NCBI GenBank assembly: GCA_947496375.1
Contig: CANMCY010000003.1
Coordinates: forward strand, 75,568 to 139,567
Source of the DNA: Flavobacteriales bacterium
Lineage (GTDB): Bacteria > Bacteroidota > Bacteroidia > NS11-12g > UBA955
Direction: 5' to 3'
DNA: 64,000 nt
The translations under genes and the position numbers were made by a program. Positions 1 through 64,000 of the stretch are shown here, piece by piece. Numbering within the stretch: the first letter of the stretch is position 1; every line of letters starts with the position of its first letter. Below the pieces are notes generated by a model. It did not search any database and had not been told where the DNA came from. It saw nothing but the letters and a program-made list of their open reading frames with translations.

Positions 1-471
1 GCGTGAAAAATTGCGAAGAAATATAATTTTTTCGATGTTATCTACCTTGTCAGACAGCTGTTTCAGGGTTCCCTCATAGGTTTGAAAAATTCGGCTCATG
101 GCCACAATAACAAATTCTTCCGGACTGTTAATATCCTCAGAAAATGGCTTTTCAAGAATTGCCAAATGGTGACGGCAAATGGTAATTACTTTCTCGCCAT
201 TGTAAAAAAAGGCAACCTTTCCGGACATTTGCCCAACGGTATTATTCCTTTCCGGCAACTTGGGCAGCAGGGCGCGTAAAATCAAAAACCGGTATTCATG
301 CTGTTGCTCATATTTTGGCAAGTGGCCCGGCTGCAAGCTATCTGTGAGCTGGTAATCATTGAGACTGTACTTTTCGGCAAACCGCTCCATATTTTCTAAA
401 TTCGGATGGATTATATGCGTCCAGGTAAACCCGGGAAATGCTGTCTCAATTATCTGTTCGGGGTGCTGCAT
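1..471 (-). CDS. CorA-like divalent cation transporter, N-terminal part (cut by window edge)
   Basis: I translated the minus strand from the ATG at 471-469; the frame stays open to base 1 (157 residues), so the C-terminal half lies outside the window. The start reads MQHPEQIIETAF, followed by the pattern of the CorA cytoplasmic domain: W-T-H-I-I-H-P-N near residue 20, then HLPKYEQQHEYRFLILRALL and a later long helix (IFQTYEGTLKQLSDKV). CorA proteins are pentameric inner-membrane channels for Mg2+ or Co2+. The two C-terminal membrane helices and the GMN signature that would prove the family are not in view. The neighbouring reductase gene is divergent, with starts 62 bases apart. Confidence 0.75.
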   Translation of the reverse strand, partial: MQHPEQIIETAFPGFTWTHIIHPNLENMERFAEKYSLNDYQLTDSLQPGHLPKYEQQHEYRFLILRALLPKLPERNNTVGQMSGKVAFFYNGEKVITICRHHLAILEKPFSEDINSPEEFVIVAMSRIFQTYEGTLKQLSDKVDNIEKIIFLRNFSR

Positions 472-520
472 TGTTACTGCAAATAACAGAAAAAAAGTAT
501 AGCGCAGCAGGGTTGTGTAT

Positions 521-528
521 TAAATTTG
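521..528 (+). promoter_or_regulatory. Bacteroidota -7 promoter element (TAAATTTG)
   Basis: Exact match to TAnnTTTG, with only 5 bases between it and the ATG at 534. Transcription would start at or next to the start codon. No clear -33 TTG at the usual distance. Confidence 0.6.
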
Positions 529-533
529 CAGCC

Positions 534-1547
534 ATGTCAGCAGCCATTGAAACAGACATCATCATCATCGGAGCCGGACCTGTAGGTCTCTTCACTGTTT
601 TTGAGGCAGGTTTGCTGAAATTAAAGTGTCATTTGATTGATGCTCTCCCCCAGCCCGGCGGACAACTGACGGAAATTTATCCCAAAAAACCCATTTATGA
701 CATCCCTGGATTCCCTTCCGTGCTGGCAGGTGATTTGATAGACAACCTAATGGAGCAGATTGCCCCATTTAAGCCCGGATTTACACTGGGTGAAAGGGCT
801 GAACAAATCATTCAGCTGGAGAACGGACATTTTGAAGTAATTACCCATAAAGGCACAGTACACAGGGCACCCAACATTGCCATTGCAGGAGGACTGGGAT
901 GTTTTGAGCCCCGCAAGCCCCCAATTGCCGGACTGGACCTATACGAAGAAAACGGGGTAGATTATATCGTGAAAGACCCTGAGAAATACAGGGGTAAAAA
1001 ACTGGTAATCGCAGGTGGCGGAGACAGCGCCCTGGACTGGAGTATATTTCTGGCTGACGTGGCTTCTCACGTAACCCTGATACACAGGCGCACTGAATTC
1101 AGGGGGCATCCGGATAGCGTTCAGAAGGCGCTAGATCTGGCTGCGAGCGGTAAAATCAATCTGACAACCAACAGTGAGGTTACCGGATTGAAAGGCACAC
1201 CCGCTCTGGATTCTGTGGTTGTAATGCAGGAGGGTGCAGAAGACAAAATCCTTACAGCAGATTATTACTTACCCCTGTTTGGCCTATCGCCTAAGCTGGG
1301 CCCCATTGCCGACTGGGGTTTGCAAATCAGCAAAAATGCCATTGAGGTAAATACGGAAGATTACAGCACCCAAACCCCAGGGATTTATGCAGTGGGTGAT
1401 ATCAACACCTATCCGGGTAAATTAAAACTGATTCTGTGTGGATTTCATGAGGCCACGCTTATGGTACAGAGTGCGTTTAAACGTATTTATCCCAATAAAA
1501 ACGTAGTACTGAAATACACAACTGTAAGCGGCGTTCAGGGTTTTTAA
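534..1547 (+). CDS. Thioredoxin-reductase-like ferredoxin-NADP(+) reductase
   Basis: A 337-residue flavoprotein that moves electrons between NADPH and ferredoxin or flavodoxin. The FAD motif GAGPVG is at residues 13-18, PQPGGQL follows, and the NADPH-binding GGGDSALDW lies mid-protein. The second FAD segment is YAVGDINTYPG near the C-terminus. The CxxC redox pair of true thioredoxin reductase is absent, which fits the TrxR-type FNR (YumC-like). The frame is open further upstream to 438, but ATG 534 places the Rossmann motif at the usual distance and sits just after a TAAATTTG element. The C-terminal YTTVSGVQGF tail is usual in Bacteroidota members. Confidence 0.9.
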   Translation: MSAAIETDIIIIGAGPVGLFTVFEAGLLKLKCHLIDALPQPGGQLTEIYPKKPIYDIPGFPSVLAGDLIDNLMEQIAPFKPGFTLGERAEQIIQLENGHFEVITHKGTVHRAPNIAIAGGLGCFEPRKPPIAGLDLYEENGVDYIVKDPEKYRGKKLVIAGGGDSALDWSIFLADVASHVTLIHRRTEFRGHPDSVQKALDLAASGKINLTTNSEVTGLKGTPALDSVVVMQEGAEDKILTADYYLPLFGLSPKLGPIADWGLQISKNAIEVNTEDYSTQTPGIYAVGDINTYPGKLKLILCGFHEATLMVQSAFKRIYPNKNVVLKYTTVSGVQGF

Positions 1548-1556
1548 AAACTGCTT

Positions 1557-1946
1557 TTATAATTTTTTTATTACATGGGATTCATCATCAAGCAATCCCA
1601 TTTTGTATTGAAACATGATGCCCAATTCATTGCTTTTATTGATCCATTTTTCAGCATTCAGGCCTTCAAATTTTTCTTTAATTGAGCCATGTAAATAATG
1701 TAACCAAATCTCAAAATGTTTAGCCGTCAAACCCAATCGGGTATGCGGCTCAAAAGCACTTCCGCGGTAAGGATTGTTGGCAGCGTCTATATCCAGCACA
1801 AAACACCAGAACATAAAAATACGAGGTAAATGTTCTTCTAAATCCAGGTGAGAAAATACCGGTGCGGTAAACGCATCCTCCAACAATTTTCTATACTGCT
1901 CCCGCACCACCCATTCCACATCCGCTTTGCTAATTACATCCCCCAT
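1557..1946 (-). CDS. Group III truncated hemoglobin
   Basis: A 129-residue globin of the 2-on-2 class, group III. The proximal-histidine region reads LTAKHFEIWLHYL, matching the group III F-helix pattern (HFxxWL), and the upstream segment FSHLDLEEHLPRIFMFWCFVL fits helices B to E. These proteins bind O2 or NO; group III members are linked to nitrosative stress or respiration at low oxygen, but the role here is inferred. A TTG at 1955 is also in frame, but ATG 1946 is preferred: it lies 6 bases after TATAGTTG (1953-1960), one mismatch from the promoter consensus. Its 3' end faces the reductase gene, 9 bases away. Confidence 0.88.
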   Translation of the reverse strand: MGDVISKADVEWVVREQYRKLLEDAFTAPVFSHLDLEEHLPRIFMFWCFVLDIDAANNPYRGSAFEPHTRLGLTAKHFEIWLHYLHGSIKEKFEGLNAEKWINKSNELGIMFQYKMGLLDDESHVIKKL

Positions 1947-2015
1947 AACCCTCAACTATATTTTGTATTTTAACTATAGACTATCAACAGTAAATTTTCA
2001 ACTGCATTTCGCGTT

Positions 2016-2050
2016 TCAACTCTAGACTCTCAACTCTAAACTCTCAACTA
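2016..2050. repeat. Two and a half copies of a 14-bp tandem repeat
   Basis: Units TCAACTCTAGACTC (2016-2029) and TCAACTCTAAACTC (2030-2043), then a partial TCAACTA. Looser copies (CTATAGACTATCAACAG) precede it from about 1970. It fills the 100-base gap between the ChaN-like gene and the globin. Confidence 0.7.
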
Positions 2051-2054
2051 ATAA

Positions 2055-2915
2055 TTAGTGTGTTCTCGTCATGCTTTCCGGCGTCAATATGATAAAATCT
2101 GCGAGGCCTTTATTTTCTGTATCTAAGGTTTTTAATTGAGATTGCATGGCCGTGCTGATGGTGACGATTTTAAGCGATGGATTTAATTGTTTCAAGTACC
2201 AGTAAATGCTTTGATAATGATTGCTATGATAGGCCCCATTATAGTGAATGAAGATTTTTCCCGGTTGGTAGTTTTTTACAATAAAATGCGCCATGGTAGC
2301 ATCCTTAATGGCTTGGGCCTTAGGCAGGTTGGGTCCACCGTGCATACCTACAGCTTTTCCGATATCGGCATAGCAGGGCAAGGTGCTGTCATAGAGGGGT
2401 GGCAAAGTGGCAACCCAGCTTTTTTGCAGGGCGGTCAAGGTATCCAGGGCTTCAAAACCTCCGCGAAAAACGGCACTCGCAAATTTTCTGGGGATATTGG
2501 TAGCAATAAACGGGATGCGCTTTTCTCGGGCAAAATCAAGCAAGGGCTTATAATCGGTTTTGTGATTGGGCCACGGACGTGCGGTTTTATTAAATTCTTT
2601 TTCCGGCATACTGTCAAACACATAACGGTCCACCACCGTCTGCACATCGGCCTCGAACATTTCAGCACCCAGCACCATGGCGGGTCTTACTTTAAAAACA
2701 TCCTGCGTGCTTTCCAGCTGAAGCCAGTGCACAATGGGATTGTCGTGATATTCCCCAAACAAAACCACATCGGCGCCCTGCATGGCTTTTACCATCTGCG
2801 CATACTGTGCCTTTTTGCCTTTGCTGCTAAAAAGCTGATAGGCGGGCTTTTCCTGGGCATGGGCTGAAAAATGTAATGTGCTAAATATTAATAGGAGTAT
2901 TTTATATTTTTTCAT
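2055..2915 (-). CDS. ChaN-like heme-binding protein (Tiki/DUF399 fold), exported
   Basis: A 286-residue protein of the ChaN family, which binds heme and is tied to iron uptake. The N-terminus MKKYKILLLIFSTLHFSAHA is a signal peptide ending AHA-Q; no lipobox cysteine is seen, unlike lipidated ChaN proteins. Family signature: VVLFGEYHDNPIVHWLQ around residue 55 and VLGAEMFEADVQTVVDRYV around residue 85, both of the Tiki/EreA-like superfamily that carries metal or heme ligands on these motifs. Its ATG overlaps the TGA of the upstream PIN-domain frame by four bases (ATGA), so it is probably co-translated with the toxin-antitoxin genes. The link with the nearby globin as a heme theme is only suggestive. 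Confidence 0.85.
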   Translation of the reverse strand: MKKYKILLLIFSTLHFSAHAQEKPAYQLFSSKGKKAQYAQMVKAMQGADVVLFGEYHDNPIVHWLQLESTQDVFKVRPAMVLGAEMFEADVQTVVDRYVFDSMPEKEFNKTARPWPNHKTDYKPLLDFAREKRIPFIATNIPRKFASAVFRGGFEALDTLTALQKSWVATLPPLYDSTLPCYADIGKAVGMHGGPNLPKAQAIKDATMAHFIVKNYQPGKIFIHYNGAYHSNHYQSIYWYLKQLNPSLKIVTISTAMQSQLKTLDTENKGLADFIILTPESMTRTH

Positions 2916-3282
2916 AATTCAATAATTAATAAGGTTATTTCTTCTATGTTTTTAAAATCTTTATCGCATGTTACCAAAGGAATATTATGCACAAAGGCAG
3001 TTGCAGCAATGAGGCTATCAATTGTTTTCATTTTATATTTTTTTCTTAAGTGAATTCCAATTTCAAAAATGCTATTATCAATATGAAATTCTTCCACATT
3101 ATTAAAAAATCCTCAAACAATATAATTTCTTCTTGCTTGATATTCCAATAAGAAAGTATTTCAAACCTTGTGAAACTGGAAATGCATATTCCCGTATTTT
3201 GGGTTAATTCTAGCAGGGTTTTGTTTCCCTGTGCCAGATACAAAATTGCATTGGTATCAAACAGCAGGGTTTTCCCTGTCAT
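2912..3282 (-). pseudogene. VapC-like PIN-domain toxin, broken by a 1-base frameshift
   Basis: Two overlapping frames together make one PIN-domain RNase. The first part (from ATG 3282) has MTGKTLLFDTNAILYLAQG, with the first catalytic aspartate in FDTN, and SSFTRFEILSY, with the conserved glutamate. The second part, in another frame, has DSLIAATAFVHNIPLVTCDKDF, holding the later acidic residues. The switch occurs in a run of six T (minus strand, about 3105-3110); seven would read E-D-F-F-N-N-V-E-E-F without a break and give about 123 residues. Either the toxin is inactivated, or the run is an assembly error or a slippage site. It overlaps the antitoxin start-ward by 26 bases and the ChaN gene by 4. 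Confidence 0.8.
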
Positions 3283-3451
3283 CCCGTATATTTTTTTGAT
3301 AGGTTACCGGATCCTCAGGCCATTTAATTTTCCCGAAGATTTTCATAATATCAGGTGTTCCGCCGGCTTTGAGCCTGTTTTCGCAATCTTTGAAAGCACT
3401 TTCAAGGAGCTTTTTAAGATTTTGTTTGCCCGGTTTATAGCGAAAGACCAT
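3257..3451 (-). CDS. VapB-like antitoxin partner of the PIN toxin
   Basis: A 64-residue protein, MVFRYKPGKQNLKKLLESAF onward, ending in KWPEDPVTYQKNIRDDRENP. The C-terminal 'WPEDPxxYQKxxRDxRE' pattern is common in antitoxins encoded just before PIN toxins in Bacteroidota, where this tail wraps the toxin active site. The gene overlaps the toxin start by 26 bases, the usual arrangement of co-translated pairs. A TTG two codons upstream is in frame, but the ATG at 3451 follows a TATATTTG element by three bases. The DNA-binding fold is not evident by eye. The local base composition looks richer in A+T than its neighbours, as is common for mobile toxin-antitoxin modules. Confidence 0.65.
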   Translation of the reverse strand: MVFRYKPGKQNLKKLLESAFKDCENRLKAGGTPDIMKIFGKIKWPEDPVTYQKNIRDDRENPAV

Positions 3452-3454
3452 ACT

Positions 3455-3462
3455 CAAATATA
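3455..3462 (-). promoter_or_regulatory. -7 promoter element (TATATTTG) of the toxin-antitoxin operon
   Basis: Exact TAnnTTTG match on the minus strand, three bases before the antitoxin ATG. The transcript would be essentially leaderless. Confidence 0.6.
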
Positions 3463-3478
3463 CGAAATATAATTAAGA

Positions 3479-4456
3479 TTACCAACCCAAAACCCAGGCA
3501 AAAATTAATGGAGCCACAATGGTAGCGTCGCTTTCTACAATGAATTTAGGGGTATTTACATCCAGTTTGCCCCAGGTGATTTTTTCGTTAGGCACCGCAC
3601 CGCTATAGCTGCCGTAACTGGTAGTGCTGTCGCTGATCTGGCAGAAATAACTCCAGAATGGCACATCATGCCACTCCAGATCCTGATACATCATGGGTAC
3701 CACGCAAATCGGGAAGTCACCTGCAATACCTCCGCCAATCTGGAAGAATCCTACACCCTTGCCGCTGCTGTTGTTGCGGTACCAGTCGGCCAGCCACACC
3801 ATGTATTCAATGCCGCTTTTCATGGTGCTTGCCTTCATTTCGTTTTTGATAATATAGCTGGCAAAAATGTTACCCATGGTGCTGTCTTCCCATCCGGGAA
3901 CCACGATGGGCAAATTCTTTTCTGCGGCCGCCAGCATCCAGCTGTTTTTGGGATCTATTTCATAGTACTGCTCCAAGTCGCCCGATAGCAGCATTTTATA
4001 CATGTATTCGTGCGGGAAATAACGTTCTCCCTTATCGTCTGCGTCTTTCCAAACTTTATGAATATGCTTTTGAAGGCGGCGAAATGCCTCCTCTTCCGGA
4101 ATACACGTGTCGGTTACGCGGTTGTAATGGTTTTCCAACAAATCCCATTCATCCTGCGGACTTAAATCGCGGTAATGAGGCACTCGTTTGTAGTGGCTGT
4201 GTGCCACCAGGTTCATGATATCTTCCTCCAGGTTTGCACCGGTGCAACTGATGATATCAATTTTATCCTGACGGATCATTTCAGCCAGACTTTTTCCAAG
4301 CTCAGCCGTACTCATGGCGCCGGCCAGGGTAACCATCATTTTACCACCCTCAGTGAGGTGGGTTTCATATCCTTTGGCGGCATCCACCAAAGCAGCCGCG
4401 TTGAAATGCAAATAGTGCTTCTCTACAAATTGAGATATAGGACCTTTTTGTGTCAT
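3479..4456 (-). CDS. Deoxyhypusine-synthase-like protein
   Basis: A 325-residue member of the deoxyhypusine synthase family. Conserved stretches include LTEGGKMMVTLAGAMSTAEL, IDIISCTGANLEED (NAD-binding region) and GVGFFQIGGGIAGDF. The active-site lysine region survives as KITWGKL, with the lysine at residue 297, equivalent to Lys329 of human DHS. In eukaryotes and archaea the enzyme moves the aminobutyl group of spermidine to a lysine of eIF5A. Bacteria have no eIF5A, so bacterial homologues probably act on small polyamines (homospermidine- or spermidine-type reactions) or an unknown acceptor. The gene stands alone; its ATG lies 5 bases after TAATTTTG. Confidence 0.88.
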   Translation of the reverse strand: MTQKGPISQFVEKHYLHFNAAALVDAAKGYETHLTEGGKMMVTLAGAMSTAELGKSLAEMIRQDKIDIISCTGANLEEDIMNLVAHSHYKRVPHYRDLSPQDEWDLLENHYNRVTDTCIPEEEAFRRLQKHIHKVWKDADDKGERYFPHEYMYKMLLSGDLEQYYEIDPKNSWMLAAAEKNLPIVVPGWEDSTMGNIFASYIIKNEMKASTMKSGIEYMVWLADWYRNNSSGKGVGFFQIGGGIAGDFPICVVPMMYQDLEWHDVPFWSYFCQISDSTTSYGSYSGAVPNEKITWGKLDVNTPKFIVESDATIVAPLIFAWVLGW

Positions 4457-4461
4457 AACTG

Positions 4462-4469
4462 CAAAATTA
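4462..4469 (-). promoter_or_regulatory. -7 promoter element (TAATTTTG) of the DHS-like gene
   Basis: Exact TAnnTTTG match on the minus strand, 5 bases before the ATG at 4456. The divergent heme-protein gene starts at 4517, so two promoters share about 60 bases. Confidence 0.55.
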
Positions 4470-4516
4470 CGATTTATTGCACAGCAAATTGGGGTTAAAG
4501 TTGTTACTTTGTGGTA

Positions 4517-5179
4517 ATGTTGACCAAGCGCTTAACCAACATTCTCATAGCAATGGCTCTGATCCTGTCACAAACACAGACTCAGGGTTGCAAACACATG
4601 CCGGTAATAACACTTACAGCAGCCGATTCAGCCATTTGTTTTGAACGTGATATCCTACCCATTTTTGTGAGCAGTTGCGCCAAAAGCGGATGTCACGACC
4701 CGGCGACTGCCGAAGAAGAGGTGATTTTAAATTCCTGGCAGGGCATCATGGCAGCAGGAGTTAAACCCGGAGACCCCAAAGACAGTGAAGTTTTTAAGGA
4801 AATACAGGGACAAATGGGAGGTTCTGGTTACGGAAACCTCAATACAGAACAAAAAATCCTCATCCAAAAATGGATTATGTTGGGTGCAAAAAATACGGTG
4901 GATTGCCCCTCAGACTGTGATAGTACTCAATTCACATTTTCAGGAACCATTAAACCCATGATCGAGAAGTACTGTATTGGCTGCCACGCCTATCCCAATG
5001 CCTCCGGTTCAATTGAATTATCTTCCCACACCGGGGTTGCCAATGCGGCAAAAAATGGGATATTGTTAAACAGTCTAACACACCCTACCAACTGGATGCC
5101 CAAGAGCAGCAAAAAACTCAGCGATTGTCAGATCAGGCAATTTGAACAGTGGATTAATGCGGGTACACCCAATGACTAA
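4517..5179 (+). CDS. Exported protein with two c-type heme-like motifs
   Basis: A 220-residue exported protein with two similar halves. The first half has DILPIFVSSCAKSGCHD (C-x4-CH rather than the usual C-x2-CH) and the second has IKPMIEKYCIGCHAYPN (C-x2-CH). This matches the c-type-cytochrome-like domains that Bacteroidota place in surface redox or binding proteins; the first motif may not hold heme covalently. The N-terminus is hydrophobic and followed by TQGCKH, a possible but imperfect lipobox. GTG 4511 is in frame, but ATG 4517 gives a cleaner signal peptide. It overlaps the next gene by 8 bases, so the two are co-translated. Confidence 0.8.
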   Translation: MLTKRLTNILIAMALILSQTQTQGCKHMPVITLTAADSAICFERDILPIFVSSCAKSGCHDPATAEEEVILNSWQGIMAAGVKPGDPKDSEVFKEIQGQMGGSGYGNLNTEQKILIQKWIMLGAKNTVDCPSDCDSTQFTFSGTIKPMIEKYCIGCHAYPNASGSIELSSHTGVANAAKNGILLNSLTHPTNWMPKSSKKLSDCQIRQFEQWINAGTPND

Positions 5180-5546
5180 GTATTTAATACTGTCTGTAAT
5201 TCTTATGCTGTCAGCTTCATCATGTTATTACGATAACAATGAAGAACTATATCCCGGACAAACCACCTGCGATACCGTAAATGTGAGCTTTGCCAAAGAT
5301 ATTAAGCCACTAATTGATGCACAGTGCACGGGATGCCATAATACACAATCAGCTACTGCCGGAATTGCCCTTTCCACACACGCAGAAATATTGGTATATG
5401 CTAAAAGCGGTCAGCTATTTGGGGTGTTATCCTGGATAGCGCCCTACACCGGAAGCAAGCAAATGCCACCCAGTGGCCCCAAATGGAATGATTGTAATTT
5501 GTCTAAACTCAATTCATGGATTAAAAAAGGTGCGCCGAATAATTAA
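5172..5546 (+). CDS. Lipoprotein with a single c-type heme motif
   Basis: A 124-residue lipoprotein: MTKYLILSVILMLSASSC ends in a good lipobox (SASSC). The mature part has DIKPLIDAQCTGCHNTQ (CxxCH) followed by a distal KQMPPSG, whose methionine could be the sixth heme ligand. It resembles the second half of the upstream protein and is probably a duplicate of that domain. The start at 5172 was chosen over an in-frame ATG at 5142 because it begins the signal peptide. The stop lies 17 bases inside the next gene. Confidence 0.8.
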   Translation: MTKYLILSVILMLSASSCYYDNNEELYPGQTTCDTVNVSFAKDIKPLIDAQCTGCHNTQSATAGIALSTHAEILVYAKSGQLFGVLSWIAPYTGSKQMPPSGPKWNDCNLSKLNSWIKKGAPNN

Positions 5547-6429
5547 TTATATTGTTCTATTATTGGGTTTTCAAATTAACATCTATGCACAAATCGATAG
5601 TTCTGGAAAACTGTCAAATAATATTATTGAAGAAGATAAAATAAGCACACATGACATATTAATCCTGCGTAGAACCATACACAACAGTTTCAGAATTATT
5701 AACGGCCATGGAACACCCACACTGGGTAAAAAACAACTTGAATTTTGCATTCAGCACCGTTTTGGACAACTCAATTCAGGTTATGAAGGTGCTTGGGGGT
5801 TAGATCAAAGCAACATACGCATTGGCCTTGACTATGGCCTAAATCGCAATATTACGATAGGTATTGGCAGAAGTGGAATGGGTAAAACAAGCAATGGTTA
5901 TATAAAGTGGGGAATTGTAAAACCCGATGGAACAAACCAGTTTAAAACAGCCGTGACATGGCTTAGTGACATGGCTTATGTGTTTGAAAAAAACGCCACC
6001 GGACTGAATCCCTATTACAATACGCATAGGATGAATTATACGCATCAATTGCTGATAAGCCGAAATTCATATCTGGGACGGCATATGTTCATGCTGCAAC
6101 TGGCGCCCACACTGGTTCATAGAAATCTGGTGGAAACAACAGCCGATGCCAATGATATTCCCTTACTTGTAGGCAATGTTCGTTATCGAATTAATGACAG
6201 GATCCACCTAACCGGCGAGTTTTCACATGCGTTTAATAAACGTATTCGCAATAGCGGTCCTCCCATGGCGGGTGCAGGTATTGAATTCTGGACTTCAGGC
6301 CATGCGTTTCAGTTGTTTGTGACCAATGCCAATTCGATTAATGAGTTTAGGTATATGACCGACGGCAATAATGGTCGTTTTGGCAAGGGCGATCTGCGGC
6401 TGGGATTTAATATCGTACGGCGCTGGTAA
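5530..6429 (+). CDS. Outer-membrane beta-barrel protein, DUF5777-like
   Basis: About 300 residues from the GTG at 5530, which begins a signal peptide (MRRIINYIVLLLGFQINIYA-Q); the frame extends upstream over the previous gene but without a signal. The mature protein is full of alternating aromatic/hydrophobic strands (LEFCIQHRFGQ, IRIGLDYGLNRNITIGIGR, AFQLFVTNANSINEFRYM) and ends LGFNIVRRW, with a C-terminal aromatic as in barrels. The segment FRIINGHGTPTLGKKQLEF matches the DUF5777 pattern I know from Bacteroidota operons holding cytochrome-like proteins. Its role is unknown; co-translation with two heme-motif proteins suggests a surface redox complex. Confidence 0.72.
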   Translation: MRRIINYIVLLLGFQINIYAQIDSSGKLSNNIIEEDKISTHDILILRRTIHNSFRIINGHGTPTLGKKQLEFCIQHRFGQLNSGYEGAWGLDQSNIRIGLDYGLNRNITIGIGRSGMGKTSNGYIKWGIVKPDGTNQFKTAVTWLSDMAYVFEKNATGLNPYYNTHRMNYTHQLLISRNSYLGRHMFMLQLAPTLVHRNLVETTADANDIPLLVGNVRYRINDRIHLTGEFSHAFNKRIRNSGPPMAGAGIEFWTSGHAFQLFVTNANSINEFRYMTDGNNGRFGKGDLRLGFNIVRRW

Positions 6430-6440
6430 TGGTTTTGGCT

Positions 6441-6464
6441 CCACCTTTTTCCACAAAAAGGTGG
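6441..6464. terminator. Strong hairpin after the barrel gene
   Basis: Perfect 10-bp stem CCACCTTTTT / AAAAAGGTGG with a 4-base loop, 12 bases after the stop codon. No separate U tract follows, but the T run in the arm could serve. It is symmetric and could work on both strands. Confidence 0.6.
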
Positions 6465-6515
6465 ATCATGAAAAAAAACTTTGGGAATCTATAAAGACTG
6501 TCATCCTTCGACAAG

Positions 6516-6610
6516 CTCAGGATGCCATGCGTAGCTCAGGATGCCATCAGTAGCTCGGGATGACATGAGTAACTCAGTATGACATGAGTAACTCAGTATG
6601 CCATGAGCAG
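6516..6610. repeat. Five tandem copies of an imperfect 19-bp repeat
   Basis: Units at 6516-6534, 6535-6553, 6554-6572, 6573-6591 and 6592-6610, from CTCAGGATGCCATGCGTAG to CTCAGTATGCCATGAGCAG, without spacers. The stretch just before (6500-6522) can fold as CATCCT...AGGATG, a sequence type often scattered in Bacteroidota intergenic DNA. The whole gap 6430-6642 holds only this, the hairpin at 6441 and a small inverted repeat (GCTGATA/TATCAGC, 6612-6631). Confidence 0.85.
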
Positions 6611-6642
6611 CGCTGATAAAAAGGTATCAGCCAGAAAATATT

Positions 6643-7380
6643 TCACTTCTCCCCCAGCCACCACCTGGGCTTATAACGATGCCGTCTTGTGGCAAAGGGC
6701 TTCACTTTTTCTTCAATGAAGCGGGCAGCTTCTTCGGGATCGTCGGTAATGCACAGCATATCGTCATCTTCGGGCGATATGGTTTTCAGTTTGTGCATCA
6801 CATCCATCTGTTCAAGGGTATTCTCCCAGTATTCCTTTCCCATCAACACCACCGGGAACCATGGCATTTTCCGGGTCTGAATGAGGGTAAGGGCTTCAAA
6901 CATTTCATCAATGGTACCAAAGCCACCCGGCAATATCACAAACCCAAATGAATACTTAAATAGCATGACTTTGCGAACAAAGAAGTAGCGTATTTCCACC
7001 CAGCGATCCAGATAGGGATTGGGTTTTTGTTCAAAAGGCAATTTAATATTGACCCCTATGCTAAAAGCCCCATTTTCTCTGGCTCCGCGGTTGGCCGCTT
7101 CCATAATGCCGGGGCCACCGCCGGTCATGATACCAAAACCCAGTTTACCAATGCTGGCACTGGTTTTACGGGCCAGCTGATAGTATTCGTGTTCTTCTCC
7201 AAAGCGGGCCGAGCCGAAAACCGTTACGCAAGGACCAATAAAATGCAGCTTACGATAGGCCTTCAGGAACTCCATAAACACACGAAACAGAAATCCCAGT
7301 TCATAGAACCGGCCGTGGGGCCCTTCAAGATATGCTACGTCGAGGCCGGCGGTGCGTGGGTTGGATGTAGTATTTTGCAT
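6643..7380 (-). CDS. LOG-family protein (putative nucleotide 5'-monophosphate phosphoribohydrolase)
   Basis: A 245-residue protein of the LOG (lonely guy) family. The two signatures are clear: GFGIMTGGGPGIMEAANRGA near residue 85 and FVILPGGFGTIDEMFEAL near residue 150, the latter holding the PGGxGTxxE catalytic and nucleotide-binding motif. Known members remove ribose 5'-phosphate from cytokinin nucleotides or from AMP-like nucleotides; the bacterial substrate is usually unproved. The start at 7380 is separated from ndk by a terminator hairpin whose loop holds a TAACTTTG promoter element, so it probably has its own transcript. Confidence 0.88.
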   Translation of the reverse strand: MQNTTSNPRTAGLDVAYLEGPHGRFYELGFLFRVFMEFLKAYRKLHFIGPCVTVFGSARFGEEHEYYQLARKTSASIGKLGFGIMTGGGPGIMEAANRGARENGAFSIGVNIKLPFEQKPNPYLDRWVEIRYFFVRKVMLFKYSFGFVILPGGFGTIDEMFEALTLIQTRKMPWFPVVLMGKEYWENTLEQMDVMHKLKTISPEDDDMLCITDDPEEAARFIEEKVKPFATRRHRYKPRWWLGEK

Positions 7381-7384
7381 AAAA

Positions 7385-7412
7385 AAAAGCCCACCAAAGT
7401 TAGCGGGCTTTT
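7385..7412 (-). terminator. Rho-independent terminator of ndk
   Basis: Read on the minus strand it is AAAAGCCC, a 12-base loop, then GGGCTTTTTTTT: an 8-bp stem followed by a T run, 20 bases after the ndk stop. The loop contains the TAACTTTG element for the next gene. Confidence 0.8.
7395..7402 (-). promoter_or_regulatory. -7 promoter element (TAACTTTG) of the LOG gene, inside the terminator loop
   Basis: Exact TAnnTTTG match, 14 bases before the ATG at 7380. It occupies the loop of the ndk terminator. No TTG at the ideal -33 distance. Confidence 0.5.
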
Positions 7413-7432
7413 ACAAAATTTGTTTGAGAATG

Positions 7433-7852
7433 TTAAAAACGCTCGAACTGTGAGAAAAAGAAGTTGCCTTCAATTTCAGCATTTTCATCGCTGTCGCTGC
7501 CGTGAATGGCATTGGCATCGATGCTTTTGGCGTAGAGGTTACGGATGGTACCGGGCTCTGCCTTCTGCGGGTCGGTAGCGCCAATCAGGGTGCGGAAATC
7601 GGCCACTGCATTGTCTTTTTCAAGGATGGCGGCATAGATGGGTCCGCTGGTCATGAAGTCTACCAGTTCTCCGAAGAAAGAACGCTCGCGGTGAATGCCG
7701 TAGAAATTTCCGGCAAGCTCATTGCTGAGGCGTGTGTACTTAAGGGCTACGATTTTAAATCCGGCCTGTGTGATGTGATCGATAATCTTGCCGGCATGTC
7801 CGTTGGCAACGGCATCGGGCTTGATCATTGTAAAAGTGCGGTTAGTTGCCAT
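7433..7852 (-). CDS. ndk: Nucleoside diphosphate kinase
   Basis: A 139-residue enzyme that moves the gamma-phosphate from ATP to nucleoside diphosphates through a phosphohistidine. The N-terminus [11 protein letters not shown], the [18 protein letters not shown] segment and the active-site NAIHGSDS (His117) are all present. Length and motifs are those of the usual cytosolic enzyme. It is monocistronic: a terminator follows directly, and 128 bases without a gene separate it from the lipoprotein downstream on the map. Confidence 0.97.
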
Positions 7853-7980
7853 AGTTAATCACGACCTAATAAGCAAAAAGTGTGCCTAAGTACAACTTTT
7901 ATATCAATTAGAGTTTATAAATGATTTAGGTGTAAAACGAAAAAAATGACAGAAACTGCTAGACATCACTTATAAAAGGG

Positions 7981-8556
7981 TTACTTAGAAGTTAATAGCA
8001 TTATTAATCCTCCAATAACCCCTAAAATAATCGAAATAAGAAGGAGAACCAACCCGGCAAGCACCATAATAAAGCCAATAAAACCTCCGACAGTTTCATT
8101 CTTGAACCGGAAACCAAATATACCTATGAATAAGAACCCTAATCCAATCAAATGCAAGCCCACACCACCCAAGATGAATGCGGTTCTTAATACATTGGGT
8201 ATTTCCTTATTTGGAACAGCAGCATTTAGATTTCGCTTAAGTACTGCCATTTTTTTAGTATACTTTTTTACCGTTTTAACTTCCGGTATTTCATTGACAA
8301 TACTATTTATTTTATGTAGTTGCTTTTCTGACAATTTAACATGATTAGATAAATTCGATTTTGATTTATCTTCATATCTTTCATTCACTAAGTTACCAAT
8401 TTTTTCAGCTTCACTTTCGGAAGTAGCAGTAACCGGCTTTTTTTCGCTAAATCCGCCTCCAAAACGATCATAGGAATTGGTTTTTTTAAGTCCACAGGAA
8501 TTGATAAAAGTAGCCAACAATAAGACTACAGTAAAATAAATAGTATGTTTTTTCAT
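7981..8556 (-). CDS. Lipoprotein of unknown function, copy 1 of a tandem pair
   Basis: A 191-residue protein not recognised as a named family. A lipobox ends the signal peptide (LATFINSC), followed by the short signature NSYDRFGGGFS that it shares with its neighbour. A charged middle (about residues 35-115) precedes two strongly hydrophobic helices (AFILGGVGLHLIGLGFLFIG and GFIGFIMVLAGLVLLLISII), so the lipid-anchored N-terminus is tied to a membrane-embedded C-terminus. The copy at 8627-9217 has the same plan and similar ends but a diverged middle, pointing to tandem duplication. The region looks richer in A+T than the housekeeping genes around it. Confidence 0.7.
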   Translation of the reverse strand: MKKHTIYFTVVLLLATFINSCGLKKTNSYDRFGGGFSEKKPVTATSESEAEKIGNLVNERYEDKSKSNLSNHVKLSEKQLHKINSIVNEIPEVKTVKKYTKKMAVLKRNLNAAVPNKEIPNVLRTAFILGGVGLHLIGLGFLFIGIFGFRFKNETVGGFIGFIMVLAGLVLLLISIILGVIGGLIMLLTSK

Positions 8557-8626
8557 GTTGTTTTTATCTTTTATTATATTTATTTAGTAGATAGATTAAG
8601 TTTATTTTTAACGGTCACATCCGGAT

Positions 8627-9217
8627 TTATTTTGGAGGAATAGGCGTTAAAAGCATTTTTATACCACCTATTATAAACATTAGTAATGAGATTATTAAAA
8701 ACATAAAACCCAGAGCAAATAATACTGCACCCAAATCACCGGGAGCAGAAACACCCTCGAGTGCAAAACCAAAGATTGCCATCAACATTAAACCCAATAG
8801 CAACACAGCTATGCTAATATATAATAATTTTTTTGCCAGCTTCATGATTTTCGGTTTATCTTTCTCTGTCTTTGCTGAATTGATATTACTTTCATTCTTT
8901 ATAGGAGCTATTTGATCTTTAATTTTTTCGGCCGCTTTTACTTCAGATATGTCATTTACAATATTTTTAATACCGTATGGTTGCTTTGCGGTATACCCTA
9001 CTTTATTATCTAAATTGTTATTTTTCAATTCTGAATATTTTTTTTCATTTAATTCAGGAATTGTTTCGGACAATTTTACGACAGAAGAATTAATAGGTTT
9101 ATTTCTGCTAAATCCACCTCCAAAACGATCATAGGAATTGGCTTTTTTAACCCCACAGGCATTAAAAAAGGCAGCAAGAAGAACTAAAAAGGTAAGATAA
9201 AGGTTAAGTTTTTTCAT
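8627..9217 (-). CDS. Lipoprotein of unknown function, copy 2 of a tandem pair
   Basis: A 196-residue paralogue of the gene at 7981-8556: lipobox LLAAFFNAC, signature NSYDRFGGGFSRNKP, a lysine-rich middle, then two hydrophobic helices near the C-terminus (LLYISIAVLLLGLMLMAIFG and LGAVLFALGFMFLIISLLMF). Its start overlaps the stop of the hydroxylase gene by 14 bases, so it is probably translated from the same message. No function can be given; the shared N-terminal signature after the lipidated cysteine is the best handle for a database search. Confidence 0.7.
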   Translation of the reverse strand: MKKLNLYLTFLVLLAAFFNACGVKKANSYDRFGGGFSRNKPINSSVVKLSETIPELNEKKYSELKNNNLDNKVGYTAKQPYGIKNIVNDISEVKAAEKIKDQIAPIKNESNINSAKTEKDKPKIMKLAKKLLYISIAVLLLGLMLMAIFGFALEGVSAPGDLGAVLFALGFMFLIISLLMFIIGGIKMLLTPIPPK

Positions 9218-10430
9218 GATGTATGATTTTTTTAATAAGGTATTTATCTAGGGTGTTTTCGATGAGCAGCTGATAAGAAAGTGATAATCCGAAATACAAA
9301 ATCAGTAAATATATAATGCTCATTTCACCCATATCCATCCAGGGTAAAAATGCCAATAAAAACAACAATCGTATCGTTTCCAAGCCGTCGAAATATCGGT
9401 AGGTATTATCTTTAAAAATTAGTGCCGTTTGGGTTATTGAAGTAATGCACAACAACATGCAATACAAAAGCGCTGCAGACGATAAAACATCCTTATAAAA
9501 CAATATGGCTACAAAACCCGGTACACAGCACAGCAGCTGCCATGCTGCATAAATTCGCTGATAGGTATGTGATGCATTTGCCGGCCAAATTACTCCCGGA
9601 GAAAAATCATCTTGCTGCTGCGGCTTCCATTCCGGAGGCATAATTAATAATTTTATTTTATTGATAATTCCATTGGTTTTTTTAATACCATTCCATAAAT
9701 AATGATAGTGATACGTAATAGCATTAACGGGGTTGTTATCGGTATAATTGGCTTTCACTCCATACTCCACCGACTCGGTCTCCTCTTGAAAAGTACCAAA
9801 TATTTTATCCCATATTATGAGAATTGAACCGTAATTTTTATCTATGTATAGATCATTCTTACCATGGTGAACGCGATGATGAGAGGGCGTAACCAGTATT
9901 TTCTCCAGCCAGCCCAATTTGGGCACATAGGTGGTATGCACCAGAAAATCCCATAGACCTGATACTTTCAGCGAAATCAGGAGTAATAAAGGATCAAAAC
10001 CGAATACCGGCAATAGCATCCAGAAAGCGATGCGGTTTATTCCCTGAAACAACGAGGTGCGAAAACCATTGGAAAAATTAAATAATTCTGAAGAGTGATG
10101 TGTGATATGACCTGCCCACAGAATATTAATACGATGCGAAAACCGATGATACCAATACGATAAAAAATCAATGGCGAAGAATGCATATACCCACTGCATC
10201 CCATTATTGGGCAGCGAAAAAATCCTGAAATGGTTGTATGAAAACTGCAGACACCCATACAGTGCACCGAAATAAAACAATGACCCAAACTGATCAAATG
10301 CACCAATGGCCATATTAATGACGATATTACCGGTCTGATAGCGATGGTCTTTTCTTTTGATGCTTAGGCCCCATTCGAGTGCAACCATTAGCAGAAAAAC
10401 AGGAATGAGCAGGGCGGTGTAATTAAGCAT
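9204..10430 (-). CDS. Sterol desaturase / fatty acid hydroxylase family membrane enzyme
   Basis: A 408-residue polytopic membrane protein with the di-iron histidine clusters of this superfamily: WYHRFSHR (HxxxH), GHITHHSSE (HxxHH) and PSHHRVHHG (HHxxHH type). Such enzymes use O2 to hydroxylate or desaturate lipid chains, or to cleave alkyl-glycerol ethers. The catalytic part covers roughly residues 80-230; the C-terminal 150 residues add further helices, giving a long member of the family. The substrate is unknown. A small lipoprotein pair follows in the same direction with overlapping genes, suggesting an envelope-lipid operon. Confidence 0.85.
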   Translation of the reverse strand: MLNYTALLIPVFLLMVALEWGLSIKRKDHRYQTGNIVINMAIGAFDQFGSLFYFGALYGCLQFSYNHFRIFSLPNNGMQWVYAFFAIDFLSYWYHRFSHRINILWAGHITHHSSELFNFSNGFRTSLFQGINRIAFWMLLPVFGFDPLLLLISLKVSGLWDFLVHTTYVPKLGWLEKILVTPSHHRVHHGKNDLYIDKNYGSILIIWDKIFGTFQEETESVEYGVKANYTDNNPVNAITYHYHYLWNGIKKTNGIINKIKLLIMPPEWKPQQQDDFSPGVIWPANASHTYQRIYAAWQLLCCVPGFVAILFYKDVLSSAALLYCMLLCITSITQTALIFKDNTYRYFDGLETIRLLFLLAFLPWMDMGEMSIIYLLILYFGLSLSYQLLIENTLDKYLIKKIIHHEKT

Positions 10431-10670
10431 AGTCGGGTAATTAATCCATACAAAATACGCCGATAATCAAACACCCGTTTTACGACATTCGTCATGTGAA
10501 AAAGCCCCACCGCGTATTATTTGCAAACCGGATAATACATACACATCCTAAACCATAGGAATTTGCGATTTTCACAAACAACCCTCTGATAATTTGCGAT
10601 TTTCCGTAAAGCAACCTAAAGGCAATAGGATTATTTGCAAACACCCGGGTACACTACCTTTGCAGCAAAC
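10431..10670. other. Gene-free gap with repeated TTTGC-centred motif
   Basis: No credible gene. It holds four related words: TATTATTTGCAAACCG (10515), AGGAATTTGCGATTTTC (about 10557), GATAATTTGCGATTTTCC (about 10588) and AGGATTATTTGCAAACAC (about 10627). The two middle copies share ATTTGCGATTTTC, 31 bases apart. This is the divergent region between the hydroxylase and the Gre-like gene. Confidence 0.5.
10655..10662 (+). promoter_or_regulatory. -7 promoter element (TACCTTTG) of the Gre-like gene
   Basis: Exact TAnnTTTG match, 8 bases before the ATG at 10671; supports that start over an in-frame ATG at 10635, which lies upstream of the element. Confidence 0.6.
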
Positions 10671-11123
10671 ATGTCGCCCACCAAAACCGTTATTCACCAG
10701 CACTGCCTGCAGGAACTGAAAGCCCGCATACAAACCGCAACTGAGGCCATGGCTTCATTGCGAGAATCTGTGGCGGCCGACACCAAAAGCAGTATGGGCG
10801 ATAAATACGAAACCGCCCGCGAAATGGCACAGCAGGAACTGGAGAAAATTAGCCGGCAGCTGGCCATGTTACAGCAGTGGCAAGGCATTTTTGCACGTAT
10901 TAAGACAGGTCAACCCCTCGATATTGCAGGCATAGGAGCACTGGTTCAAACCAACAATGGCCTATTCTGGCTGGCCGCACCCATGGGAAAAATCACCATT
11001 CAAAACACGGATATTATGGTCATTTCGCCGCAGTCTCCGGCCGGAAAATCCATGCTGGGCAAAAAAGTCGGGGATTCATTCGAACTGAACGGAACCGTAT
11101 TTCAAATTTTGTCGGTGACTTAA
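10671..11123 (+). CDS. GreA/GreB-like transcript cleavage factor homologue
   Basis: A 150-residue protein with the two-part plan of Gre factors. An N-terminal coiled coil (about residues 10-80) has the segment SSMGDKYETAREMAQQELEK, in which D-x-x-E matches the acidic tip pair of GreA (Asp41/Glu44) that holds the Mg2+ for RNA cleavage. A C-terminal globular part contains LVQTNNGLFWLAAPMG and SPAGKSMLGKKVGDSF, close to the Gre C-domain pattern (SPxGxALLGKxVGD). Databases often label this family '3-oxoacyl-ACP synthase', which the sequence does not support. It ends 4 bases inside the convergent dehydrogenase gene. Confidence 0.75.
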   Translation: MSPTKTVIHQHCLQELKARIQTATEAMASLRESVAADTKSSMGDKYETAREMAQQELEKISRQLAMLQQWQGIFARIKTGQPLDIAGIGALVQTNNGLFWLAAPMGKITIQNTDIMVISPQSPAGKSMLGKKVGDSFELNGTVFQILSVT

Positions 11124-12316
11124 CCGTTCACATAGTCCTGCAGATAGGCATAGGGAGCAGTGAGCCCACCCGAATCAGCAATGGTAGCACCCTGTATCAT
11201 TCGGCTGTTTTTGGACAACAACTCCGGAAACACGTACTGCAGCATGTGCTCTCCAAATTCCTCACTGGCGTCGCAGGGCAGCTCGTTGGGCAAATTGCTC
11301 ACCGCCATTATATCAATACTATCGGCTGTCCAGGGTTCGCAGGGCTGTTGCCCGCTTCGGCTCCACCCAATGACCGGATCCTGAATGGTGGTGGCTTTCC
11401 AGGTAATGGGTACGCTACCCTCCACATCACAGCTGATGTCGGCGATTACCCTTATGCGAAAATCTACTTTTGCGGTGTCTTCTTTGGTAAACAGCGCCGG
11501 CAAATCGGCTGTCCAGAAAATCCCATTCATCAACAAATCCGTGTAGGGTAAAAAATCCCGAAAGCTGCTCTCATACTCACTATGGTGTGTATAGAAATGC
11601 TGTGTATCCCAGGGCTTACCCTCCTTATGCCGATAAATTTCAGGGCTGTTCAGGTGCACAAAGACCGGCTCATCATAACTGCGGTGAATAAATTGATACG
11701 GAGTTACCTCACGAATACGAAGGTTTCGCAGAAAATCCAGTGATCCATTGGCAACGCGCCCTCCGCCGGTAAGTACAATTTTAACATTTCCGATATCCAC
11801 CCCTCCTGCTTGCTGCAGCAACTCACGGTAATCTTCGCATTGCCAGGCCGGTTTCAGGGTGAACAAACCCGTTTTTTTACCCCACGTGAGCAACCCGTTA
11901 TATGCACCCACAATGCCGGCAAAGCGTCCAAATCCAAGCACACGCTGTCCGTTTTCCCACTTCAGGGTTTCATAGTCTACCAGCCGTATTTGCTTGCGGA
12001 TAATATCCTGCAGCATTTTTTGGTTGTAGGGCTGCTTTTTGATGGTATGAGAGAAGAAAAAATAGGTTTTTTCTGGGGTCAAATATTCACTCGGAATTTC
12101 TTTAATCCCAAGCATCACATCGCAATCCGTGATGTCTTCCTGCACGGGAATTCCCGCACTTTCGTACTCTTCATCAGAAAAACAACGTTCGGGGGAAGAC
12201 TGCGCCACTACCGTAACCTGCGGGAATCGGTTCATCAAAGCGGCACTTTGCACAGGGGTTAGGGCCACACGCACGTCGGGGGGTGATTTGCGTTCGCGAA
12301 TCAGGGCAATTTTCAT
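11120..12316 (-). CDS. Saccharopine dehydrogenase-like / alanine dehydrogenase-PNT family oxidoreductase
   Basis: A 398-residue enzyme. The N-terminus MKIALIRERKSPPDVRVALTP has the alanine dehydrogenase/transhydrogenase pattern (E-R-K-x-P-x-D-x-R-V-x-L-T-P), and VKIVLTGGGRVANGSLDFL is the Rossmann nucleotide loop. The arrangement, including DISCDVEGSVP near residue 300, is that of NAD+-dependent, lysine-forming saccharopine dehydrogenases and their bacterial relatives. It would act in lysine or 2-oxoglutarate metabolism; a related amino-acid dehydrogenase role cannot be ruled out. The frame extends to 12412, but ATG 12316 begins the conserved N-terminus. The SRAP gene is divergent, 94 bases away. 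Confidence 0.75.
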   Translation of the reverse strand: MKIALIRERKSPPDVRVALTPVQSAALMNRFPQVTVVAQSSPERCFSDEEYESAGIPVQEDITDCDVMLGIKEIPSEYLTPEKTYFFFSHTIKKQPYNQKMLQDIIRKQIRLVDYETLKWENGQRVLGFGRFAGIVGAYNGLLTWGKKTGLFTLKPAWQCEDYRELLQQAGGVDIGNVKIVLTGGGRVANGSLDFLRNLRIREVTPYQFIHRSYDEPVFVHLNSPEIYRHKEGKPWDTQHFYTHHSEYESSFRDFLPYTDLLMNGIFWTADLPALFTKEDTAKVDFRIRVIADISCDVEGSVPITWKATTIQDPVIGWSRSGQQPCEPWTADSIDIMAVSNLPNELPCDASEEFGEHMLQYVFPELLSKNSRMIQGATIADSGGLTAPYAYLQDYVNG

Positions 12317-12319
12317 GCA

Positions 12320-12348
12320 TTGCAAATGTCGGGGATTTTGTAGATTTG
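12320..12348 (+). promoter_or_regulatory. Promoter of the SRAP gene: TTG, 18-bp spacer, TAGATTTG
   Basis: TTG at 12320-12322 and TAGATTTG at 12341-12348, one of the better -33/-7 pairs in the window. It leaves a leader of roughly 55-60 bases before the ATG at 12411. Confidence 0.55.
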
Positions 12349-12390
12349 ACAACCGTGATTTGGTGTACGAATCCAAAAAGCTGTCAAATC
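12343..12390. promoter_or_regulatory. Possible operator: 9-bp inverted repeat GATTTGACA / TGTCAAATC
   Basis: Perfect arms at 12343-12351 and 12382-12390, 30 bases apart, with a further direct copy CTGTCAAAC ending at 12410 next to the ATG. The first arm overlaps the -7 element of the SRAP promoter. Confidence 0.35.
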
Positions 12391-12410
12391 GCGGCAAACC
12401 ACTGTCAAAC

Positions 12411-13130
12411 ATGTGTTTCTCCTATTCTGTCAATTTCAAAGCCAAGGCCCTGCAAAGCCGTCTCAACCTCACAGAGGCAGTGCAGGTTCCCGAACCCGGC
12501 TTTTTTATTTCGGCATTTACCTACCCTGTCATGCCGGTTGTTGTTGCCAATACACAACTGCATGCAGAAAACATGCATTGGGGATTGATCCCCGAATGGG
12601 TGAAAACCCCTGAAAAAGCCACAGAACTGCGCGAATACGGGTTAAATGCCAAAGGTGAAACCCTACATGAGAAACCCATGTTTCACCATGCCTTTGAAAG
12701 CCACCGAATATTGGTGCCCATGGCCGGTTTTTTTGAATGGCGTGAATTGAACAAAAAGAAATACCCCTACTATATATTTCCGTCTACTGAAGATTTCTTT
12801 TTGGTGGCAGGCATTGCATCGCACTGGATTAACCGGGAGACCGGAGAAACCATGGGTACATTTGCAATAGTCACCTGCCCTTCCGGTCCGCTGCTCACTG
12901 AAATTCACAACACCAAAAAGCGGCAGCCGTTAATTCTTGCACCTGAAGATTGGCAAAAATGGGTTTTTGGTGCCGATGAACAGGCGCTGGAACTGGTGAA
13001 ACCCTGCGACGACAAATGGCTGAAAGCCCACACCATTGCCCCGCTGGCCAGCCATGCGCGCGAAAACCGGAATGTGCCTGAAGTGCAAAACCCCTATTTT
13101 TACCCCGAATTTTCTCCCAAATTGTTTTAA
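12411..13130 (+). CDS. SOS response-associated peptidase (SRAP; HMCES/YedK family)
   Basis: A 239-residue protein that covalently shields abasic sites in single-stranded DNA. It starts MCFSYSVNF: Cys2, exposed after removal of the methionine, forms the DNA crosslink. Other family residues are visible: NAKGETLHEKPMF, the MAGFFEWRE segment with the catalytic glutamate, and TIAPLASH, holding the active-site histidine, near residue 215. The start was fixed by the need for Cys2, although the frame is open far upstream. The divergent promoter region holds a 9-bp inverted repeat that could be a regulator site. Confidence 0.93.
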   Translation: MCFSYSVNFKAKALQSRLNLTEAVQVPEPGFFISAFTYPVMPVVVANTQLHAENMHWGLIPEWVKTPEKATELREYGLNAKGETLHEKPMFHHAFESHRILVPMAGFFEWRELNKKKYPYYIFPSTEDFFLVAGIASHWINRETGETMGTFAIVTCPSGPLLTEIHNTKKRQPLILAPEDWQKWVFGADEQALELVKPCDDKWLKAHTIAPLASHARENRNVPEVQNPYFYPEFSPKLF

Positions 13131-13134
13131 TTTC

Positions 13135-13992
13135 ATGAGGCATCAGTACTTTTCACTATTGGCAATAACATCCCTCTTTTTGATGCATTGCCAGGCCAAA
13201 CCTCAGCCCATTCAGATTCAAGCGATTAAAGATGCAGACACCGTTATCAGCCATCGCCATGATACATCGATAATCGTTAATGGTATTGAGTGTTACATTC
13301 AGTTTCCGGAATCCAAAAACGTTGTGGGAGATTTACTACTCCTGCCTGGTTGGGATTTCAGTAACCGCAAATGGTGCGACAGCTCGTCTGTTTGTAAAAC
13401 CGCCCTACTGAAAGGGTATCGGGTAGTGGCTCCGCAAATGGGTAGAAGTGTCTATGCAAGGAGCTATTTTCCTGAAACCCGAAAAGACCTTAGCCGGTTC
13501 CCAACTCTGCCACAACTGGATTCAGCGCTGGAATTACTAAAAAAAGAATTGGGATTTTTTAAACGTAAAAATCTCATCCTTGGTCTTAGCACGGGGGGCA
13601 GAGGAGTAGCCCTGATTTGTGAGCGAAAGCCGGATTGGTTTCATGCTGCTGCTGCCTTGAGTGGTGATTACAACCAGGTAAGTATGCCTAAAGATAACCT
13701 TATGAATTTAGTTTACGGCCCATATGCAGGCCATACGGTACGCTGGAAACAAACCGACAATCCACAAACCGATGCCAATAAACTCAACACCCCCATTTAC
13801 CTAGGACATGGGCAGCGTGACCGGATTGTACCCCATACCCAGACCATTGATTTTGCTCATACCCTGAAAGCAGAAAAAAACAGAATGTCAGAAGTGGTGT
13901 TGCATATCAACCCGGCAGCCGGACACGATTTCAACTACTGGCGAAGCGAATTGCCTGCCGTATGGAAGTTTTTTGAAAAACACACAAACTGA
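13135..13992 (+). CDS. Alpha/beta hydrolase, exported lipoprotein
   Basis: A 285-residue hydrolase. The signal peptide MRHQYFSLLAITSLFLMHC ends at a cysteine and suggests a lipoprotein. The nucleophile elbow is LGLSTGGRG (G-x-S-x-G). Candidate acid and base residues follow in the family order: GHGQRDRIVPH (Asp) and NPAAGHDFNYW (His). The lid region is short. The substrate is unknown; similarity in plan to secreted esterases/peptidases of the dienelactone-hydrolase type is only general. It begins 4 bases after the SRAP stop, so it is probably co-transcribed, and it abuts the convergent lipocalin gene. Confidence 0.78.
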   Translation: MRHQYFSLLAITSLFLMHCQAKPQPIQIQAIKDADTVISHRHDTSIIVNGIECYIQFPESKNVVGDLLLLPGWDFSNRKWCDSSSVCKTALLKGYRVVAPQMGRSVYARSYFPETRKDLSRFPTLPQLDSALELLKKELGFFKRKNLILGLSTGGRGVALICERKPDWFHAAAALSGDYNQVSMPKDNLMNLVYGPYAGHTVRWKQTDNPQTDANKLNTPIYLGHGQRDRIVPHTQTIDFAHTLKAEKNRMSEVVLHINPAAGHDFNYWRSELPAVWKFFEKHTN

Positions 13993-14493
13993 TTATTGCT
14001 GCACTTTTTCCAGACGGGCAATATCGTAGCCCAGTTCCTGTGCAGTTTTCAGATAATCCTGATATACCTGCTCCGGCATGGATTTTTCGCGGCTAAGCAC
14101 CCACAGATAATCACTTCCGGGTCCGCCCACCAAGGCAAAACGATACCCTTCATCTATTCGATGCACCCAATATGGAGCACGAAACGGCCAAAAAAACTGC
14201 ACCTTTAGTTTACCCGGCTGTGCTGAATCTGGCACAAACGCCTTGCCGTTCACCTCTTTCCACTTGCCTTTCCCATTCATTCCGCGGTTGGTGACCTTTA
14301 TATGACCATTTTCAAGCAACGAATAGGTGGCAGTCACTTTCTGCAAATCCCGCTCAAATCGGTGTGGAAACCGTGCAACTTCATACCAGACGCCGGCATA
14401 TCGACTAATATCCAGACTGGGAACGGTATATTTTTTTGAATCCTGCATACAAGCCATCAGCAGAGCACTGATCAGCAAAATTATTATTCTCAC
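13993..14493 (-). CDS. Lipocalin lipoprotein (Blc-like)
   Basis: A 166-residue outer-membrane-type lipocalin. The signal peptide ends in the lipobox LLMAC. The first lipocalin motif reads ISRYAGVWYEVARFPHRFE (G-x-W), followed by an eight-strand pattern, YLWVLSREKSMPEQVYQDYL and a C-terminal helix as in E. coli Blc. Blc proteins bind lysophospholipids and help with membrane repair. The start codon is GTG (14493), four bases after TAATTTAG (14498-14505), one mismatch from the promoter consensus. The 3' end touches the hydrolase gene. Confidence 0.9.
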   Translation of the reverse strand: MRIIILLISALLMACMQDSKKYTVPSLDISRYAGVWYEVARFPHRFERDLQKVTATYSLLENGHIKVTNRGMNGKGKWKEVNGKAFVPDSAQPGKLKVQFFWPFRAPYWVHRIDEGYRFALVGGPGSDYLWVLSREKSMPEQVYQDYLKTAQELGYDIARLEKVQQ

Positions 14494-14559
14494 TGTGCTA
14501 AATTAACAACGTCGTGCCCTTTTGGTTGTGAGATAAATCACATTGCTCCCATATTATGT

Positions 14560-14567
14560 TACCTTTG
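14560..14567 (+). promoter_or_regulatory. -7 promoter element (TACCTTTG)
   Basis: Exact TAnnTTTG match, 10 bases before the ATG at 14578. A TTG at 14543-14545 is a weak -33 candidate (14-base spacer). Confidence 0.55.
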
Positions 14568-14577
14568 CGGTGTAATT

Positions 14578-15723
14578 ATGCGATTCATTTTTACCCTGCC
14601 GGTCATGGTTTTACTGGCTTTCTGCACCGGTAACAGCGGGGAGACCCCGGAAACCGACACACTGCTTAAAGGCACCCCTCAAAAGCCCGTAGATTCTGCC
14701 AAACTTAGTTTGCCTGCTGACTCTCAGCTAACCGAATTTTCTAAATTTATTGCAGGTGTGCCCAATCAATTTGCAGCTACCCGCAGATCGGCAACTTGGA
14801 CCCAATCTACCCTTGGAAACGAAGAAAAATGGAACACCCTGCAGCAAAGAATTGGCAATCCTATTCACAACTGGGTGAAAAACGCCGGCTTAGATCAGCC
14901 CACAGACCCCAAAACGTTGTTTTATCCCTTTGCCGGTGGTGATTTTTACTACGCCCATCTTTTTTTCCCGAAAGCGGACACTACCATCATGATTGGACTG
15001 GAACCCACAGGAACGGTATTTAATCCGGACCGGCAGAGTGACAGCGCACTCATGGTCTATCTGCAAAACCTCCCAAATAGTCTCTTTTTTCCGCACCGAC
15101 TTGGTTTTTTTCGCACCAAAAGCATGGCGGTGGATTTCCGCAAAGGACTGCTAAACGGGACCCTACACACCGTGCTATTTTACATGGCAAGGTTTAAAGC
15201 AAACATCCACTACATCCAACATTTTAATCTGGATACCGCTGGGAAGGAAATGAGACTCGACGGACAGGGAATCGCTTATAAAATTGGCTATTCAATGCAG
15301 GGCGACAAGCACGTTCGTGAACTCATTTATTTCAGCTATGACGCCAGCAACGCAGGGCTGGCACAAAAACCCATGCTGATGAAATGGCTCTCCAAACGCG
15401 GCAAGGTTATGACCTTTTTTAAGGCCGCCAGTTATCTTATGCATTACGAATCGTTCAGCACCCTCCGCAATTTTGTCAAAAACCGGACGGTAAGACTGAT
15501 GCAGGATGACAGCGGATTGCCCTACGCGTTCATGCTTGAAAACGGTTTTGAGGTAAAACTGCTGGGACGCTACACACGGACCATACCGCTTTTTGCCAGA
15601 GAATTCCAGCCCAACCTGAAAGCCGCTTACGAAAAGGACACGGCGAATTCCCTGCCATTCCTGATTGGCTACAATGCCGAATTCAAGGAGTGCAACCTGC
15701 AATCGGCCCGAAAAAAACGATGA
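14578..15723 (+). CDS. Conserved exported protein of unknown function
   Basis: A 381-residue protein I do not recognise. It starts MRFIFTLPVMVLLAFC, a signal peptide with a possible lipidation cysteine, followed by a low-complexity linker rich in T, P, E and D. The mature part has regular mixed alpha/beta composition, with KTLFYPFAGGDFYYAHLFFP near residue 115 and a long central region without known motifs. The downstream prmA start overlaps its stop (ATGA), so the two are co-translated although their roles look unrelated. No catalytic motif is visible. Confidence 0.7.
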   Translation: MRFIFTLPVMVLLAFCTGNSGETPETDTLLKGTPQKPVDSAKLSLPADSQLTEFSKFIAGVPNQFAATRRSATWTQSTLGNEEKWNTLQQRIGNPIHNWVKNAGLDQPTDPKTLFYPFAGGDFYYAHLFFPKADTTIMIGLEPTGTVFNPDRQSDSALMVYLQNLPNSLFFPHRLGFFRTKSMAVDFRKGLLNGTLHTVLFYMARFKANIHYIQHFNLDTAGKEMRLDGQGIAYKIGYSMQGDKHVRELIYFSYDASNAGLAQKPMLMKWLSKRGKVMTFFKAASYLMHYESFSTLRNFVKNRTVRLMQDDSGLPYAFMLENGFEVKLLGRYTRTIPLFAREFQPNLKAAYEKDTANSLPFLIGYNAEFKECNLQSARKKR

Positions 15724-16580
15724 AAGAGGAAAACTTTCTCCGCTTGACGGCCTTCGCCGCAGAACCAAAGCAGCAAAACACCGAAATAATGCTTGCCCTG
15801 CTGGGAGAATTTCCCTTTAACACCTTCGAAACCCACGAAGACCATGTGATGGCCTTTGCCCACGGGGAAGCCATCGATGATAATTTAATGGCTGAAATCC
15901 GCGAAACCCTTTCGCCCTTCTGCAGCAGACCTGTTGAAACAGATTTCATTGAAAAACAAAACTGGAATGAGGAATGGGAAAAACAGTTTTTCGACCCCAT
16001 CACCGTAGATGACACCGTGCATATACGTGCACCATTTCACCCTGAGGGGCCAAAAACCCTTTACTGCATTACCATTGAGCCCCGCATGAGTTTTGGAACC
16101 GGTCACCATCGTACCACCCAGATGATGATTTCTCTGATGCTTCAGCAAAGCGAGCTTTTTAAACAGGCCGAAACACTGGATATGGGTTGTGGAACCGGTG
16201 TTTTGGGCATTCTCGCAGAAAAAATGGGGGCCACCCGTGTGCATGGCATAGACAATGAACCCTGGGCTGTGGAAAATGCCATGGACAACGCCGCCACCAA
16301 TCAATGCAAAGTGTTCGAAGCACAATATGGCGACGCCGCATTACTCAAACCCATGGATGACGGCTGTTTTGACATCGTACTGGCCAATATTCACCTGAAT
16401 GTATTGATGACCGATGGAAAAGCGTACCTAAGGGTGCTAAAACCCGGCGGCTTGCTCTTTGTGTCCGGATTTTACGGACAGGATTTACCCTTGCTGAATC
16501 AATATTTTGAAGGGATGGGGGCTACCCTGATCTCCAACACCCAACTGGATGAATGGTGCGCGGCGGTTTTTAGGAAATAA
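15720..16580 (+). CDS. prmA: Ribosomal protein L11 methyltransferase
   Basis: A 286-residue SAM-dependent enzyme that trimethylates ribosomal protein L11. The SAM site is TLDMGCGTGVLGILAEKMGA near residue 155, with the acidic loop VHGIDNEPWAVENA and the substrate-loop analogue VLANIHLNVL. Upstream, MSFGTGHHRTTQMM is the PrmA hallmark (GTGxHxTT). The ATG at 15720 overlaps the previous stop; the frame is open 10 codons further up but without a better start. E. coli PrmA is of similar length (293). Confidence 0.93.
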   Translation: MKEENFLRLTAFAAEPKQQNTEIMLALLGEFPFNTFETHEDHVMAFAHGEAIDDNLMAEIRETLSPFCSRPVETDFIEKQNWNEEWEKQFFDPITVDDTVHIRAPFHPEGPKTLYCITIEPRMSFGTGHHRTTQMMISLMLQQSELFKQAETLDMGCGTGVLGILAEKMGATRVHGIDNEPWAVENAMDNAATNQCKVFEAQYGDAALLKPMDDGCFDIVLANIHLNVLMTDGKAYLRVLKPGGLLFVSGFYGQDLPLLNQYFEGMGATLISNTQLDEWCAAVFRK

Positions 16581-16630
16581 TCCACAGGGGTTGGTTAACA
16601 AGATGTTATAAGCAAACGGGAAGCGGGTAT

Positions 16631-16638
16631 TATATTTG
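16631..16638 (+). promoter_or_regulatory. -7 promoter element (TATATTTG) of mutL
   Basis: Exact TAnnTTTG match, 6 bases before the TTG at 16645. It favours that TTG over the TTG at 16636, which lies inside the element. Confidence 0.55.
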
Positions 16639-16644
16639 AAGTTC

Positions 16645-18483
16645 TTGTCAGACGTAATCAAATTATTACCGGATTCAGTAGCCAACCAGATTGCCGCAGG
16701 TGAGGTGGTACAACGCCCTGCCAGCGCAGTCAAGGAGCTCCTCGAGAATTGTCTGGATGCCGGGGCTACAGAAATACGTCTGCTCATCAAAGACGGGGGC
16801 TCTACCCTCATTCAGGTGATTGACAATGGACGCGGCATGAGCGAAACCGATGCCCGCATGTGTTGGGAAAGGCATGCCACCAGCAAAATCAGCCGAGCGC
16901 AGGATCTGTTTTCACTGAATACTTATGGTTTTCGTGGTGAAGCCTTGGCCAGTATCGCAGCTGTAGCGCAGGTAGAGATGAAAACCCGCCGTGAGCAGGA
17001 TGATGCCGCTGTTTTTATTCGAATCGAGGGCAGTACTGTACTGGAACAATCCCTGACAGCCGCACCCGTTGGCACTTCCATAGCAGTTCGCAACCTGTTT
17101 TACAATATCCCGGCACGCCGTAATTTTCTAAAATCAATATCCGTTGAAACACGCCACATACTGGAAGAATTTCAACGACAGGCCCTGGCTCACCCTCAGA
17201 TTGCATTCAGCATGTTTAATCAGGGTGCAGAAGTCTATGACCTGAAACCTGCAACACTCAGGCAACGCATAGCCGACGTGCTGGCAGGCAAAAAAACCGA
17301 TGACCTGCTTGCATTAAATGAAGATACCGAACTGGTGCAGCTAACCGGGTATGTTGGCTCACCGGGCAGTGTGCGGAAAACCCGGGGAGAGCAGTACCTG
17401 TATGTGAACGGAAGATTTATCCGCAGTCCTTATTTTCAGCATGCCATTCAGGCCGCCTATGATGGGCTTACTGAAGAAGGAAGCTATCCGCTCTTTTGCC
17501 TGTTTATGCATGTAGATCCTGCCAAGGTGGATGTGAACGTACACCCCACCAAAACAGAGGTTAAATTCGAGGACGAGAAGCACATTTACAATATCATTAA
17601 AGCTTCGGTGAGAAAGGTTTTGGGACAATTTGTGGTTCAACCCGACCTGGATGTGTTTGGCGGAATGGGCGGTCTGGAAGATTTTTTAAATTCCTCTGCC
17701 CCGATTCACCGCAGCCAACAGGGTTTTCAGGAATTCCAACAACCCCAGACACAAACCCGATATAACCCCTTTGAAGAGGGCTATTCACGCCCCCAAAAAC
17801 AAGATTGGCAAAAGATTTTAGGCCCGATTGACCAAACCGGAAGCATCACCACCGGAAGCAAAGGGGTTCCTGAAGATGAAAGTTTGTTGCCTGCATCAAC
17901 AGAATGGAAAGTAGAATCCGTTTTTTCGCTTTCATCGGGATACCTGGTAGCCAAAATCAATGGGGGCCTTTTTCTAATTGATAAGCGTGCGGCACACATT
18001 AAAGTACTGTACGAGGGGTTCCTCAAAGGACTTCAGCAGCAAGCCGGCCATTGCCAACAATTGCTTTTTCCTATGACCATTGAGCTTAATCAGGCATGGC
18101 TGCATACCGCCCTTGAACTGCTCGATGATTTCAAATCACTGGGGTTTGATGTAAGCCATTTCGGAGGCAATACCCTCATGATTAACGGCATACCGGCCGA
18201 ATTGAACAAGGGTAGTGAAAGCCGCGTGCTGGAGGCATTGCTGGAAGATTATTTACAAACACAGGGCGATATGAAACTAAGCAGGCACCAGAGTCTGGCA
18301 CTATCCCTTGCAAGGCAAGCTGCTTCTTCTTCCGATACTGCCCTGAGCATACCGGTGGCCGAACAGCTTATCGTGCGGTTATTTTCCGTACAAGAAAATC
18401 AATGGTCACCGGATGCAAAGCCGGTTTGGATTAAATTTGGAGACGAATTACTTTTTGAGTTGTTTCGCAAACAAAAACGCTGA
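16645..18483 (+). CDS. mutL: DNA mismatch repair protein MutL
   Basis: A 612-residue MutL. The N-terminal GHKL ATPase is intact: IANQ-type start SVANQIAAGEVVQRPASAVK, catalytic glutamate in KELLENCLDAGA, DNGRGM, ATSKI and YGFRGEALASI. The transducer domain carries GTSIAVRNLFYNIPARR and VDVNVHPTKTEVKF. A proline/glutamine-rich linker (about residues 340-425) joins the C-terminal dimerisation domain. There the endonuclease motif DQHA(x)2E(x)4E reads DKRAAHIKVLYE, so the second and third residues and the first glutamate are changed. A TTG at 16645 gives the usual start (MSDVIKLLPD). The rhomboid gene overlaps its stop. Confidence 0.95.
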   Translation: MSDVIKLLPDSVANQIAAGEVVQRPASAVKELLENCLDAGATEIRLLIKDGGSTLIQVIDNGRGMSETDARMCWERHATSKISRAQDLFSLNTYGFRGEALASIAAVAQVEMKTRREQDDAAVFIRIEGSTVLEQSLTAAPVGTSIAVRNLFYNIPARRNFLKSISVETRHILEEFQRQALAHPQIAFSMFNQGAEVYDLKPATLRQRIADVLAGKKTDDLLALNEDTELVQLTGYVGSPGSVRKTRGEQYLYVNGRFIRSPYFQHAIQAAYDGLTEEGSYPLFCLFMHVDPAKVDVNVHPTKTEVKFEDEKHIYNIIKASVRKVLGQFVVQPDLDVFGGMGGLEDFLNSSAPIHRSQQGFQEFQQPQTQTRYNPFEEGYSRPQKQDWQKILGPIDQTGSITTGSKGVPEDESLLPASTEWKVESVFSLSSGYLVAKINGGLFLIDKRAAHIKVLYEGFLKGLQQQAGHCQQLLFPMTIELNQAWLHTALELLDDFKSLGFDVSHFGGNTLMINGIPAELNKGSESRVLEALLEDYLQTQGDMKLSRHQSLALSLARQAASSSDTALSIPVAEQLIVRLFSVQENQWSPDAKPVWIKFGDELLFELFRKQKR

Positions 18484-19178
18484 TGCTAAATCATATTCCA
18501 CCCGGTCTTCGCAACCTTATCATTCTGATAGGGTTGGTAGGGATGGCCCAGATTGCCCTTCCCAATATCAACATTGACCCGGTGCAATTGTATCTTTTTT
18601 ACCCAGACAGCGATGCTTTCAGACCCTGGCAACTTGTCACACACATGTTTGCCCACGGCGGATTTACCCACTTTCTGTTCAATGTGATTGCCCTGATTTC
18701 TTTTGGTGGAATTATTGAATACAAACTGGGAACACGGCGTTTTCTTACCCTATACTTCATCAGCGGACTGGGAGCGGTGCTGCTGCACTATATCAGCGTG
18801 GGTATTGAGGTTTACCAGCTCACAGAAACATTTTTTCCCAATCTTAACGGGAAAGCTGAAAACATTGTATTTGGCATCCAACTGGGAACCAAGCAGGTTT
18901 CATACGGCCCTATGCTGGGCGCCAGCGGTGCCATTTACGGTATCATGGCCGCATTCGCCTTTTTCTATCCCAATGAGGAAATGGTATTTCTATTCATCCC
19001 CTATCCCATCAAGGCCAAATACCTGGTACCCATCATTCTTGCCATCGATTTGATTTTTGGCTTTACCAACCTGGAAAATGATCCTTTTGCCCACTTTGCC
19101 CACCTGGGCGGCGCATTGGCAGGATTTTTAACTGTTAGTGTGTGGTTTAAAAAATGGAATCGCAAGCATTGGCGTTAA
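18483..19178 (+). CDS. Rhomboid-family intramembrane serine protease (first of two)
   Basis: A 231-residue membrane protein with about six helices. The catalytic serine is in GASGAIYG (Ser148) and the catalytic histidine in FAHLGGALAG (His207), the classical rhomboid dyad. HMFAHGGFTHFLFNVIAL in the second helix gives the conserved HxxxxH-x3-N oxyanion region. Substrates are unknown. Its ATG shares a base with the mutL stop (TGATG), so it is read from the same message. The following rhomboid starts two bases after its stop. Confidence 0.93.
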   Translation: MLNHIPPGLRNLIILIGLVGMAQIALPNINIDPVQLYLFYPDSDAFRPWQLVTHMFAHGGFTHFLFNVIALISFGGIIEYKLGTRRFLTLYFISGLGAVLLHYISVGIEVYQLTETFFPNLNGKAENIVFGIQLGTKQVSYGPMLGASGAIYGIMAAFAFFYPNEEMVFLFIPYPIKAKYLVPIILAIDLIFGFTNLENDPFAHFAHLGGALAGFLTVSVWFKKWNRKHWR

Positions 19179-19179
19179 T

Positions 19180-20040
19180 ATGGCATTGACATTTCTCGGT
19201 GCTGACCTCAACCCCCTGAATCGCCGCAATCCTGCGGTGGTGAACCTGGTGATTATTTGCGCCGGGGTATGGATTTTAACATCCCTAATCAGTCTCTTTT
19301 TGCCCTCTGCCGCAAATGCACTGATGTTCATGCCCCACTGGCATTTCTTTGCGTATCAGCCCTGGTCTGTTTTTACCTACATCTTTTTGCACGATGGTTT
19401 TTTCCATCTTTTTTACAACATGCTCTGGCTGTTTTTTATCGGGAGCATACTGGAAGAAATGACCGGCAAAAAGCATATTTGGCGACTTTTTATAGGCGGT
19501 GGTATTGTCGGCGCTCTCCTGTTTATGCTGTTCAACAATCTGCTGGGAGTGGGCGGTGAAATGGCCAGAATGGTCGGCGCATCCGGAGGTGTAACTGCGG
19601 TGATTGTGGGCGCTGCTGTGATGTTTCCCACCTACAGGGTGATGTTGTTTGGCATTCTGCCGGTAGAACTGGTTTGGATTGCCATATTTCGGGTGGTACT
19701 GGATTTGCTGGGCGCTTCAGGACCCGGCAATCAAGGGGGATACATCTGCCACCTGGGAGGAGCCGCCTTCGGATTGAGTTACATGATGCATACCAAAGGA
19801 ACAATAAACATCCCAGGTGTGGATGCAATCGGCCATTTTCTGCGGAATATGTTTGCTGATAAAAAATCCAAACCCAAGCGCAGTGCAAGGGTCAGCATCA
19901 ATCAAACACGCAGCACCGGCAACCCAAAATCAGGGGTTTCTCAGGAAGAAATCGACCGCATTTTAGACAAAATCAATGCCACGGGTTACGATAGTCTGAC
20001 AGCACAGGAAAAAGACAAACTATTCAAAGCAGGGGAATAA
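19180..20040 (+). CDS. Rhomboid-family intramembrane serine protease (second of two), with C-terminal tail
   Basis: A 286-residue rhomboid. Catalytic residues are Ser135 (GASGGVTAV) and His191 (YICHLGGAAFG); TYIFLHDGFFHLFYNMLWLF is the second-helix signature. After the membrane part comes a basic linker (KKSKPKRSARVS) and a soluble tail, SQEEIDRILDKINATGYDSL then TAQEKDKLFKA, a short helical hairpin found at the end of many Bacteroidota rhomboids. An earlier ATG (19138) overlaps the first rhomboid, but 19180 gives the normal start. The pair probably arose by old duplication, as the sequences are now far apart. Confidence 0.92.
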   Translation: MALTFLGADLNPLNRRNPAVVNLVIICAGVWILTSLISLFLPSAANALMFMPHWHFFAYQPWSVFTYIFLHDGFFHLFYNMLWLFFIGSILEEMTGKKHIWRLFIGGGIVGALLFMLFNNLLGVGGEMARMVGASGGVTAVIVGAAVMFPTYRVMLFGILPVELVWIAIFRVVLDLLGASGPGNQGGYICHLGGAAFGLSYMMHTKGTINIPGVDAIGHFLRNMFADKKSKPKRSARVSINQTRSTGNPKSGVSQEEIDRILDKINATGYDSLTAQEKDKLFKAGE

Positions 20041-20042
20041 AA

Positions 20043-21134
20043 ATGGTTTTGCGGATATTGAATATGCTGGTATTTCCGGCCACCCTGATTACAGGGCTGC
20101 TGCTGGGAGTAGCATGGCTGGCGCCGCATCTGCACCCATCTTTTTCTGCCTGGATTCAACTATTGGGACTCGCTTTCCCAATCCTGTTTCTGCTAAACTT
20201 GCTATGGCTTATCTACTGGTGGATTCAGCTCCGCTTAAAACTCATTTTTCCGCTGGGAATGGCCATTTTGTGTTTTTTTCAGCTGGGTAAATATGTTCAG
20301 TTTAGCAATAACTATACTGCTAATACCCCTTCAAAAGCCATCAAAGTGTGCAGTGTGAATGCACAACTCTTCGGCGCCTATCAAAACCGGTGGTTTTTTG
20401 ACACCGTTGCCGATGTGCTACAAGCCAAAAATGCTGACATTGTTTGCCTGCAGGAAGTGTATGCCCGTAAAAACATCCATAAAATGGCTGAGCAGCTGAA
20501 AGCCAAAACCGGCTACCCTTATATGCAGCTTTTTAAGCTGGTGCCTGAGCGCAACTATGGAATGCTTATCCTCAGCAAATTTCCTATACTCGGAAAAGGT
20601 CGTGTAGATTTTCCGGGCACTACCGGCAATATGGCGGTTTATGCCGATTTACAGGCCGGAGAAGAAATCCTACGGGTGTACAATGTACATTTACAATCCA
20701 TTCGCTTCCGCAAAACAGATTACGATTTTGTGAATGGAACAGAATTGGATAATACTTCAAACATTGAACAGGGCAAAGGCCTGCTGCAGCGAATGCGGGA
20801 TGCATATGGTAAAAGGGCGGAACAGGCCGATGCACTTTCCGAGCACATCCATACCAGTGTGGTAAAGAATGTACTCGTTTGCGGTGATTTCAATGATGTA
20901 CCCCTCAGTTATGCATACCATACGGTGGCCAATGGCATGAATGATGCATTCTGCGAGGCCGGCAGCGGACTGGAACGCACCTATCTGGGACCATTCCCCA
21001 GCTTTAGAATTGATTACATTTTATCCTCCGGGGGCATAACATTCAACAATTACCGGAGCTCTGCGGAAATTCCCGGCGACCACAAGCTGCTATGGGCCGA
21101 TTTTATGCTGTCTAAAAACCCTGACAGGGAATAA
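20043..21134 (+). CDS. Membrane-anchored endonuclease/exonuclease/phosphatase-family protein
   Basis: A 363-residue protein with three N-terminal membrane helices (residues about 5-80) and a C-terminal EEP domain. Motifs in order: KVCSVNAQLF (first Asn), DIVCLQEVYA (catalytic Glu), NYGMLILSKFPIL, LRVYNVHLQS, VLVCGDFNDVP (Asp/Asn pair) and the final GDHKLLWADF (Asp-His). This is the full set of Mg2+-dependent phosphodiesterase or phosphatase residues. The domain should face the periplasm or cytoplasm next to the inner membrane. The substrate (DNA, inositol phosphate or sphingolipid) cannot be told. It follows the rhomboid by two bases. Confidence 0.88.
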   Translation: MVLRILNMLVFPATLITGLLLGVAWLAPHLHPSFSAWIQLLGLAFPILFLLNLLWLIYWWIQLRLKLIFPLGMAILCFFQLGKYVQFSNNYTANTPSKAIKVCSVNAQLFGAYQNRWFFDTVADVLQAKNADIVCLQEVYARKNIHKMAEQLKAKTGYPYMQLFKLVPERNYGMLILSKFPILGKGRVDFPGTTGNMAVYADLQAGEEILRVYNVHLQSIRFRKTDYDFVNGTELDNTSNIEQGKGLLQRMRDAYGKRAEQADALSEHIHTSVVKNVLVCGDFNDVPLSYAYHTVANGMNDAFCEAGSGLERTYLGPFPSFRIDYILSSGGITFNNYRSSAEIPGDHKLLWADFMLSKNPDRE

Positions 21135-21145
21135 AACGTTGTGCG

Positions 21146-21153
21146 TATATTTG
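21146..21153 (+). promoter_or_regulatory. -7 promoter element (TATATTTG) of metK
   Basis: Exact TAnnTTTG match, 23 bases before the metK ATG, one of the longer leaders in this window. No SAM riboswitch fits in the 42-base gap. Confidence 0.55.
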
Positions 21154-21176
21154 CGGCACCAAATTAAGAAATAAAC

Positions 21177-22475
21177 ATGCCGTATTTTTTCACTTCAGAA
21201 TCTGTTTCAGAGGGCCATCCGGACAAGGTTGCCGACCAGATTTCAGATGCGCTTATTGATAACTTTCTGGCTTATGATGCAGACAGCAAAGTGGCCTGCG
21301 AAACCCTTGTAACAACCGGACAGGTAGTATTGGCAGGTGAAGTAAAATCTAAATCTGTGCTGGATGTGCAGCATATTGCCCGCGAAGCCATTTCACATAT
21401 TGGCTACACCAAAAGCGAATACATGTTCGACGCCAACAGCTGTGGTATACTGAGCGCTATCCATGAACAAAGCCCAGATATCAACCAGGGTGTGGACCGC
21501 AAAAGCAAGCAGGATCAGGGTGCCGGAGATCAGGGGATGATGTTTGGCTTTGCCTGCAAGGAAACCGATGAATACATGCCTTTGGCTATTCACATTGCGC
21601 ATTTACTGCTGGAAGAACTGGCAGCGCTTCGCCGCGAAGGTAAAAAAATCAAATACCTGCGTCCGGATGCAAAAAGCCAGGTAACCATAGAATACAGCGA
21701 CGACCATAAACCCCTTCGCATTGATACCATCGTACTTTCTACACAGCATGATGACTGGGTAAAGCCCAAATCAAACAAGCCCGCCGATGTTAAAAAGGCC
21801 GATGATGAAATGCTGAAAGCCATCGACGCAGATGTGCGTAACATTCTTGTTCCACGCGTAATGAAGCGCCTCCCCAAGCGTGTGCAGGCACTTTTCGGCA
21901 AGGATATTAAATACCACGTAAATCCCACCGGGAAATTCGTGATAGGCGGCCCTCACGGCGATACAGGTCTCACAGGCCGTAAAATCATTGTAGATACCTA
22001 CGGTGGTAAAGGTGCCCACGGTGGTGGTGCATTCAGCGGTAAAGATCCCAGCAAGGTAGACCGTTCTGCGGCATATGCAACCCGCCACATTGCCAAAAAT
22101 CTGGTGGCTGCAGGTGTTTGCGATCAGGTACTGGTTCAGGTATCATACGCCATTGGCGTGGCTGATCCTGTGGGCTTATTTGTTGATACCTACGGTACAT
22201 CCAAGGTAAAAATGACTGACGGAGAAATTGCCGCCACCATTCTTAAAATGAAGGAATTCAGCCTTCGCCCCTACAACATTGAAACCCGCTTCAACCTGCG
22301 CACCCCCATTTACTTTGAAACCGCAGCATACGGACACATGGGTCGCAAAACAGAAACGGTTACCAAGACCTTTAACAAAGGCAAGGACAATGAAAAAACC
22401 GTAAAGGTGAAGTTATTCCCCTGGGAAGAACTCAATGCCGTAGACGCTGTTAAAAAGGCGTTTAAAGTAAAATAA
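21177..22475 (+). CDS. metK: S-adenosylmethionine synthetase
   Basis: A 432-residue enzyme making S-adenosylmethionine from methionine and ATP. Clear signatures: [20 protein letters not shown] at the N-terminus (catalytic His and Mg2+ Asp), [13 protein letters not shown] and, in the C-domain, [19 protein letters not shown] with the ATP-binding lysines. It is about 45 residues longer than the E. coli enzyme, with inserts such as the lysine-rich stretch near residue 200, as is common in Bacteroidota. A strong terminator follows directly, so it is monocistronic. Confidence 0.97.
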
Positions 22476-22493
22476 AAATAGTTTAGTATACTC

Positions 22494-22520
22494 AAAAACC
22501 CGGCTAGTCCGGGTTTTTTT
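22494..22520 (+). terminator. Rho-independent terminator of metK
   Basis: Stem AAAAACCCGG / CCGGGTTTTT with a 5-base loop (CTAGT), followed by further T; 18 bases after the stop. Confidence 0.88.
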
Positions 22521-22532
22521 ATGGGATAACCG

Positions 22533-22564
22533 CCATGGCCGAGGGTTTAAACCCTCGGCCATGG
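22533..22564. repeat. Perfect 32-bp palindrome centred on GGGTTTAAACCC
   Basis: Each arm is CCATGGCCGAGGGTTT; the two halves are exact reverse complements with no loop. A related palindrome is at 25671. It sits 12 bases after the metK terminator, so termination is not its obvious role. It may be a dispersed palindromic (REP-like) element. Confidence 0.85.
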
Positions 22565-22627
22565 GGGCTATGAGGACAAAGCAGATAATCCCTGTCTTTA
22601 TTCCTGTACACCTTGGGGGCTCGTGCC

Positions 22628-22656
22628 TTGATTGTGGTATACCTTGTATAACTTTG
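22628..22656 (+). promoter_or_regulatory. Promoter of glmS: TTG, 18-bp spacer, TAACTTTG
   Basis: TTG at 22628-22630 and TAACTTTG at 22649-22656, 10 bases before the ATG: a full -33/-7 pair of the Bacteroidota type. No glmS ribozyme is visible in the gap. Confidence 0.65.
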
Positions 22657-22666
22657 CATTTCACTT

Positions 22667-24508
22667 ATGTGCGGAATAGTAGCATACATCGGCCATCGCG
22701 AGGCCTACCCCATTATTATCAAAGGCCTTAAACGCCTGGAATACCGTGGTTATGACAGTGCAGGTGTTGCCCTGCTAAACGGTGATTTGCGCGTTTACAA
22801 ACAAAAAGGCAAGGTGGCAGACCTGGAAAAAGCCGCCGAAGGTGAATATACCAAGGGCAGCATCGGCATGGGACATACCCGCTGGGCAACCCATGGTGTT
22901 CCCAATGATGTCAATGCCCACCCGCACCTCAGCCAAAGTGGCGACCTCGCTGTGATTCATAACGGCATTATTGAAAATTATGCCACCATCAAAGAAGGAT
23001 TAATCCGCCGCGGACACACGTTTAGCAGCGACACTGATACGGAAGTGCTGATTCACCTGATAGAAGATATTATGGTGAATGCAGGTTTAAACCTGCACGA
23101 GGCCGTCCGGGTGGCCCTAAAGCAAGTAGTAGGTGCTTATGCCATTGTGATTCTCAGCAAAAACCACCCCGAACACCTGATTGCCGCCCGCAAAGGCAGC
23201 CCGCTGGTGGTGGGAATCGGTAAGGAACGCGGCGAGTTTTTCATGGCCTCCGATGCCACACCCATTGTTGAATACACCCGGCAGGTGATTTACATGAATG
23301 ATGGTGAAATCGCCATCATAGAGAATGATGAGCTCACCATCAAAACCATCGACAACGAGATCCAAACTCCCTATATCCATGAGCTGGAAATGAATCTCGA
23401 GCAACTGGAAAAAGGCGGCTATCCGCATTTTATGCTTAAGGAAATTTACGAACAGCCCAAAAGCATTATGGATAGTTTTCGTGGACGTATCGATCCCCTC
23501 AGCGGAGAAATTATCATGCGCAGCATCCGCGACTATGAAGAGAAACTGAAAAACATCAACCGGTTGATTCTGATTGGCTGCGGAACCAGCTGGCATGCCG
23601 GACTGGTAGCCGAATACCTGTTTGAGGAATTCGCACGCATCCCCGTAGAAGTGGAGTATGCCAGTGAGTTTCGCTACAGAAACCCTGTTATCTACGGAGA
23701 TTACCTGATACTGGCCATATCACAGAGCGGTGAAACCGCTGATACCCTGGCTGCCATGGAGCTCGCAAAAAATAAAGGAGCTACCGTGTTTGGTGTATGC
23801 AACGTGGTTGGCAGTAGCATTCCCCGCATGAGCCATGCGGGTGCCTACACCCATGCAGGTCCCGAAATTGGGGTGGCCAGTACCAAGGCATTCACAGCGC
23901 AGGTTACCGTGCTTGCCCTTATTGCCATGGCCATGGGCAAACAGCGTGGCGCCCTCACTGCCGAGCAACTGCGCAACCTCATGTATGAGCTGGAAAGCAT
24001 TCCTGCTAAGGTGGAAAAAGCATTGAAGCTGAATGACGACATTGTGAAGCTCAGCGAAATGTATAAGGATTCTCACAACTTCCTGTACCTGGGCCGCGGA
24101 TACAATTTCCCGGTAGCCCTGGAAGGTGCATTAAAACTGAAGGAAATCAGCTACATCCATGCGGAGGGTTACCCGGCGGCAGAGATGAAGCATGGTCCCA
24201 TAGCCCTGATTGATGAGAATATGCCCGTGGTAGTGATTGCCACCAACAGCGCCCACTACGAAAAGGTGGTGAGTAATATTCAGGAGGTAAAAGCCCGCAA
24301 AGGCAAAATCATTGCCATTGTTACCGAGGGCAACACCGGACTGAATGATATTGCCGACCACATTATTGAAGTGCCCGAAACGGAGGAGTGCCTAAGTCCG
24401 CTGATCAATACGATTCCGCTTCAATTGCTAAGCTACCATATAGCCGTAATGCGCGGCTGCAACGTCGACCAGCCGAGGAATCTGGCGAAGAGTGTGACCG
24501 TGGAGTAA
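22667..24508 (+). CDS. glmS: Glutamine-fructose-6-phosphate aminotransferase (isomerising)
   Basis: A 613-residue enzyme making glucosamine 6-phosphate, the entry to peptidoglycan and LPS amino sugars. It starts MCGIVAYIG: Cys2 is the glutaminase nucleophile once methionine is removed. GHTRWATHG and HNGIIENY complete the glutaminase site. The C-terminal half has two SIS domains (GCGTSWHAGLVAEY, ISQSGETADTLAAM, LGRGYNFPVALEGALKLKEI), and the protein ends with the invariant NLAKSVTVE. The coding sequence contains an 18-bp palindrome TGCAGGTTTAAACCTGCA (23080-23097), which is explained by its codons. Confidence 0.97.
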   Translation: MCGIVAYIGHREAYPIIIKGLKRLEYRGYDSAGVALLNGDLRVYKQKGKVADLEKAAEGEYTKGSIGMGHTRWATHGVPNDVNAHPHLSQSGDLAVIHNGIIENYATIKEGLIRRGHTFSSDTDTEVLIHLIEDIMVNAGLNLHEAVRVALKQVVGAYAIVILSKNHPEHLIAARKGSPLVVGIGKERGEFFMASDATPIVEYTRQVIYMNDGEIAIIENDELTIKTIDNEIQTPYIHELEMNLEQLEKGGYPHFMLKEIYEQPKSIMDSFRGRIDPLSGEIIMRSIRDYEEKLKNINRLILIGCGTSWHAGLVAEYLFEEFARIPVEVEYASEFRYRNPVIYGDYLILAISQSGETADTLAAMELAKNKGATVFGVCNVVGSSIPRMSHAGAYTHAGPEIGVASTKAFTAQVTVLALIAMAMGKQRGALTAEQLRNLMYELESIPAKVEKALKLNDDIVKLSEMYKDSHNFLYLGRGYNFPVALEGALKLKEISYIHAEGYPAAEMKHGPIALIDENMPVVVIATNSAHYEKVVSNIQEVKARKGKIIAIVTEGNTGLNDIADHIIEVPETEECLSPLINTIPLQLLSYHIAVMRGCNVDQPRNLAKSVTVE

Positions 24509-24556
24509 TCACCTTGCAGGGTTTTTGGTCCCTGATTTTGCTTAATTTATTTTGGT

Positions 24557-24564
24557 TAAATTTG
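24557..24564 (+). promoter_or_regulatory. -7 promoter element (TAAATTTG)
   Basis: Exact TAnnTTTG match with TTTG at 24537-24540 (16-base spacer) and 12 bases to the ATG at 24577. Confidence 0.55.
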
Positions 24565-24576
24565 GGTTTAAATTTT

Positions 24577-24993
24577 ATGAAAACGCTGAACAACCTCACC
24601 CGCGTGTTAGCTGCCCTGTTTGTAGGCAGTATTATCAATATGATCCTTATATGGCTTGTAGGTGAGTTGATTCCCGCGCCGGCCGGTCACGATCTATCAA
24701 CCCCCACAGGATTTGAAAAAGCGCTACCCCTGCTCACCCCGCTACATTTCTTATTTCCCTTCCTGGCCCATGCGCTGGGAACGCTTTCCGCTGCCATGCT
24801 GGTAAGCTGGCTTAAACCCGGCGAAACCCGGAAATACGCGCTGATCATCGGAATTATATTTCTCATTGGAGGCATAATGGCTTGCTTTATGATACCGGCC
24901 CCGGGGTGGTTTATGGCCGCAGACCTCTTGCTGGCCTATATTCCGATGGCCCTTCTGGGGGAATATTTCTTTAACAGATTAGTAAAACCATAA
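24577..24993 (+). CDS. Small four-helix membrane protein of unknown function
   Basis: A 138-residue integral membrane protein with four hydrophobic segments (about residues 10-30, 55-75, 85-105 and 112-132). A short polar loop, GETRKYA, separates helices two and three. No motif or family is recognised, though small proteins of this plan are common in Bacteroidota. The frame is open upstream over the glmS end, but the ATG at 24577 follows a good promoter element and begins a normal membrane protein. Confidence 0.7.
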   Translation: MKTLNNLTRVLAALFVGSIINMILIWLVGELIPAPAGHDLSTPTGFEKALPLLTPLHFLFPFLAHALGTLSAAMLVSWLKPGETRKYALIIGIIFLIGGIMACFMIPAPGWFMAADLLLAYIPMALLGEYFFNRLVKP

Positions 24994-25007
24994 CGGCATA
25001 ATTTATG

Positions 25008-25015
25008 TAGCTTTG
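25008..25015 (+). promoter_or_regulatory. -7 promoter element (TAGCTTTG) of the MORN gene
   Basis: Exact TAnnTTTG match, 5 bases before the ATG at 25021; the transcript would be nearly leaderless. Confidence 0.6.
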
Positions 25016-25020
25016 TCTGC

Positions 25021-25662
25021 ATGATTCGGTGGTTGATGTGCTGTTTGCTGGTGTGGTTGAGTGCCACCAATCTGCCTGCACAATGTATTTCGGGTGATTG
25101 CAAAACAGGCACTGGTACCATGTTGTGGGAGGGTGAAATATCCCAGTATACAGGAACATGGCGCAATGGGAAAATGCACGGCAATGGCACCATGATATAC
25201 GCAGACGGTTCCGTATTTAAAGGTACCTGGATCAATGGGCGCCTGCACGGCAAAGGCAGCATGGCATTTGCCGGTAAAAACCGAAATAAATCCGGCTTCC
25301 GCGATACCGTAAAAGGTTTTTGGTACAACGATTCAGTATATCCCAATGGCTTTACCAAAGGGAAACAGCAGGCCTCCCTGTTTGTAATGAAAAAAGGAAC
25401 GATTGATTCCGGAGTGGGTAAAATTTACTGGCTCAATGGCAATCGTTATGAGGGCAGTATCATAAAAGGCCAAATGCACGGAAAAGGCAAATTGTATATG
25501 AGTAAAAACGGTGATTTACCCGTTTTTGACATTGCCGGTGAATGCCTCTATGAAGGGGATTTCTACAAGGGTTTTATGCAGGGGAGCGGCAAAATTACCC
25601 GCGATGGCGTTCTTGAAAAAGAAGGACAATTTGAGATGAATGTTTATCTCGGAGATGATTAG
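25021..25662 (+). CDS. Exported MORN-repeat protein
   Basis: A 213-residue protein with a signal peptide (MIRWLMCCLLVWLSATNLPA). At least four MORN repeats are visible: YTGTWRNGKMHGNGTMIYAD, FKGTWINGRLHGKGSM, YEGSIIKGQMHGKGKL and YEGDFYKGFMQGSGKI, each about 23 residues with the YxGxWxxGxxHGxG core. MORN repeats form an elongated beta sheet used for binding lipids, peptidoglycan-linked proteins or other partners. The gap between repeats two and three holds a non-repeat stretch (FWYNDSVYPNGFTKGK). The partner is unknown. A palindrome follows 8 bases after the stop. Confidence 0.9.
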   Translation: MIRWLMCCLLVWLSATNLPAQCISGDCKTGTGTMLWEGEISQYTGTWRNGKMHGNGTMIYADGSVFKGTWINGRLHGKGSMAFAGKNRNKSGFRDTVKGFWYNDSVYPNGFTKGKQQASLFVMKKGTIDSGVGKIYWLNGNRYEGSIIKGQMHGKGKLYMSKNGDLPVFDIAGECLYEGDFYKGFMQGSGKITRDGVLEKEGQFEMNVYLGDD

Positions 25663-25670
25663 TAGCACCC

Positions 25671-25706
25671 CACCATAGCGAGGGGTTTAAACCCTGCGCT
25701 ATGGTG
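25671..25706. repeat. 36-bp near-perfect palindrome centred on GGGTTTAAACCC
   Basis: Outer arms CACCATAGCG / CGCTATGGTG are exact; the centre GGGTTTAAACCC is shared with the palindrome at 22533, with mismatches only between arm and centre. It lies between two convergent genes, where it could also act as a terminator. Confidence 0.8.
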
Positions 25707-25724
25707 CGGTGATGGGGAAATGTA

Positions 25725-26099
25725 TTATCGGTCTAACGTGGATTTATTCGTGTAGCGGCCGTCAAAATCGTAATACTTGATATAATTCCCGTCCTTGACC
25801 AATATGGCTGACCCGGAAACATGTTTGATGTATTTGTTGTCACCCAGCAGAATCGATTTATTCAGATCTTTACCCGTGGCATCATAAATTTTAGCATAGG
25901 TGCGATCTACAATCACAATGTATTGGCTGTTATATCCGGCAAGGGTTTTCGTGCTGCCAAGGTGAACCACGCGATTGGTATACCTCCCGTTTTCATCATA
26001 GATTTTGGCGTATGCCCCATCTACTTTCACTTCTCCGATTTGTGCGTTCATAGCGCAAGTAATGCTAAATAAAAATGTGATTAATAAGTATTTTTTCAT
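25725..26099 (-). CDS. Small exported protein with YAKIYD-type repeats
   Basis: A 124-residue protein. Signal peptide MKKYLLITFLFSITCAMNA-Q. The mature protein has three similar units: GAYAKIYDENGRYTN, RTYAKIYDATGKDLN and GNYIKYYDFDGRYTN, each followed by a short strand ending in a hydroxyl-rich turn, which suggests small beta blades about 35 residues long. It is too short to close a full propeller alone. I do not recognise a named family or enzyme motif. An earlier in-frame ATG (26198) would bury the signal peptide, so 26099 is preferred. The matrixin gene is divergent. Confidence 0.75.
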   Translation of the reverse strand: MKKYLLITFLFSITCAMNAQIGEVKVDGAYAKIYDENGRYTNRVVHLGSTKTLAGYNSQYIVIVDRTYAKIYDATGKDLNKSILLGDNKYIKHVSGSAILVKDGNYIKYYDFDGRYTNKSTLDR

Positions 26100-26180
26100 T
26101 CTAACAAATTTAAGTACTATCAGAAGATATTTACAAATATCACTTATTAAATTATTGACTGTGTAATTTATAGCTTTTGC

Positions 26181-26188
26181 TATATTTG
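26181..26188 (+). promoter_or_regulatory. -7 promoter element (TATATTTG)
   Basis: Exact TAnnTTTG match, 4 bases before the ATG at 26193. A TTG at 26155-26157 gives a 23-base spacer. Confidence 0.6.
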
Positions 26189-26192
26189 AACC

Positions 26193-27443
26193 ATGCAACC
26201 TACTAAATTGCTGTTTTTTACGGCCATTTTCGGATGGCTAACCCAAGCTTTCGCGCAGCAGATAACAGGCATTTCACCCAAACAAATTATCGGTGGAAAA
26301 GGGGAAGTATTCACCATCTCCGGAAACGGATTTGGCAATAGCCGGGGCAGCTCTTTTGTCTCGTTTTTCCGAGAGGGAAATACTTACACAGATGCCACCA
26401 CAGGCAATGGATTTAACTACATCAGCTGGACCAACACCCAGATAAAACTGGAAATGCCGGTGGCTTTTTCCAACAAAATAAAGGTGAATATTGCAGGAAC
26501 TGATTACCTATCCGTCGACACCCTGAAAGTGAAAGCCAATCTGGGATACAGGCAGGCCAATCCCCTGCTCTACGACCTGCTTACCGACAACAACAAAAAA
26601 GGAGGGGTTACCTGGCTGATTCATCCTGTGTATTGGAACAACCCGGAAATCAAACAGGCCATTGCCGATGTAGTGCAGGAATTTCGCTGTAAAACAGGCG
26701 TAAACTACATCATCGAACCCCTCACCCAATGGACTCCCTTGAATTTAGGACAGGGCAAACATATCATTGCCCCTGATTCTTCCCTGGGCGTGGTGGGATA
26801 CAATGACCGCCTATGGGCCTCATGCATCGTAGGTGCTGAAACATTTTACCACAACCAAACCCAGCTGCTCCGTTTCAACACCCAGCAAACCTGGTATTAC
26901 GGAAAAGGACAGCCACCGGCAGGGGCCGCCAAATTCAGGTACGTGATGTTTCATGAAATGGGACACTCACTGGGTTTAGGCCACGTGAATGAAGCGGGAG
27001 AAAGCATGTACCCCACCGTAACACTTCTGCCTTCGGACAACTGGTGCAAACGCGACAGCATCACCGCTGCAGAGCAAAATGCCATCAAACACTACATTTC
27101 CCTTAGCCAAAACTTTGCTTTCCGCGGTTGTGGCATTACCCCCATGAAAGTAAACGGAGACTGCAAGGATGTATACGGCCTGAACCTGGGTGCTGAAGCT
27201 CTGGCCACAGAGGGTATTTGGCTGTTTCCCAATCCTGCTTCAAACCACATACAACTGAACATCTCAGCATCGGCGACCGCTGAAATGAGTATGTGGGATA
27301 TACAGGGTCGCCCGGTGATGAAACGCCATGTTCAGGGCACTACACAGATTGACCTTCCTCAGCACCTCAGAAATGGGGTTTATATAGTCAGTATCAATAC
27401 AGGCGGCGTTTTCAGATCCACACGGTTGCTTATACAGCGCTAG
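26193..27443 (+). CDS. Secreted matrixin-like metalloprotease with IPT/TIG and T9SS sorting domains
   Basis: A 416-residue secreted protein. Order: signal peptide (to about residue 21), an IPT/TIG-type domain (ITGISPKQIIGGKGEVFTIS, residues about 24-110), a zinc protease domain, and a C-terminal T9SS type A sorting domain (WLFPNPASNHIQLNIS to RSTRLLIQR, about the last 75 residues). The zinc site is FHEMGHSLGLGH (HExGHxxGxxH), followed by SMYPTV as the Met-turn of matrixin-type peptidases. It would be exported through the outer membrane and fixed to or released from the cell surface. The natural substrate is unknown. Confidence 0.9.
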   Translation: MQPTKLLFFTAIFGWLTQAFAQQITGISPKQIIGGKGEVFTISGNGFGNSRGSSFVSFFREGNTYTDATTGNGFNYISWTNTQIKLEMPVAFSNKIKVNIAGTDYLSVDTLKVKANLGYRQANPLLYDLLTDNNKKGGVTWLIHPVYWNNPEIKQAIADVVQEFRCKTGVNYIIEPLTQWTPLNLGQGKHIIAPDSSLGVVGYNDRLWASCIVGAETFYHNQTQLLRFNTQQTWYYGKGQPPAGAAKFRYVMFHEMGHSLGLGHVNEAGESMYPTVTLLPSDNWCKRDSITAAEQNAIKHYISLSQNFAFRGCGITPMKVNGDCKDVYGLNLGAEALATEGIWLFPNPASNHIQLNISASATAEMSMWDIQGRPVMKRHVQGTTQIDLPQHLRNGVYIVSINTGGVFRSTRLLIQR

Positions 27444-27504
27444 CACTTTTCATCCCTCAAAAAGAAATTTGAGTGAACCTTGAATTTCTCGGAACTTTGC
27501 ACAC

Positions 27505-28029
27505 ATGAACGAAGCCGCGCTCCAAAAACTCAAATCCCTCAAAACATTCATTTTCGATATTGACGGGGTGCTTACCACGGGCAATGTGCTGGTTACAGAG
27601 GAAGGTCACATGCTGCGCAGTGTAAACATCAAGGATGGTTTTGCCCTTCAGCATGCGGTCAAACAGGGCTATAACATTGCCATTATCAGCGGCGGAAACA
27701 GCCAGGGAATGCTGCATCGCTTTCAGGGGCTGGGGATTAAAGAGATATACCTGGGTCAGAAAAATAAGATGGCCGCATTTGAAAAAGTATGCTCCGATTT
27801 TGGCGTTGGCCCCGATGAAGTGGCCTATGTGGGTGATGACATGCCGGATTACCCCATCCTTAAAATGGCCGGACTTCCCGTTTGCCCGGCAGATGCGGCT
27901 ACAGATATACAAGAAATTTGTGAGCTGGTTCTTACAGTGTCCGGTGGACAGGGTTGTGCCCGGCTTTTGCTGGAAACAGCCATGAAACTTCAAAACACCT
28001 GGCACAATAACGATACTCACACCTGGTAA
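27505..28029 (+). CDS. kdsC: 3-deoxy-D-manno-octulosonate 8-phosphate phosphatase (HAD family)
   Basis: A 174-residue HAD enzyme that makes free KDO for LPS. HAD motif I is FIFDIDGVLTTG, motif II IAIISGGNSQG, and motif IV YVGDDMPDYPILK; no cap domain is present, which fits the KdsC tetramer family. The start follows GAACTTTG (27492-27499), one mismatch from the promoter consensus, by 5 bases. Other KDO genes are not in the window, but glmS, heptose transfer and polymerase genes nearby share the envelope theme. Confidence 0.92.
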   Translation: MNEAALQKLKSLKTFIFDIDGVLTTGNVLVTEEGHMLRSVNIKDGFALQHAVKQGYNIAIISGGNSQGMLHRFQGLGIKEIYLGQKNKMAAFEKVCSDFGVGPDEVAYVGDDMPDYPILKMAGLPVCPADAATDIQEICELVLTVSGGQGCARLLLETAMKLQNTWHNNDTHTW

Positions 28030-28091
28030 AGTTTGTGTAATATTTCGTTCAAATTCGCTGAGTGAGGTAACAAAACCCACAGGCATTTCGT

Positions 28092-28099
28092 TAAATTTG
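28092..28099 (+). promoter_or_regulatory. -7 promoter element (TAAATTTG) of the CBS gene
   Basis: Exact TAnnTTTG match, 6 bases before the ATG at 28106. A TTG in the element is in frame but is not a likely start. Confidence 0.55.
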
Positions 28100-28105
28100 T
28101 ATCTG

Positions 28106-28765
28106 ATGATTGCTGCATCCCTCATTCATGATTCATTGTCGCCGCTGCGGCTCACCGATACGGTAAGTGCTGCACTGGAATACATGCATGCCATGCGGGT
28201 TTCAGAATTGCCGGTAGTGGATAATAACCGCCTCCACAATTATGCGAGGGCCATCAACCTGCTTCAGGAAAAACCCGATACCCGGCTAACCGAAATATTG
28301 CCGTTCAATCCGCATGCGCCATTTGCCCTTACACAGCAGCATATATATGAAGTTATTCCCCTGATGGTGGCGGCTGACCTTGAAGTGATGGCCGTGGCCA
28401 ATGAACAGGCGCAGATTATTGGCATCATTGATCAGCGAAAAATTCATGAAAACATATCGCAGTCCCTCACCTACAAAGGCATGGGAGCTGTGTTGGTGGT
28501 TTTGGCAGAACCCCGCGACTTTGCGCCGTCACATATAATGCGGCTGGTGGAAGAAAACGGAGCCAAAGTATTGGGTATGATGGTCAATCAGACCGAAGCC
28601 GGCAACCTATTGGTGAGCCTGAAACTGAATACCACCCTTGTAAAAGGCATCGTAGCATCCCTGTCGAGATTCGGCTTTAAAACCGAAGATGTGTACATGT
28701 CTGAAGATTTTAACAGACAGGATAACAGCGAGTACGAGAGTGTACTTCGGTTTTTTGACATTTAA
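28106..28765 (+). CDS. CBS-domain protein
   Basis: A 219-residue protein with a CBS pair (residues about 1-120): SPLRLTDTVSAALEYMHAMR then VSELPVVDNN, and later IYEVIPLMVAADLEVMAVAN with GIIDQRKI. CBS pairs bind adenine nucleotides and regulate partner activity. The C-terminal 90 residues look like a small ACT-type alpha/beta fold (GAVLVVLAEPRDFAPSHIMR). In other Bacteroidota similar genes often precede NAD kinase; here a polysaccharide gene follows instead, with its own promoter. A specific role is not evident. Confidence 0.82.
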   Translation: MIAASLIHDSLSPLRLTDTVSAALEYMHAMRVSELPVVDNNRLHNYARAINLLQEKPDTRLTEILPFNPHAPFALTQQHIYEVIPLMVAADLEVMAVANEQAQIIGIIDQRKIHENISQSLTYKGMGAVLVVLAEPRDFAPSHIMRLVEENGAKVLGMMVNQTEAGNLLVSLKLNTTLVKGIVASLSRFGFKTEDVYMSEDFNRQDNSEYESVLRFFDI

Positions 28766-28831
28766 CAGGGGAAAAACCTGTGGAAAACAAAGACGTCGGC
28801 ACCACAATATTCAGGTAAGGCCTTCGTTTTG

Positions 28832-28839
28832 TAACTTTG
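28832..28839 (+). promoter_or_regulatory. -7 promoter element (TAACTTTG) of the polysaccharide genes
   Basis: Exact TAnnTTTG match, 12 bases before the ATG at 28852. Confidence 0.6.
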
Positions 28840-28851
28840 CGAGTTCATAAT

Positions 28852-29916
28852 ATGAAATTCAATCCCGGTTCTACCGAAAACCTCATTCAGGCCGAAGACG
28901 TTCAAAAGCCCATCCACTTTGCCGATGTAGTCAATTTTTTCTGGCGCTGGCGAATAGTCATTTTCTTGGTTTGCCTGATTTCAGGACTGCTGTCTGTTTT
29001 GATAACCAGCCCGCTGATTACCAAACCAAAATACAAGGCAACCCACGTGTTTTACCCTACCACCAACAACTCCATATCCAATGCCCTGCTTACCGAACTT
29101 AATCAAAGGCAAAAAGACCCCTTGGAATTTGGTGAAGAAGAAGAAGCCGAAAAAGCCCTTCAGGTATTGCAAAGCGGTGAATTATTGAGTCGCCTTGTTC
29201 GGAATTTCAACCTGATGAAACACTATGGCATAGACCCCAACACGGAAAGCCATCCGCAGACCGCGCTGGAATATAAAATTGAGGAAAACATACAGTTTAG
29301 CCGCACACGATACCTGAGTATCAAAATTGAGGTACTGGACGAGGACCCTCAAATGGCTGCTAACATTGCCAATGGCATCGCAGCCCTGTACGATACAGTG
29401 AAAACTGAAATTCAGAAACAGGTTGCCGATCCTGCCCTGGCCATTGTGGAAAGAGCCCTGAAAGAAAAACAAAACAAACTTCAGGGTCTTAAAGACCAGC
29501 TAAGAGGACTGGGTGAAAAAGGCGTCACCAACTATGAAGAACAAAGCCGTGCACTGGCAGAGGAAATTTACAAAGCACAGGCCACAGGTCAGCTCGGAAG
29601 GGTAAAGGACCTTATGGAACAGCAAAAAACCCTCATCAGCCATGGCGGAGACTTTATTGCCCTGAACGAACTTATCCAGCAGGAGGCAGTAAAAGAAAGT
29701 GACCTGATTGCCCAGTACGAAAAGAGACTGGTGGATGTGAAAGAAAACTTATCGCACAAATTCACCGTAAGTGCCGCCTCCAAACCTGAAATAAAGGCAT
29801 GGCCGAAACGCACCCTGGTTTTGATGATGACGATACTTACCACTTTCGCTGCCATTTCTGCACTGCTGCTTCTTTACGAGGTTTTATACCTGAACCGAAA
29901 AAAGAACCTTGCATAA
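28852..29916 (+). CDS. Polysaccharide co-polymerase (Wzz/GumC-type chain-length protein)
   Basis: A 354-residue inner-membrane protein with the Wzz plan: an N-terminal helix (IVIFLVCLISGLLSVLI, residues about 35-55), a long periplasmic coiled-coil part, and a C-terminal helix (LVLMMTILTTFAAISALLLL) preceded by a proline-containing KPEIKAWPKR. The entry FADVVNFFWRWR before helix one is typical. No cytoplasmic kinase domain is attached. It sets the length of surface polysaccharide together with the polymerase encoded next, whose start overlaps its stop by 8 bases. Confidence 0.85.
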   Translation: MKFNPGSTENLIQAEDVQKPIHFADVVNFFWRWRIVIFLVCLISGLLSVLITSPLITKPKYKATHVFYPTTNNSISNALLTELNQRQKDPLEFGEEEEAEKALQVLQSGELLSRLVRNFNLMKHYGIDPNTESHPQTALEYKIEENIQFSRTRYLSIKIEVLDEDPQMAANIANGIAALYDTVKTEIQKQVADPALAIVERALKEKQNKLQGLKDQLRGLGEKGVTNYEEQSRALAEEIYKAQATGQLGRVKDLMEQQKTLISHGGDFIALNELIQQEAVKESDLIAQYEKRLVDVKENLSHKFTVSAASKPEIKAWPKRTLVLMMTILTTFAAISALLLLYEVLYLNRKKNLA

Positions 29917-31354
29917 CCCACCCGCTACATCGCACAAACCCTACCTAGTCTACCTGCTGGCGCTGATAACCGGCGTGGCGGGAACGTGGGCCGCTATGTA
30001 TGGACAATACTATGTTTTTCTTATCCCGGTGGCTGTCACCGTGCTGCTGTTCTCCATTTACAAAACTGAGAAATTTATCCTGCTGACAGGTGCCCTTGCG
30101 CCGCTTTCCATCAACGTGAATGACATTGGTGGCGGACTGGGACTCGCATTACCCACAGAACCCCTCATCATTTGGATTTTTTGCCTGCTTTGCTTTCGGT
30201 TCTTCCTGCAGGGCAAAGTGTCCACCGCCCCTCTCAAACACCCAATTGTGCTGCTGGTTATTGGCTATGTGGCATGGCTGTGGCTCTGCTCAGTATATAG
30301 CAGCCTGCCGCTGGTAAGTGTCAAATTCAGTCTAGCCCGCACCTGGTATATCGTGGTGTTTTTCATCGGGGGAATCTACCTGCTGCGACACATGAAAAAC
30401 ATTCACTTTTTCTTTTCGGCTCTGGTAGTTTGCACGATTATACTGGTAATATATACCCTAACCCAGCATGCGGCCTACGGATTTATACGCAGCGCCTCCT
30501 ATGGCATCAGCTGGCCCTTTTTCCCCGATCACGGAATGTATGCTGCCGCCATCGCTTTCTGTGTGAGTATACTCGTATTCTACACATTCAATGGAGCGGT
30601 TTTTGGCATCAAACCCGGATGGGCACCCGTATTGGGTTTCTTTCTGGTGGTATTGCTGCTGGGCATTGTGGTAAGCTACACCCGCGCTACCTGGCTAAGT
30701 CTGATCGCCGCACTGGGTGTATACCTGCTCATTAAATTCCGCATCAAATTCTATTGGGTCATGCTCGCTTTAACGGCTTTGGGCACCTATGGTATTATCA
30801 ATCAGGATACACTGTTATATAACCTGGAAGCCAACAAACAAGGCAGTAGCGATGAACTGGAGGGCCACGTAAAATCGGTGAGCAACATTACCACCGACCC
30901 CAGTAACCTGGAACGCATTAACCGATGGAAATGTGCCGGACGCATGGTCGCTGAAAGGCCATTATTCGGCTTTGGTCCCGGCACGTTTGTATTTCAATAC
31001 GGTCCGTTTCAGCAAAGCAGCGAAATGACCATTATCAGCACCAATACCGGAGATTTGGGAGATGCACACAGTGAATATTTCAGTGCCATGAGTGAAACGG
31101 GCTTCCTGGGTATGGCACTGTGGATTGGGATTACCCTGCTGACCATGGCAACGGCTTTTGGGGCCATTTACCGAACAGATGACCGAAAAATTAAAATCAC
31201 AACGCTGATGGCTCTGCTGGGACTGGTCACGTATCATGTTCATGGATTCTTGAATAATTATAGCCAATACGATAAAATCGCAGTGCCACTATGGATGTTT
31301 ACCGCCGTGATTGTGGTATTGGATTTACACACCAAAAAACACCTCCACTCCTAG
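29909..31354 (+). CDS. O-antigen ligase/polymerase family membrane protein
   Basis: A 481-residue polytopic protein with ten or more hydrophobic helices. The large periplasmic loop holds the Wzy_C-type sequence VVSYTRATWLSLIAA followed by FGFGPGTFVFQYG and DAHSEYFSAMSETG; the R-A-x-W and H-x-x-x-x motifs are those of O-antigen ligase (WaaL) and polymerase (Wzy) enzymes, which use undecaprenyl-linked chains. Ligase and polymerase cannot be told apart here. The start is probably TTG 29909, because no ATG precedes the first helix. Confidence 0.85.
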   Translation: MHNPPATSHKPYLVYLLALITGVAGTWAAMYGQYYVFLIPVAVTVLLFSIYKTEKFILLTGALAPLSINVNDIGGGLGLALPTEPLIIWIFCLLCFRFFLQGKVSTAPLKHPIVLLVIGYVAWLWLCSVYSSLPLVSVKFSLARTWYIVVFFIGGIYLLRHMKNIHFFFSALVVCTIILVIYTLTQHAAYGFIRSASYGISWPFFPDHGMYAAAIAFCVSILVFYTFNGAVFGIKPGWAPVLGFFLVVLLLGIVVSYTRATWLSLIAALGVYLLIKFRIKFYWVMLALTALGTYGIINQDTLLYNLEANKQGSSDELEGHVKSVSNITTDPSNLERINRWKCAGRMVAERPLFGFGPGTFVFQYGPFQQSSEMTIISTNTGDLGDAHSEYFSAMSETGFLGMALWIGITLLTMATAFGAIYRTDDRKIKITTLMALLGLVTYHVHGFLNNYSQYDKIAVPLWMFTAVIVVLDLHTKKHLHS

Positions 31355-31491
31355 CCGAGGATTAAACACGCGGACAGAGACAGGTAAACACCATTGTCAT
31401 CATACGGTCGTTTTTCTGTCATCATTTTCCTTACACATTTGTTTTTGTCGAATTTATTTAGTATATTCGTTTTGTATAAAAGTTAAAACCC

Positions 31492-32088
31492 ATGAAAATC
31501 AATGGTTTTTTCTCCGCAATAATTCTTTTCTCAGCCGTTTTATTGGGCGGTTGTAAAAAAGAGCTGTCCACCGAAAGTGGTCAGCCATTGCAATGCAGCG
31601 AATGGCTTATCCCCGGAAAAAATGTTCCGCAATGGCAAAATAAAAATATCGACGGAATAGGACCGGCGCAGGTACTTGAAATCCACGACCCCACCATCAC
31701 GCCTGAACTTATTCAATCCTCAATAGTGCTGGTATATGGCAATCTGGGTGGTTATCCGGCACAGATCCGACAGCCGGGCAAAATAGAACTCATGCGCCTA
31801 CTGGTTTCCTACATCCGTGGAAACAACCCCCGCACTGATGTATGGAGCGGTATGCCGGTACCCGGTAAAATGCTCATTCTGCTCACCAATCCGGACAATG
31901 AATATGACCCCTATGGCAATGCAGCCGGACACGAATTTCGGTACTTCTTTGTACCTAAACACAACCCGGGTTCTGTTGGGAAAAAACCCGCTGAGGGCAC
32001 GTCCAATTTACTGGCAAAATATACTGAAACTGACCTCAGAAATATGAGCTATGAGCAGTTTATAGAAGCAGCCGGTCTAAAAAAATAA
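31492..32088 (+). CDS. Lipoprotein of unknown function
   Basis: A 198-residue lipoprotein; the signal peptide ends in a good lipobox (AVLLGGC). The mature part is compact alpha/beta without known motifs: IVLVYGNLGGYPAQIRQPGK, MLILLTNPDNEYDPYGNAAG, then FRYFFVPKHNPGSVGK, and a C-terminal helix. It looks like the small secreted-protein class built around a single domain. The 137-base gap upstream holds TATATTCG (31462-31469), a variant of the promoter element, and nothing else. Confidence 0.7.
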   Translation: MKINGFFSAIILFSAVLLGGCKKELSTESGQPLQCSEWLIPGKNVPQWQNKNIDGIGPAQVLEIHDPTITPELIQSSIVLVYGNLGGYPAQIRQPGKIELMRLLVSYIRGNNPRTDVWSGMPVPGKMLILLTNPDNEYDPYGNAAGHEFRYFFVPKHNPGSVGKKPAEGTSNLLAKYTETDLRNMSYEQFIEAAGLKK

Positions 32089-32089
32089 G

Positions 32090-32097
32090 TATCTTCG
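32090..32097 (+). promoter_or_regulatory. Promoter-like element TATCTTCG before mtgA
   Basis: One mismatch (TTCG for TTTG) from the consensus, 8 bases before the ATG at 32106. The same TTCG variant precedes several other genes here. Confidence 0.35.
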
Positions 32098-32105
32098 AAC
32101 CCGAA

Positions 32106-32774
32106 ATGGGTGTTTTTAGCTTGATACGAAAATGGGTTTTGCGAATCCTTTTTTGGTTTGTTGTGCTTAGCTTTCTTTGGGTGCTTGCCCTTAAATGGAT
32201 CAATCCGGGTACCACCCTGCTCATGAAGTCGCGGGCTTCAGAATATCCTATCAAAAAAGAATGGGTTTCGCTGGAGAATATTTCTCAAAACATGCAACTG
32301 GCGGTAATTTGCGGGGAGGACCAAAACTATTGTAAACACTGGGGATTTGACATAAAAGCGATTAAGGCCGCAGCAGAAAACAACCTGAAAGGGGGAAAAA
32401 AACGCGGTGCCAGCACCATCAGTCAACAAACCGCCAAAAATGTATTTTTATGGGAAGGCAGAAGCTGGATCCGCAAAGGTCTGGAAGTGTGGTTTACCGC
32501 ACTGATTGAGCTGCTGTGGGGCAAAGAGCGTATCATGGAAGTGTACCTGAATGTGATTGAAACCGGAGACGGCCTCTTTGGTGTAGAAGCCGCGGCCCAA
32601 ACCTATTACGGAAAACCGGCTGCCCAACTCAAAAAAGTGGAAGCCGCCAGAATCGCAGGTCTGCTGCCTTGTCCCGTAACCTGCGGACTAAACAGCCAAT
32701 TTACTTTGCGCAGATCTCAACTGATTTACTATGCCATGACCCGCTATGGAATTACATTAGAGTATCTGAAGTAA
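32106..32774 (+). CDS. mtgA: Monofunctional peptidoglycan glycosyltransferase
   Basis: A 222-residue GT51 enzyme that polymerises lipid II into glycan chains. One N-terminal anchor helix (residues about 13-33) is followed by the glycosyltransferase domain with all five motifs: ICGEDQNYCKHWGFD (catalytic Glu), KKRGASTISQQTAKNVFL, RKGLEVWFTALIE, KERIMEVYLN and AAQTYYGKPAAQL. No transpeptidase domain is present, as expected for MtgA. It is probably co-expressed with neither neighbour: a gap and promoter-like element separate it from each. Confidence 0.93.
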   Translation: MGVFSLIRKWVLRILFWFVVLSFLWVLALKWINPGTTLLMKSRASEYPIKKEWVSLENISQNMQLAVICGEDQNYCKHWGFDIKAIKAAAENNLKGGKKRGASTISQQTAKNVFLWEGRSWIRKGLEVWFTALIELLWGKERIMEVYLNVIETGDGLFGVEAAAQTYYGKPAAQLKKVEAARIAGLLPCPVTCGLNSQFTLRRSQLIYYAMTRYGITLEYLK

Positions 32775-32794
32775 ACACTGTGGCCGTTTTGTGT

Positions 32795-32802
32795 TAAATT
32801 TG
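32795..32802 (+). promoter_or_regulatory. -7 promoter element (TAAATTTG) of the efp operon
   Basis: Exact TAnnTTTG match, 13 bases before the efp ATG. Confidence 0.6.
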
Positions 32803-32815
32803 CATCACTTACATT

Positions 32816-33379
32816 ATGGCAACTACCCAGGATATTTCCAATGGCATGTTCATTCGCTACAATGGCGAACTCTGTCAGATTATCGAATGGCAACACCGCA
32901 CTCCCGGCAACCTCCGCGCATTTTATCAGGCCCGCATGCGTCGGGTGAAAGACGGAAAACTGGCTGAAAACCGCTTCCGCAGTGGCGAAGAAGTTATCAT
33001 TGTGCGTGTTGAAACTCATGAACTTCAGTTCTTGTATGAAGAAGGCGACAGCTTTATCTGCATGAACAATGAAACCTTTGACCAGGTACCCATTCCTAAA
33101 TTCATGTTTGGAGACGGTGCAAAATTCATGAAAGAGGGAGATGAAGTGCTGGTTTCTTTTGAGGGGGAATTGCCGATTGGCGCTACCGCGCCTTCCCATG
33201 TGGTGCTTGAAATTACCTACAGCGAACCCGGTGTTCGCGGTGATACCGCCACCAACACCCTGAAACCTGCTACTGTGGAAACAGGCGCAACCGTTATGGT
33301 TCCCCTGTTTGTAGAAACCGGTGAGAAAATTAAAATTGACACCCGCACGGGTGAATATGTAGAACGCGTAAAAGGGTAA
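32816..33379 (+). CDS. efp: Elongation factor P, with asparagine at the tip position
   Basis: A 187-residue EF-P with the usual three beta-barrel domains; the C-terminal part (GDTATNTLKPATVETGATVM then VPLFVETGEKIKIDTRTG) is canonical. EF-P relieves ribosome stalling at proline runs. The domain I loop is the point of interest: where E. coli reads KPGKGQAF with modified Lys34, this protein reads TPGNLRAF, with Asn32 at the Lys34 position and an arginine two residues later. Neither the lysine modifiers EpmA/EpmB nor the arginine modifier EarP is encoded nearby. An agmatinase-like gene starts two bases after its stop. Confidence 0.95.
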   Translation: MATTQDISNGMFIRYNGELCQIIEWQHRTPGNLRAFYQARMRRVKDGKLAENRFRSGEEVIIVRVETHELQFLYEEGDSFICMNNETFDQVPIPKFMFGDGAKFMKEGDEVLVSFEGELPIGATAPSHVVLEITYSEPGVRGDTATNTLKPATVETGATVMVPLFVETGEKIKIDTRTGEYVERVKG

Positions 33380-33381
33380 TC

Positions 33382-34290
33382 TTGGGCCAACTTCCTGTTT
33401 CCGTTCTTCCAGCTGAAGATGGCTTTCTAGCCCTGCCCGAAGCTAACCTGGCTGCATTTGAAAATGCGCGCGTGGTAATTCAGCAGATTCCCTATGAACA
33501 CACAAGCTCTTACATTGCCGGCAGTGACAAAGGTCCGGAGGCCATTGTAAGTGCCAGCCACTTCGTTGAATTCTATGATGAAGAACTCGACCGGGAAACA
33601 TACCGGTATGTAGGTATTGCTACGCTGGCCCCCACAGATTTTACTGACACTACAGACGCTGCCGCAGTGGAGAAAATCCGCAATCAAACCGCTCTATTGC
33701 TGAATGAGGGCAAATTCGTGGTCTCGCTGGGCGCTGAACATACCGTTTCCCTGGGGTTTGTGCAGGCACATCTGGAAAAATATCCGGACCTTAGCGTACT
33801 GCAAATTGATGCACACAGTGATCTTCGTGATCAATACAATGGCAATCCATACTCCCATGCCAGCGTGATGGCTAGGGTGCATGATCTGGGAGTGCCGCTG
33901 GTACAAGTGGGAATTCGGGCACAATGCAAAGAAGAGGCCGATTTGAGAAAATCTGCCTCTAACATCCATACCTGGTATGCACACCAGCTTTGGAACGACG
34001 ATGCCTGGATTGATGCCTGTATTGACAAACTTAGCGATACGGTATACCTGACCATTGATGCTGACGGATTTGACCCATCAGTATGTCCGGCTGTAGGCAC
34101 CGCAGAGCCCGGTGGACTAAGCTGGATGCAGGGTTGCAAGCTGTTTCGCCGGCTGGCAGAACGCAAAAAAGTAGTGGGATTTGACATTGTAGAAATTGCA
34201 CCCCGCGAAACCGATATCATCACCGAATTCAGCATGGCCAAACTCTGTTATAAAATTATCGGATATTTGAACCTACACAACCGCATTTAA
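33382..34290 (+). CDS. Agmatinase / arginase-family ureohydrolase
   Basis: A 302-residue enzyme with the full binuclear Mn2+ site: LGAEHTVSLG (His), QIDAHSDLRD (Asp-x-His-x-Asp), SHASVMARV and LTIDADGFDPS (Asp-x-Asp), plus DIVEIAPRETD. The pattern is closest to agmatinase (agmatine to putrescine and urea), but formiminoglutamase or guanidinobutyrase are possible. Only a TTG (33382) is available as start, two bases after the efp stop; no internal ATG precedes the catalytic motifs. Its pairing with efp suggests a translation and polyamine operon, continued by a cysteine desulfurase gene. Confidence 0.85.
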   Translation: MGQLPVSVLPAEDGFLALPEANLAAFENARVVIQQIPYEHTSSYIAGSDKGPEAIVSASHFVEFYDEELDRETYRYVGIATLAPTDFTDTTDAAAVEKIRNQTALLLNEGKFVVSLGAEHTVSLGFVQAHLEKYPDLSVLQIDAHSDLRDQYNGNPYSHASVMARVHDLGVPLVQVGIRAQCKEEADLRKSASNIHTWYAHQLWNDDAWIDACIDKLSDTVYLTIDADGFDPSVCPAVGTAEPGGLSWMQGCKLFRRLAERKKVVGFDIVEIAPRETDIITEFSMAKLCYKIIGYLNLHNRI

Positions 34291-34292
34291 TC

Positions 34293-35438
34293 ATGCAAAA
34301 CAGAATCTACCTGGACAACGCAGCCACCTCACCACTCGATCCCGAAGTTCTGGATGCCATGATACCGGTGATGCGTGATCTGTATGGAAACCCCAGCAGC
34401 ACCCACGGTCACGGCCGCAAGGTGAGAGCCCTGATGGAAGAGGCCCGTGGCAGTATTGCCAGACTGCTGAATTGCCAGCCCGCAGAAATTTTCTTTACCA
34501 GCGGTGGCACCGAAGCCGATAACCTGGCACTGCGCAGCGCAGTAATGTACAAGGGCATTAAAAACATTATTACCTCACCCATTGAGCACCACGCTGTACT
34601 CCATACCGCCGAAGAACTTCACAAAACAGGCATGGCCGAAATGCACCTGTTGCGATTGACAGAAAATGGCCATGTAGATTTAGACCATCTGCAAACCCTG
34701 CTGAAAGCACTGCCCAATAGTCTGGTGAGTTTAATGCATGCCAACAACGAAATTGGTAACCTGCTCGACATTGAAACTGCAGGCAATATGGCACATAGCG
34801 CAGGGGCGCTGTTTCATTGCGATACCGTACAAACCATGGGGCACTACCCATTTGATTTAAGCCGGGGCCATATTGATTATCTGGCAGCAGCTGCCCACAA
34901 ATTCAACGGTCCCAAAGGCGTGGGTTTCATTTATATGAACAAGGCACACCGCCTTCCACCCCAAATTACCGGCGGTGCACAGGAGCGTGAAGTGCGCGGC
35001 GGAACCGAGAATGTGTATGGCATCATCGGAATGGCAAAGGCGCTGGAAATTTGCTACCGCGATATGGAAAAGAAGCGATCTCACATTGAGCAATTGAAAA
35101 AAAATATGGTGGAATTGCTTGAAAATGAAATTCCAGGGGTTGCTTTCAATGGCGATTGCAAGGGAAATTGCCTCTACACCGTTCTTAGCGTATCATTTCC
35201 TCCCAGTGAAGCTGGTAATATGCTGCTCTTCAACCTGGACATTGCAGGAATTTCAGCGTCCGGCGGAAGCGCCTGCAGCAGCGGTAGCAATGCGGGCAGC
35301 CATGTTATCAGTGCCATAAACCCCGGAACCGACCGAACCACCGTGCGTTTCAGTTTTGGCAAATTCAATACGGTTGAGGAAATCCGCACAACGGTAGAAA
35401 AGCTCAAATCCTGGTATCCGGCAACCGTGCAGGCCTGA
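34293..35438 (+). CDS. Cysteine desulfurase (NifS/IscS-like)
   Basis: A 381-residue PLP enzyme that releases sulfur from cysteine for Fe-S clusters or tRNA thiolation. The N-terminus RIYLDNAATSPLDPEV, HHAVLHTAEEL near residue 100, the PLP lysine in AAHKFNGPKGVGF, REVRGGTENV, and the mobile active-site cysteine in SGGSACSSGS are all present. The loop length around that cysteine fits the NifS/IscS group rather than SufS. IscU or SufB partners are not near. It starts two bases after the agmatinase stop and its own stop overlaps the next gene. Confidence 0.93.
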   Translation: MQNRIYLDNAATSPLDPEVLDAMIPVMRDLYGNPSSTHGHGRKVRALMEEARGSIARLLNCQPAEIFFTSGGTEADNLALRSAVMYKGIKNIITSPIEHHAVLHTAEELHKTGMAEMHLLRLTENGHVDLDHLQTLLKALPNSLVSLMHANNEIGNLLDIETAGNMAHSAGALFHCDTVQTMGHYPFDLSRGHIDYLAAAAHKFNGPKGVGFIYMNKAHRLPPQITGGAQEREVRGGTENVYGIIGMAKALEICYRDMEKKRSHIEQLKKNMVELLENEIPGVAFNGDCKGNCLYTVLSVSFPPSEAGNMLLFNLDIAGISASGGSACSSGSNAGSHVISAINPGTDRTTVRFSFGKFNTVEEIRTTVEKLKSWYPATVQA

Positions 35439-35809
35439 TGAGATATAACCTCCTATTAATTCTGATATCTGCCCTATTGTTTAGCCAATGTGCGTTTGTG
35501 CTCACCGGTACCAAACAGCGCATGCGAATCGTCACCACCCAGCCGGGTGCAGAGGTTTGGTACCAAAACACATTATTGGATAAAACGCCTTGCATAGTGA
35601 GAATAAAAAGAAGCTATACAGAACAACCTCCCATTGTGTTAAAGAAAATTGGGTTTGAAAACCACACACTGCCGCTAAAACGCAAGTTCAATGAAATAGC
35701 CGCCCTCAACTTTATTTTGCCCGTGAACTGGCTGATAGACGGATTTTCAGAAGCCGCAGTCGGTTATAAAGCTTTTGATACCGTAACGATGAAACGGATT
35801 ACGCACTAA
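35438..35809 (+). CDS. PEGA-domain-like lipoprotein
   Basis: A 123-residue lipoprotein. The lipobox is LLFSQC. The middle, IVTTQPGAEVWYQNTLLDKT then PCIVRIKRS, matches PEGA-type repeats (TxPxGAxVxxxGxxxGxTP), small beta domains found on bacterial surface proteins. The C-terminus has a hydrophobic stretch (LNFILPVNWLIDGFS) typical of this family in Bacteroidota. Its ATG shares the last base of the desulfurase stop (TGATG), so it is the last gene of the efp operon. Function unknown. Confidence 0.7.
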   Translation: MRYNLLLILISALLFSQCAFVLTGTKQRMRIVTTQPGAEVWYQNTLLDKTPCIVRIKRSYTEQPPIVLKKIGFENHTLPLKRKFNEIAALNFILPVNWLIDGFSEAAVGYKAFDTVTMKRITH

Positions 35810-35823
35810 GGCAAGGATTTTTG

Positions 35824-35831
35824 TAATTTTG
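35824..35831 (+). promoter_or_regulatory. -7 promoter element (TAATTTTG)
   Basis: Exact TAnnTTTG match, 7 bases before the ATG at 35839. Confidence 0.6.
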
Positions 35832-35838
35832 TACCGAA

Positions 35839-36255
35839 ATGCCCGTTTTACACCTCACACGCAAAGAACATTTCAACGCAGCACACCGTCTGTGGAATCC
35901 CACATGGAGTGATGAAAAAAACTACGAAGAATTTGGTATCTGTGCCAATCCGCATTTTCATGGGCATAATTTCGATCTGTATGTGACCGTAAAGGGCTCT
36001 CCCTCTGCTGATACAGGTTGTATCATCAACCTAAAGGAGCTAAAAGACATTATTCGCAAGGAAATTACAGACGAGCTGGATCACAAAAACCTAAACCTCG
36101 ATGTACCCTGGCTGTCACACTGTATTCCTAGCATTGAAAACATGGCCGTTGAAATTTGGAAACGCCTTTCTGCCGCGCTGCCTCAGGGTGCAGTCTTAAG
36201 TAAGATTACCCTGTGGGAAACCCAGAATAATTTTGTGGAGTATTACGGCGAATAG
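35839..36255 (+). CDS. 6-pyruvoyl-tetrahydropterin synthase / QueD family protein
   Basis: A 138-residue T-fold enzyme. Zinc ligands and the catalytic cysteine are seen in EHFNAAHRLWN and GICANPHFHGHNFDLYV; the C-x-N-P-x-x-H-G-H spacing is that of PTPS proteins, while bacterial QueD usually reads C-x-x-L-H-G-H. KITLWETQNNFVEY at the C-terminus contains the substrate-binding glutamate. Both functions, tetrahydropterin synthesis or 6-carboxy-tetrahydropterin for queuosine, are possible; no queuosine gene lies nearby. It has its own promoter element and is convergent with the M14 peptidase gene. Confidence 0.88.
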   Translation: MPVLHLTRKEHFNAAHRLWNPTWSDEKNYEEFGICANPHFHGHNFDLYVTVKGSPSADTGCIINLKELKDIIRKEITDELDHKNLNLDVPWLSHCIPSIENMAVEIWKRLSAALPQGAVLSKITLWETQNNFVEYYGE

Positions 36256-36256
36256 G

Positions 36257-38008
36257 TCAGTCTATACGATACACGGGATAACGATTGTGTGTGGGCTCGT
36301 AATAGGCCGAATTTCGGTATATGAAAGTCCATTGTGCCCATGCATCAGCTGCAAAGTTTTTATCGGTCGCTTTTTTAGAAAGAAACGTCTTTTTTAATTC
36401 CGGATTGGATTCCAGTATTTCCAGGGCCTTGTCATCCCATACATAGTCGCTATACCCCTCTTTTTGTTGCAAAACAGCATCAAAGAAATTCCAGGCAAAA
36501 TAGCTGTCAGGTGCCCGTGGCTCAAGCGTAGCTGCCAAAAACTGATAATTCGCCTGGGTTACGGGTATAAACCAATCTCCTTTTCTGATTTTAACCGGGA
36601 GTATGGTATCCCTGGTTTTCACATGATGATGTAAATAGTGACCTTCGTATGGAGCTTTTGCAGTTTCATAACCGGTAATAAAACTTACCCGCATCGCCAT
36701 TGTGGTATCCTGCCCTACCTGCTTCAACTCTATGCGGTTTAACTTCAAACGCTCATATACTTCGCCCCAGGCCCAGGGCAGAACGTAGAACCTTGGCATG
36801 ATGATGCTGTCTTTGGGCTTGAAATACCGATAATAACGAATATGCTTTGACCAAGGTTTTGTTGTATCATAAAACAGGCGCTGTTGCCCGGTTACCGCAC
36901 TGCCACGGTAACCAAACCCATAACCCTTAAACCTTATTGAATCCCATCGGCTAACATCCAGTTCGTAATCCAGATATTCTACCTGCCGGCCCTGCAATTT
37001 TCGGGTTTGGGCGCGTTTCAAATAATCGCGAACCATTAGGGCTGTGCCATGTTCTTTAACCACCCCATTCAGGAAAACCCTCATAAATGCCAGGGTTGCT
37101 TCCACCCGTCGGGGAAAGGGCTTCAGCATGTGGGTCTCTACAGTGTAGCCGATGCATTGGTGCAGAGCCGCATATCCGGTGGCATAACGGCCGGTTTCCC
37201 AAAAAGCATGTATGCCACTATCAGGAACTGTTTTTATGGTTTCCACGTAGGGAGCGGTGGGCCATCCGGCCTTTTCAAGCTCCGGCTTCAGGTAGGATTC
37301 CACACTGTGCAACAAGGGTTGTAAAACAGGCAGTAACTTTTCAGGACGGGTATGGAAATACGTAAGAGTATACTGATAATCAGCGCCATTGCTGGTGTGG
37401 TTATCAATGAAAAAATCAAACTTTTTACCGGTAAAATACTGAGCAAATGCACGTGCATTTCGGCTATCGCTTTTGATAAAATCCCGATTTAGGTCAAGAT
37501 TTCGGGCATTGCCCCTGAAACCCTGATTTTCAGGACCATTCTGGTTGGCCCTGGTACAACAAGACTGCGTTTGAGAGCCATCTACGTTATACTGGCAAAT
37601 GATGTGAAGGTCAATTTTATCCCGTATGGCCTCCCCTTCCTTTTCAATCAATAATTCACGGGCAAGCAACATGCTGGCATCCGTACCCTCCGGCTCGCCG
37701 GGGTGAATGTTGTTATTGATGAGAACCTTTACCTTTTGAGAATGGCTGTTGTTGCTGATTCGGAAAACAAAAATCGGACTGCCTCCGTCTGAAAGACCTA
37801 TAGAATCCACACTGCAAAGGGTGGGAAATGTTTTTTGCATGCTTCGGTACCACTCCAGACATTGGTTATAGGTGGCGGTGCGCCTTTTACCTGACATTTC
37901 ATAAGGGGTTAGAAACTCATTTCTTACCACCCGTGGCGCAGATTTTTGACCGGTGAGATCACCACAAAGACAGGTCAACAAAAGAAACCCAAGGAATATG
38001 CGATTCAT
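36257..38008 (-). CDS. Secreted M14-type zinc carboxypeptidase
   Basis: A 583-residue protein with a signal peptide (MNRIFLGFLLLTCLCGDLTG). The M14 zinc site is HPGEPEG (H-x-x-E), followed by NARNLDLNRDF (substrate arginine), DNHTSNGADYQY (third zinc histidine), and later the glutamate region VETHMLKPF. The C-terminal 270 residues, after the peptidase domain, form an extra domain of unknown role. M14 enzymes cut C-terminal residues of peptides or of cell-wall peptides. The frame extends to 38089 but ATG 38008 begins the signal peptide. It starts just after the DUF4293 stop. Confidence 0.88.
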   Translation of the reverse strand: MNRIFLGFLLLTCLCGDLTGQKSAPRVVRNEFLTPYEMSGKRRTATYNQCLEWYRSMQKTFPTLCSVDSIGLSDGGSPIFVFRISNNSHSQKVKVLINNNIHPGEPEGTDASMLLARELLIEKEGEAIRDKIDLHIICQYNVDGSQTQSCCTRANQNGPENQGFRGNARNLDLNRDFIKSDSRNARAFAQYFTGKKFDFFIDNHTSNGADYQYTLTYFHTRPEKLLPVLQPLLHSVESYLKPELEKAGWPTAPYVETIKTVPDSGIHAFWETGRYATGYAALHQCIGYTVETHMLKPFPRRVEATLAFMRVFLNGVVKEHGTALMVRDYLKRAQTRKLQGRQVEYLDYELDVSRWDSIRFKGYGFGYRGSAVTGQQRLFYDTTKPWSKHIRYYRYFKPKDSIIMPRFYVLPWAWGEVYERLKLNRIELKQVGQDTTMAMRVSFITGYETAKAPYEGHYLHHHVKTRDTILPVKIRKGDWFIPVTQANYQFLAATLEPRAPDSYFAWNFFDAVLQQKEGYSDYVWDDKALEILESNPELKKTFLSKKATDKNFAADAWAQWTFIYRNSAYYEPTHNRYPVYRID

Positions 38009-38009
38009 A

Positions 38010-38489
38010 TCAGCGTATACGATCCATGCTTCTGAGTAATTTTTCATCTCTGCGGATGGCAGCCCATGCCAGGGCAGACAGGACGGCACAGGATATTGGC
38101 CATATCCCTTGAATACTTGGGTAGGATATTACCTGAGGAGCATCCTGGGCCATCTTTATGTAATCAAAAATCAGGGACGCCAGAAGGACCATCGATAACA
38201 GGGAAACATACAAACTGATTTTTTTCTGAAGTTCGGTCTTTTTGTATAGAAATACAGCATAAAGGGCCCCTAATCCAATCGTTATGATGACCAGAACATT
38301 CAGTTTATCATACGTCATGGTGCCCGCATCTGACTCAGTGAAATAATTTTTGGTCACAAAATGCAGTTCAGCACTGATTTTCTCTGATTTGAGGTATCGG
38401 AAACCCGCAAAACCGGGATTCAGCAACAGCATTAGTGCAGCAATCAGAAATACCAGCAACAAATACAGGGATTGAATGCGTTGTATCAT
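38010..38489 (-). CDS. DUF4293 family membrane protein
   Basis: A 159-residue four-helix membrane protein starting MIQRIQSLYLLLVFLIAALM, the hallmark of DUF4293, a family restricted to Bacteroidota. Helices lie at about residues 8-25, 62-82, 92-112 and 127-145, with an exported loop of about 35 residues after the first. The function is unknown. The M14 peptidase start is one base beyond its stop, so the two share a message. A TATATTCG element lies 4 bases before the ATG; an in-frame codon at 38525 would lie upstream of it. Confidence 0.85.
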   Translation of the reverse strand: MIQRIQSLYLLLVFLIAALMLLLNPGFAGFRYLKSEKISAELHFVTKNYFTESDAGTMTYDKLNVLVIITIGLGALYAVFLYKKTELQKKISLYVSLLSMVLLASLIFDYIKMAQDAPQVISYPSIQGIWPISCAVLSALAWAAIRRDEKLLRSMDRIR

Positions 38490-38493
38490 GTTG

Positions 38494-38501
38494 CGAATAT
38501 A
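38494..38501 (-). promoter_or_regulatory. Promoter-like element TATATTCG before the DUF4293 gene
   Basis: TTCG variant of the consensus on the minus strand, 4 bases before the ATG at 38489. Confidence 0.4.
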
Positions 38502-38687
38502 ATTCTGTGTGCAGTTTTTTAGCACATAATCTTAAGCATAAACAGGCAACAAAATGTAAATTGTTAGCGTCTTAAAAGTCAGTCACGACACACAATCAAA
38601 CAGTTGATGAAAAAAGACACCCTGTTGCAAGATTTCGTATCGGGTAAATTCAGTATTTTTGAATTTGCTTTTGCAAACAATCGTATA

Positions 38688-41600
38688 ATGAAAGTTCACG
38701 CATTGAAACCCTTGTTATCACTGACGCTTTTCTGTTTTTGTGCCATGGCTCATGCGCAGCATTCGCCGATAATTCGCATGAAAACCGGCAATATTCCCAC
38801 CACCGGTCAGGCGGTGATTCCTGCCATTGAAAAACAGTCCGAGTTTTATACAGCTTTTGTTACATTTTCTGCCATGCCTGATGCTTTGCAGAAAGAGGCA
38901 ATCGCTAAAACCGGCATTGCACTTTTGGAGTATGTGCCCGATTTTACATGGTATGCAGAAATTCCGTCTCGGCTTTCAGGCAAAGACCTTTCTGCATTCG
39001 GAGTTTTTTCCATTCAACCGCTTAAAAATTCATGGAAAACCGAGCTTGATTTATGGCAGCATGGAGGACCTGAATGGGCACGGTCGACTGGATTTCCGGG
39101 CTGGGTTGAGGCAACGGTATTTTTGAATGGCAACCATCGGTATTTGGAGGTAAAAAATGCCTTTGAGGCACAGGGATTTATTTGTCGTGATTATTTACCC
39201 AAATTCAAAACCTTTCAGGTTAGATTTCCGCTGGAAAAAATCCAAAACCTTCTTTCCATTGACGGGTTTTACTGGATGGAACCCATACCGCCAGCTGCAG
39301 AGGCCCATAATTTCCCCGGTCGCGTCAATCACCGTGCTTTGACCCTCAATCTGGGTAGGCCCGGTGGCCGCAATCTCTGGGGCAAAGGCATCACCATAGG
39401 CGAATGGGACGGTGCAGGTATTGGCAGCCATGTGGATTACAACGACCGTATTATCAATAAAAACAATTTCGTTGCCGGCAGCAACGGTAACCATGCTACC
39501 CACGTTTGTGGAACCATCACCGGTGGCGGCATCATTGATCCTTATGGTCAGGGAATGGCACCAAAGGCCAACGTGTTTGGTTGGGATTTCTTTGGCAACG
39601 TAGCTGCTGAAATGGATACTGCCTGTTTCAGAGACAGCATCGTAATGACCAACAACTCTTATGGCTATGGATCAGATCCTTGCGGCACACGTGGCACATA
39701 CGACGGAGTAAGCCGCAATCTGGATATTCTGGTAAACATGTACCCATACCTCAGCCACCAGTTCAGTTCCGGGAATTCGCGCAGTTCCAACTGTGCCACC
39801 GGCGGGTACCGCACCATAAACAGTGGTTTTCAGGCGGCTAAGAATATCATCACGGTGGGTGCTTTGCAATTTAATGACGGAAACAGTTCCTTCCACAGCT
39901 ATGGTCCCATGCGCGACGGTAGAATGAAACCTGACATTTGTGCGATGGGAGTAAGTGTATATTCGACACTTCCTTCAAACACCTATCAGGGCGGATGGAA
40001 CGGCACATCCATGAGCTGCCCGGGAGCTACGGGAACCATCGCCCTGCTGTATGAGCGGTTTAAACAACTCAACAGCAACCTGAAACCCCTGAACCACACC
40101 CTGAAAGCCATTGTTTGCAATACTGCCGATGATATTGGGAATGTTGGTCCGGATTATGCTTTCGGCTTTGGACGCATCAATGCAGTCAGCGCCATGAAGG
40201 TGCTGGAAGATAAAACCTACAAGGTTGACAGTGTTACCCTTAGCAACAGCCGCACCGATACGGTCTATGTAAAACCCGGGACAGCCCGTTTTCAGGTAAT
40301 GCTGGTATGGGATGACATGTACGCTGCCGCAGGGGCCTCTCCTTCACTGATCAATGACCTGGACCTGGAAGTGCAGGACAGCGCCGGAACTGTATATCTT
40401 CCCTGGACGCTAAATCCCGCCTGCCACACCTGCCTGCCTATCCGCAAAAGGGACAGTCTTAACAACGCTGAGCAATTTTATTTTGACAACCCCAAATCCG
40501 GGAAATGGGTAATACGGGTGAAAGGAAAAGCCATTAGCACCACCAAAGAGGTTTATACCATCACCCATAGCCAGATTGGTAACTATGTGCGGGTAAGTTA
40601 CCCCAACGGGCATGAAACCATGATTCCGCCCACCGGAACCGCCCCACAAACCATCGCTTGGGATGCCTTTGGCGCTACCGGAACCTACACCCTGGAATAC
40701 AGTTCAGACAGCGGTGTTACCTGGAATAATATCACCACAGGTCTGGCAGCATCCAACCGCTATTTCACCTGGAATAACGCACCTGCAAATCTCAATACCC
40801 GTAAGGCCCTTGTCCGCATCAAAAACGGAAGTCTTACGGATGTGAGCGATACCACCTTTCACATATTCTACCGTGCCAGCCAGCCCAATGGAATGACCTG
40901 TAGCAGCCAGGTGCACTTATACTGGCCCAAAACCACGGGTGCTGCCACCTACAGGGTATTGCAAAGCATCAATTCATACATGGAGCCCATCGGCACAACC
41001 AAAGATACTTTCTTTACCGTGACCGGATTAATCAACGGAAGGACCTACTGGTTTTCGCTGGAGGCCATAGGGCCCAATGGTGAAACCGGCCCCCGCTGCA
41101 ACGGAAAATCATTTACCCCTACGGCAACCCCGATAGCACCGGCCATTACTACCCAACCCATATCTCAGATTGTATGCGCAGGCAATACCCTGACGTTGAT
41201 TAGCAGTGCTACCGGCACCGCAAGCATGTCTAAACAATGGCAGATTAGCACCGACAGCGGAAAGACATGGCAAAACATAACCGGAAAAAACAAAGACACC
41301 CTTAGCATTCCGAATTTTAGCTGGAATCAGCGTGGAACATACTACAGAAACCGGTATTTAAACGCCTGTCTGAACCTGGTTTACACGCAAGCGGCCGCGA
41401 TAGGAGTGGATACCCAGGCCACCTTCACTTCTCACCCCACAGACCAATGGAAATGTGAAGGAGATTCTGTAGCATGGACTATAAATGTAAACTCAGGCAT
41501 GAAGCCAAGGCTGCAATGGCAGCGAAGCACAGATAATGGTGTAACCTGGAGTGATTTACCGGGCGATACCCTGAACACATTAAAACGCAGAAACCTCACC

Positions 41601-43871
41601 TTCGCCAATAACAGAGAACGATTTAGGGTACTGGCAAGTAATTATTGCAACACCCGGAAACCTTCCAATGTGGGAATACTAACCGTAAAAGCCCCGCTAA
41701 GACTTAAGCTGCCTAACGATACTACCATCTGTTTGGGTAATTCCGTCGCTTTTAATGCCACAGGCACCGGAGGCGATAGCACCCGCTATACCTTCCAGTG
41801 GCAGGGTTTTGCTTCAGGCAAGGGGATAACCGCAAGCCCGACTACCAAAACCACATACCGCATAACACTGGATGATCAATGCACGGTTTATGACGCCAAA
41901 GACTCCGTGATTGTGGATGTAAGAGCACCACTTACACTGAAAGCCGGCAAGGACACTACCCTATGCTTGGGCCGCAGTGTCAATCTGACCGCTGCACTGA
42001 GTGGTGGGCTACCAACCGGTTACAAATACCTGTGGACACCCGGTAACATTACTACAGCGAATTACCTGGTTAATCCATCCACTACCACCGACTACACCAT
42101 CCGCGCACTCGACGGCTGCACCCCAGACACGCTATATGCCACATTCAAGGTCACAACCCGGCCTGCGCTGGACATCAAACTCAATAACGACACACTGATT
42201 TGCAATGGCAATTCTGTAAACCTCAGTGCGATAGTTTCCGGTGGATTAACCCCAAGCAGAATCATAAGCTGGAATCAGGGACTGGGAACAGGATTAAGTA
42301 AATTGGTGACACCCGGAACAAAAACCACCTACAGGGCCATTGTCAGTGACGGATGCTCTGTGAAGAACGATACCGCTTTTGTAACTGTTGATGTGAGGGC
42401 TCCTCTATCATTAGACTTAAAAAGAGATACCACCCTTTGCCGTGGCCGCAATGTAACATTAACAGCCACTCCGGCAGGAGGCCTCAATACGGGCTATAGC
42501 ATTCAGTGGAATCAGGGATTAAGCAGTGTTTACAACCACCTTGTTTCACCTGTCAACACAACCATTTACAGCGCAATTTTAAGTGACGGTTGCACCAAAA
42601 AATCAGACACGCAGACAGTGACTGTCACTGTGCGCCAGGCACTGAATATTGCCACCAATGCAGATACCACACTTTGTTTCGGGAACCCAATATCTCTCAA
42701 TACAGTGGCCACCGGAGGAAACGGATTGTATCAGTACCGCTGGGAGGATGTGGCCAATCCTGCGACCTCGCTTAGTAGCAGTGCAACGCTAAACCTCAAT
42801 CCCACAAGCACCGTCACCATTCGTGTAATCCTTACCGATGGATGCACCATAAAAAGCGATACTGCACAGCTGAAAATCAGTGTTTTGACCAACCTCAGCA
42901 TTACTACATCTCCCGACACAGCCATTTGTGGCGGCGAAATTGCATCATTGCGCGTGAAAGCATCGGGTGGCAACGGTAATTATCAGTACACCTGGACAGA
43001 TCTGTCGGATAACAGCAGTGCAGGAAGCAGCAGTGGTCTTACGGTTTCTCCGGCGAATACCCGCAGCTACAGAATAGCTGTAACGGATGGATGCACTATA
43101 GCCCAGCCACAGCGCAACATTCAGGTTCAGGTTGTGGCCCAGCCCCTTGGTAGTCTATTTATTCCAAATAATGTGGCCTGTGATCCCGGGGTTTTTAGTG
43201 TGAAAAATACAAGTTCTGCTGCTGCACGCTATCTGCTGAACAACAGACGCTACAGTGGTGCAGACACCGCTTTGAGATTTTCGACCGGAAATTATACAGT
43301 CAAGCTAACGGCATTCAATAGTCTGGGCTGTATAGATACAGTTTCCTATGTGCTAATTGTCAATCCCAGGCCCAAAGCAGGATTCAGTTTCACCCCTTCT
43401 GCTCCAAGGGAGTTGCAACCCGTTTCATTTACAGACCAAAGCAGCGGCGCAACAAGCTGGCAGTGGAATCTGCCCCATGGGTTTTTTAATACCCAGCAAC
43501 CCGGCACATGGGTTTCCAACGATACAGGCACATGGATGGCACAGCAAATCGTGGGTAACACCTTTAACTGCTTTGATACCTTGAATCAGGTAATACGGGT
43601 GGGAATCGGATATTACCTGCACATACCCAATGCATTCACTCCGGACAATAACGGCCTTAATGAGGTATGGAAACCCAGTTTACGCGGAATCAAATCATAC
43701 AGACTGAGGATTTTCAACCGATGGGGACAAATGGTATTCAAATCTGAGGATCCCAATGCCGGCTGGTCGGGAGACAATGCTCCGCAGGGCACCTATATCG
43801 TAGAAATCAGCATTATCAATGCATACGATGAACGCATCACGGAAAAAGGGACCATTACACTGATTCGTTAA
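38688..43871 (+). CDS. Giant secreted subtilisin (S8) with Ig-like repeats and T9SS type B sorting domain
   Basis: A 1727-residue protein starting with a signal peptide (to about residue 24). After a long prodomain comes an S8 protease with triad Asp241 (GEWDGAG), His269 (NHATHVCGT) and Ser441 (NGTSMSCPG). A P-domain-like beta domain follows, then a fibronectin-like domain, two Ig-like domains (each with paired Cys), six tandem domains of about 80 residues (residues about 1000-1485), a PKD-like domain and a gliding-motility-associated C-terminal domain (PNAFTPDNNGLNEVW to the end). The last marks T9SS type B export. An earlier in-frame ATG at 38604 would precede the signal peptide. It ends 17 bases inside the opposing kinase gene. 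Confidence 0.93.
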   Translation: MKVHALKPLLSLTLFCFCAMAHAQHSPIIRMKTGNIPTTGQAVIPAIEKQSEFYTAFVTFSAMPDALQKEAIAKTGIALLEYVPDFTWYAEIPSRLSGKDLSAFGVFSIQPLKNSWKTELDLWQHGGPEWARSTGFPGWVEATVFLNGNHRYLEVKNAFEAQGFICRDYLPKFKTFQVRFPLEKIQNLLSIDGFYWMEPIPPAAEAHNFPGRVNHRALTLNLGRPGGRNLWGKGITIGEWDGAGIGSHVDYNDRIINKNNFVAGSNGNHATHVCGTITGGGIIDPYGQGMAPKANVFGWDFFGNVAAEMDTACFRDSIVMTNNSYGYGSDPCGTRGTYDGVSRNLDILVNMYPYLSHQFSSGNSRSSNCATGGYRTINSGFQAAKNIITVGALQFNDGNSSFHSYGPMRDGRMKPDICAMGVSVYSTLPSNTYQGGWNGTSMSCPGATGTIALLYERFKQLNSNLKPLNHTLKAIVCNTADDIGNVGPDYAFGFGRINAVSAMKVLEDKTYKVDSVTLSNSRTDTVYVKPGTARFQVMLVWDDMYAAAGASPSLINDLDLEVQDSAGTVYLPWTLNPACHTCLPIRKRDSLNNAEQFYFDNPKSGKWVIRVKGKAISTTKEVYTITHSQIGNYVRVSYPNGHETMIPPTGTAPQTIAWDAFGATGTYTLEYSSDSGVTWNNITTGLAASNRYFTWNNAPANLNTRKALVRIKNGSLTDVSDTTFHIFYRASQPNGMTCSSQVHLYWPKTTGAATYRVLQSINSYMEPIGTTKDTFFTVTGLINGRTYWFSLEAIGPNGETGPRCNGKSFTPTATPIAPAITTQPISQIVCAGNTLTLISSATGTASMSKQWQISTDSGKTWQNITGKNKDTLSIPNFSWNQRGTYYRNRYLNACLNLVYTQAAAIGVDTQATFTSHPTDQWKCEGDSVAWTINVNSGMKPRLQWQRSTDNGVTWSDLPGDTLNTLKRRNLTFANNRERFRVLASNYCNTRKPSNVGILTVKAPLRLKLPNDTTICLGNSVAFNATGTGGDSTRYTFQWQGFASGKGITASPTTKTTYRITLDDQCTVYDAKDSVIVDVRAPLTLKAGKDTTLCLGRSVNLTAALSGGLPTGYKYLWTPGNITTANYLVNPSTTTDYTIRALDGCTPDTLYATFKVTTRPALDIKLNNDTLICNGNSVNLSAIVSGGLTPSRIISWNQGLGTGLSKLVTPGTKTTYRAIVSDGCSVKNDTAFVTVDVRAPLSLDLKRDTTLCRGRNVTLTATPAGGLNTGYSIQWNQGLSSVYNHLVSPVNTTIYSAILSDGCTKKSDTQTVTVTVRQALNIATNADTTLCFGNPISLNTVATGGNGLYQYRWEDVANPATSLSSSATLNLNPTSTVTIRVILTDGCTIKSDTAQLKISVLTNLSITTSPDTAICGGEIASLRVKASGGNGNYQYTWTDLSDNSSAGSSSGLTVSPANTRSYRIAVTDGCTIAQPQRNIQVQVVAQPLGSLFIPNNVACDPGVFSVKNTSSAAARYLLNNRRYSGADTALRFSTGNYTVKLTAFNSLGCIDTVSYVLIVNPRPKAGFSFTPSAPRELQPVSFTDQSSGATSWQWNLPHGFFNTQQPGTWVSNDTGTWMAQQIVGNTFNCFDTLNQVIRVGIGYYLHIPNAFTPDNNGLNEVWKPSLRGIKSYRLRIFNRWGQMVFKSEDPNAGWSGDNAPQGTYIVEISIINAYDERITEKGTITLIR
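41691..43140 (+). repeat. Six tandem Ig-like domain repeats (protein level) inside the subtilisin gene
   Basis: Each unit of about 80 residues starts like 'DTTLCxGxxVxLxA' and contains 'GYxxxWxxG', 'V(S/N/T)PxxTTxY' and 'DGC', giving one Cys pair per unit. Openings: NDTTICLGNS, KDTTLCLGRS, NDTLICNGNS, RDTTLCRGRN, ADTTLCFGNP, PDTAICGGEI. At DNA level the copies are diverged. Confidence 0.85.
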
Positions 43872-45012
43872 AGACAATACGCAGGGTTGTATTTGTACCC
43901 GGCACGCTTTCTTTTACAAGAATCTGTCCCAAGTGATAGTCGTTGATTATTCGCTTTGCCAGGGATAAACCCAGCCCCCAACCCCTTCTTTTGGTGGTAT
44001 ATCCGGGTTTAAAAACGGATTTGTGACGATTTCGCGGAATGCCTTTTCCGGTATCTGAGACATCAAGCGAAATTTTTCCTGCCTTTTTGCTGATGGTATA
44101 GGTAAGCTTGCCGGCCCCTTCCATGGCATCTATGCTGTTTTTGGTAAGGTTTTCAATTACCCAGTCAAACAGGTTCTGGTTCAGCATAACAAACACCGGT
44201 GAATCGGATAATTGAACATCAAATATTACGCCTTTTCCGGAGCGTGTTTTCATATAATTGACTGCCTGTTCAAGGGCATCATTCAGGTCAATTTTCTTGA
44301 GGATAGGTTCAGAGCCGATTTTACTAAATCGTTCTGTTATGATTTGCAGACGCCTAATATCTTTTCGCATCTCATCGCCTGTATTTTCAGGCATTTCTCC
44401 CATTTCAATAACATCTACCCAACCCATAAGCGATGAAATGGGTGTGCCCAGTTGATGTGCGGTTTCTTTGGCCAAACCCACCCAAACTTGGTTCTCCTCT
44501 GCCCTGCGGCTTACCGAAAAAGCAAAATAGGATACCAGAATAAACAATGCCACCACACCCAAAACCACATAGGGATAATAGCGCAGCTGTTTGAGCACAC
44601 TGCTTTCGCCATAGTAAACCTTGTGGACCACACCATCGGCAATGGGAATGGGTATAGGTTCATTTTCCTCTTCAAACTCCTGCCGCTTCTCTTCCAGATA
44701 ACCCGGTTTTGCAAGCATCTTCTTATCCAGGTTTACATTAATCTGGGTGATTTTGCCGTTTTCATCCACCACAATGGCAGGGATGGTCGTATTATCCTGA
44801 ATCAATTCGAGATAAAAAGTAAGATTGGCCTCATCCACCTCCGGATCACCGCTATTTTTAACCGCTTTAGCCCAGGTACTAACCTTTTTCTTCTCTTCCT
44901 TAGCTACCTTCTGGGCCAGCTGCTGACTAAAAAACAAAGTCAGGCCTCCAATAAAAATGGCCAATAATAACAAAATTATTTTGACGTATTTTTTGACTTC
45001 GTAGCTATTCAC
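43855..45012 (-). CDS. Membrane sensor histidine kinase
   Basis: A 385-residue kinase. An N-terminal helix (IILLLLAIFIGGLTLFF), a periplasmic sensor region of about 125 residues and a second helix (VVLGVVALFILVSYFAF) lead to the H-box KETAHQLGTPISSLMGW, with the phosphorylated histidine. The ATPase domain shows N-box ENLTKNSIDAME, G1 DVSDTGKGIP and G2 GWGLGLSLAKRI. No response regulator is adjacent, so it is an orphan kinase in an operon after recR and a glycosyltransferase. The start is GTG at 45012, two bases after the upstream stop. The 3' end overlaps the subtilisin gene. Confidence 0.9.
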   Translation of the reverse strand: MNSYEVKKYVKIILLLLAIFIGGLTLFFSQQLAQKVAKEEKKKVSTWAKAVKNSGDPEVDEANLTFYLELIQDNTTIPAIVVDENGKITQINVNLDKKMLAKPGYLEEKRQEFEEENEPIPIPIADGVVHKVYYGESSVLKQLRYYPYVVLGVVALFILVSYFAFSVSRRAEENQVWVGLAKETAHQLGTPISSLMGWVDVIEMGEMPENTGDEMRKDIRRLQIITERFSKIGSEPILKKIDLNDALEQAVNYMKTRSGKGVIFDVQLSDSPVFVMLNQNLFDWVIENLTKNSIDAMEGAGKLTYTISKKAGKISLDVSDTGKGIPRNRHKSVFKPGYTTKRRGWGLGLSLAKRIINDYHLGQILVKESVPGTNTTLRIVFNESV

Positions 45013-45014
45013 AA

Positions 45015-46976
45015 TTACGCTGTTGGGGGATTACCGGACGCTATTGACCGTGTGAGATAAATCCAAATGGTATGTAAATCCTGATACACGTGATAATCAC
45101 GGGCATAATTCAAATTGACTGCAGATTCAAGTTCTGCATTGGCATATAACATTCCGGGATACAGACAACCCGGTTTCAATCTGGGGAGATAATCAGTATT
45201 GGGTCGATTAGCATAACTCACCCATGTTTCTTTTCCCCATAGCACCTTAAACCAGTGTGTCATTAGAAATCTACCTTTCTTTAACATCAATAACAATGGC
45301 GAAAGAAGGAAAAAAACAGCCACCAAACCTAAATCTAATATACGCTTTTTTCGCCGTATTTCCAAATTTTCTATCGTAAAACTCAAATCCAGTGTAAACA
45401 GCTCTCCGCGCTCATCCTTACTGTTACTGCCAATAACAAAATGACTTCCTTCGGGAACAATTTTAAATTGCACCGATCTACCTGAAAGGTGACTCATTAC
45501 CTCCATGATATGAGATGAAACCACATCAGCAGCGCTAAAAATGACCAGATTCACGTTGAAAATATCCACCACTTCGGCCACCTGCCCCAAGTTGCCGGCA
45601 AAACCTTCCGGGCGGGAATTATCCGGAGAAACCCGGGTGATGGCGTCCATTTTGACCATGCTGCGGGTTAACAGCCCTTCAATGCGCTGAGACTCTGCCA
45701 TACCGGCAACAATAGCTATTCGGTATGCCCGGGTATCTGCGAGCTGTGTTTTGCCTGTTTTAAGAAAATGCATGAGCAACCGCAACAGTAACGGTGCGGC
45801 TATACTCCATGCGCAACCCAGCAACAGGATGGCCCTGCTGAACTGCAGTGATTTGGGCAGAAATGCATAGCCGGAAAACGCAATCAGTGCGCCAAAAGCA
45901 GCCCCTCTGACTATGCGGCGCACGGAAAGGGGCCTATCATATCCACCGCTCAGATAAACACAAAACAATACAGTCAGAATATAAACAGGTATGTGAAGCG
46001 AAAAATAGGTATCAGGATAAAAGCCCTTTACATATTTGTTATATTCTTCCCAATACCGGGTAATACCGAAATATCCGGCATAAATCAGTAAAAAATCCAA
46101 TATCGGCAACCATGCCGAACTCAGCGCCCTGTAAGCCAAAGCAATGGTAGCCCGCAGGTAAATTGCCAGTTGAATAAAAACATTCAAACGTCCTGCAATG
46201 CTCTTGCTGTAGTGTTTACGGGCGAAAAGAACCATTGCATTATAAAACACCTTCACATAATTGGCACTGCGCTTTTTGGTACTCTCGCCCTTATAATGGA
46301 TAATGGTGGTTTGCGGAAAATAGTAATTGTGATAACCCGCCTGCGTAATTCTGTAACTTAAATCAATATCCTCGCCGTACATGAAGAAATCTTCATCCAA
46401 TAGGCCAATCTTTCCTAAGACTTCGCTTCTCAGCAGCATAAAAGCACCACTCAGCACATCTACCCTGTGAATGCTGTTCTCATCCAGAAATTTTAAATGA
46501 TACCTGCCAAAAGTTTTTGACCTGGGAAAAAGTGCAGATAATCCGGTCATTTTATAAAATGCCACTGCAGGTGAAGGCAAACCGCGCTTACTTTCCGGTA
46601 AAAACTGCCCCTTGCCGTCTATCATTCGAACGCCAAGTCCGCCTGCATCCAAATGTTCATCCATGAACGCAACACACTTTTCCAGCGTATCATCCTGCAA
46701 AACGGTATCCGGATTCAGCAATAACACATATCTCGACTGGCTCATTCTAATGGCCTGATTATTGGCTTTGCTAAACCCCAGATTCTCTTTGTTTTCTAGG
46801 CATTTAACGGATGGGAAAAGGGATTTTACCATTTCCATGCTGCCATCCACACTGTTATTATCCACCACCCATACCTCTGCATCAATATTGCGGGTGGCCC
46901 TCATCACGCTATGCAATGCCTGCTCCAAAAAGTAGCGCACATTGTAATTGACGATAATGACCGAAAGCTGATGCAA
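45015..46976 (-). CDS. GT2 glycosyltransferase fused to a WbaP-like membrane region lacking its catalytic domain
   Basis: A 653-residue fusion. Residues about 1-270 are a family 2 glycosyltransferase: SVIIVNYNV, VVDNNSVDGS, LNPDTVL (D-x-D type) and EDIDLSYRI (ED metal/acceptor motif). The remainder has several membrane helices (about residues 270-410), then a soluble Rossmann-like domain of the kind seen between the helices and the catalytic part of polyisoprenyl-phosphate hexose-1-phosphate transferases, and a last helix. The C-terminal phosphotransferase catalytic domain itself is not present. The start is TTG 46976, two codons after the recR stop region. Product would be a membrane-bound sugar transferase of unknown specificity. 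Confidence 0.82.
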   Translation of the reverse strand: MHQLSVIIVNYNVRYFLEQALHSVMRATRNIDAEVWVVDNNSVDGSMEMVKSLFPSVKCLENKENLGFSKANNQAIRMSQSRYVLLLNPDTVLQDDTLEKCVAFMDEHLDAGGLGVRMIDGKGQFLPESKRGLPSPAVAFYKMTGLSALFPRSKTFGRYHLKFLDENSIHRVDVLSGAFMLLRSEVLGKIGLLDEDFFMYGEDIDLSYRITQAGYHNYYFPQTTIIHYKGESTKKRSANYVKVFYNAMVLFARKHYSKSIAGRLNVFIQLAIYLRATIALAYRALSSAWLPILDFLLIYAGYFGITRYWEEYNKYVKGFYPDTYFSLHIPVYILTVLFCVYLSGGYDRPLSVRRIVRGAAFGALIAFSGYAFLPKSLQFSRAILLLGCAWSIAAPLLLRLLMHFLKTGKTQLADTRAYRIAIVAGMAESQRIEGLLTRSMVKMDAITRVSPDNSRPEGFAGNLGQVAEVVDIFNVNLVIFSAADVVSSHIMEVMSHLSGRSVQFKIVPEGSHFVIGSNSKDERGELFTLDLSFTIENLEIRRKKRILDLGLVAVFFLLSPLLLMLKKGRFLMTHWFKVLWGKETWVSYANRPNTDYLPRLKPGCLYPGMLYANAELESAVNLNYARDYHVYQDLHTIWIYLTRSIASGNPPTA

Positions 46977-46981
46977 AATTT

Positions 46982-47587
46982 CTATACTTTATATTCGGTG
47001 CGGTTAGCGATACTTCTGCCCAGGGTAATTTCGTCTGCATAGCCAATTTCTCCGCCGATGGCAATTCCCCGGGAGATACAGCTGATTCTAACAGGCAACT
47101 CCCTGAGTTTTTTGGCGAGATAGAACATGGTAGTATCCCCTTCCACTGTGGCACTAAAGGCCATGATGATTTCTTCGGGCGCGTTTTTTGCAATCCGATC
47201 CAGCAATGCCTGTATGTAAAGCTGATCGGGGCCAATGCCATCCATGGGAGATATCAACCCGCCCAAAACATGGTACAACCCATGGAACTGTGCCGTTGAT
47301 TCTATGCTCATTTGATCACTAAAGTCCTCTACAACACAAATAATTTTGGCATTACGTGAAGGATTGGAGCACACGTTGCATAATTCATGGTCGCTGACAT
47401 TGCCACATTCACGGCACAACTTGAGCTCTGTTTTAATTTTCAGAATGCTGTCGGCCAGGTTTACAACCTCATGTTCCGGGCGATTTAGCAGATACATAAC
47501 CATGCGCAAGGCAGACCGCTTGCCGATTCCCGGAAAACCCGAAAGCGCCTCAACCGCCTGTTCTACAATACCTGATGTAAACTGCAC
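46982..47587 (-). CDS. recR: Recombination protein RecR
   Basis: A 201-residue protein that loads RecA with RecO/RecF. Helix-hairpin-helix GFPGIGKRSALRMVMYLLN, the zinc finger CRECGNVSDHELCNVC (four cysteines), and Toprim residues IICVVEDFSD and YHVLGGLISPMDGIGP are in order. The start is GTG 47587, four bases after a TAACTTCG element (47592-47599), so the message is nearly leaderless. It heads the operon recR - GT2 fusion - histidine kinase. Confidence 0.95.
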   Translation of the reverse strand: MQFTSGIVEQAVEALSGFPGIGKRSALRMVMYLLNRPEHEVVNLADSILKIKTELKLCRECGNVSDHELCNVCSNPSRNAKIICVVEDFSDQMSIESTAQFHGLYHVLGGLISPMDGIGPDQLYIQALLDRIAKNAPEEIIMAFSATVEGDTTMFYLAKKLRELPVRISCISRGIAIGGEIGYADEITLGRSIANRTEYKV

Positions 47588-47591
47588 ACCG

Positions 47592-47599
47592 CGAAGTTA
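47592..47599 (-). promoter_or_regulatory. Promoter-like element TAACTTCG of the recR operon
   Basis: TTCG variant of the consensus on the minus strand, 4 bases before the GTG start. A similar TAATTTCG lies on the plus strand at 47694-47701 before panD, 10 bases from its ATG. Confidence 0.4.
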
Positions 47600-47711
47600 A
47601 GGATTTGAACCCGTTATGCCCCACGCGAGTCCGTATCAAAAGTATTTTCCACATATTAAATACACAAGAAATCCGGCTTTGGTTTTATTGTACTAATTTC
47701 GCTGAAAATTT

Positions 47712-48059
47712 ATGCAGATTGAGGTTTTACAAGCCAAGATTCACAATGTTCGAATAACACAAACCGAACTTAACTACACCGGTAGCATAACAATCGATAT
47801 GAACCTGGTGGATGCGGCAGGGCTTATTCCCAACCAAAAGGTACTGATTGTGAACAACAACAATGGCGAGCGTTTTGAGACATACATTATTGCCGGCGAA
47901 AGAGGCAGCGGTATCATTGGACTCAACGGGGCTGCCGCCCGCAAAGGGCAGGTGGGTGATGAACTGATCATTATGACTTTTGCCCTAATGACCAAGGAAG
48001 AAGCGCTAGTACATCAGCCAAAAAATATTTTCCCTGACAGAAACAATCAACTGGTTTGA
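47712..48059 (+). CDS. panD: Aspartate 1-decarboxylase
   Basis: A 115-residue pyruvoyl enzyme that makes beta-alanine for coenzyme A. The self-cleavage site is Gly24-Ser25 in NYTGSITID; IGLNGAAARKGQVGDELIIM is the second conserved region. Length is normal. It is first in a string of overlapping genes that lead into cell-envelope functions, which are otherwise unrelated to pantothenate. Confidence 0.96.
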   Translation: MQIEVLQAKIHNVRITQTELNYTGSITIDMNLVDAAGLIPNQKVLIVNNNNGERFETYIIAGERGSGIIGLNGAAARKGQVGDELIIMTFALMTKEEALVHQPKNIFPDRNNQLV

Positions 48060-49042
48060 CGCTTAACAGGAAAACCATAACGAATGCACTGCTGATTGTA
48101 CTCACCGCCCTCATCTTTCTTTGGATTGGGCTGAAAACCGATTGGACTGCCACTTGGAGGGCGGTTCTGTCTGCCGATTTACAATGGGTGGCGGCCTCCG
48201 TGGTGGTTATGATTTTCGGTCACTGGCTCCGGGGATACCGTTGGAATATGCTTACCGCGCCTGCGGGTTTTCCCCTGAATGCAAAACGATCTTTTTATGC
48301 TGTCATGAGTGGTTACCTCATCAACGTGGCTACCAGCCGGGGTGGAGAAGTGGTTCGCTGTGCCATGACCGCCAAGACTGAAAAAGCTCCTGTAGACCTG
48401 CTCATTGGAACAGTAGTTACAGAGCGTCTGGTAGATATGTTAATGCTTTTGCTGGTTTGTATAACCGGATTGCTGGTGGAATTCGAGCATATTTATGGAT
48501 TTTTTGATAGCTACATATTAAAACCTGTAAGTTCATTTGTAACACTCCAAAACACCCTGATTTTATTGACTTTGGCGATAACCTTAATACTGTTTTTAAG
48601 ATTTAGGAAAAAATCCGCTTCGGAGAAATCCCCCGGAAAAATTGCCACCCTGCTTTCAGGTTTTTCGAAGGGTTTAAAAACCATTTTTACCTTGCAGCAT
48701 CCCGGGCTGTTTTTTTTGTATTCATCAGGCATCTGGGCATGCTATATGGTCAGCGGTTATTTTTTACTTCAGAGCTTACCGGTAACTTCCCACATGGAAT
48801 TTGGAAGTGCCATAAGTCTACTCATTTTCAGTGCAGTAGGTATTGCCATTCCACTCCCGGCCGGTGCGGGGGTATGGGGTGCCATTTCTTTCGGACTGCA
48901 GGCCGTATATGCATTGAATGCAAAAGATGCTGAAACATTTGGTATCTTCAACCTGGCCTACCAGAACCTGTTTAGCATTTTGGTGGGTGGTATCTGTTAT
49001 TTGCTGATGATGATAGAAATGAGAAAATTGAAAACTGCATGA
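48056..49042 (+). CDS. LPG-synthase-type (flippase-like) membrane protein, first of two
   Basis: A 328-residue polytopic protein of the lysylphosphatidylglycerol-synthase transmembrane family (UPF0104). Seven or eight helices; the conserved stretches RGYRWNML, GYLINVATSRGGEVVRC and PLPAGAGVWGAISFG carry the typical G-E-x-x-R and P-x-P-G-G/A-x-G motifs. In Bacteroidota these stand-alone proteins are thought to move lipids or lipid-linked sugars; the substrate is unknown. The start is TTG 48056, overlapping the panD stop (TTGA), with no ATG near. The next gene overlaps by four bases (ATGA). Confidence 0.85.
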   Translation: MTLNRKTITNALLIVLTALIFLWIGLKTDWTATWRAVLSADLQWVAASVVVMIFGHWLRGYRWNMLTAPAGFPLNAKRSFYAVMSGYLINVATSRGGEVVRCAMTAKTEKAPVDLLIGTVVTERLVDMLMLLLVCITGLLVEFEHIYGFFDSYILKPVSSFVTLQNTLILLTLAITLILFLRFRKKSASEKSPGKIATLLSGFSKGLKTIFTLQHPGLFFLYSSGIWACYMVSGYFLLQSLPVTSHMEFGSAISLLIFSAVGIAIPLPAGAGVWGAISFGLQAVYALNAKDAETFGIFNLAYQNLFSILVGGICYLLMMIEMRKLKTA

Positions 49043-49533
49043 ATACAACTGAAAAAATATGGAAACGCGGGGAGGCCATGCTTCTTTCCTCCAAAATAAA
49101 GGAAGAGGGCCAGCGTATCGTATTCACCAATGGTTGTTTTGATATTCTGCATGCAGGCCATGTGACCTATCTGCAGGAAGCTGCAGCTTTAGGTGATTTT
49201 CTGGTGGTTGGCATCAACAGTGACGACAGCATAAAACGCCTGGAAAAAAGTCCTGCCAGACCATTGCAAAATGAATTTTCACGCACTGCGGTAATGGCAG
49301 CACTGGGATGTGTGGGTGCTGTTGTTGTTTTTGATGAGGATACCCCGCTTCAGCTCATTCAGGCAGTAAAACCCGATGTGCTGGTGAAAGGTGCAGACTA
49401 CAAGATAGAAGACATTGTAGGTGCCGCGGAAGTGCTATCCTGGGGTGGCGAAGTTAAAACCCTCGATTTTCTGCCCGGTTACAGCACAAGCAGCATCGAA
49501 AAGAAAATTCTGGAAGCCAATCGCAGTGTATGA
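49039..49533 (+). CDS. hldE: D-glycero-beta-D-manno-heptose 1-phosphate adenylyltransferase
   Basis: A 164-residue nucleotidyltransferase corresponding to the C-terminal half of HldE (RfaE2). The cytidylyltransferase-type signatures FTNGCFDILHAGHVTYL (HxGH) and LVVGINSDDSIKRLEK, then the ISSS-like YSTSSIEKKIL, are clear. It activates heptose 1-phosphate to ADP-heptose for LPS core. The kinase half (HldA/RfaE1) is not fused and not in view. It is flanked on both sides by flippase-like proteins with overlapping genes. The symbol denotes the adenylyltransferase domain only. Confidence 0.9.
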   Translation: MNTTEKIWKRGEAMLLSSKIKEEGQRIVFTNGCFDILHAGHVTYLQEAAALGDFLVVGINSDDSIKRLEKSPARPLQNEFSRTAVMAALGCVGAVVVFDEDTPLQLIQAVKPDVLVKGADYKIEDIVGAAEVLSWGGEVKTLDFLPGYSTSSIEKKILEANRSV

Positions 49534-50444
49534 AAAACCGACGCTGGTGGTCGGTGTTGAAAGGGTTCCTTATCGTGGCATGCCTGCTTTGGGTGCTAAA
49601 TCTGCTGCAAGGAGGCCTTCCAGAGCCGGAAAAGGTTTGGAACGCATTGTGCAAAATCCCTTGGTACTGGCACTTGGCTGCAGTGTTATCAGCCAGCATC
49701 AACTGGTGGATTGAAACCCTTAAATGGCAATTGCTTGTTTCCAACATTGAAAAATTACGTTTTGCCAATGCCATAAAAGGTTTGCTTGCCGGTGCTGCCG
49801 CAAACAATGTTTTACCGTTTCGGGTAGGAGAATTTCTGGGCAGGGTGATGTACCTAAAAGAAGAAAATCGCCCTGCTGCCTTATTAAATAACTATTTTGG
49901 TGCCGCCTGTCAAACCCTTGTTACCCTGATTGTCGGTATTCCGGCTGCTTACACCCTGCTGGGCTCAAAAGCTGAGCGATACGGACAAAATAGCATAGTG
50001 TATGTATTAACCCTGTTTCTCCTACTGGGAATCGCCTGGTTTATGCTAAAAACTCGCACAGGAAAGCCTGCATGGATTGAAAAATGGCTGATGGGTTTCA
50101 GAAATTTCTCAGCAAAACAAATTACGGGCGCATTCGCGCTATCCCTGCTTCGCTACGGGGTATTTGGCGGATTTTATACATTTTTCATAGTCCAATTTCA
50201 GTTGGCAGAATTCAGCACAGCAGTGACCGGGGTGGCCTGTATTTTCTTTATCCAGACATTTACGCCGGGCATGATATACACAGATGCTGCAGTAAGACTC
50301 AGCCTGCCCCTGATGGTTTTCCCCCTCCCGGATGAACAAAAACCCCTGCTCATGGGCATTGCCATTATCAATTATTTTTACAACGTATTACTGCCGGCTT
50401 TCATCGGGCTCGTTGTTTTTATTCTGCATAAATGGAAACGCTAA
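49530..50444 (+). CDS. LPG-synthase-type (flippase-like) membrane protein, second of two
   Basis: A 304-residue membrane protein of the same superfamily as the gene at 48056 but clearly diverged. It shows the helix pattern plus INWWIETLKWQLL, LLAGAAANNVLPFRVGEFLG and TPGMIYTDAAVRLSLP, matching the G-E-x-x-R-type and C-terminal P-G motifs. The two could form a pair or handle different lipids. It overlaps hldE by four bases and its stop lies 13 bases inside the next glycosyltransferase gene. Confidence 0.75.
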   Translation: MKNRRWWSVLKGFLIVACLLWVLNLLQGGLPEPEKVWNALCKIPWYWHLAAVLSASINWWIETLKWQLLVSNIEKLRFANAIKGLLAGAAANNVLPFRVGEFLGRVMYLKEENRPAALLNNYFGAACQTLVTLIVGIPAAYTLLGSKAERYGQNSIVYVLTLFLLLGIAWFMLKTRTGKPAWIEKWLMGFRNFSAKQITGAFALSLLRYGVFGGFYTFFIVQFQLAEFSTAVTGVACIFFIQTFTPGMIYTDAAVRLSLPLMVFPLPDEQKPLLMGIAIINYFYNVLLPAFIGLVVFILHKWKR

Positions 50445-51553
50445 GCATACTGGAAATTTGTGCTGCAATAATGATATTGTTGGGGTTTTTAAGCCTTGCC
50501 ATTCCCATATATTCCTTTAAAATCAACCATACTAAAAGCGAAGAAAAACAACCCAGAAAGGAATTTTCCATTGTCACAGCATGTAGAAATGAACAATTAA
50601 ACTTACCTGATTTATACCAATCTCTTTGCGATTTAAATTATCCCCAAAACCTGTTTGAATGGGTGGTATGCAATGACCACAGTGATGATGATAGTAAAAA
50701 TTGGATTTTAACCATCCAAAAAACAGCTCCGTTTAGCATAGTGTATTGTGAGAACACTACCGAAACAGGTAAAAAAGCTGCACTTAACACTGCCGTAAAT
50801 CATGCTGCGTTTGAAACGATTTTTTTTACCGATGCCGATTGCAATTTCCCTCCGGATCTGCTTAAAACACTAGACAATCATTTAGCATATTCTAATGATT
50901 TATTAATTGCAGGACCCATAAAGTATAAAGCCAATTATTCTTTTCTACATCGGTATCAATGTATGGAAAGTGCTGTATTGATGGCACTTACCGCCCGGTC
51001 ATTCAAAAGCAAAAAATCGCTTATGGCCAATGGAGCAAACCTGTGTGTAAATAAAACATTGTTTTTGGAAGCGCAGGCAGCAAGAGTTGATTGGCATATA
51101 CCCGGCGGTGACGATATTTTTTTACTTGAATATGCCATACAAAAAAATCCGGAGGCCTGTGTTTTTTTAGGAACTGACAAAAATACGATTGAAACGCTTG
51201 CTGAAAAAAACTGGTCAGCGCTACTTAATCAGCGCACCCGCTGGGCGTCGAAAGTAAGATTTCAAAAAAATATATCCGGTAAAATATGGCAATTATTTTC
51301 CGTGATTTTTACCCTATACTACCTATTATCTATGGCACTTATGCCCCTAATTGGCTGGCATGTGGCCGGCATTATGGTTATCGGTAAATGGTTGGCAGAT
51401 ATGGTTTTAATGAGCAGAATTTTACCCCAGTTCCACTACCGTGCTAATGTGTTGCAACTAGCAGCATATTCTATTTGTCAGGTATTGATGATTATTTATG
51501 CCGGTGTTCGCAGCGTCGCAGGGCACTATTACTGGAAAGGCCGAAAACATTAA
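50432..51553 (+). CDS. Membrane-bound family 2 glycosyltransferase
   Basis: A 373-residue processive-type GT2. An N-terminal helix (residues about 8-28) precedes the catalytic domain with ACRNEQLNLPDL, FFTDADCNFP (D-x-D), GGDDIFLLEYA (acceptor D) and QRTRWASK (Q-x-x-R-W). Two or three C-terminal helices follow. The combination of D, DxD, D and QxxRW is that of enzymes that build polysaccharide chains or ceramide/sterol glycosides. The start overlaps the previous gene; the sequence looks richer in A+T than the genes upstream. Confidence 0.88.
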   Translation: METLSILEICAAIMILLGFLSLAIPIYSFKINHTKSEEKQPRKEFSIVTACRNEQLNLPDLYQSLCDLNYPQNLFEWVVCNDHSDDDSKNWILTIQKTAPFSIVYCENTTETGKKAALNTAVNHAAFETIFFTDADCNFPPDLLKTLDNHLAYSNDLLIAGPIKYKANYSFLHRYQCMESAVLMALTARSFKSKKSLMANGANLCVNKTLFLEAQAARVDWHIPGGDDIFLLEYAIQKNPEACVFLGTDKNTIETLAEKNWSALLNQRTRWASKVRFQKNISGKIWQLFSVIFTLYYLLSMALMPLIGWHVAGIMVIGKWLADMVLMSRILPQFHYRANVLQLAAYSICQVLMIIYAGVRSVAGHYYWKGRKH

Positions 51554-51580
51554 TTTAACGCAACATGCTACGCAAATGAT

Positions 51581-51588
51581 TAATTTCG
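51581..51588 (+). promoter_or_regulatory. Promoter-like element TAATTTCG
   Basis: TTCG variant of the consensus, 5 bases before the ATG at 51594; supports that start over in-frame codons upstream. Confidence 0.4.
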
Positions 51589-51593
51589 CACAC

Positions 51594-54176
51594 ATGCGGA
51601 ATTTGCTATTGGGTATATTGGGTATTTTAACCCTCCCCCTTCAGGCACAATTCACCGATAGTTTTAGCGACGGCGAATTGGATAACAATCCAAAATGGAT
51701 CTACAATACCGGCGATTTTGAGGTGTTATTAGGCAAGTTGAAAACCCTTAATGCCAATGGCGGTGCGGTAAAATATGGTATTTCTTCATTAGCCAATTAC
51801 GATTCCGCCGAGTTTTATGTATGGGAATTTCAATATGGCATCAATCCAAGCAGCGCCAATTACGCAGAGTTTTGGGTAAACGCGGACACTGTGGTTGAAA
51901 AAGCCAAAAACGGATATTTCATCAGAGCGGGCAATACCAAAGATGAAATCAGTTTATACAGAATGGTGAACGGAACCGCCACTGAAATATTATCAGGTAC
52001 GGATGGGGAATTGAATAAAACCAGCAGCCATTACAGGGTGTGGCTTGAAAAGACCAAGGATTCCGTTTCGCTTTATAGAAAAGATCTGATCAATAACACC
52101 ACGCTCAAAGAAGGGACTATTTATGAGCCGGGTTTAAAGGGTGGAAAATATGTAGGCGTCCATATCATTCAGAATGGAACCACTGCCATAGGAAAACATT
52201 TATTTGACAATATCTATATCGGAGAAAAAATTAAAGATACCCTGGCTCCCCGACTGATAAAGGGCACTTTCATATTCCCGAATAAGATTTCCGTTACATT
52301 CAGTGAACCTGTCAAAGATATTCAGCCACAGCAATTTTCACTCTCTGTAAACGGTATTTCTCAGGGTAATCCATCCGTTATCGTCCCTGATTTTATTTCA
52401 CCTGAAAAATGTATACTGCAATTCAACCAAAATTTAACTACCAACGTAAATTGCACCCTATCCAATCAAGGAACCCGTGATATTTCTGACAATCCTTCCG
52501 GCTTACATACTGTCAATTTTATTTCTGTATTTGCCGATACAGCCACTATCAATGATTTGATTTTCACAGAACTCATGGCGGTTCCTGCTCCATCAGCGGG
52601 ATCTCTTCCGGAAGAAGAATACCTGGAACTGTACAACCGGTCAGGCAAATGGATTTCACTTAAAAACTACAAACTCAGTGACAGAAGTAGCTCCGTTACC
52701 CTGCCAGATTCCGTGATTCCACCACAAACCTATTTTACAATATCCAAAAATACCGCACTGAAACTGGATACCCTGGGCGCCTGGGTTGGGGTTGGTACAC
52801 TTCCGTCTCTCAACAACGATGGTGATTACTTCACACTGTTTAACCATAGGGGTGAAAAGATTTGTGCCATTGAATATTTCTCGGGCTGGCACGCTGATGC
52901 CTTAAAAGCCAAAGGAGGATGGAGTCTTGAAAGAATTGACAATGCATATTATTGTATTGATGACAATAACTGGAAAAGCAACCAGAGCACAGGTGGTACA
53001 CCCGGACAGCCAAACTCTGTAATAGGCACCCTCACAGAACCTGAAACATTCCTAAGTCATGCCTACATGCCGGAGACAGATGTGACCGAACTGCATTTCA
53101 GTGCTCCGTTGGACAGTGTATCTGCCTTTACGCTTTCCAACTATTCCCTGATTTCCAGCGGAGAAAATCCATTCCGTATCGCGGGAATAAGTCAGGATAA
53201 TAAAGTAATCTCATTAAAATGGCTGCATAATTTTATTCCCAATACAATTGAAACAATTGATGTTAAAAATCTGAAAAGCTGCGGTGGTATTGTTTTTCCT
53301 TCAGAGACCGTGCAGGTAGGCAGGCCCGACACATCAAAAGATATCAGGGATATATATATCAACGAAATACTTTTTGATCCCATCGCAGATGGCTTTGATT
53401 ACCTGGAAATTTACAATGCCGGAAACAGGATTGTAGATATGAAAAACACAGCCATTGCAGGCATTAATGATACGGGCGTTATTGCATCTGTTTCTTCTTT
53501 TATTGAAAAACGATTGCTGCTTCCCGGACAGTACCTTGTTGTCACAGGCAATCCGTCCGATATCAGAAAACGATACAAAAGACATGACAAGCGGTCCTTT
53601 AAAACCCTGCCTGATTTACCCACAATGTCCAATGACAAAGGAAATATCAGAATTATTAACCGCTCGGGCAAAACCCTGGATAGTATTGTGTATGAGGATG
53701 ATTTCCATAGCCCCATCATTGGCAATAAGGATGGCATTGCACTGGAAAAAACACAGCCGGATGCTCCTTCCAACAAACAACAATACTGGACCTCTGCCAC
53801 CTCCTCCACCGGATATGGCACCCCTGGCATGCCCAATTCACAGCTAAGTATTATTGTAACTTATACAGAAAGATCTTTCACGTTATTAAACCATGTGATT
53901 ACCCCCAACAACGATGGTGATAATGATTTACTGAAAATAAAATGCGTTTTGCCCGATCCGGGATTCTGGATAACTATGCATATTTTCAATGAAAACGGAT
54001 TCCTCGTTGCAACCCCGTTCCGCAACTTTTCTACAGGTCAGGATGACCTGATACAATGGGATGGCAATATTGACGGGAACACAATAGCAGCCGGAAACTA
54101 TGTAATAAAAATAGAGGCATTCAACCAATCCGGCCAAAGAATTAGGGGGAAATTAAACTTTTCGGTGAATCGTTGA
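51594..54176 (+). CDS. Secreted lamin-tail-domain protein with T9SS-type C-terminal domain
   Basis: An 860-residue secreted protein. Signal peptide MRNLLLGILGILTLPLQA. An N-terminal beta-sandwich region (residues about 20-210) looks like a concanavalin-type fold. Ig-like segments with calcium-type strands come next (SVTFSEPVKDIQPQQFSLSV). Two lamin tail (LTD) domains follow: DLIFTELMAVPAP to about residue 430, and DIYINEILFDPIADGFDYLE from about 585. The C-terminus has ITPNNDGDNDLLKIK and NYVIKIEAFNQ, an FlgD/gliding-motility-type sorting domain for T9SS. Lamin tail domains in bacteria occur on surface proteins, often near nucleases; no nuclease motif is visible here. Confidence 0.85.
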   Translation: MRNLLLGILGILTLPLQAQFTDSFSDGELDNNPKWIYNTGDFEVLLGKLKTLNANGGAVKYGISSLANYDSAEFYVWEFQYGINPSSANYAEFWVNADTVVEKAKNGYFIRAGNTKDEISLYRMVNGTATEILSGTDGELNKTSSHYRVWLEKTKDSVSLYRKDLINNTTLKEGTIYEPGLKGGKYVGVHIIQNGTTAIGKHLFDNIYIGEKIKDTLAPRLIKGTFIFPNKISVTFSEPVKDIQPQQFSLSVNGISQGNPSVIVPDFISPEKCILQFNQNLTTNVNCTLSNQGTRDISDNPSGLHTVNFISVFADTATINDLIFTELMAVPAPSAGSLPEEEYLELYNRSGKWISLKNYKLSDRSSSVTLPDSVIPPQTYFTISKNTALKLDTLGAWVGVGTLPSLNNDGDYFTLFNHRGEKICAIEYFSGWHADALKAKGGWSLERIDNAYYCIDDNNWKSNQSTGGTPGQPNSVIGTLTEPETFLSHAYMPETDVTELHFSAPLDSVSAFTLSNYSLISSGENPFRIAGISQDNKVISLKWLHNFIPNTIETIDVKNLKSCGGIVFPSETVQVGRPDTSKDIRDIYINEILFDPIADGFDYLEIYNAGNRIVDMKNTAIAGINDTGVIASVSSFIEKRLLLPGQYLVVTGNPSDIRKRYKRHDKRSFKTLPDLPTMSNDKGNIRIINRSGKTLDSIVYEDDFHSPIIGNKDGIALEKTQPDAPSNKQQYWTSATSSTGYGTPGMPNSQLSIIVTYTERSFTLLNHVITPNNDGDNDLLKIKCVLPDPGFWITMHIFNENGFLVATPFRNFSTGQDDLIQWDGNIDGNTIAAGNYVIKIEAFNQSGQRIRGKLNFSVNR

Positions 54177-54180
54177 TTGA

Positions 54181-54981
54181 ATGCACGCACCGTTTAAACA
54201 ACAATGGATGGCATCGGTTGCAGCTGTGTTGGGCACCGAAGAGGCCGATGCATGTTTTCGAACCTATGTGCGCTGGCTGGAAGACCATAAACTGCCGCTG
54301 CAACAGCCTCAAATGAAGGAGGTTATGGACAGACTCACCTGTCATGAGCCCATTCAGTATATTCTGGGTGAGGCATGGTTTTACGGCCTGCCGTTTCATG
54401 TGAACCGCAACACCCTCATTCCCAGGCCGGAAACCGAAGAGTTATGTGAACTTATCATTAAAAATAATCCACGAGAAAATCTGAATTTACTTGATGTTGG
54501 AACCGGATCGGGATGCATCCCTATTGCCCTGCTCCATATAAATAAATCATGGACTGCCACTGCACTGGATATTAATCGGGGTGCACTTGATACAGCAAAA
54601 AAGAATGCCGAAACAGCCGGTGTTTCAGATAGAATTCAGTTTGAATATTTTGATTTTACAGCGGATTATAACGACTCAATTCAATGGGATTTAATTGTTT
54701 CTAACCCTCCCTATATAGACCGCAAGGAACAAAACAACCTTAAATCTAACGTGATTGACTGGGAACCCCATACTGCGTTATTTCCGGAAGGCGATGATCC
54801 CCTTATTTTCTATAAGAAACTGGCTGATTTATTGCTAAAACAAAAGTCCGGATGTGAACTCTGGGCTGAAATTAACAGTAACTATAGTGTGGAAACATTA
54901 TCCCTATTTGATGTATTTGTAAAAAATGAGCTGGTAAATGACATGAGCGGTAACTTACGATTTCTGCATGCCGTAAAATAA
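54181..54981 (+). CDS. prmC: Release factor glutamine N5-methyltransferase
   Basis: A 266-residue SAM-dependent enzyme that methylates the GGQ glutamine of peptide-chain release factors. The SAM site LLDVGTGSGCIPIALL and the catalytic loop VSNPPYIDRKE (NPPY) are clear; the N-terminal helical domain shows PIQYILGEAWFYGLPFHVN and PRPETEEL, both typical. Length is near that of E. coli PrmC (277). It starts four bases after the lamin-tail gene and is followed by a strong hairpin. Confidence 0.95.
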   Translation: MHAPFKQQWMASVAAVLGTEEADACFRTYVRWLEDHKLPLQQPQMKEVMDRLTCHEPIQYILGEAWFYGLPFHVNRNTLIPRPETEELCELIIKNNPRENLNLLDVGTGSGCIPIALLHINKSWTATALDINRGALDTAKKNAETAGVSDRIQFEYFDFTADYNDSIQWDLIVSNPPYIDRKEQNNLKSNVIDWEPHTALFPEGDDPLIFYKKLADLLLKQKSGCELWAEINSNYSVETLSLFDVFVKNELVNDMSGNLRFLHAVK

Positions 54982-55007
54982 AAAAAGGGGCTTTTGAGCC
55001 CCTTTTT
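54982..55007. terminator. Bidirectional terminator between prmC and the AT-hook gene
   Basis: Perfect 11-bp stem AAAAAGGGGCT / AGCCCCTTTTT with a TTTG loop, starting one base after the prmC stop. Read from either strand it ends in a T run, so it serves both convergent genes. Confidence 0.9.
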
Positions 55008-55028
55008 GTGATGTGTGTTAAATATTAA

Positions 55029-55688
55029 TTAAGCCAGCGAAATACCGTCCTTCACCTTTTTCAGTTCACCACTTTTGTAAATCTGGGTAAGGGTGGTATA
55101 CATTCCTTGATAGAAGCGCTTTTTGTCTGATTCTCCACTTTTGGCAAAAAGAGCAGCAATCAAATCGGCTGTTTTAACGGTCTTGGGTGCCGATTTCATA
55201 TAATCAAGGATCATGCTTTTCTTGGTAGGTTGTCCTTTGCGAGGTCTTCCACCGCGCTTTTTGGCAGTTTTGGGTGGTCTTCCACGGCGAGCAGCCGGCT
55301 TGACAGCAGCAGGTCTGCCCGGTTTTCTTCCACGCTTGGCAGGTCTGCCCGGACGACGGCGCTTGGCTTTCATCCGCGCTTTTAATCTTTCTACTTTCTT
55401 TGCTGCCTTGGCTTCTGCTTTTTCTACAGCTTTAGCGGCTTTTGCCTCTATTTTAGCCACCTGCTTATCGGCGGCTGTTTTGGCTTTCTTCAATGCCACA
55501 GCCATGGCTTTCATTTGTTTTTCGATAGCGTCAAAAACATTGACTGCGGGTTTTACAACCTTGCGCCCGCGTTTTTTACCCTGTATTTTATTTTTTGAGC
55601 CCGGTTTACGTCCCCTTTTTTTAGGTGCTGCAGCTGCCGTAGGAGCAGGGGCTGCGGCCTTCGCCGCTACTTTTGGTTTACGTGCCAT
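55029..55688 (-). CDS. Lysine-rich AT-hook DNA-binding protein with winged-helix-like C-terminus
   Basis: A 219-residue strongly basic protein. Residues about 20-45 contain RGRKPGSKNK and KRGRKVV; residues about 50-105 are an alanine/lysine/glutamate heptad-like helix (KAAKAVEKAEAKAAKKVERL); residues about 108-155 hold RRPGRPAKRGRKPGRPA, RRGRPPK and RGGRPRKG. That is at least five AT-hook cores (RGRP/GRKP type), which bind the minor groove of A+T-rich DNA. The C-terminal 65 residues (KKSMILDYMKSAPKTVKTAD then YTTLTQIYKSGELKK) look like a small winged helix. It is probably a nucleoid protein. Histone H1-like proteins are analogous, not proven relatives. Confidence 0.82.
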   Translation of the reverse strand: MARKPKVAAKAAAPAPTAAAAPKKRGRKPGSKNKIQGKKRGRKVVKPAVNVFDAIEKQMKAMAVALKKAKTAADKQVAKIEAKAAKAVEKAEAKAAKKVERLKARMKAKRRRPGRPAKRGRKPGRPAAVKPAARRGRPPKTAKKRGGRPRKGQPTKKSMILDYMKSAPKTVKTADLIAALFAKSGESDKKRFYQGMYTTLTQIYKSGELKKVKDGISLA

Positions 55689-56058
55689 AATTTTTATTTA
55701 TGTTGTGTTAAATTGTTTTGCAAAAATTGTGTTATTTTTTTTAATATCAAAATAATTATTAAGAAAATACATAATTATTTTACCTAAACAAGACAAATCG
55801 ATAGTTATTGCCGCTTTTTAAGCATTGATTTTCATTTGTTTAAGGCGACACATCTGAAATAACACTGAAAAAAATATAGGCTAAAAATGAAAATTCTTTA
55901 AAACCTAACACAGTATTTTTTTGTTGTTACTTACACAAAATAATGAATCAAGAAATGACCGATATCATAATTTGTTTGCCTTTTGATTCAATACTATTTT
56001 TAAAAACAAACAACCCATAGCTGTCTTAAAGAGCACTTATGGTAATTTTGCAAAATCA
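55689..56058. other. Gene-free A+T-rich gap between the AT-hook gene and dxs
   Basis: About 370 bases, visibly A+T-rich, with runs of A and T and no credible gene; the longest start-to-stop frame seen (55943-56020, 25 codons) has no support. It includes the upstream regions of both divergent genes. Apart from the dxs element at 56043 no clear promoter or RNA fold stands out. Confidence 0.6.
56043..56050 (+). promoter_or_regulatory. -7 promoter element (TAATTTTG) of dxs
   Basis: Exact TAnnTTTG match, 8 bases before the TTG start at 56059. Confidence 0.55.
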
Positions 56059-57795
56059 TTGAGTCTGCTTCACACAATCAATAGCGCCGAAGACATTTCA
56101 CTTTTAAATGAAGAGGAATTGTTTGTCCTGAGCAGTGAATGCAGACAATTTCTGATTGATACCATTCTGAAACACGGCGGTCACTTTGCGGGAAATCTCG
56201 GGGTGGTGGAACTGACCGTTGCGCTGCTAAAAGTCTTCAACCCCGCTGACGACAGAATCGTTTGGGATGTGGGACATCAGAGTTATGCCTATAAAATTCT
56301 TACCGGCCGCAGAGAAAACCTGAAATCCATCAGAAGCTATGGCGATATTGCCGGCTTCCCTAAGCGCGGTGAAAATCCCGCCGATCACTTCGGAACCGGG
56401 CATTCCAGCACAGCCATATCTGCTGCCCTAGGCATGGCTATGGCGTCAAAATTAACCGGGAAATACTCACAAACACACATCGCCATTGTCGGTGACGGCG
56501 CCCTTAGCGGTGGAATGTCGTTTGAAGCCCTTAATAACGCAGCCGCAAGCAAGGCCAACTTATTGATTATCGTAAACGACAACCAGATCAGCATTGATGC
56601 CGGTACCGGAGCCATGAATGAACACCTGGCCGGTATTCAGCCGGGAGAACCCAACCTGTTTACGGCACTGAACCTGGATTACCACGGTCCCATTGACGGA
56701 CACAATCTGCCCCTGTTGCTTGAAAATTTACAGTACTTAAAATCACTGCAGCACCCCAGGGTTTTGCATATCAAAACCACCAAAGGAAAGGGATATGCAC
56801 CGGCTGAAGCCGAACAAACCAAATGGCACAGTACCGGTAAGTTTGTCAAAATTGAGGCCCGACAAACCAAAGAAACCCCAAAATGGCACGAGGTAGCCGG
56901 ACAATGCATGCTGGACATTGCCAAACAACACAGCCACGTGGCAGGTATCACTCCCGCCATGCCCAGTGGCAGCGGACTGGTTAACTGCTTTCAGACCTAT
57001 CCCGAACGTTTCTTTGATACGGGAATAGCAGAGCAGCATGCGGTAACCTTTGCTGCCGGGATGGCAACTAATGGAATAAAGCCGTTCTTATTTATTTACT
57101 CCACATTTCTACAACGTGGCTACGACCAGGTCATTCACGACATTGCGCTGCAAAACCTGCCCGTAGTTATATGTATTGACCGGGCCGGGCTGGTAGGCGA
57201 AGACGGACCCACCCATCACGGTGCCTTCGACATACCCATGCTGCGTTGCATACCCGGCTTAACCATATTAGCTCCAGCCACTGCGACTGAACTCAACGCC
57301 ATGATGCAACAGGCGGTTTACGCTGAACATCCTATAGTCATTCGCTATCCCAAAGGCCCGGTTCCCGATTTATCCTGGGAATTCCATACAGAAACGATTC
57401 TGTCTCACCCGGGAATATGCCTTAAAAAAGGAGAACACACAGCCGTTATCAGCACAGGGAATGCAACGCTGCTTTCCCACGAGGCCTTCACGCTTAACAA
57501 CACCCCTGCCTCGCATTATCATTTTCCGGCCATTCACCCACTGCCCTGCGGCCTTCTAGCGCATATCAAACAGCAATATTCTCGCATAATCACAGTCGAA
57601 GACGGATGCATTGCAGGCGGTTTTGGCGAATCCGTGTCACAATACCTATATCAAGAGGGTTTCACAGGAAAAATAACGCATCTTGGGATTCCCGATGCGT
57701 TTATTACCCACGGTAGTAACGACATACTATATGATGTGTGTGGCTATTCACCTCAAAAAATCGCTGAGACAATTCAAACCACCTTTTCAAAGTGA
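56059..57795 (+). CDS. dxs: 1-deoxy-D-xylulose-5-phosphate synthase
   Basis: A 578-residue thiamine-diphosphate enzyme, first step of the non-mevalonate isoprenoid pathway. Signatures: HGGHFAGNLGVVELTVAL, IVWDVGHQSYAYKILTGR, the ThDP motif VGDGALSGGMSFEALNNA ending in IVNDNQISID, TTKGKGYAPAE, and in the second half DTGIAEQHAVTFAAGMA and DRAGLVGEDGPTHHG. It is about 40 residues shorter than the E. coli enzyme, with no motif missing. The start is TTG, after a TAATTTTG element. The 3' end overlaps the opposing amidotransferase gene by 9 bases. Confidence 0.95.
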   Translation: MSLLHTINSAEDISLLNEEELFVLSSECRQFLIDTILKHGGHFAGNLGVVELTVALLKVFNPADDRIVWDVGHQSYAYKILTGRRENLKSIRSYGDIAGFPKRGENPADHFGTGHSSTAISAALGMAMASKLTGKYSQTHIAIVGDGALSGGMSFEALNNAAASKANLLIIVNDNQISIDAGTGAMNEHLAGIQPGEPNLFTALNLDYHGPIDGHNLPLLLENLQYLKSLQHPRVLHIKTTKGKGYAPAEAEQTKWHSTGKFVKIEARQTKETPKWHEVAGQCMLDIAKQHSHVAGITPAMPSGSGLVNCFQTYPERFFDTGIAEQHAVTFAAGMATNGIKPFLFIYSTFLQRGYDQVIHDIALQNLPVVICIDRAGLVGEDGPTHHGAFDIPMLRCIPGLTILAPATATELNAMMQQAVYAEHPIVIRYPKGPVPDLSWEFHTETILSHPGICLKKGEHTAVISTGNATLLSHEAFTLNNTPASHYHFPAIHPLPCGLLAHIKQQYSRIITVEDGCIAGGFGESVSQYLYQEGFTGKITHLGIPDAFITHGSNDILYDVCGYSPQKIAETIQTTFSK

Positions 57796-58353
57796 TTTTA
57801 CCCAGTTGTTGATCAAATCCTGACCCTGTGGCGTAAGCACACTTTCAGGATGAAACTGCACTCCCTGAATCGGCAAATGCTTATGCTTTATTCCCATAAT
57901 TTCTCCTTTACAATGGGCTGTTACCGCCAAAGGAGTATTCTCTTCTATGGACTCTAAAATCAGACTGTGATACCGGCCGACCTGCATGGGGTTTGGCAAT
58001 CCATTAAAAACGCCCTCCCCGTGATGATGGATGGTACTTGCCTTTCCATGTACCGGGCTTGCAGCCCTAACCAGTCGGCAACCAAAATGCATTCCCAGGG
58101 CCTGATGACCAAGACAAACTCCCAGAATGGGCAACTTGCCGATTGCTTCAGACAATGCAGGCATGAGGTTGCCCGCCTCTTGCGGCGTGCAGGGACCGGG
58201 ACTGATAAGCAGTCCGTTGAAATCAGCCGTATAATTGCCTGCGACTGAGATTTGATCATTATATCTGACCGTCACTTCCGCGCCTGCCAGCACCAGGTAA
58301 TGCACCAGATTCCAGGTAAATGAATCGTAGTTATCAATGAGCAATACCTTCAT
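57787..58353 (-). CDS. Glutamine amidotransferase of anthranilate/aminodeoxychorismate synthase (TrpG/PabA type)
   Basis: A 188-residue class I amidotransferase. VLLIDNYDSFTWNLVHYL starts the protein; the nucleophile is in LGVCLGHQALG, and GVQFHPESVLT holds the His-Glu pair. SPGPCTPQEAG is the usual loop. It would feed ammonia to a chorismate-binding partner in tryptophan or folate synthesis; the partner gene is not adjacent, so the symbol is left blank. The frame extends upstream to 58407 but ATG 58353 begins the domain. It is the last gene of a three-gene operon. Confidence 0.93.
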   Translation of the reverse strand: MKVLLIDNYDSFTWNLVHYLVLAGAEVTVRYNDQISVAGNYTADFNGLLISPGPCTPQEAGNLMPALSEAIGKLPILGVCLGHQALGMHFGCRLVRAASPVHGKASTIHHHGEGVFNGLPNPMQVGRYHSLILESIEENTPLAVTAHCKGEIMGIKHKHLPIQGVQFHPESVLTPQGQDLINNWVKSL

Positions 58354-58357
58354 CTTA

Positions 58358-59029
58358 TTATTTGCTGAGCGTGCCGGTGTAAAACGCCTTGCCATAATCA
58401 GGCTCAAAGTAGGCCAGATCTGCCAGTTTTTGTTGCTTCAGCTGTCCGTATGCATCGGGGCAAAGCCAGGATGCATCAGGTTCACACTCCATAGCGGGGT
58501 AATCGGCAAATGTCGGAATCAGGGTCTTTAGCTTTTCCACCGCATTACCGCAAAACACCACTTTTTTTCCCGCGTAATCACCCCATACATCCTCTGACAG
58601 GATTTTACTCCCGAGGGGCTCCAAAACTTCAAAAGAGGAGCTGTAAATGGCGTAAAATACCTCATTTCGGCGGGCATCCATCATGCATATATAGTAATCG
58701 CCTAACAAACCGGCAGATGCGGCCTTCCTCGCCATCAGCTGCAGACCGTCGCATGCAATCAGCGGTACGCCCAGACCAAAGCAAATTCCTTTGGCCAGAC
58801 TGGTGCCAATCCGCAATCCCGTGTAGGAACCGGGGCCCTTATTTACCGCCACGGCCTCTATCCGGCTGCCTTCCGCCATTGCAATGTCCATGAGGCGGGC
58901 TGCCATTACCGGAATTTGCTCCGCGTGGGCATTCCCGGCAGTGGCCATGCATAATTCCACACATTGTCCTTCAGGACCAGACAATGCTGCTGAACCAATG
59001 GCTCCGGATGTTTCTATGCAAAGAATCAT
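58358..59029 (-). CDS. tsaB: tRNA threonylcarbamoyladenosine biosynthesis protein TsaB
   Basis: A 223-residue member of the ASKHA-fold TsaB family, needed with TsaD and TsaE to make t6A37 in tRNA. MILCIETSGAIGSAAL (ATPase phosphate 1-like), GPGSYTGLRIGTSLAKGICF (the family hallmark) and a central IMDARRNEVFYAIY-like segment (MMDARRNEVFYA) are present. As usual for TsaB, full kinase residues are absent and the C-terminal half is variable. It overlaps the LON-domain gene by four bases (ATGA). Confidence 0.93.
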   Translation of the reverse strand: MILCIETSGAIGSAALSGPEGQCVELCMATAGNAHAEQIPVMAARLMDIAMAEGSRIEAVAVNKGPGSYTGLRIGTSLAKGICFGLGVPLIACDGLQLMARKAASAGLLGDYYICMMDARRNEVFYAIYSSSFEVLEPLGSKILSEDVWGDYAGKKVVFCGNAVEKLKTLIPTFADYPAMECEPDASWLCPDAYGQLKQQKLADLAYFEPDYGKAFYTGTLSK

Positions 59030-59652
59030 AGCGGGTTCGACATTTTTTTAAAATGCCCGTTTAGCTGAATTTTATCCTTCATTTGCTTCAGGCCGCTGAG
59101 GGATGAAAGCAGATTTTTCAAATGGTGAATAACGTACAGCTGTCGTTCTGACATGGACATCAGCGCTGCCAGCTCAATCTCCTGCTCGGGCAATAACCCG
59201 CATTTGTGAATCCAGGTATGAAAATCCGCCCATGGATCGGGGAATTTTCCTCCTTCAAACTGTGTGTGGGTATATAACTCCTTCAGCAGATCTGAAATTC
59301 TAAGCTTCAGCTCTTTATCTTCATTATCGGTGAATGGAAGATCTCGAACAAATCCGCCTCCGTAGAGCTTGCTGGCGGAAACCTGTTGAAATTCCAGCAA
59401 TTCAAACCGCGAAAGGGCTTCACATTCAATGTCCATCTCGCCACCCGGCCAGGTGTTGATGAGCTCAACCCGCCCAAGCTCCGTGCCGGAACCCTCCAGT
59501 TTTCCATTAAAAACCACCGGCATGCCAAAGGTGGAATTATCTTCCATGGCTTCGTTGATTAACTGCCTGTAGCGTGGTTCAAAAATATGCAGCCGTACTT
59601 TTTCTCTTTCGAAAACAACCAGTTCCAGCGGAAAAAGAGGCAAATACTTCAT
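59026..59652 (-). CDS. LON substrate-binding-domain protein
   Basis: A 208-residue protein made of the N-terminal domain of Lon protease without the ATPase and peptidase: LPLFPLELVVFEREKVRLHI then FEPRYRQLINEAM (P-L-F-x-L, E-x-R-Y), a beta-rich part and a helical C-terminus. Stand-alone LON-domain proteins of unknown role are widespread. A TTG at 59664 lies inside the TAGCTTTG promoter element, so ATG 59652 is taken. It heads the operon with tsaB and the amidotransferase. Confidence 0.85.
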   Translation of the reverse strand: MKYLPLFPLELVVFEREKVRLHIFEPRYRQLINEAMEDNSTFGMPVVFNGKLEGSGTELGRVELINTWPGGEMDIECEALSRFELLEFQQVSASKLYGGGFVRDLPFTDNEDKELKLRISDLLKELYTHTQFEGGKFPDPWADFHTWIHKCGLLPEQEIELAALMSMSERQLYVIHHLKNLLSSLSGLKQMKDKIQLNGHFKKMSNPL

Positions 59653-59661
59653 GAATAACTG

Positions 59662-59669
59662 CAAAGCTA
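59662..59669 (-). promoter_or_regulatory. -7 promoter element (TAGCTTTG) of the LON-tsaB operon
   Basis: Exact TAnnTTTG match on the minus strand, 9 bases before the ATG at 59652. Confidence 0.6.
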
Positions 59670-59741
59670 CTGAGCAGATGGCATTTTGAAAAACGCTAAT
59701 TGTTTTGGCCTTATTTTTGATAACCTAATTTCAAAAATCTT

Positions 59742-60158
59742 ATGAAAAACACAATAACCATCTTCAGCATTGTGGTGCTTGCCTTGTCAGGCGCCCTATT
59801 TTTCTCATCTTTCAAGCAAGCCAAACCGTCTGCCCCCAAAGTAAAGGTGATGCAGTTAACTGCCGTAGAAAGCCTGGTTGGTGGCGGCATGGCCCGTTCA
59901 AGACTTATTTCTTCCAATGCAGAGGGAAATATCCAGGAACAGGAACTGGGACATTTCTACAGTCTGGTTGGCATTAAATTCGAAAACATCCGCTCTAATG
60001 ACGTCACTATTTCTTTGAAACTGGAAGAATACCTAAATGATGGCTGGGAATTAATCAACAGCAACAGCACTTTCGGATCCAGGGCTTCAGGCAACGGTGG
60101 CAGCAGCGAAAATGGCATCGTTATTACCCGTTACGTGCTGAAAAAGACCATAGAGTAA
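59742..60158 (+). CDS. Small exported protein of unknown function
   Basis: A 138-residue protein with an N-terminal membrane anchor or signal peptide (KNTITIFSIVVLALSGALFF). The mature part is small: KVKVMQLTAVESLVGGGMAR near residue 34, a strand/helix pattern with ISLKLEEYLNDGWELINSN, which resembles the DUF4177-type pattern (LxxxLNxxGxxGWELV), and a final strand ITRYVLKK. A DUF4177-like fold is therefore likely but unproved. Promoter element TATTTTTG at 59712-59719, 22 bases upstream. Confidence 0.65.
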   Translation: MKNTITIFSIVVLALSGALFFSSFKQAKPSAPKVKVMQLTAVESLVGGGMARSRLISSNAEGNIQEQELGHFYSLVGIKFENIRSNDVTISLKLEEYLNDGWELINSNSTFGSRASGNGGSSENGIVITRYVLKKTIE

Positions 60159-60170
60159 CACTATTTGGTT

Positions 60171-60178
60171 TACCTTTG
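60171..60178 (+). promoter_or_regulatory. -7 promoter element (TACCTTTG) of the thiolase gene
   Basis: Exact TAnnTTTG match. A six-codon frame, ATG at 60181 to TGA at 60199-60201 (M-Q-N-N-H-V), lies between it and the thiolase and overlaps the thiolase ATG. Confidence 0.55.
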
Positions 60179-60193
60179 CCATGCAGAATAATC

Positions 60194-61372
60194 ATGTTTG
60201 AAGAAGTTTATATCGTAGCCGCCATGCGCACAGCCATGGGCAGTTTCAACGGAACCTTGTCCACTGTAAGCGCACCCAAGCTAGGTGCTGCCGCCATTCA
60301 GGCCGCCCTCAAGAAAAGCGGAATAGCCCCCGATGCCGTTCAGGAGGTTTACATGGGTTGTGTGCTGCAGGCCGGTGTGGGACAGGCACCTGCCCGGCAG
60401 GCCGCTAAATTTGCGGGTATCCCGGATCATGTTCCAGCAACCACCATCAACAAAGTGTGTGCAAGCGGCATGAAATCAGTGGCCCTGGCTGCTCAAAGTA
60501 TTATGCTGGGGCAAAATGATGTGGTCGTGGCAGGCGGCATGGAAAACATGAGCATGGTACCCCATTACCTAACCAACAGCAGAACCGGCACAAAGTATGG
60601 AAACATCACCATGCTTGACGGCCTTCAACACGATGGCCTGACCGACGTCTACAACAATACTGTAATGGGAACCTGCGCTGAGTTGTGCGCCAAAGAATAT
60701 CAGTTTAGCCGCGAGGACCAGGATGCGTTTGCCATTAATAGCTACAAAAAGTCGACTGCCGCCTGGGCTGCAGGCAAATTTGCAGCGGAAGTCGCCCCTG
60801 TCACCATCAGCACGCGCAAAGGAGACATCGAATTTGCCGAGGATGAAGAGTATAAAAATGTAAACTTCGACAAAATACCTGCACTAAAAGCAGTATTTGC
60901 CAAAGACGGAACCATCACCGCAGCGAATGCCAGTACTATGAACGATGGTGCCGCAGCTCTGGTATTGGTTAGCGGAAAAAAACTCCGTGAACTGGGCTTG
61001 AAACCCCTGGCCAGAATTGCAGGATTTGCCGATGCAGAGCAGGCACCGGAATGGTTTACCACCACCCCAAGCAAGGCATTACCCATTGCTGCACAGCGTG
61101 CCGGTGTGTCGATATCCGATCTGGATTTTGTTGAACTAAATGAAGCATTTGCGATAGTAGGCCTTGCCAATAACAAAATAATGGGATTGAATCCCGATAA
61201 GGTGAATGTTAATGGCGGAGCAGTGTCACTAGGCCACCCGCTGGGGGCTTCCGGAGCGCGCATATTGGTAACCCTGGTGCATATACTCCATCAGAATGCT
61301 GCCCAATGGGGCGGTGCCGGTATATGCAACGGAGGTGGCGGCGCAAGCGCCATGGTTATTGAACGTTGCTAA
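60194..61372 (+). CDS. Acetyl-CoA C-acetyltransferase / thiolase
   Basis: A 392-residue thiolase that condenses or cleaves acyl-CoA. Nucleophile cysteine in NKVCASGMKSV, then NEAFAIVGLANNK, GHPLGASGARI (His) and the C-terminal CNGGGGASAMVIE with the acid/base cysteine. The length and motif set suggest an acetoacetyl-CoA (biosynthetic) type, but a broad degradative role cannot be excluded. Start at ATG 60194; a TTG upstream lies within the promoter. No other beta-oxidation gene is adjacent. Confidence 0.93.
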   Translation: MFEEVYIVAAMRTAMGSFNGTLSTVSAPKLGAAAIQAALKKSGIAPDAVQEVYMGCVLQAGVGQAPARQAAKFAGIPDHVPATTINKVCASGMKSVALAAQSIMLGQNDVVVAGGMENMSMVPHYLTNSRTGTKYGNITMLDGLQHDGLTDVYNNTVMGTCAELCAKEYQFSREDQDAFAINSYKKSTAAWAAGKFAAEVAPVTISTRKGDIEFAEDEEYKNVNFDKIPALKAVFAKDGTITAANASTMNDGAAALVLVSGKKLRELGLKPLARIAGFADAEQAPEWFTTTPSKALPIAAQRAGVSISDLDFVELNEAFAIVGLANNKIMGLNPDKVNVNGGAVSLGHPLGASGARILVTLVHILHQNAAQWGGAGICNGGGGASAMVIERC

Positions 61373-61428
61373 CCCTTTTCGCGATGGCATCCAATAAAGC
61401 GGTGCTGTGTTTCGTTAATGCTAGTCAG

Positions 61429-62343
61429 ATGTGTATACGGTTATCACTCCTTATTGTATTTTTTACAGGAAGTGCGTTAACTGCCCGCCATAAAGACAGT
61501 GCAGCCATAAAGTTATTGGCAGCGGGAGAAAATCGCCTTAAAGAAATTGCACCAAAATTCATCGCGGCCAAGACCGATGAAGAACGAACAGCCGCCGCCT
61601 GGCAGGTATACCGTTCACTCGACTCACTGCTTGCCTTGCCCGAAAGCTTCGAATATGCCTGGGATTCGCTTACTTCCAGAACCATTTCCATTCTATTGTC
61701 TCCGGATAAAAAAGTCAGAATTTATACCTGGAACCTGATACTAACAGATGGCAGCTTTAAGCATTTTGGCTACCTGCAAACCCGCCGAAAAAAAACCATT
61801 GAAACCTATCCGCTGCTGGATACAACAGCATGGCAGAGCAAGGATATAGCAGATGAGGAACTGGACCCTGCTACGTGGCCGGGCGCCTTGTATTACAAGC
61901 TGATTCCATTTAAAAAAGGAGGCAAAACCCGATACCTGTTGTTCGGTTTCGATGGAAACACCATACACAGCAACAAAGCTGTAATGGAGGTGCTTTGGTT
62001 ATCAAAAACAGCACCGGTGTTCGGCTATCCGGCTTTCAGACAAGGAGAAAACGACCCAAGTGCAGAATGTAGGGTCATTATGGAATGCCACAATGATGTG
62101 AAACTGTCATTTAATTACGAACCCGAAAAACAGATCATTATCGCCGATAAACTGGTACCTTCTTTCCCGGAGGCAAAAGATGATCCTTACTACTATATCC
62201 CCAGCGGGGATTATGATGTTTACAAACGAAACCGGAGGGGTACGTGGATGCGAAGTGATTTAAAAAACTGGGATCTTGGCCAAGGTGAAATGCGTCCGGT
62301 CCCCGGCCCAAGGCCTACACCGCCTCCCCCGGCAGAAAAATAA
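61429..62343 (+). CDS. Exported protein of unknown function
   Basis: A 304-residue protein from the ATG at 61429, which begins a signal peptide (MCIRLSLLIVFFTGSALTA-R). ATGs at 61384 and earlier are in frame but add a poor N-terminus. The mature part has a helical start (SAAIKLLAAGENRLKEIAPK) and a beta-rich body with VRIYTWNLILTDGSFKHFGY, RYLLFGFDGNTIHSNKAVME and YYIPSGDYDVYKR, and ends in a proline-rich tail (GPRPTPPPPAEK). I know similar sequences only as uncharacterised Bacteroidota proteins. It is 56 bases after the thiolase and convergent with the isochorismate synthase gene. Confidence 0.68.
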   Translation: MCIRLSLLIVFFTGSALTARHKDSAAIKLLAAGENRLKEIAPKFIAAKTDEERTAAAWQVYRSLDSLLALPESFEYAWDSLTSRTISILLSPDKKVRIYTWNLILTDGSFKHFGYLQTRRKKTIETYPLLDTTAWQSKDIADEELDPATWPGALYYKLIPFKKGGKTRYLLFGFDGNTIHSNKAVMEVLWLSKTAPVFGYPAFRQGENDPSAECRVIMECHNDVKLSFNYEPEKQIIIADKLVPSFPEAKDDPYYYIPSGDYDVYKRNRRGTWMRSDLKNWDLGQGEMRPVPGPRPTPPPPAEK

Positions 62344-62350
62344 CTTCCGG

Positions 62351-63340
62351 CTATAGGCAACCTCCGATGGTTGCCATTTTGGCCTCTGTTTCTGCCCACT
62401 CTGCATCAGCATGACTCATGGCATTAATTCCGGCACCTGCATGCAAAAGGGCTTTTGAACCATACCACCGACAGCAACGTAGGTTTACCCATAAATGAGG
62501 TTTGGCATTTTCGTAATATCCCAGATAGCCGGCAAACAATCCGCGGCCATTGGATTCATGCGCATCAATAATAGACAATGCCTTTTCCCTGATGTAACCG
62601 CCAACTGCCGGAGTAGGATGCAATTGGGCTATAAATGAATGAATATGGCTGGGAGGTAAAGAAAACTGATAATGTCTTACAAGATGCCTCAATGCCCCGG
62701 CCCGCACTGCATTAGCTTTACCCGATTCTATGATTTGCGCACCCACCCGTTGTAACACCTCCTCCAGATGCTGCTGCGTAACGGTATTCTCATCGATTTC
62801 CTTTCCGGTCCAGCCGGTAACATCGTCAAGCAAAGTGCCCGCCATGGATACAGTCTCCCAGTCGTCTCCTAAGGGCTGCACCAGAATTTCAGGTGTGGCA
62901 CCCAGCCAAATACCATATTGCTCATGGTATACAATACTCACAAAAGCATCCGGGTAACGGGCACATGCCGCTAAAAATGCATCAAATAATCCAACCCGGG
63001 TATCAACCATTTGGGTTCTTGCGGCAACCACTTTTTGAACACCCCCTTGCGCAATTTCGTGTTGTATGGATTGAATATAACCCCTCCATACTTCAAGGTC
63101 CATCATACCATGCTGGGTTATCTCCGTTTCAAAATCAGGGTATTCCGTCCATTCTCTGAGTAATGCCTCCTGAAAAACCCGCTCACCATAGATGAAAGAA
63201 CAAGGTTGTTCTGTTGACCATGGCTTGAAGAGAAACCCATGCTTAAAGTCAATATCTGTGATTATAGATTCCTGAAACCGGCCAGCCAATCCCTGCGGGC
63301 TGCCACCGGGCGGGCGCCATATAGCAAACCCCTGGTTCAT
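62351..63340 (-). CDS. menF: Isochorismate synthase (menaquinone pathway)
   Basis: A 329-residue chorismate-binding enzyme. The catalytic block is clear: VQKVVAARTQMV (lysine/arginine), GIWLGATPEILVQ, VSMAGTLLDD (in place of MAGT-RxRG), QLHPTPAVGGYI, ESNGRGLFAGYLGYY and GAGINAMSHADAEWAETEAK, the final E-x-x-E magnesium site. This set is that of isochorismate synthases (MenF/EntC); with a hotdog thioesterase overlapping its start it most likely serves menaquinone. It is shorter than E. coli MenF (431) and lacks most of the N-terminal part, as is common in Bacteroidota. Confidence 0.88.
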   Translation of the reverse strand: MNQGFAIWRPPGGSPQGLAGRFQESIITDIDFKHGFLFKPWSTEQPCSFIYGERVFQEALLREWTEYPDFETEITQHGMMDLEVWRGYIQSIQHEIAQGGVQKVVAARTQMVDTRVGLFDAFLAACARYPDAFVSIVYHEQYGIWLGATPEILVQPLGDDWETVSMAGTLLDDVTGWTGKEIDENTVTQQHLEEVLQRVGAQIIESGKANAVRAGALRHLVRHYQFSLPPSHIHSFIAQLHPTPAVGGYIREKALSIIDAHESNGRGLFAGYLGYYENAKPHLWVNLRCCRWYGSKALLHAGAGINAMSHADAEWAETEAKMATIGGCL

Positions 63341-63810
63341 GAAATTTTCACCGGCACCACAGCCAGGGTTATAGTACCCTTGCAAATTCTTGCACCTTTT
63401 TGATTATAAATGCTGACATCCCACACCTGCGATGTTCTGCCTGCATGGACCTTTGTGGCTTTTCCGGTCACCGTCTCACCTTTGAAGGCCGGTTTTACAT
63501 GGTTGCAGGTTACCGACTGCCCGAATGCCACCCATTTGTTGCGATCCAGACAAAGGTTTCCTGCCATGCTTCCAAGGATTTCTATCAAGGATAAAGACGC
63601 GCCGCCATTCAACATCCCCAGGGGTTGTATGGTTCTTTCATCTACGGGCATGGATGCGCACAGATAATCGGGACCAATTTCAGTAAAAACAATACCCAAA
63701 GCGGTATTCAAAGTATTATTACAACGCTCGTTTAACGCCTCTGTGGTTATATTCGCGGAGTCAAAAAAAATGGAGTCCAATCTGCTGCAAAATTCAGCTT
63801 CTGAAGCCAC
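63337..63810 (-). CDS. Hotdog-fold acyl-CoA thioesterase (PaaI/MenI type)
   Basis: A 157-residue hotdog protein. LGIVFTEIGPDYLCASMPVD, QPLGMLNGGASLSLIEILG (the N-G-G-A active-site segment, where the usual is H-G-G) and CNHVKPAFKGETVTGKATKV match the PaaI/YbgC-type 1,4-dihydroxy-2-naphthoyl-CoA hydrolases. The four-base overlap with the isochorismate synthase points to DHNA-CoA hydrolysis in menaquinone synthesis. The start is uncertain: GTG 63810 is the outermost, but it overlaps the divergent phosphatase gene by 41 bases; TTG 63780 would also leave the domain complete. Confidence 0.85.
   Translation of the reverse strand: MASEAEFCSRLDSIFFDSANITTEALNERCNNTLNTALGIVFTEIGPDYLCASMPVDERTIQPLGMLNGGASLSLIEILGSMAGNLCLDRNKWVAFGQSVTCNHVKPAFKGETVTGKATKVHAGRTSQVWDVSIYNQKGARICKGTITLAVVPVKIS
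63748..63755 (+). promoter_or_regulatory. Promoter-like element TATATTCG
   Basis: TTCG variant of the consensus, 14 bases before the ATG at 63770. Confidence 0.35.
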
Positions 63811-64000
63811 AAAAACAATTTATTTAATCCGGCACGGTCAGACCGATTTTAATAAAATGGGCATTGTTCAGGGATGCGGAGTGGATACCGATCTCAATGA
63901 GACCGGCAGACTTCAGGCACAGCAATTTTTTGAGGCCTATACCCATCTAAGCTTTGAACCCATTTTTGTAAGCCGGCTCAAAAGGACCCATCAAACAGTG
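63770..64000 (+). CDS. Histidine phosphatase superfamily protein, N-terminal part (cut by window edge)
   Basis: I translated 77 codons from ATG 63770; the frame runs off the window. The N-terminus TIYLIRHGQTDFNKMGIVQG holds the R-H-G signature with the phosphorylated histidine, and VSRLKRTHQTV is the second conserved arginine segment. This is the phosphoglycerate-mutase/CobC-like branch; the specific substrate cannot be told. It overlaps the outermost start of the divergent thioesterase by 41 bases. Confidence 0.85.
   Translation, partial: MESNLLQNSASEATKTIYLIRHGQTDFNKMGIVQGCGVDTDLNETGRLQAQQFFEAYTHLSFEPIFVSRLKRTHQTV

Follow-up and report, generated by a model that had tools for sequence, protein, structure and literature searches.

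An Asn-type (N-x-R) loop in the elongation factor P of a Bacteroidota genome and its conserved agmatinase neighbour

The efp locus and its product

The window, by which we mean the whole stretch of 64,000 nucleotides analysed here, comes from a Bacteroidota genome of 2.49 Mb (99.99% complete). The named relatives closest to it are uncultured MAGs, and several of these are labelled as originating from lakes, reservoirs or ponds. It carries a gene for elongation factor P (efp) with a transglycosylase gene upstream and genes for an agmatinase and a cysteine desulfurase downstream (Table 1). A preliminary description of this DNA had placed a complete ureohydrolase two bases past efp, which is confirmed by the efp stop at 33379 and the agmatinase start at 33382.

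Table 1. Features of the window discussed in the text, with positions counted from its first nucleotide
Feature	Position	Strand	Remarks
Deoxyhypusine-synthase (DHS)-like protein (PF01916)	3479..4456	-	Retains the catalytic-lysine region (EKITWGKLDV); lies about 28 kb away from efp
Monofunctional peptidoglycan transglycosylase	32106..32774	+	Upstream of efp; synteny control
efp, elongation factor P (EF-P)	32816..33379	+	ATG start 32816, TAA stop 33379, 187 aa; tip residue Asn32 in the loop RTPGNLRAF
Loop codons R28-F36 (R-T-P-G-N-L-R-A-F)	32897..32923	+	N32, L33 and R34 are the co-switching triplet
Agmatinase (ureohydrolase)	33382..34290	+	Begins with TTG, 2 nt past the efp stop; the six metal ligands are all present
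NifS/IscS-type cysteine desulfurase	34293..35438	+	Last of the three genes in the retained efp-agmatinase-nifS block
Very large predicted secreted protein	38604-43871		By eye, subtilisin-like N-terminus, repeats and C-terminal sorting-type domain

All three EF-P domains (PF08207, PF01132 and PF09285; KOW, OB and C-terminal, respectively) were found in the product by Pfam searches over the curated cut-offs, and the protein matched the NCBIfam model TIGR00038 'efp' with 228 bits against a cut-off of 186. The loop H27-R-T-P-G-N32-L-R34-A-F aligns with K-P-G-K34-G-Q-A-F of Escherichia coli, which places Asn32 at the position of the E. coli Lys34 and Arg34 two residues further on, as had been read in the preliminary description. 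The window efp encodes a genuine EF-P with an Asn-type (N-x-R) loop. A second EF-P with a Lys tip, which the same description had named as evidence against a special system, is absent; a search of the 99.99% complete genome with PF01132 returned the window EF-P as its single match.

The protein was also compared with the known classes of EF-P. Scores against the NCBIfam models for EfpL and YeiP were 109 bits (cut-off 216) and 106 bits (cut-off 264), and the loop has seven residues instead of the extended Arg-tip loop that these paralogues require. The β-lysylated class (EpmA/EpmB) and the 5-aminopentanol class of Bacillus subtilis (YmfI) both have Lys where the window EF-P has Asn32. The rhamnosylated class (EarP) has an Arg tip and lacks Pro at -2, the position of Pro30 in the window protein, and hypusine-type EF-P/IF5A depends on a Lys acceptor, for which neither Asn32 nor any other EF-P of this genome provides a candidate. 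With an Asn tip, Arg at +2 and Pro-Gly before the tip, the protein was assigned to a proposed N-x-R type.

Distribution of the Asn tip and its exchange with Lys-type loops

To see how widespread the loop is, 296 genomes sampled from the Bacteroidota phylum were searched with a DNA pattern for PGNLRAFxQ, which matched 116 of them, in 115 cases within EF-P and in one (G249) outside it. The same pattern read backwards matched none of the 296, so that the loop is found far beyond chance. Further Asn loops fall outside the pattern (PGNWRAF, PGNKRGF, PGNLHAF and PGNLRAFYR). Named carriers include the cultured Sphingobacterium, Pedobacter, Mucilaginibacter and Ohtaekwangia as well as Kapabacteria-labelled and Chlorobiota-labelled genomes; the TPGNLRAF loop that the preliminary description associated with Sphingobacteriia occurs in the first three genera and extends to the last two groups. 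Nearly all of the N-type genomes sampled have no EF-P besides the N-type protein. A lineage oddity or a sequencing error was rejected as an explanation of the Asn tip, the identical loop being present in hundreds of loci. The tip itself is already known, because Volkwein et al. 2019 (PMC6544042) report it for 2.23% of 1166 EF-Ps, always with Pro at -2 (Pro32). The distribution indicates an N-x-R loop class of long standing that occurs widely across the Bacteroidota phylum.

Other loops were noted in passing. Another Asn-tip loop, HVNPGNWRAFVR, was seen in several other families of the phylum (loci L104, L105, L112, L123, L125 and L126), and Arg-tip loops without Pro also occur within the phylum, namely KTARAAAK (G033) and QTGRGGAY (the second EF-P of G196) at loci L090 and L109. 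One contig titled Candidatus Competibacteraceae (L176) carries a Bacteroidota-type efp and probably belongs to a mislabelled or mixed MAG.

The residues at the tip, +1 and +2 were compared across 111 representative EF-Ps. Asn-tip triplets were N-L-R (76), N-W-R (6), N-K-R (1) and N-L-H (1), so that Arg is found at +2 in 83 of 84 Asn-tip representatives, the window protein being one of the 83, with L, W or K at +1. Lys-tip triplets were K-G-G (13), K-G-P (5), K-G-A (4), K-G-N (1), K-G-R (1) and K-T-R (1); K-G-x accounts for 24 of the 111, one of these with Arg at +2, and Arg tips account for two. Arg34 is essentially part of the Asn-tip signature, and carries more weight than the preliminary description implied. 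It is not exclusive to Asn tips, because two Lys-tip proteins (PAKTRAF and PGKGRAS) also have Arg at +2. The loop PAKTRAF was observed at locus L082 in G311, a member of the window's own family, and with its Lys tip, Ala at -1 and Arg at +2 is a possible intermediate.

EF-P trees were constructed without the loop columns. A quick tree of 111 rows requires 8 changes for the Asn label and 7 for the Lys label, whereas a careful tree of 108 rows, from which three divergent rows were left out, needs 6, and its well-supported branches force at least five switches between N and K. Residue 33 tracks the tip in 4.6 and residue 34 in 4.0 of five independent pairs, never in the opposite direction; the best of the other columns reached 3.0 of 5 (173 columns tested), and the same two residues also lead the co-switching on the quick tree. 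With five pairs, a sign test cannot reach the 0.05 level, and the control for this covariation is the ranking against all other columns. In these alignments, the EF-P tip switches between N and K as a three-residue unit. Judged against the open-licence PMC literature, this block switching appears to be undescribed and new; in the available portion of Volkwein et al. (PMC6544042), neither the coupling to Arg at +2 nor repeated N/K block switches were found.

Both types can also be seen within one genome. Pedobacter and its relatives encode, in tandem, one EF-P of the Asn type (TPGNLRAFYQ) and one of the Lys type (TPGKGGAFYT), with the second copy approximately 100-250 bp after the first (L017, L025, L192, L196 and L204), and on the quick tree the Lys-type copies of the Sphingobacteriaceae nest among Asn copies.

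Gene order around efp and the polyamine genes

The window agmatinase scored 245 bits against the TIGR01230 model (cut-off 174) and retains all six metal ligands, in the motifs GAEH, DAHSD and DADGFDP; on this evidence it is predicted to be a conventional polyamine-pathway ureohydrolase with a complete catalytic site. In loci of the same genus whose agmatinase begins with TTG, the gap to efp is 2, 5 or 11 bases. The agmatinase follows efp in all 35 genomes of the window's family that have efp and in 6 of 6 genomes from one genus of the sister family, and the loops read in these two groups are all Asn-type, with the exception of G311. Of the 14 resolvable genomes from Lys-type genera of the sister family, 8 have the agmatinase next to efp, 2 have it elsewhere and 4 lack it; two of the 14 (G344 and G348) were placed by coordinates and genus, their loops not having been read. 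At least four of these eight adjacencies have a gap of approximately 660-780 nt. In G341, G345, G349 and G352, all with a Lys tip, the agmatinase is missing and efp followed by nifS is kept.

Across the order, efp and agmatinase are adjacent in 49 of 55 resolvable genomes. The transglycosylase gene is present in near relatives (L130-L134). It was found in none of 20 more distant members of the order, whereas among the 19 resolvable loci of this set 13 retain the agmatinase and 17 retain nifS. The gene order can therefore only in part be regarded as a leftover of recent shared ancestry, and the block efp-agmatinase-nifS appears to be selectively retained. Outside the order, no agmatinase was seen near Asn-tip efp genes in the loci read (flanks of 1.5 to 4 kb). 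Because Lys-tip relatives share the efp-agmatinase link and Asn-tip loci outside the order do not, it is tied to lineage and not to the Asn tip, and an agmatinase as required partner of Asn-tip EF-P was rejected. The conservation of efp-ureohydrolase synteny, which the preliminary description had proposed as a check, thus holds within this order. Its idea of a special system of Asn-tip EF-P and polyamine enzyme does not, since Lys-tip sister genera share the gene order and four genomes lost the agmatinase and kept efp. Comparison of these loci indicates that the block is real and preferentially retained, within this order only, and it is new as judged against the open-licence PMC literature. 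The agmatinase is probably a conserved neighbour and not an EF-P modifier. In G304 (L055, 871-2037, minus strand), a 389-aa frame was observed in which an EF-P without its C-terminus runs into an agmatinase without its N-terminus; it was set aside as a deletion or an assembly join.

The window genome encodes, along with the agmatinase, a DHS-like protein and a short arginine decarboxylase of speA-like type, whose match to the SpeA model falls under the cut-off. Bacterial DHS homologues have been reported to make homospermidine (Burnat 2018, cited in PMC9992855), and in Thermus a DHS homologue and a ureohydrolase make homospermidine from agmatine, the former producing caldomycin and the latter turning caldomycin into homospermidine (PMC10981699). 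On this reading, arginine would be converted to agmatine by the speA product, which would pass to the agmatinase and then to a DHS-like homospermidine or caldomycin-type synthase. The efp-adjoining agmatinase, together with speA and the DHS-like gene, is best read as serving polyamine synthesis, which is the likely function of the DHS-like gene also, with homospermidine as a candidate product.

These genes could alternatively constitute a hypusine-like system in which DHS transfers agmatine or an aminobutyl group to EF-P and the agmatinase trims it. The frequent adjacency of efp and agmatinase in this order would fit such a system, as would gene clusters of aIF5A and agmatinase in approximately 62% of Euryarchaeota, for which a role in aIF5A modification was proposed and in which the Haloferax agmatinase-like gene appears to be essential (PMC5178350). 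This parallel is striking and may keep a functional link between efp and agmatinase alive. DHS was furthermore suggested as a possible modifier of Lys- or Asn-tip EF-Ps by Volkwein et al. (PMC6544042), and the DHS-like gene is found in 113 of 115 N-tip genomes compared with 120 of 181 others, as raw counts that ignore kinship. The known DHS acceptor, however, is a lysine amine, and because DHS chemistry needs lysine, modification by DHS is doubtful where the tip is Asn. Gene context disfavours it also: in many genomes of the sister family (e.g. G341, C43:10427-12717) the speA-like gene immediately precedes the DHS-like gene, which points to polyamines, the four Lys-tip genomes without agmatinase keep efp, DHS and speA, and none of the N-tip loci read outside the order shows the adjacency. 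We consider a hypusine-like system highly improbable, and the data weigh against the published suggestion of bacterial DHS-like proteins as modifiers of Asn-tip EF-Ps.

The question of tip modification

The genome had been expected from the preliminary description to be examined for epmA and epmB, and neither is present: EpmA and EpmB scored over cut-off in none of 58 genomes (the window genome and 57 relatives), whereas, of 14 control genomes, 2 scored over cut-off in the EpmA search and 1 in the EpmB search. EarP was likewise found in none of the 58, in a search that scored in no control genome and so is without a positive control. That description had left a choice between an EF-P that acts unmodified and one that acts through a modification on another loop residue. 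The former is now the leading reading: we lean towards an N-type EF-P that relieves stalling at proline motifs without tip modification, the neighbouring agmatinase not being its modifier. From sequence comparison, the tip is most likely unmodified.

Modification by an enzyme of another kind, at Asn32 (e.g. hydroxylation or glycosylation) or Arg34 (e.g. glycosylation or methylation), on which the activity of the protein would depend, is unlikely, though worth serious consideration. Asn and Arg are both nearly invariant within the class, modifications are carried by those Lys- and Arg-tip EF-Ps that have been well studied, and more than half of bacteria are stated to have no known EF-P modification enzyme in PMC6544042. 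Against this, EpmA and EpmB are absent and EarP was not found in the search described above, N-L-R is not an N-glycosylation sequon, and the Pro at -2 is one that blocks activation of E. coli EF-P by EarP (PMC6544042). An unmodified tip has a precedent in EfpL, a functional EF-P paralogue (PMC11611912).

According to PMC6544042, E. coli EF-P is inactivated by K34N alone, as by K34A, K34M and K34Q, and retains 3.8% and 21% activity with G35N and Q36S, respectively. The inactive variants, together with the N-type and K-type proteins that stand side by side in Pedobacter-type genomes as if dividing the work, could be taken to mean that N-type EF-P has lost or changed its polyproline rescue and serves another ribosomal function. 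We find this very improbable, given that the N-type protein is the only EF-P here and in nearly all N-type genomes sampled, that it is conserved along its entire length and that PPX motifs occur in proteins of the window, which favour a normal role. Because K34N alone is dead and yet N-x-R is fixed across large clades, we infer a different, self-consistent loop with Arg at +2 carrying the contact.

For such an unmodified N-x-R loop, the Pro-Gly turn and the overall fold would be kept, the tip and residues 33 and 34 would move together because N alone fails, and evolution would shift between two self-consistent solutions, K-G-x and N-x-R, the latter relieving proline-motif stalling without tip modification. 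Arg at +2 may supply what lysine did, and may contact the tRNA. The fuller proposal, which we hold to be evenly balanced, is that N-(L/W/K)-R is a modification-free cassette whose Arg at +2 stands in for the modified lysine. This cassette would be ancestral to the Bacteroidota phylum or at least very ancient within it, would have been swapped with K-G-x as a unit on at least five occasions, and in Pedobacter would stand in tandem with a Lys-type paralogue. N-x-R loops bear on how EF-P functions in bacteria that lack any known modification enzyme, which make up more than half of all bacteria. Block switching predicts that E. coli EF-P with K34N/G35L/Q36R could be active without EpmA although K34N alone is dead, and the Pedobacter tandem allows both kinds of EF-P to be compared side by side in one cell.

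Among known systems, E. coli-type EF-P (K34, β-lysylated by EpmA/EpmB) shares with the window protein its three domains, seven-residue loop, Pro at -2 and Gly at -1, and differs in that the window protein has an Asn tip, Leu at +1 and Arg at +2 in a genome lacking EpmA and EpmB. The Asn-tip EF-Ps of Volkwein et al. (PMC6544042) are alike in always having Pro32 and in the DHS-like proteins of their genomes. EfpL/YeiP and the rhamnosylated Arg-tip EF-P are likewise EF-P paralogues, EfpL being active with an unmodified tip, but the Arg tip with an extended loop of EfpL and the Arg tip without Pro32 of the EarP type contrast with the seven-residue loop, Pro and Asn tip seen here. In the euryarchaeal aIF5A-agmatinase-DHS clusters (PMC5178350), the agmatinase also adjoins the EF-P/IF5A gene and the DHS family is in the genome, whereas aIF5A has a hypusine lysine and the window has an Asn tip, with its DHS-like gene 28 kb away. 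The caldomycin synthase and SpeB-type ureohydrolase of Thermus (PMC10981699), likened here by gene family, also combine a DHS homologue with a ureohydrolase for agmatine-derived compounds.
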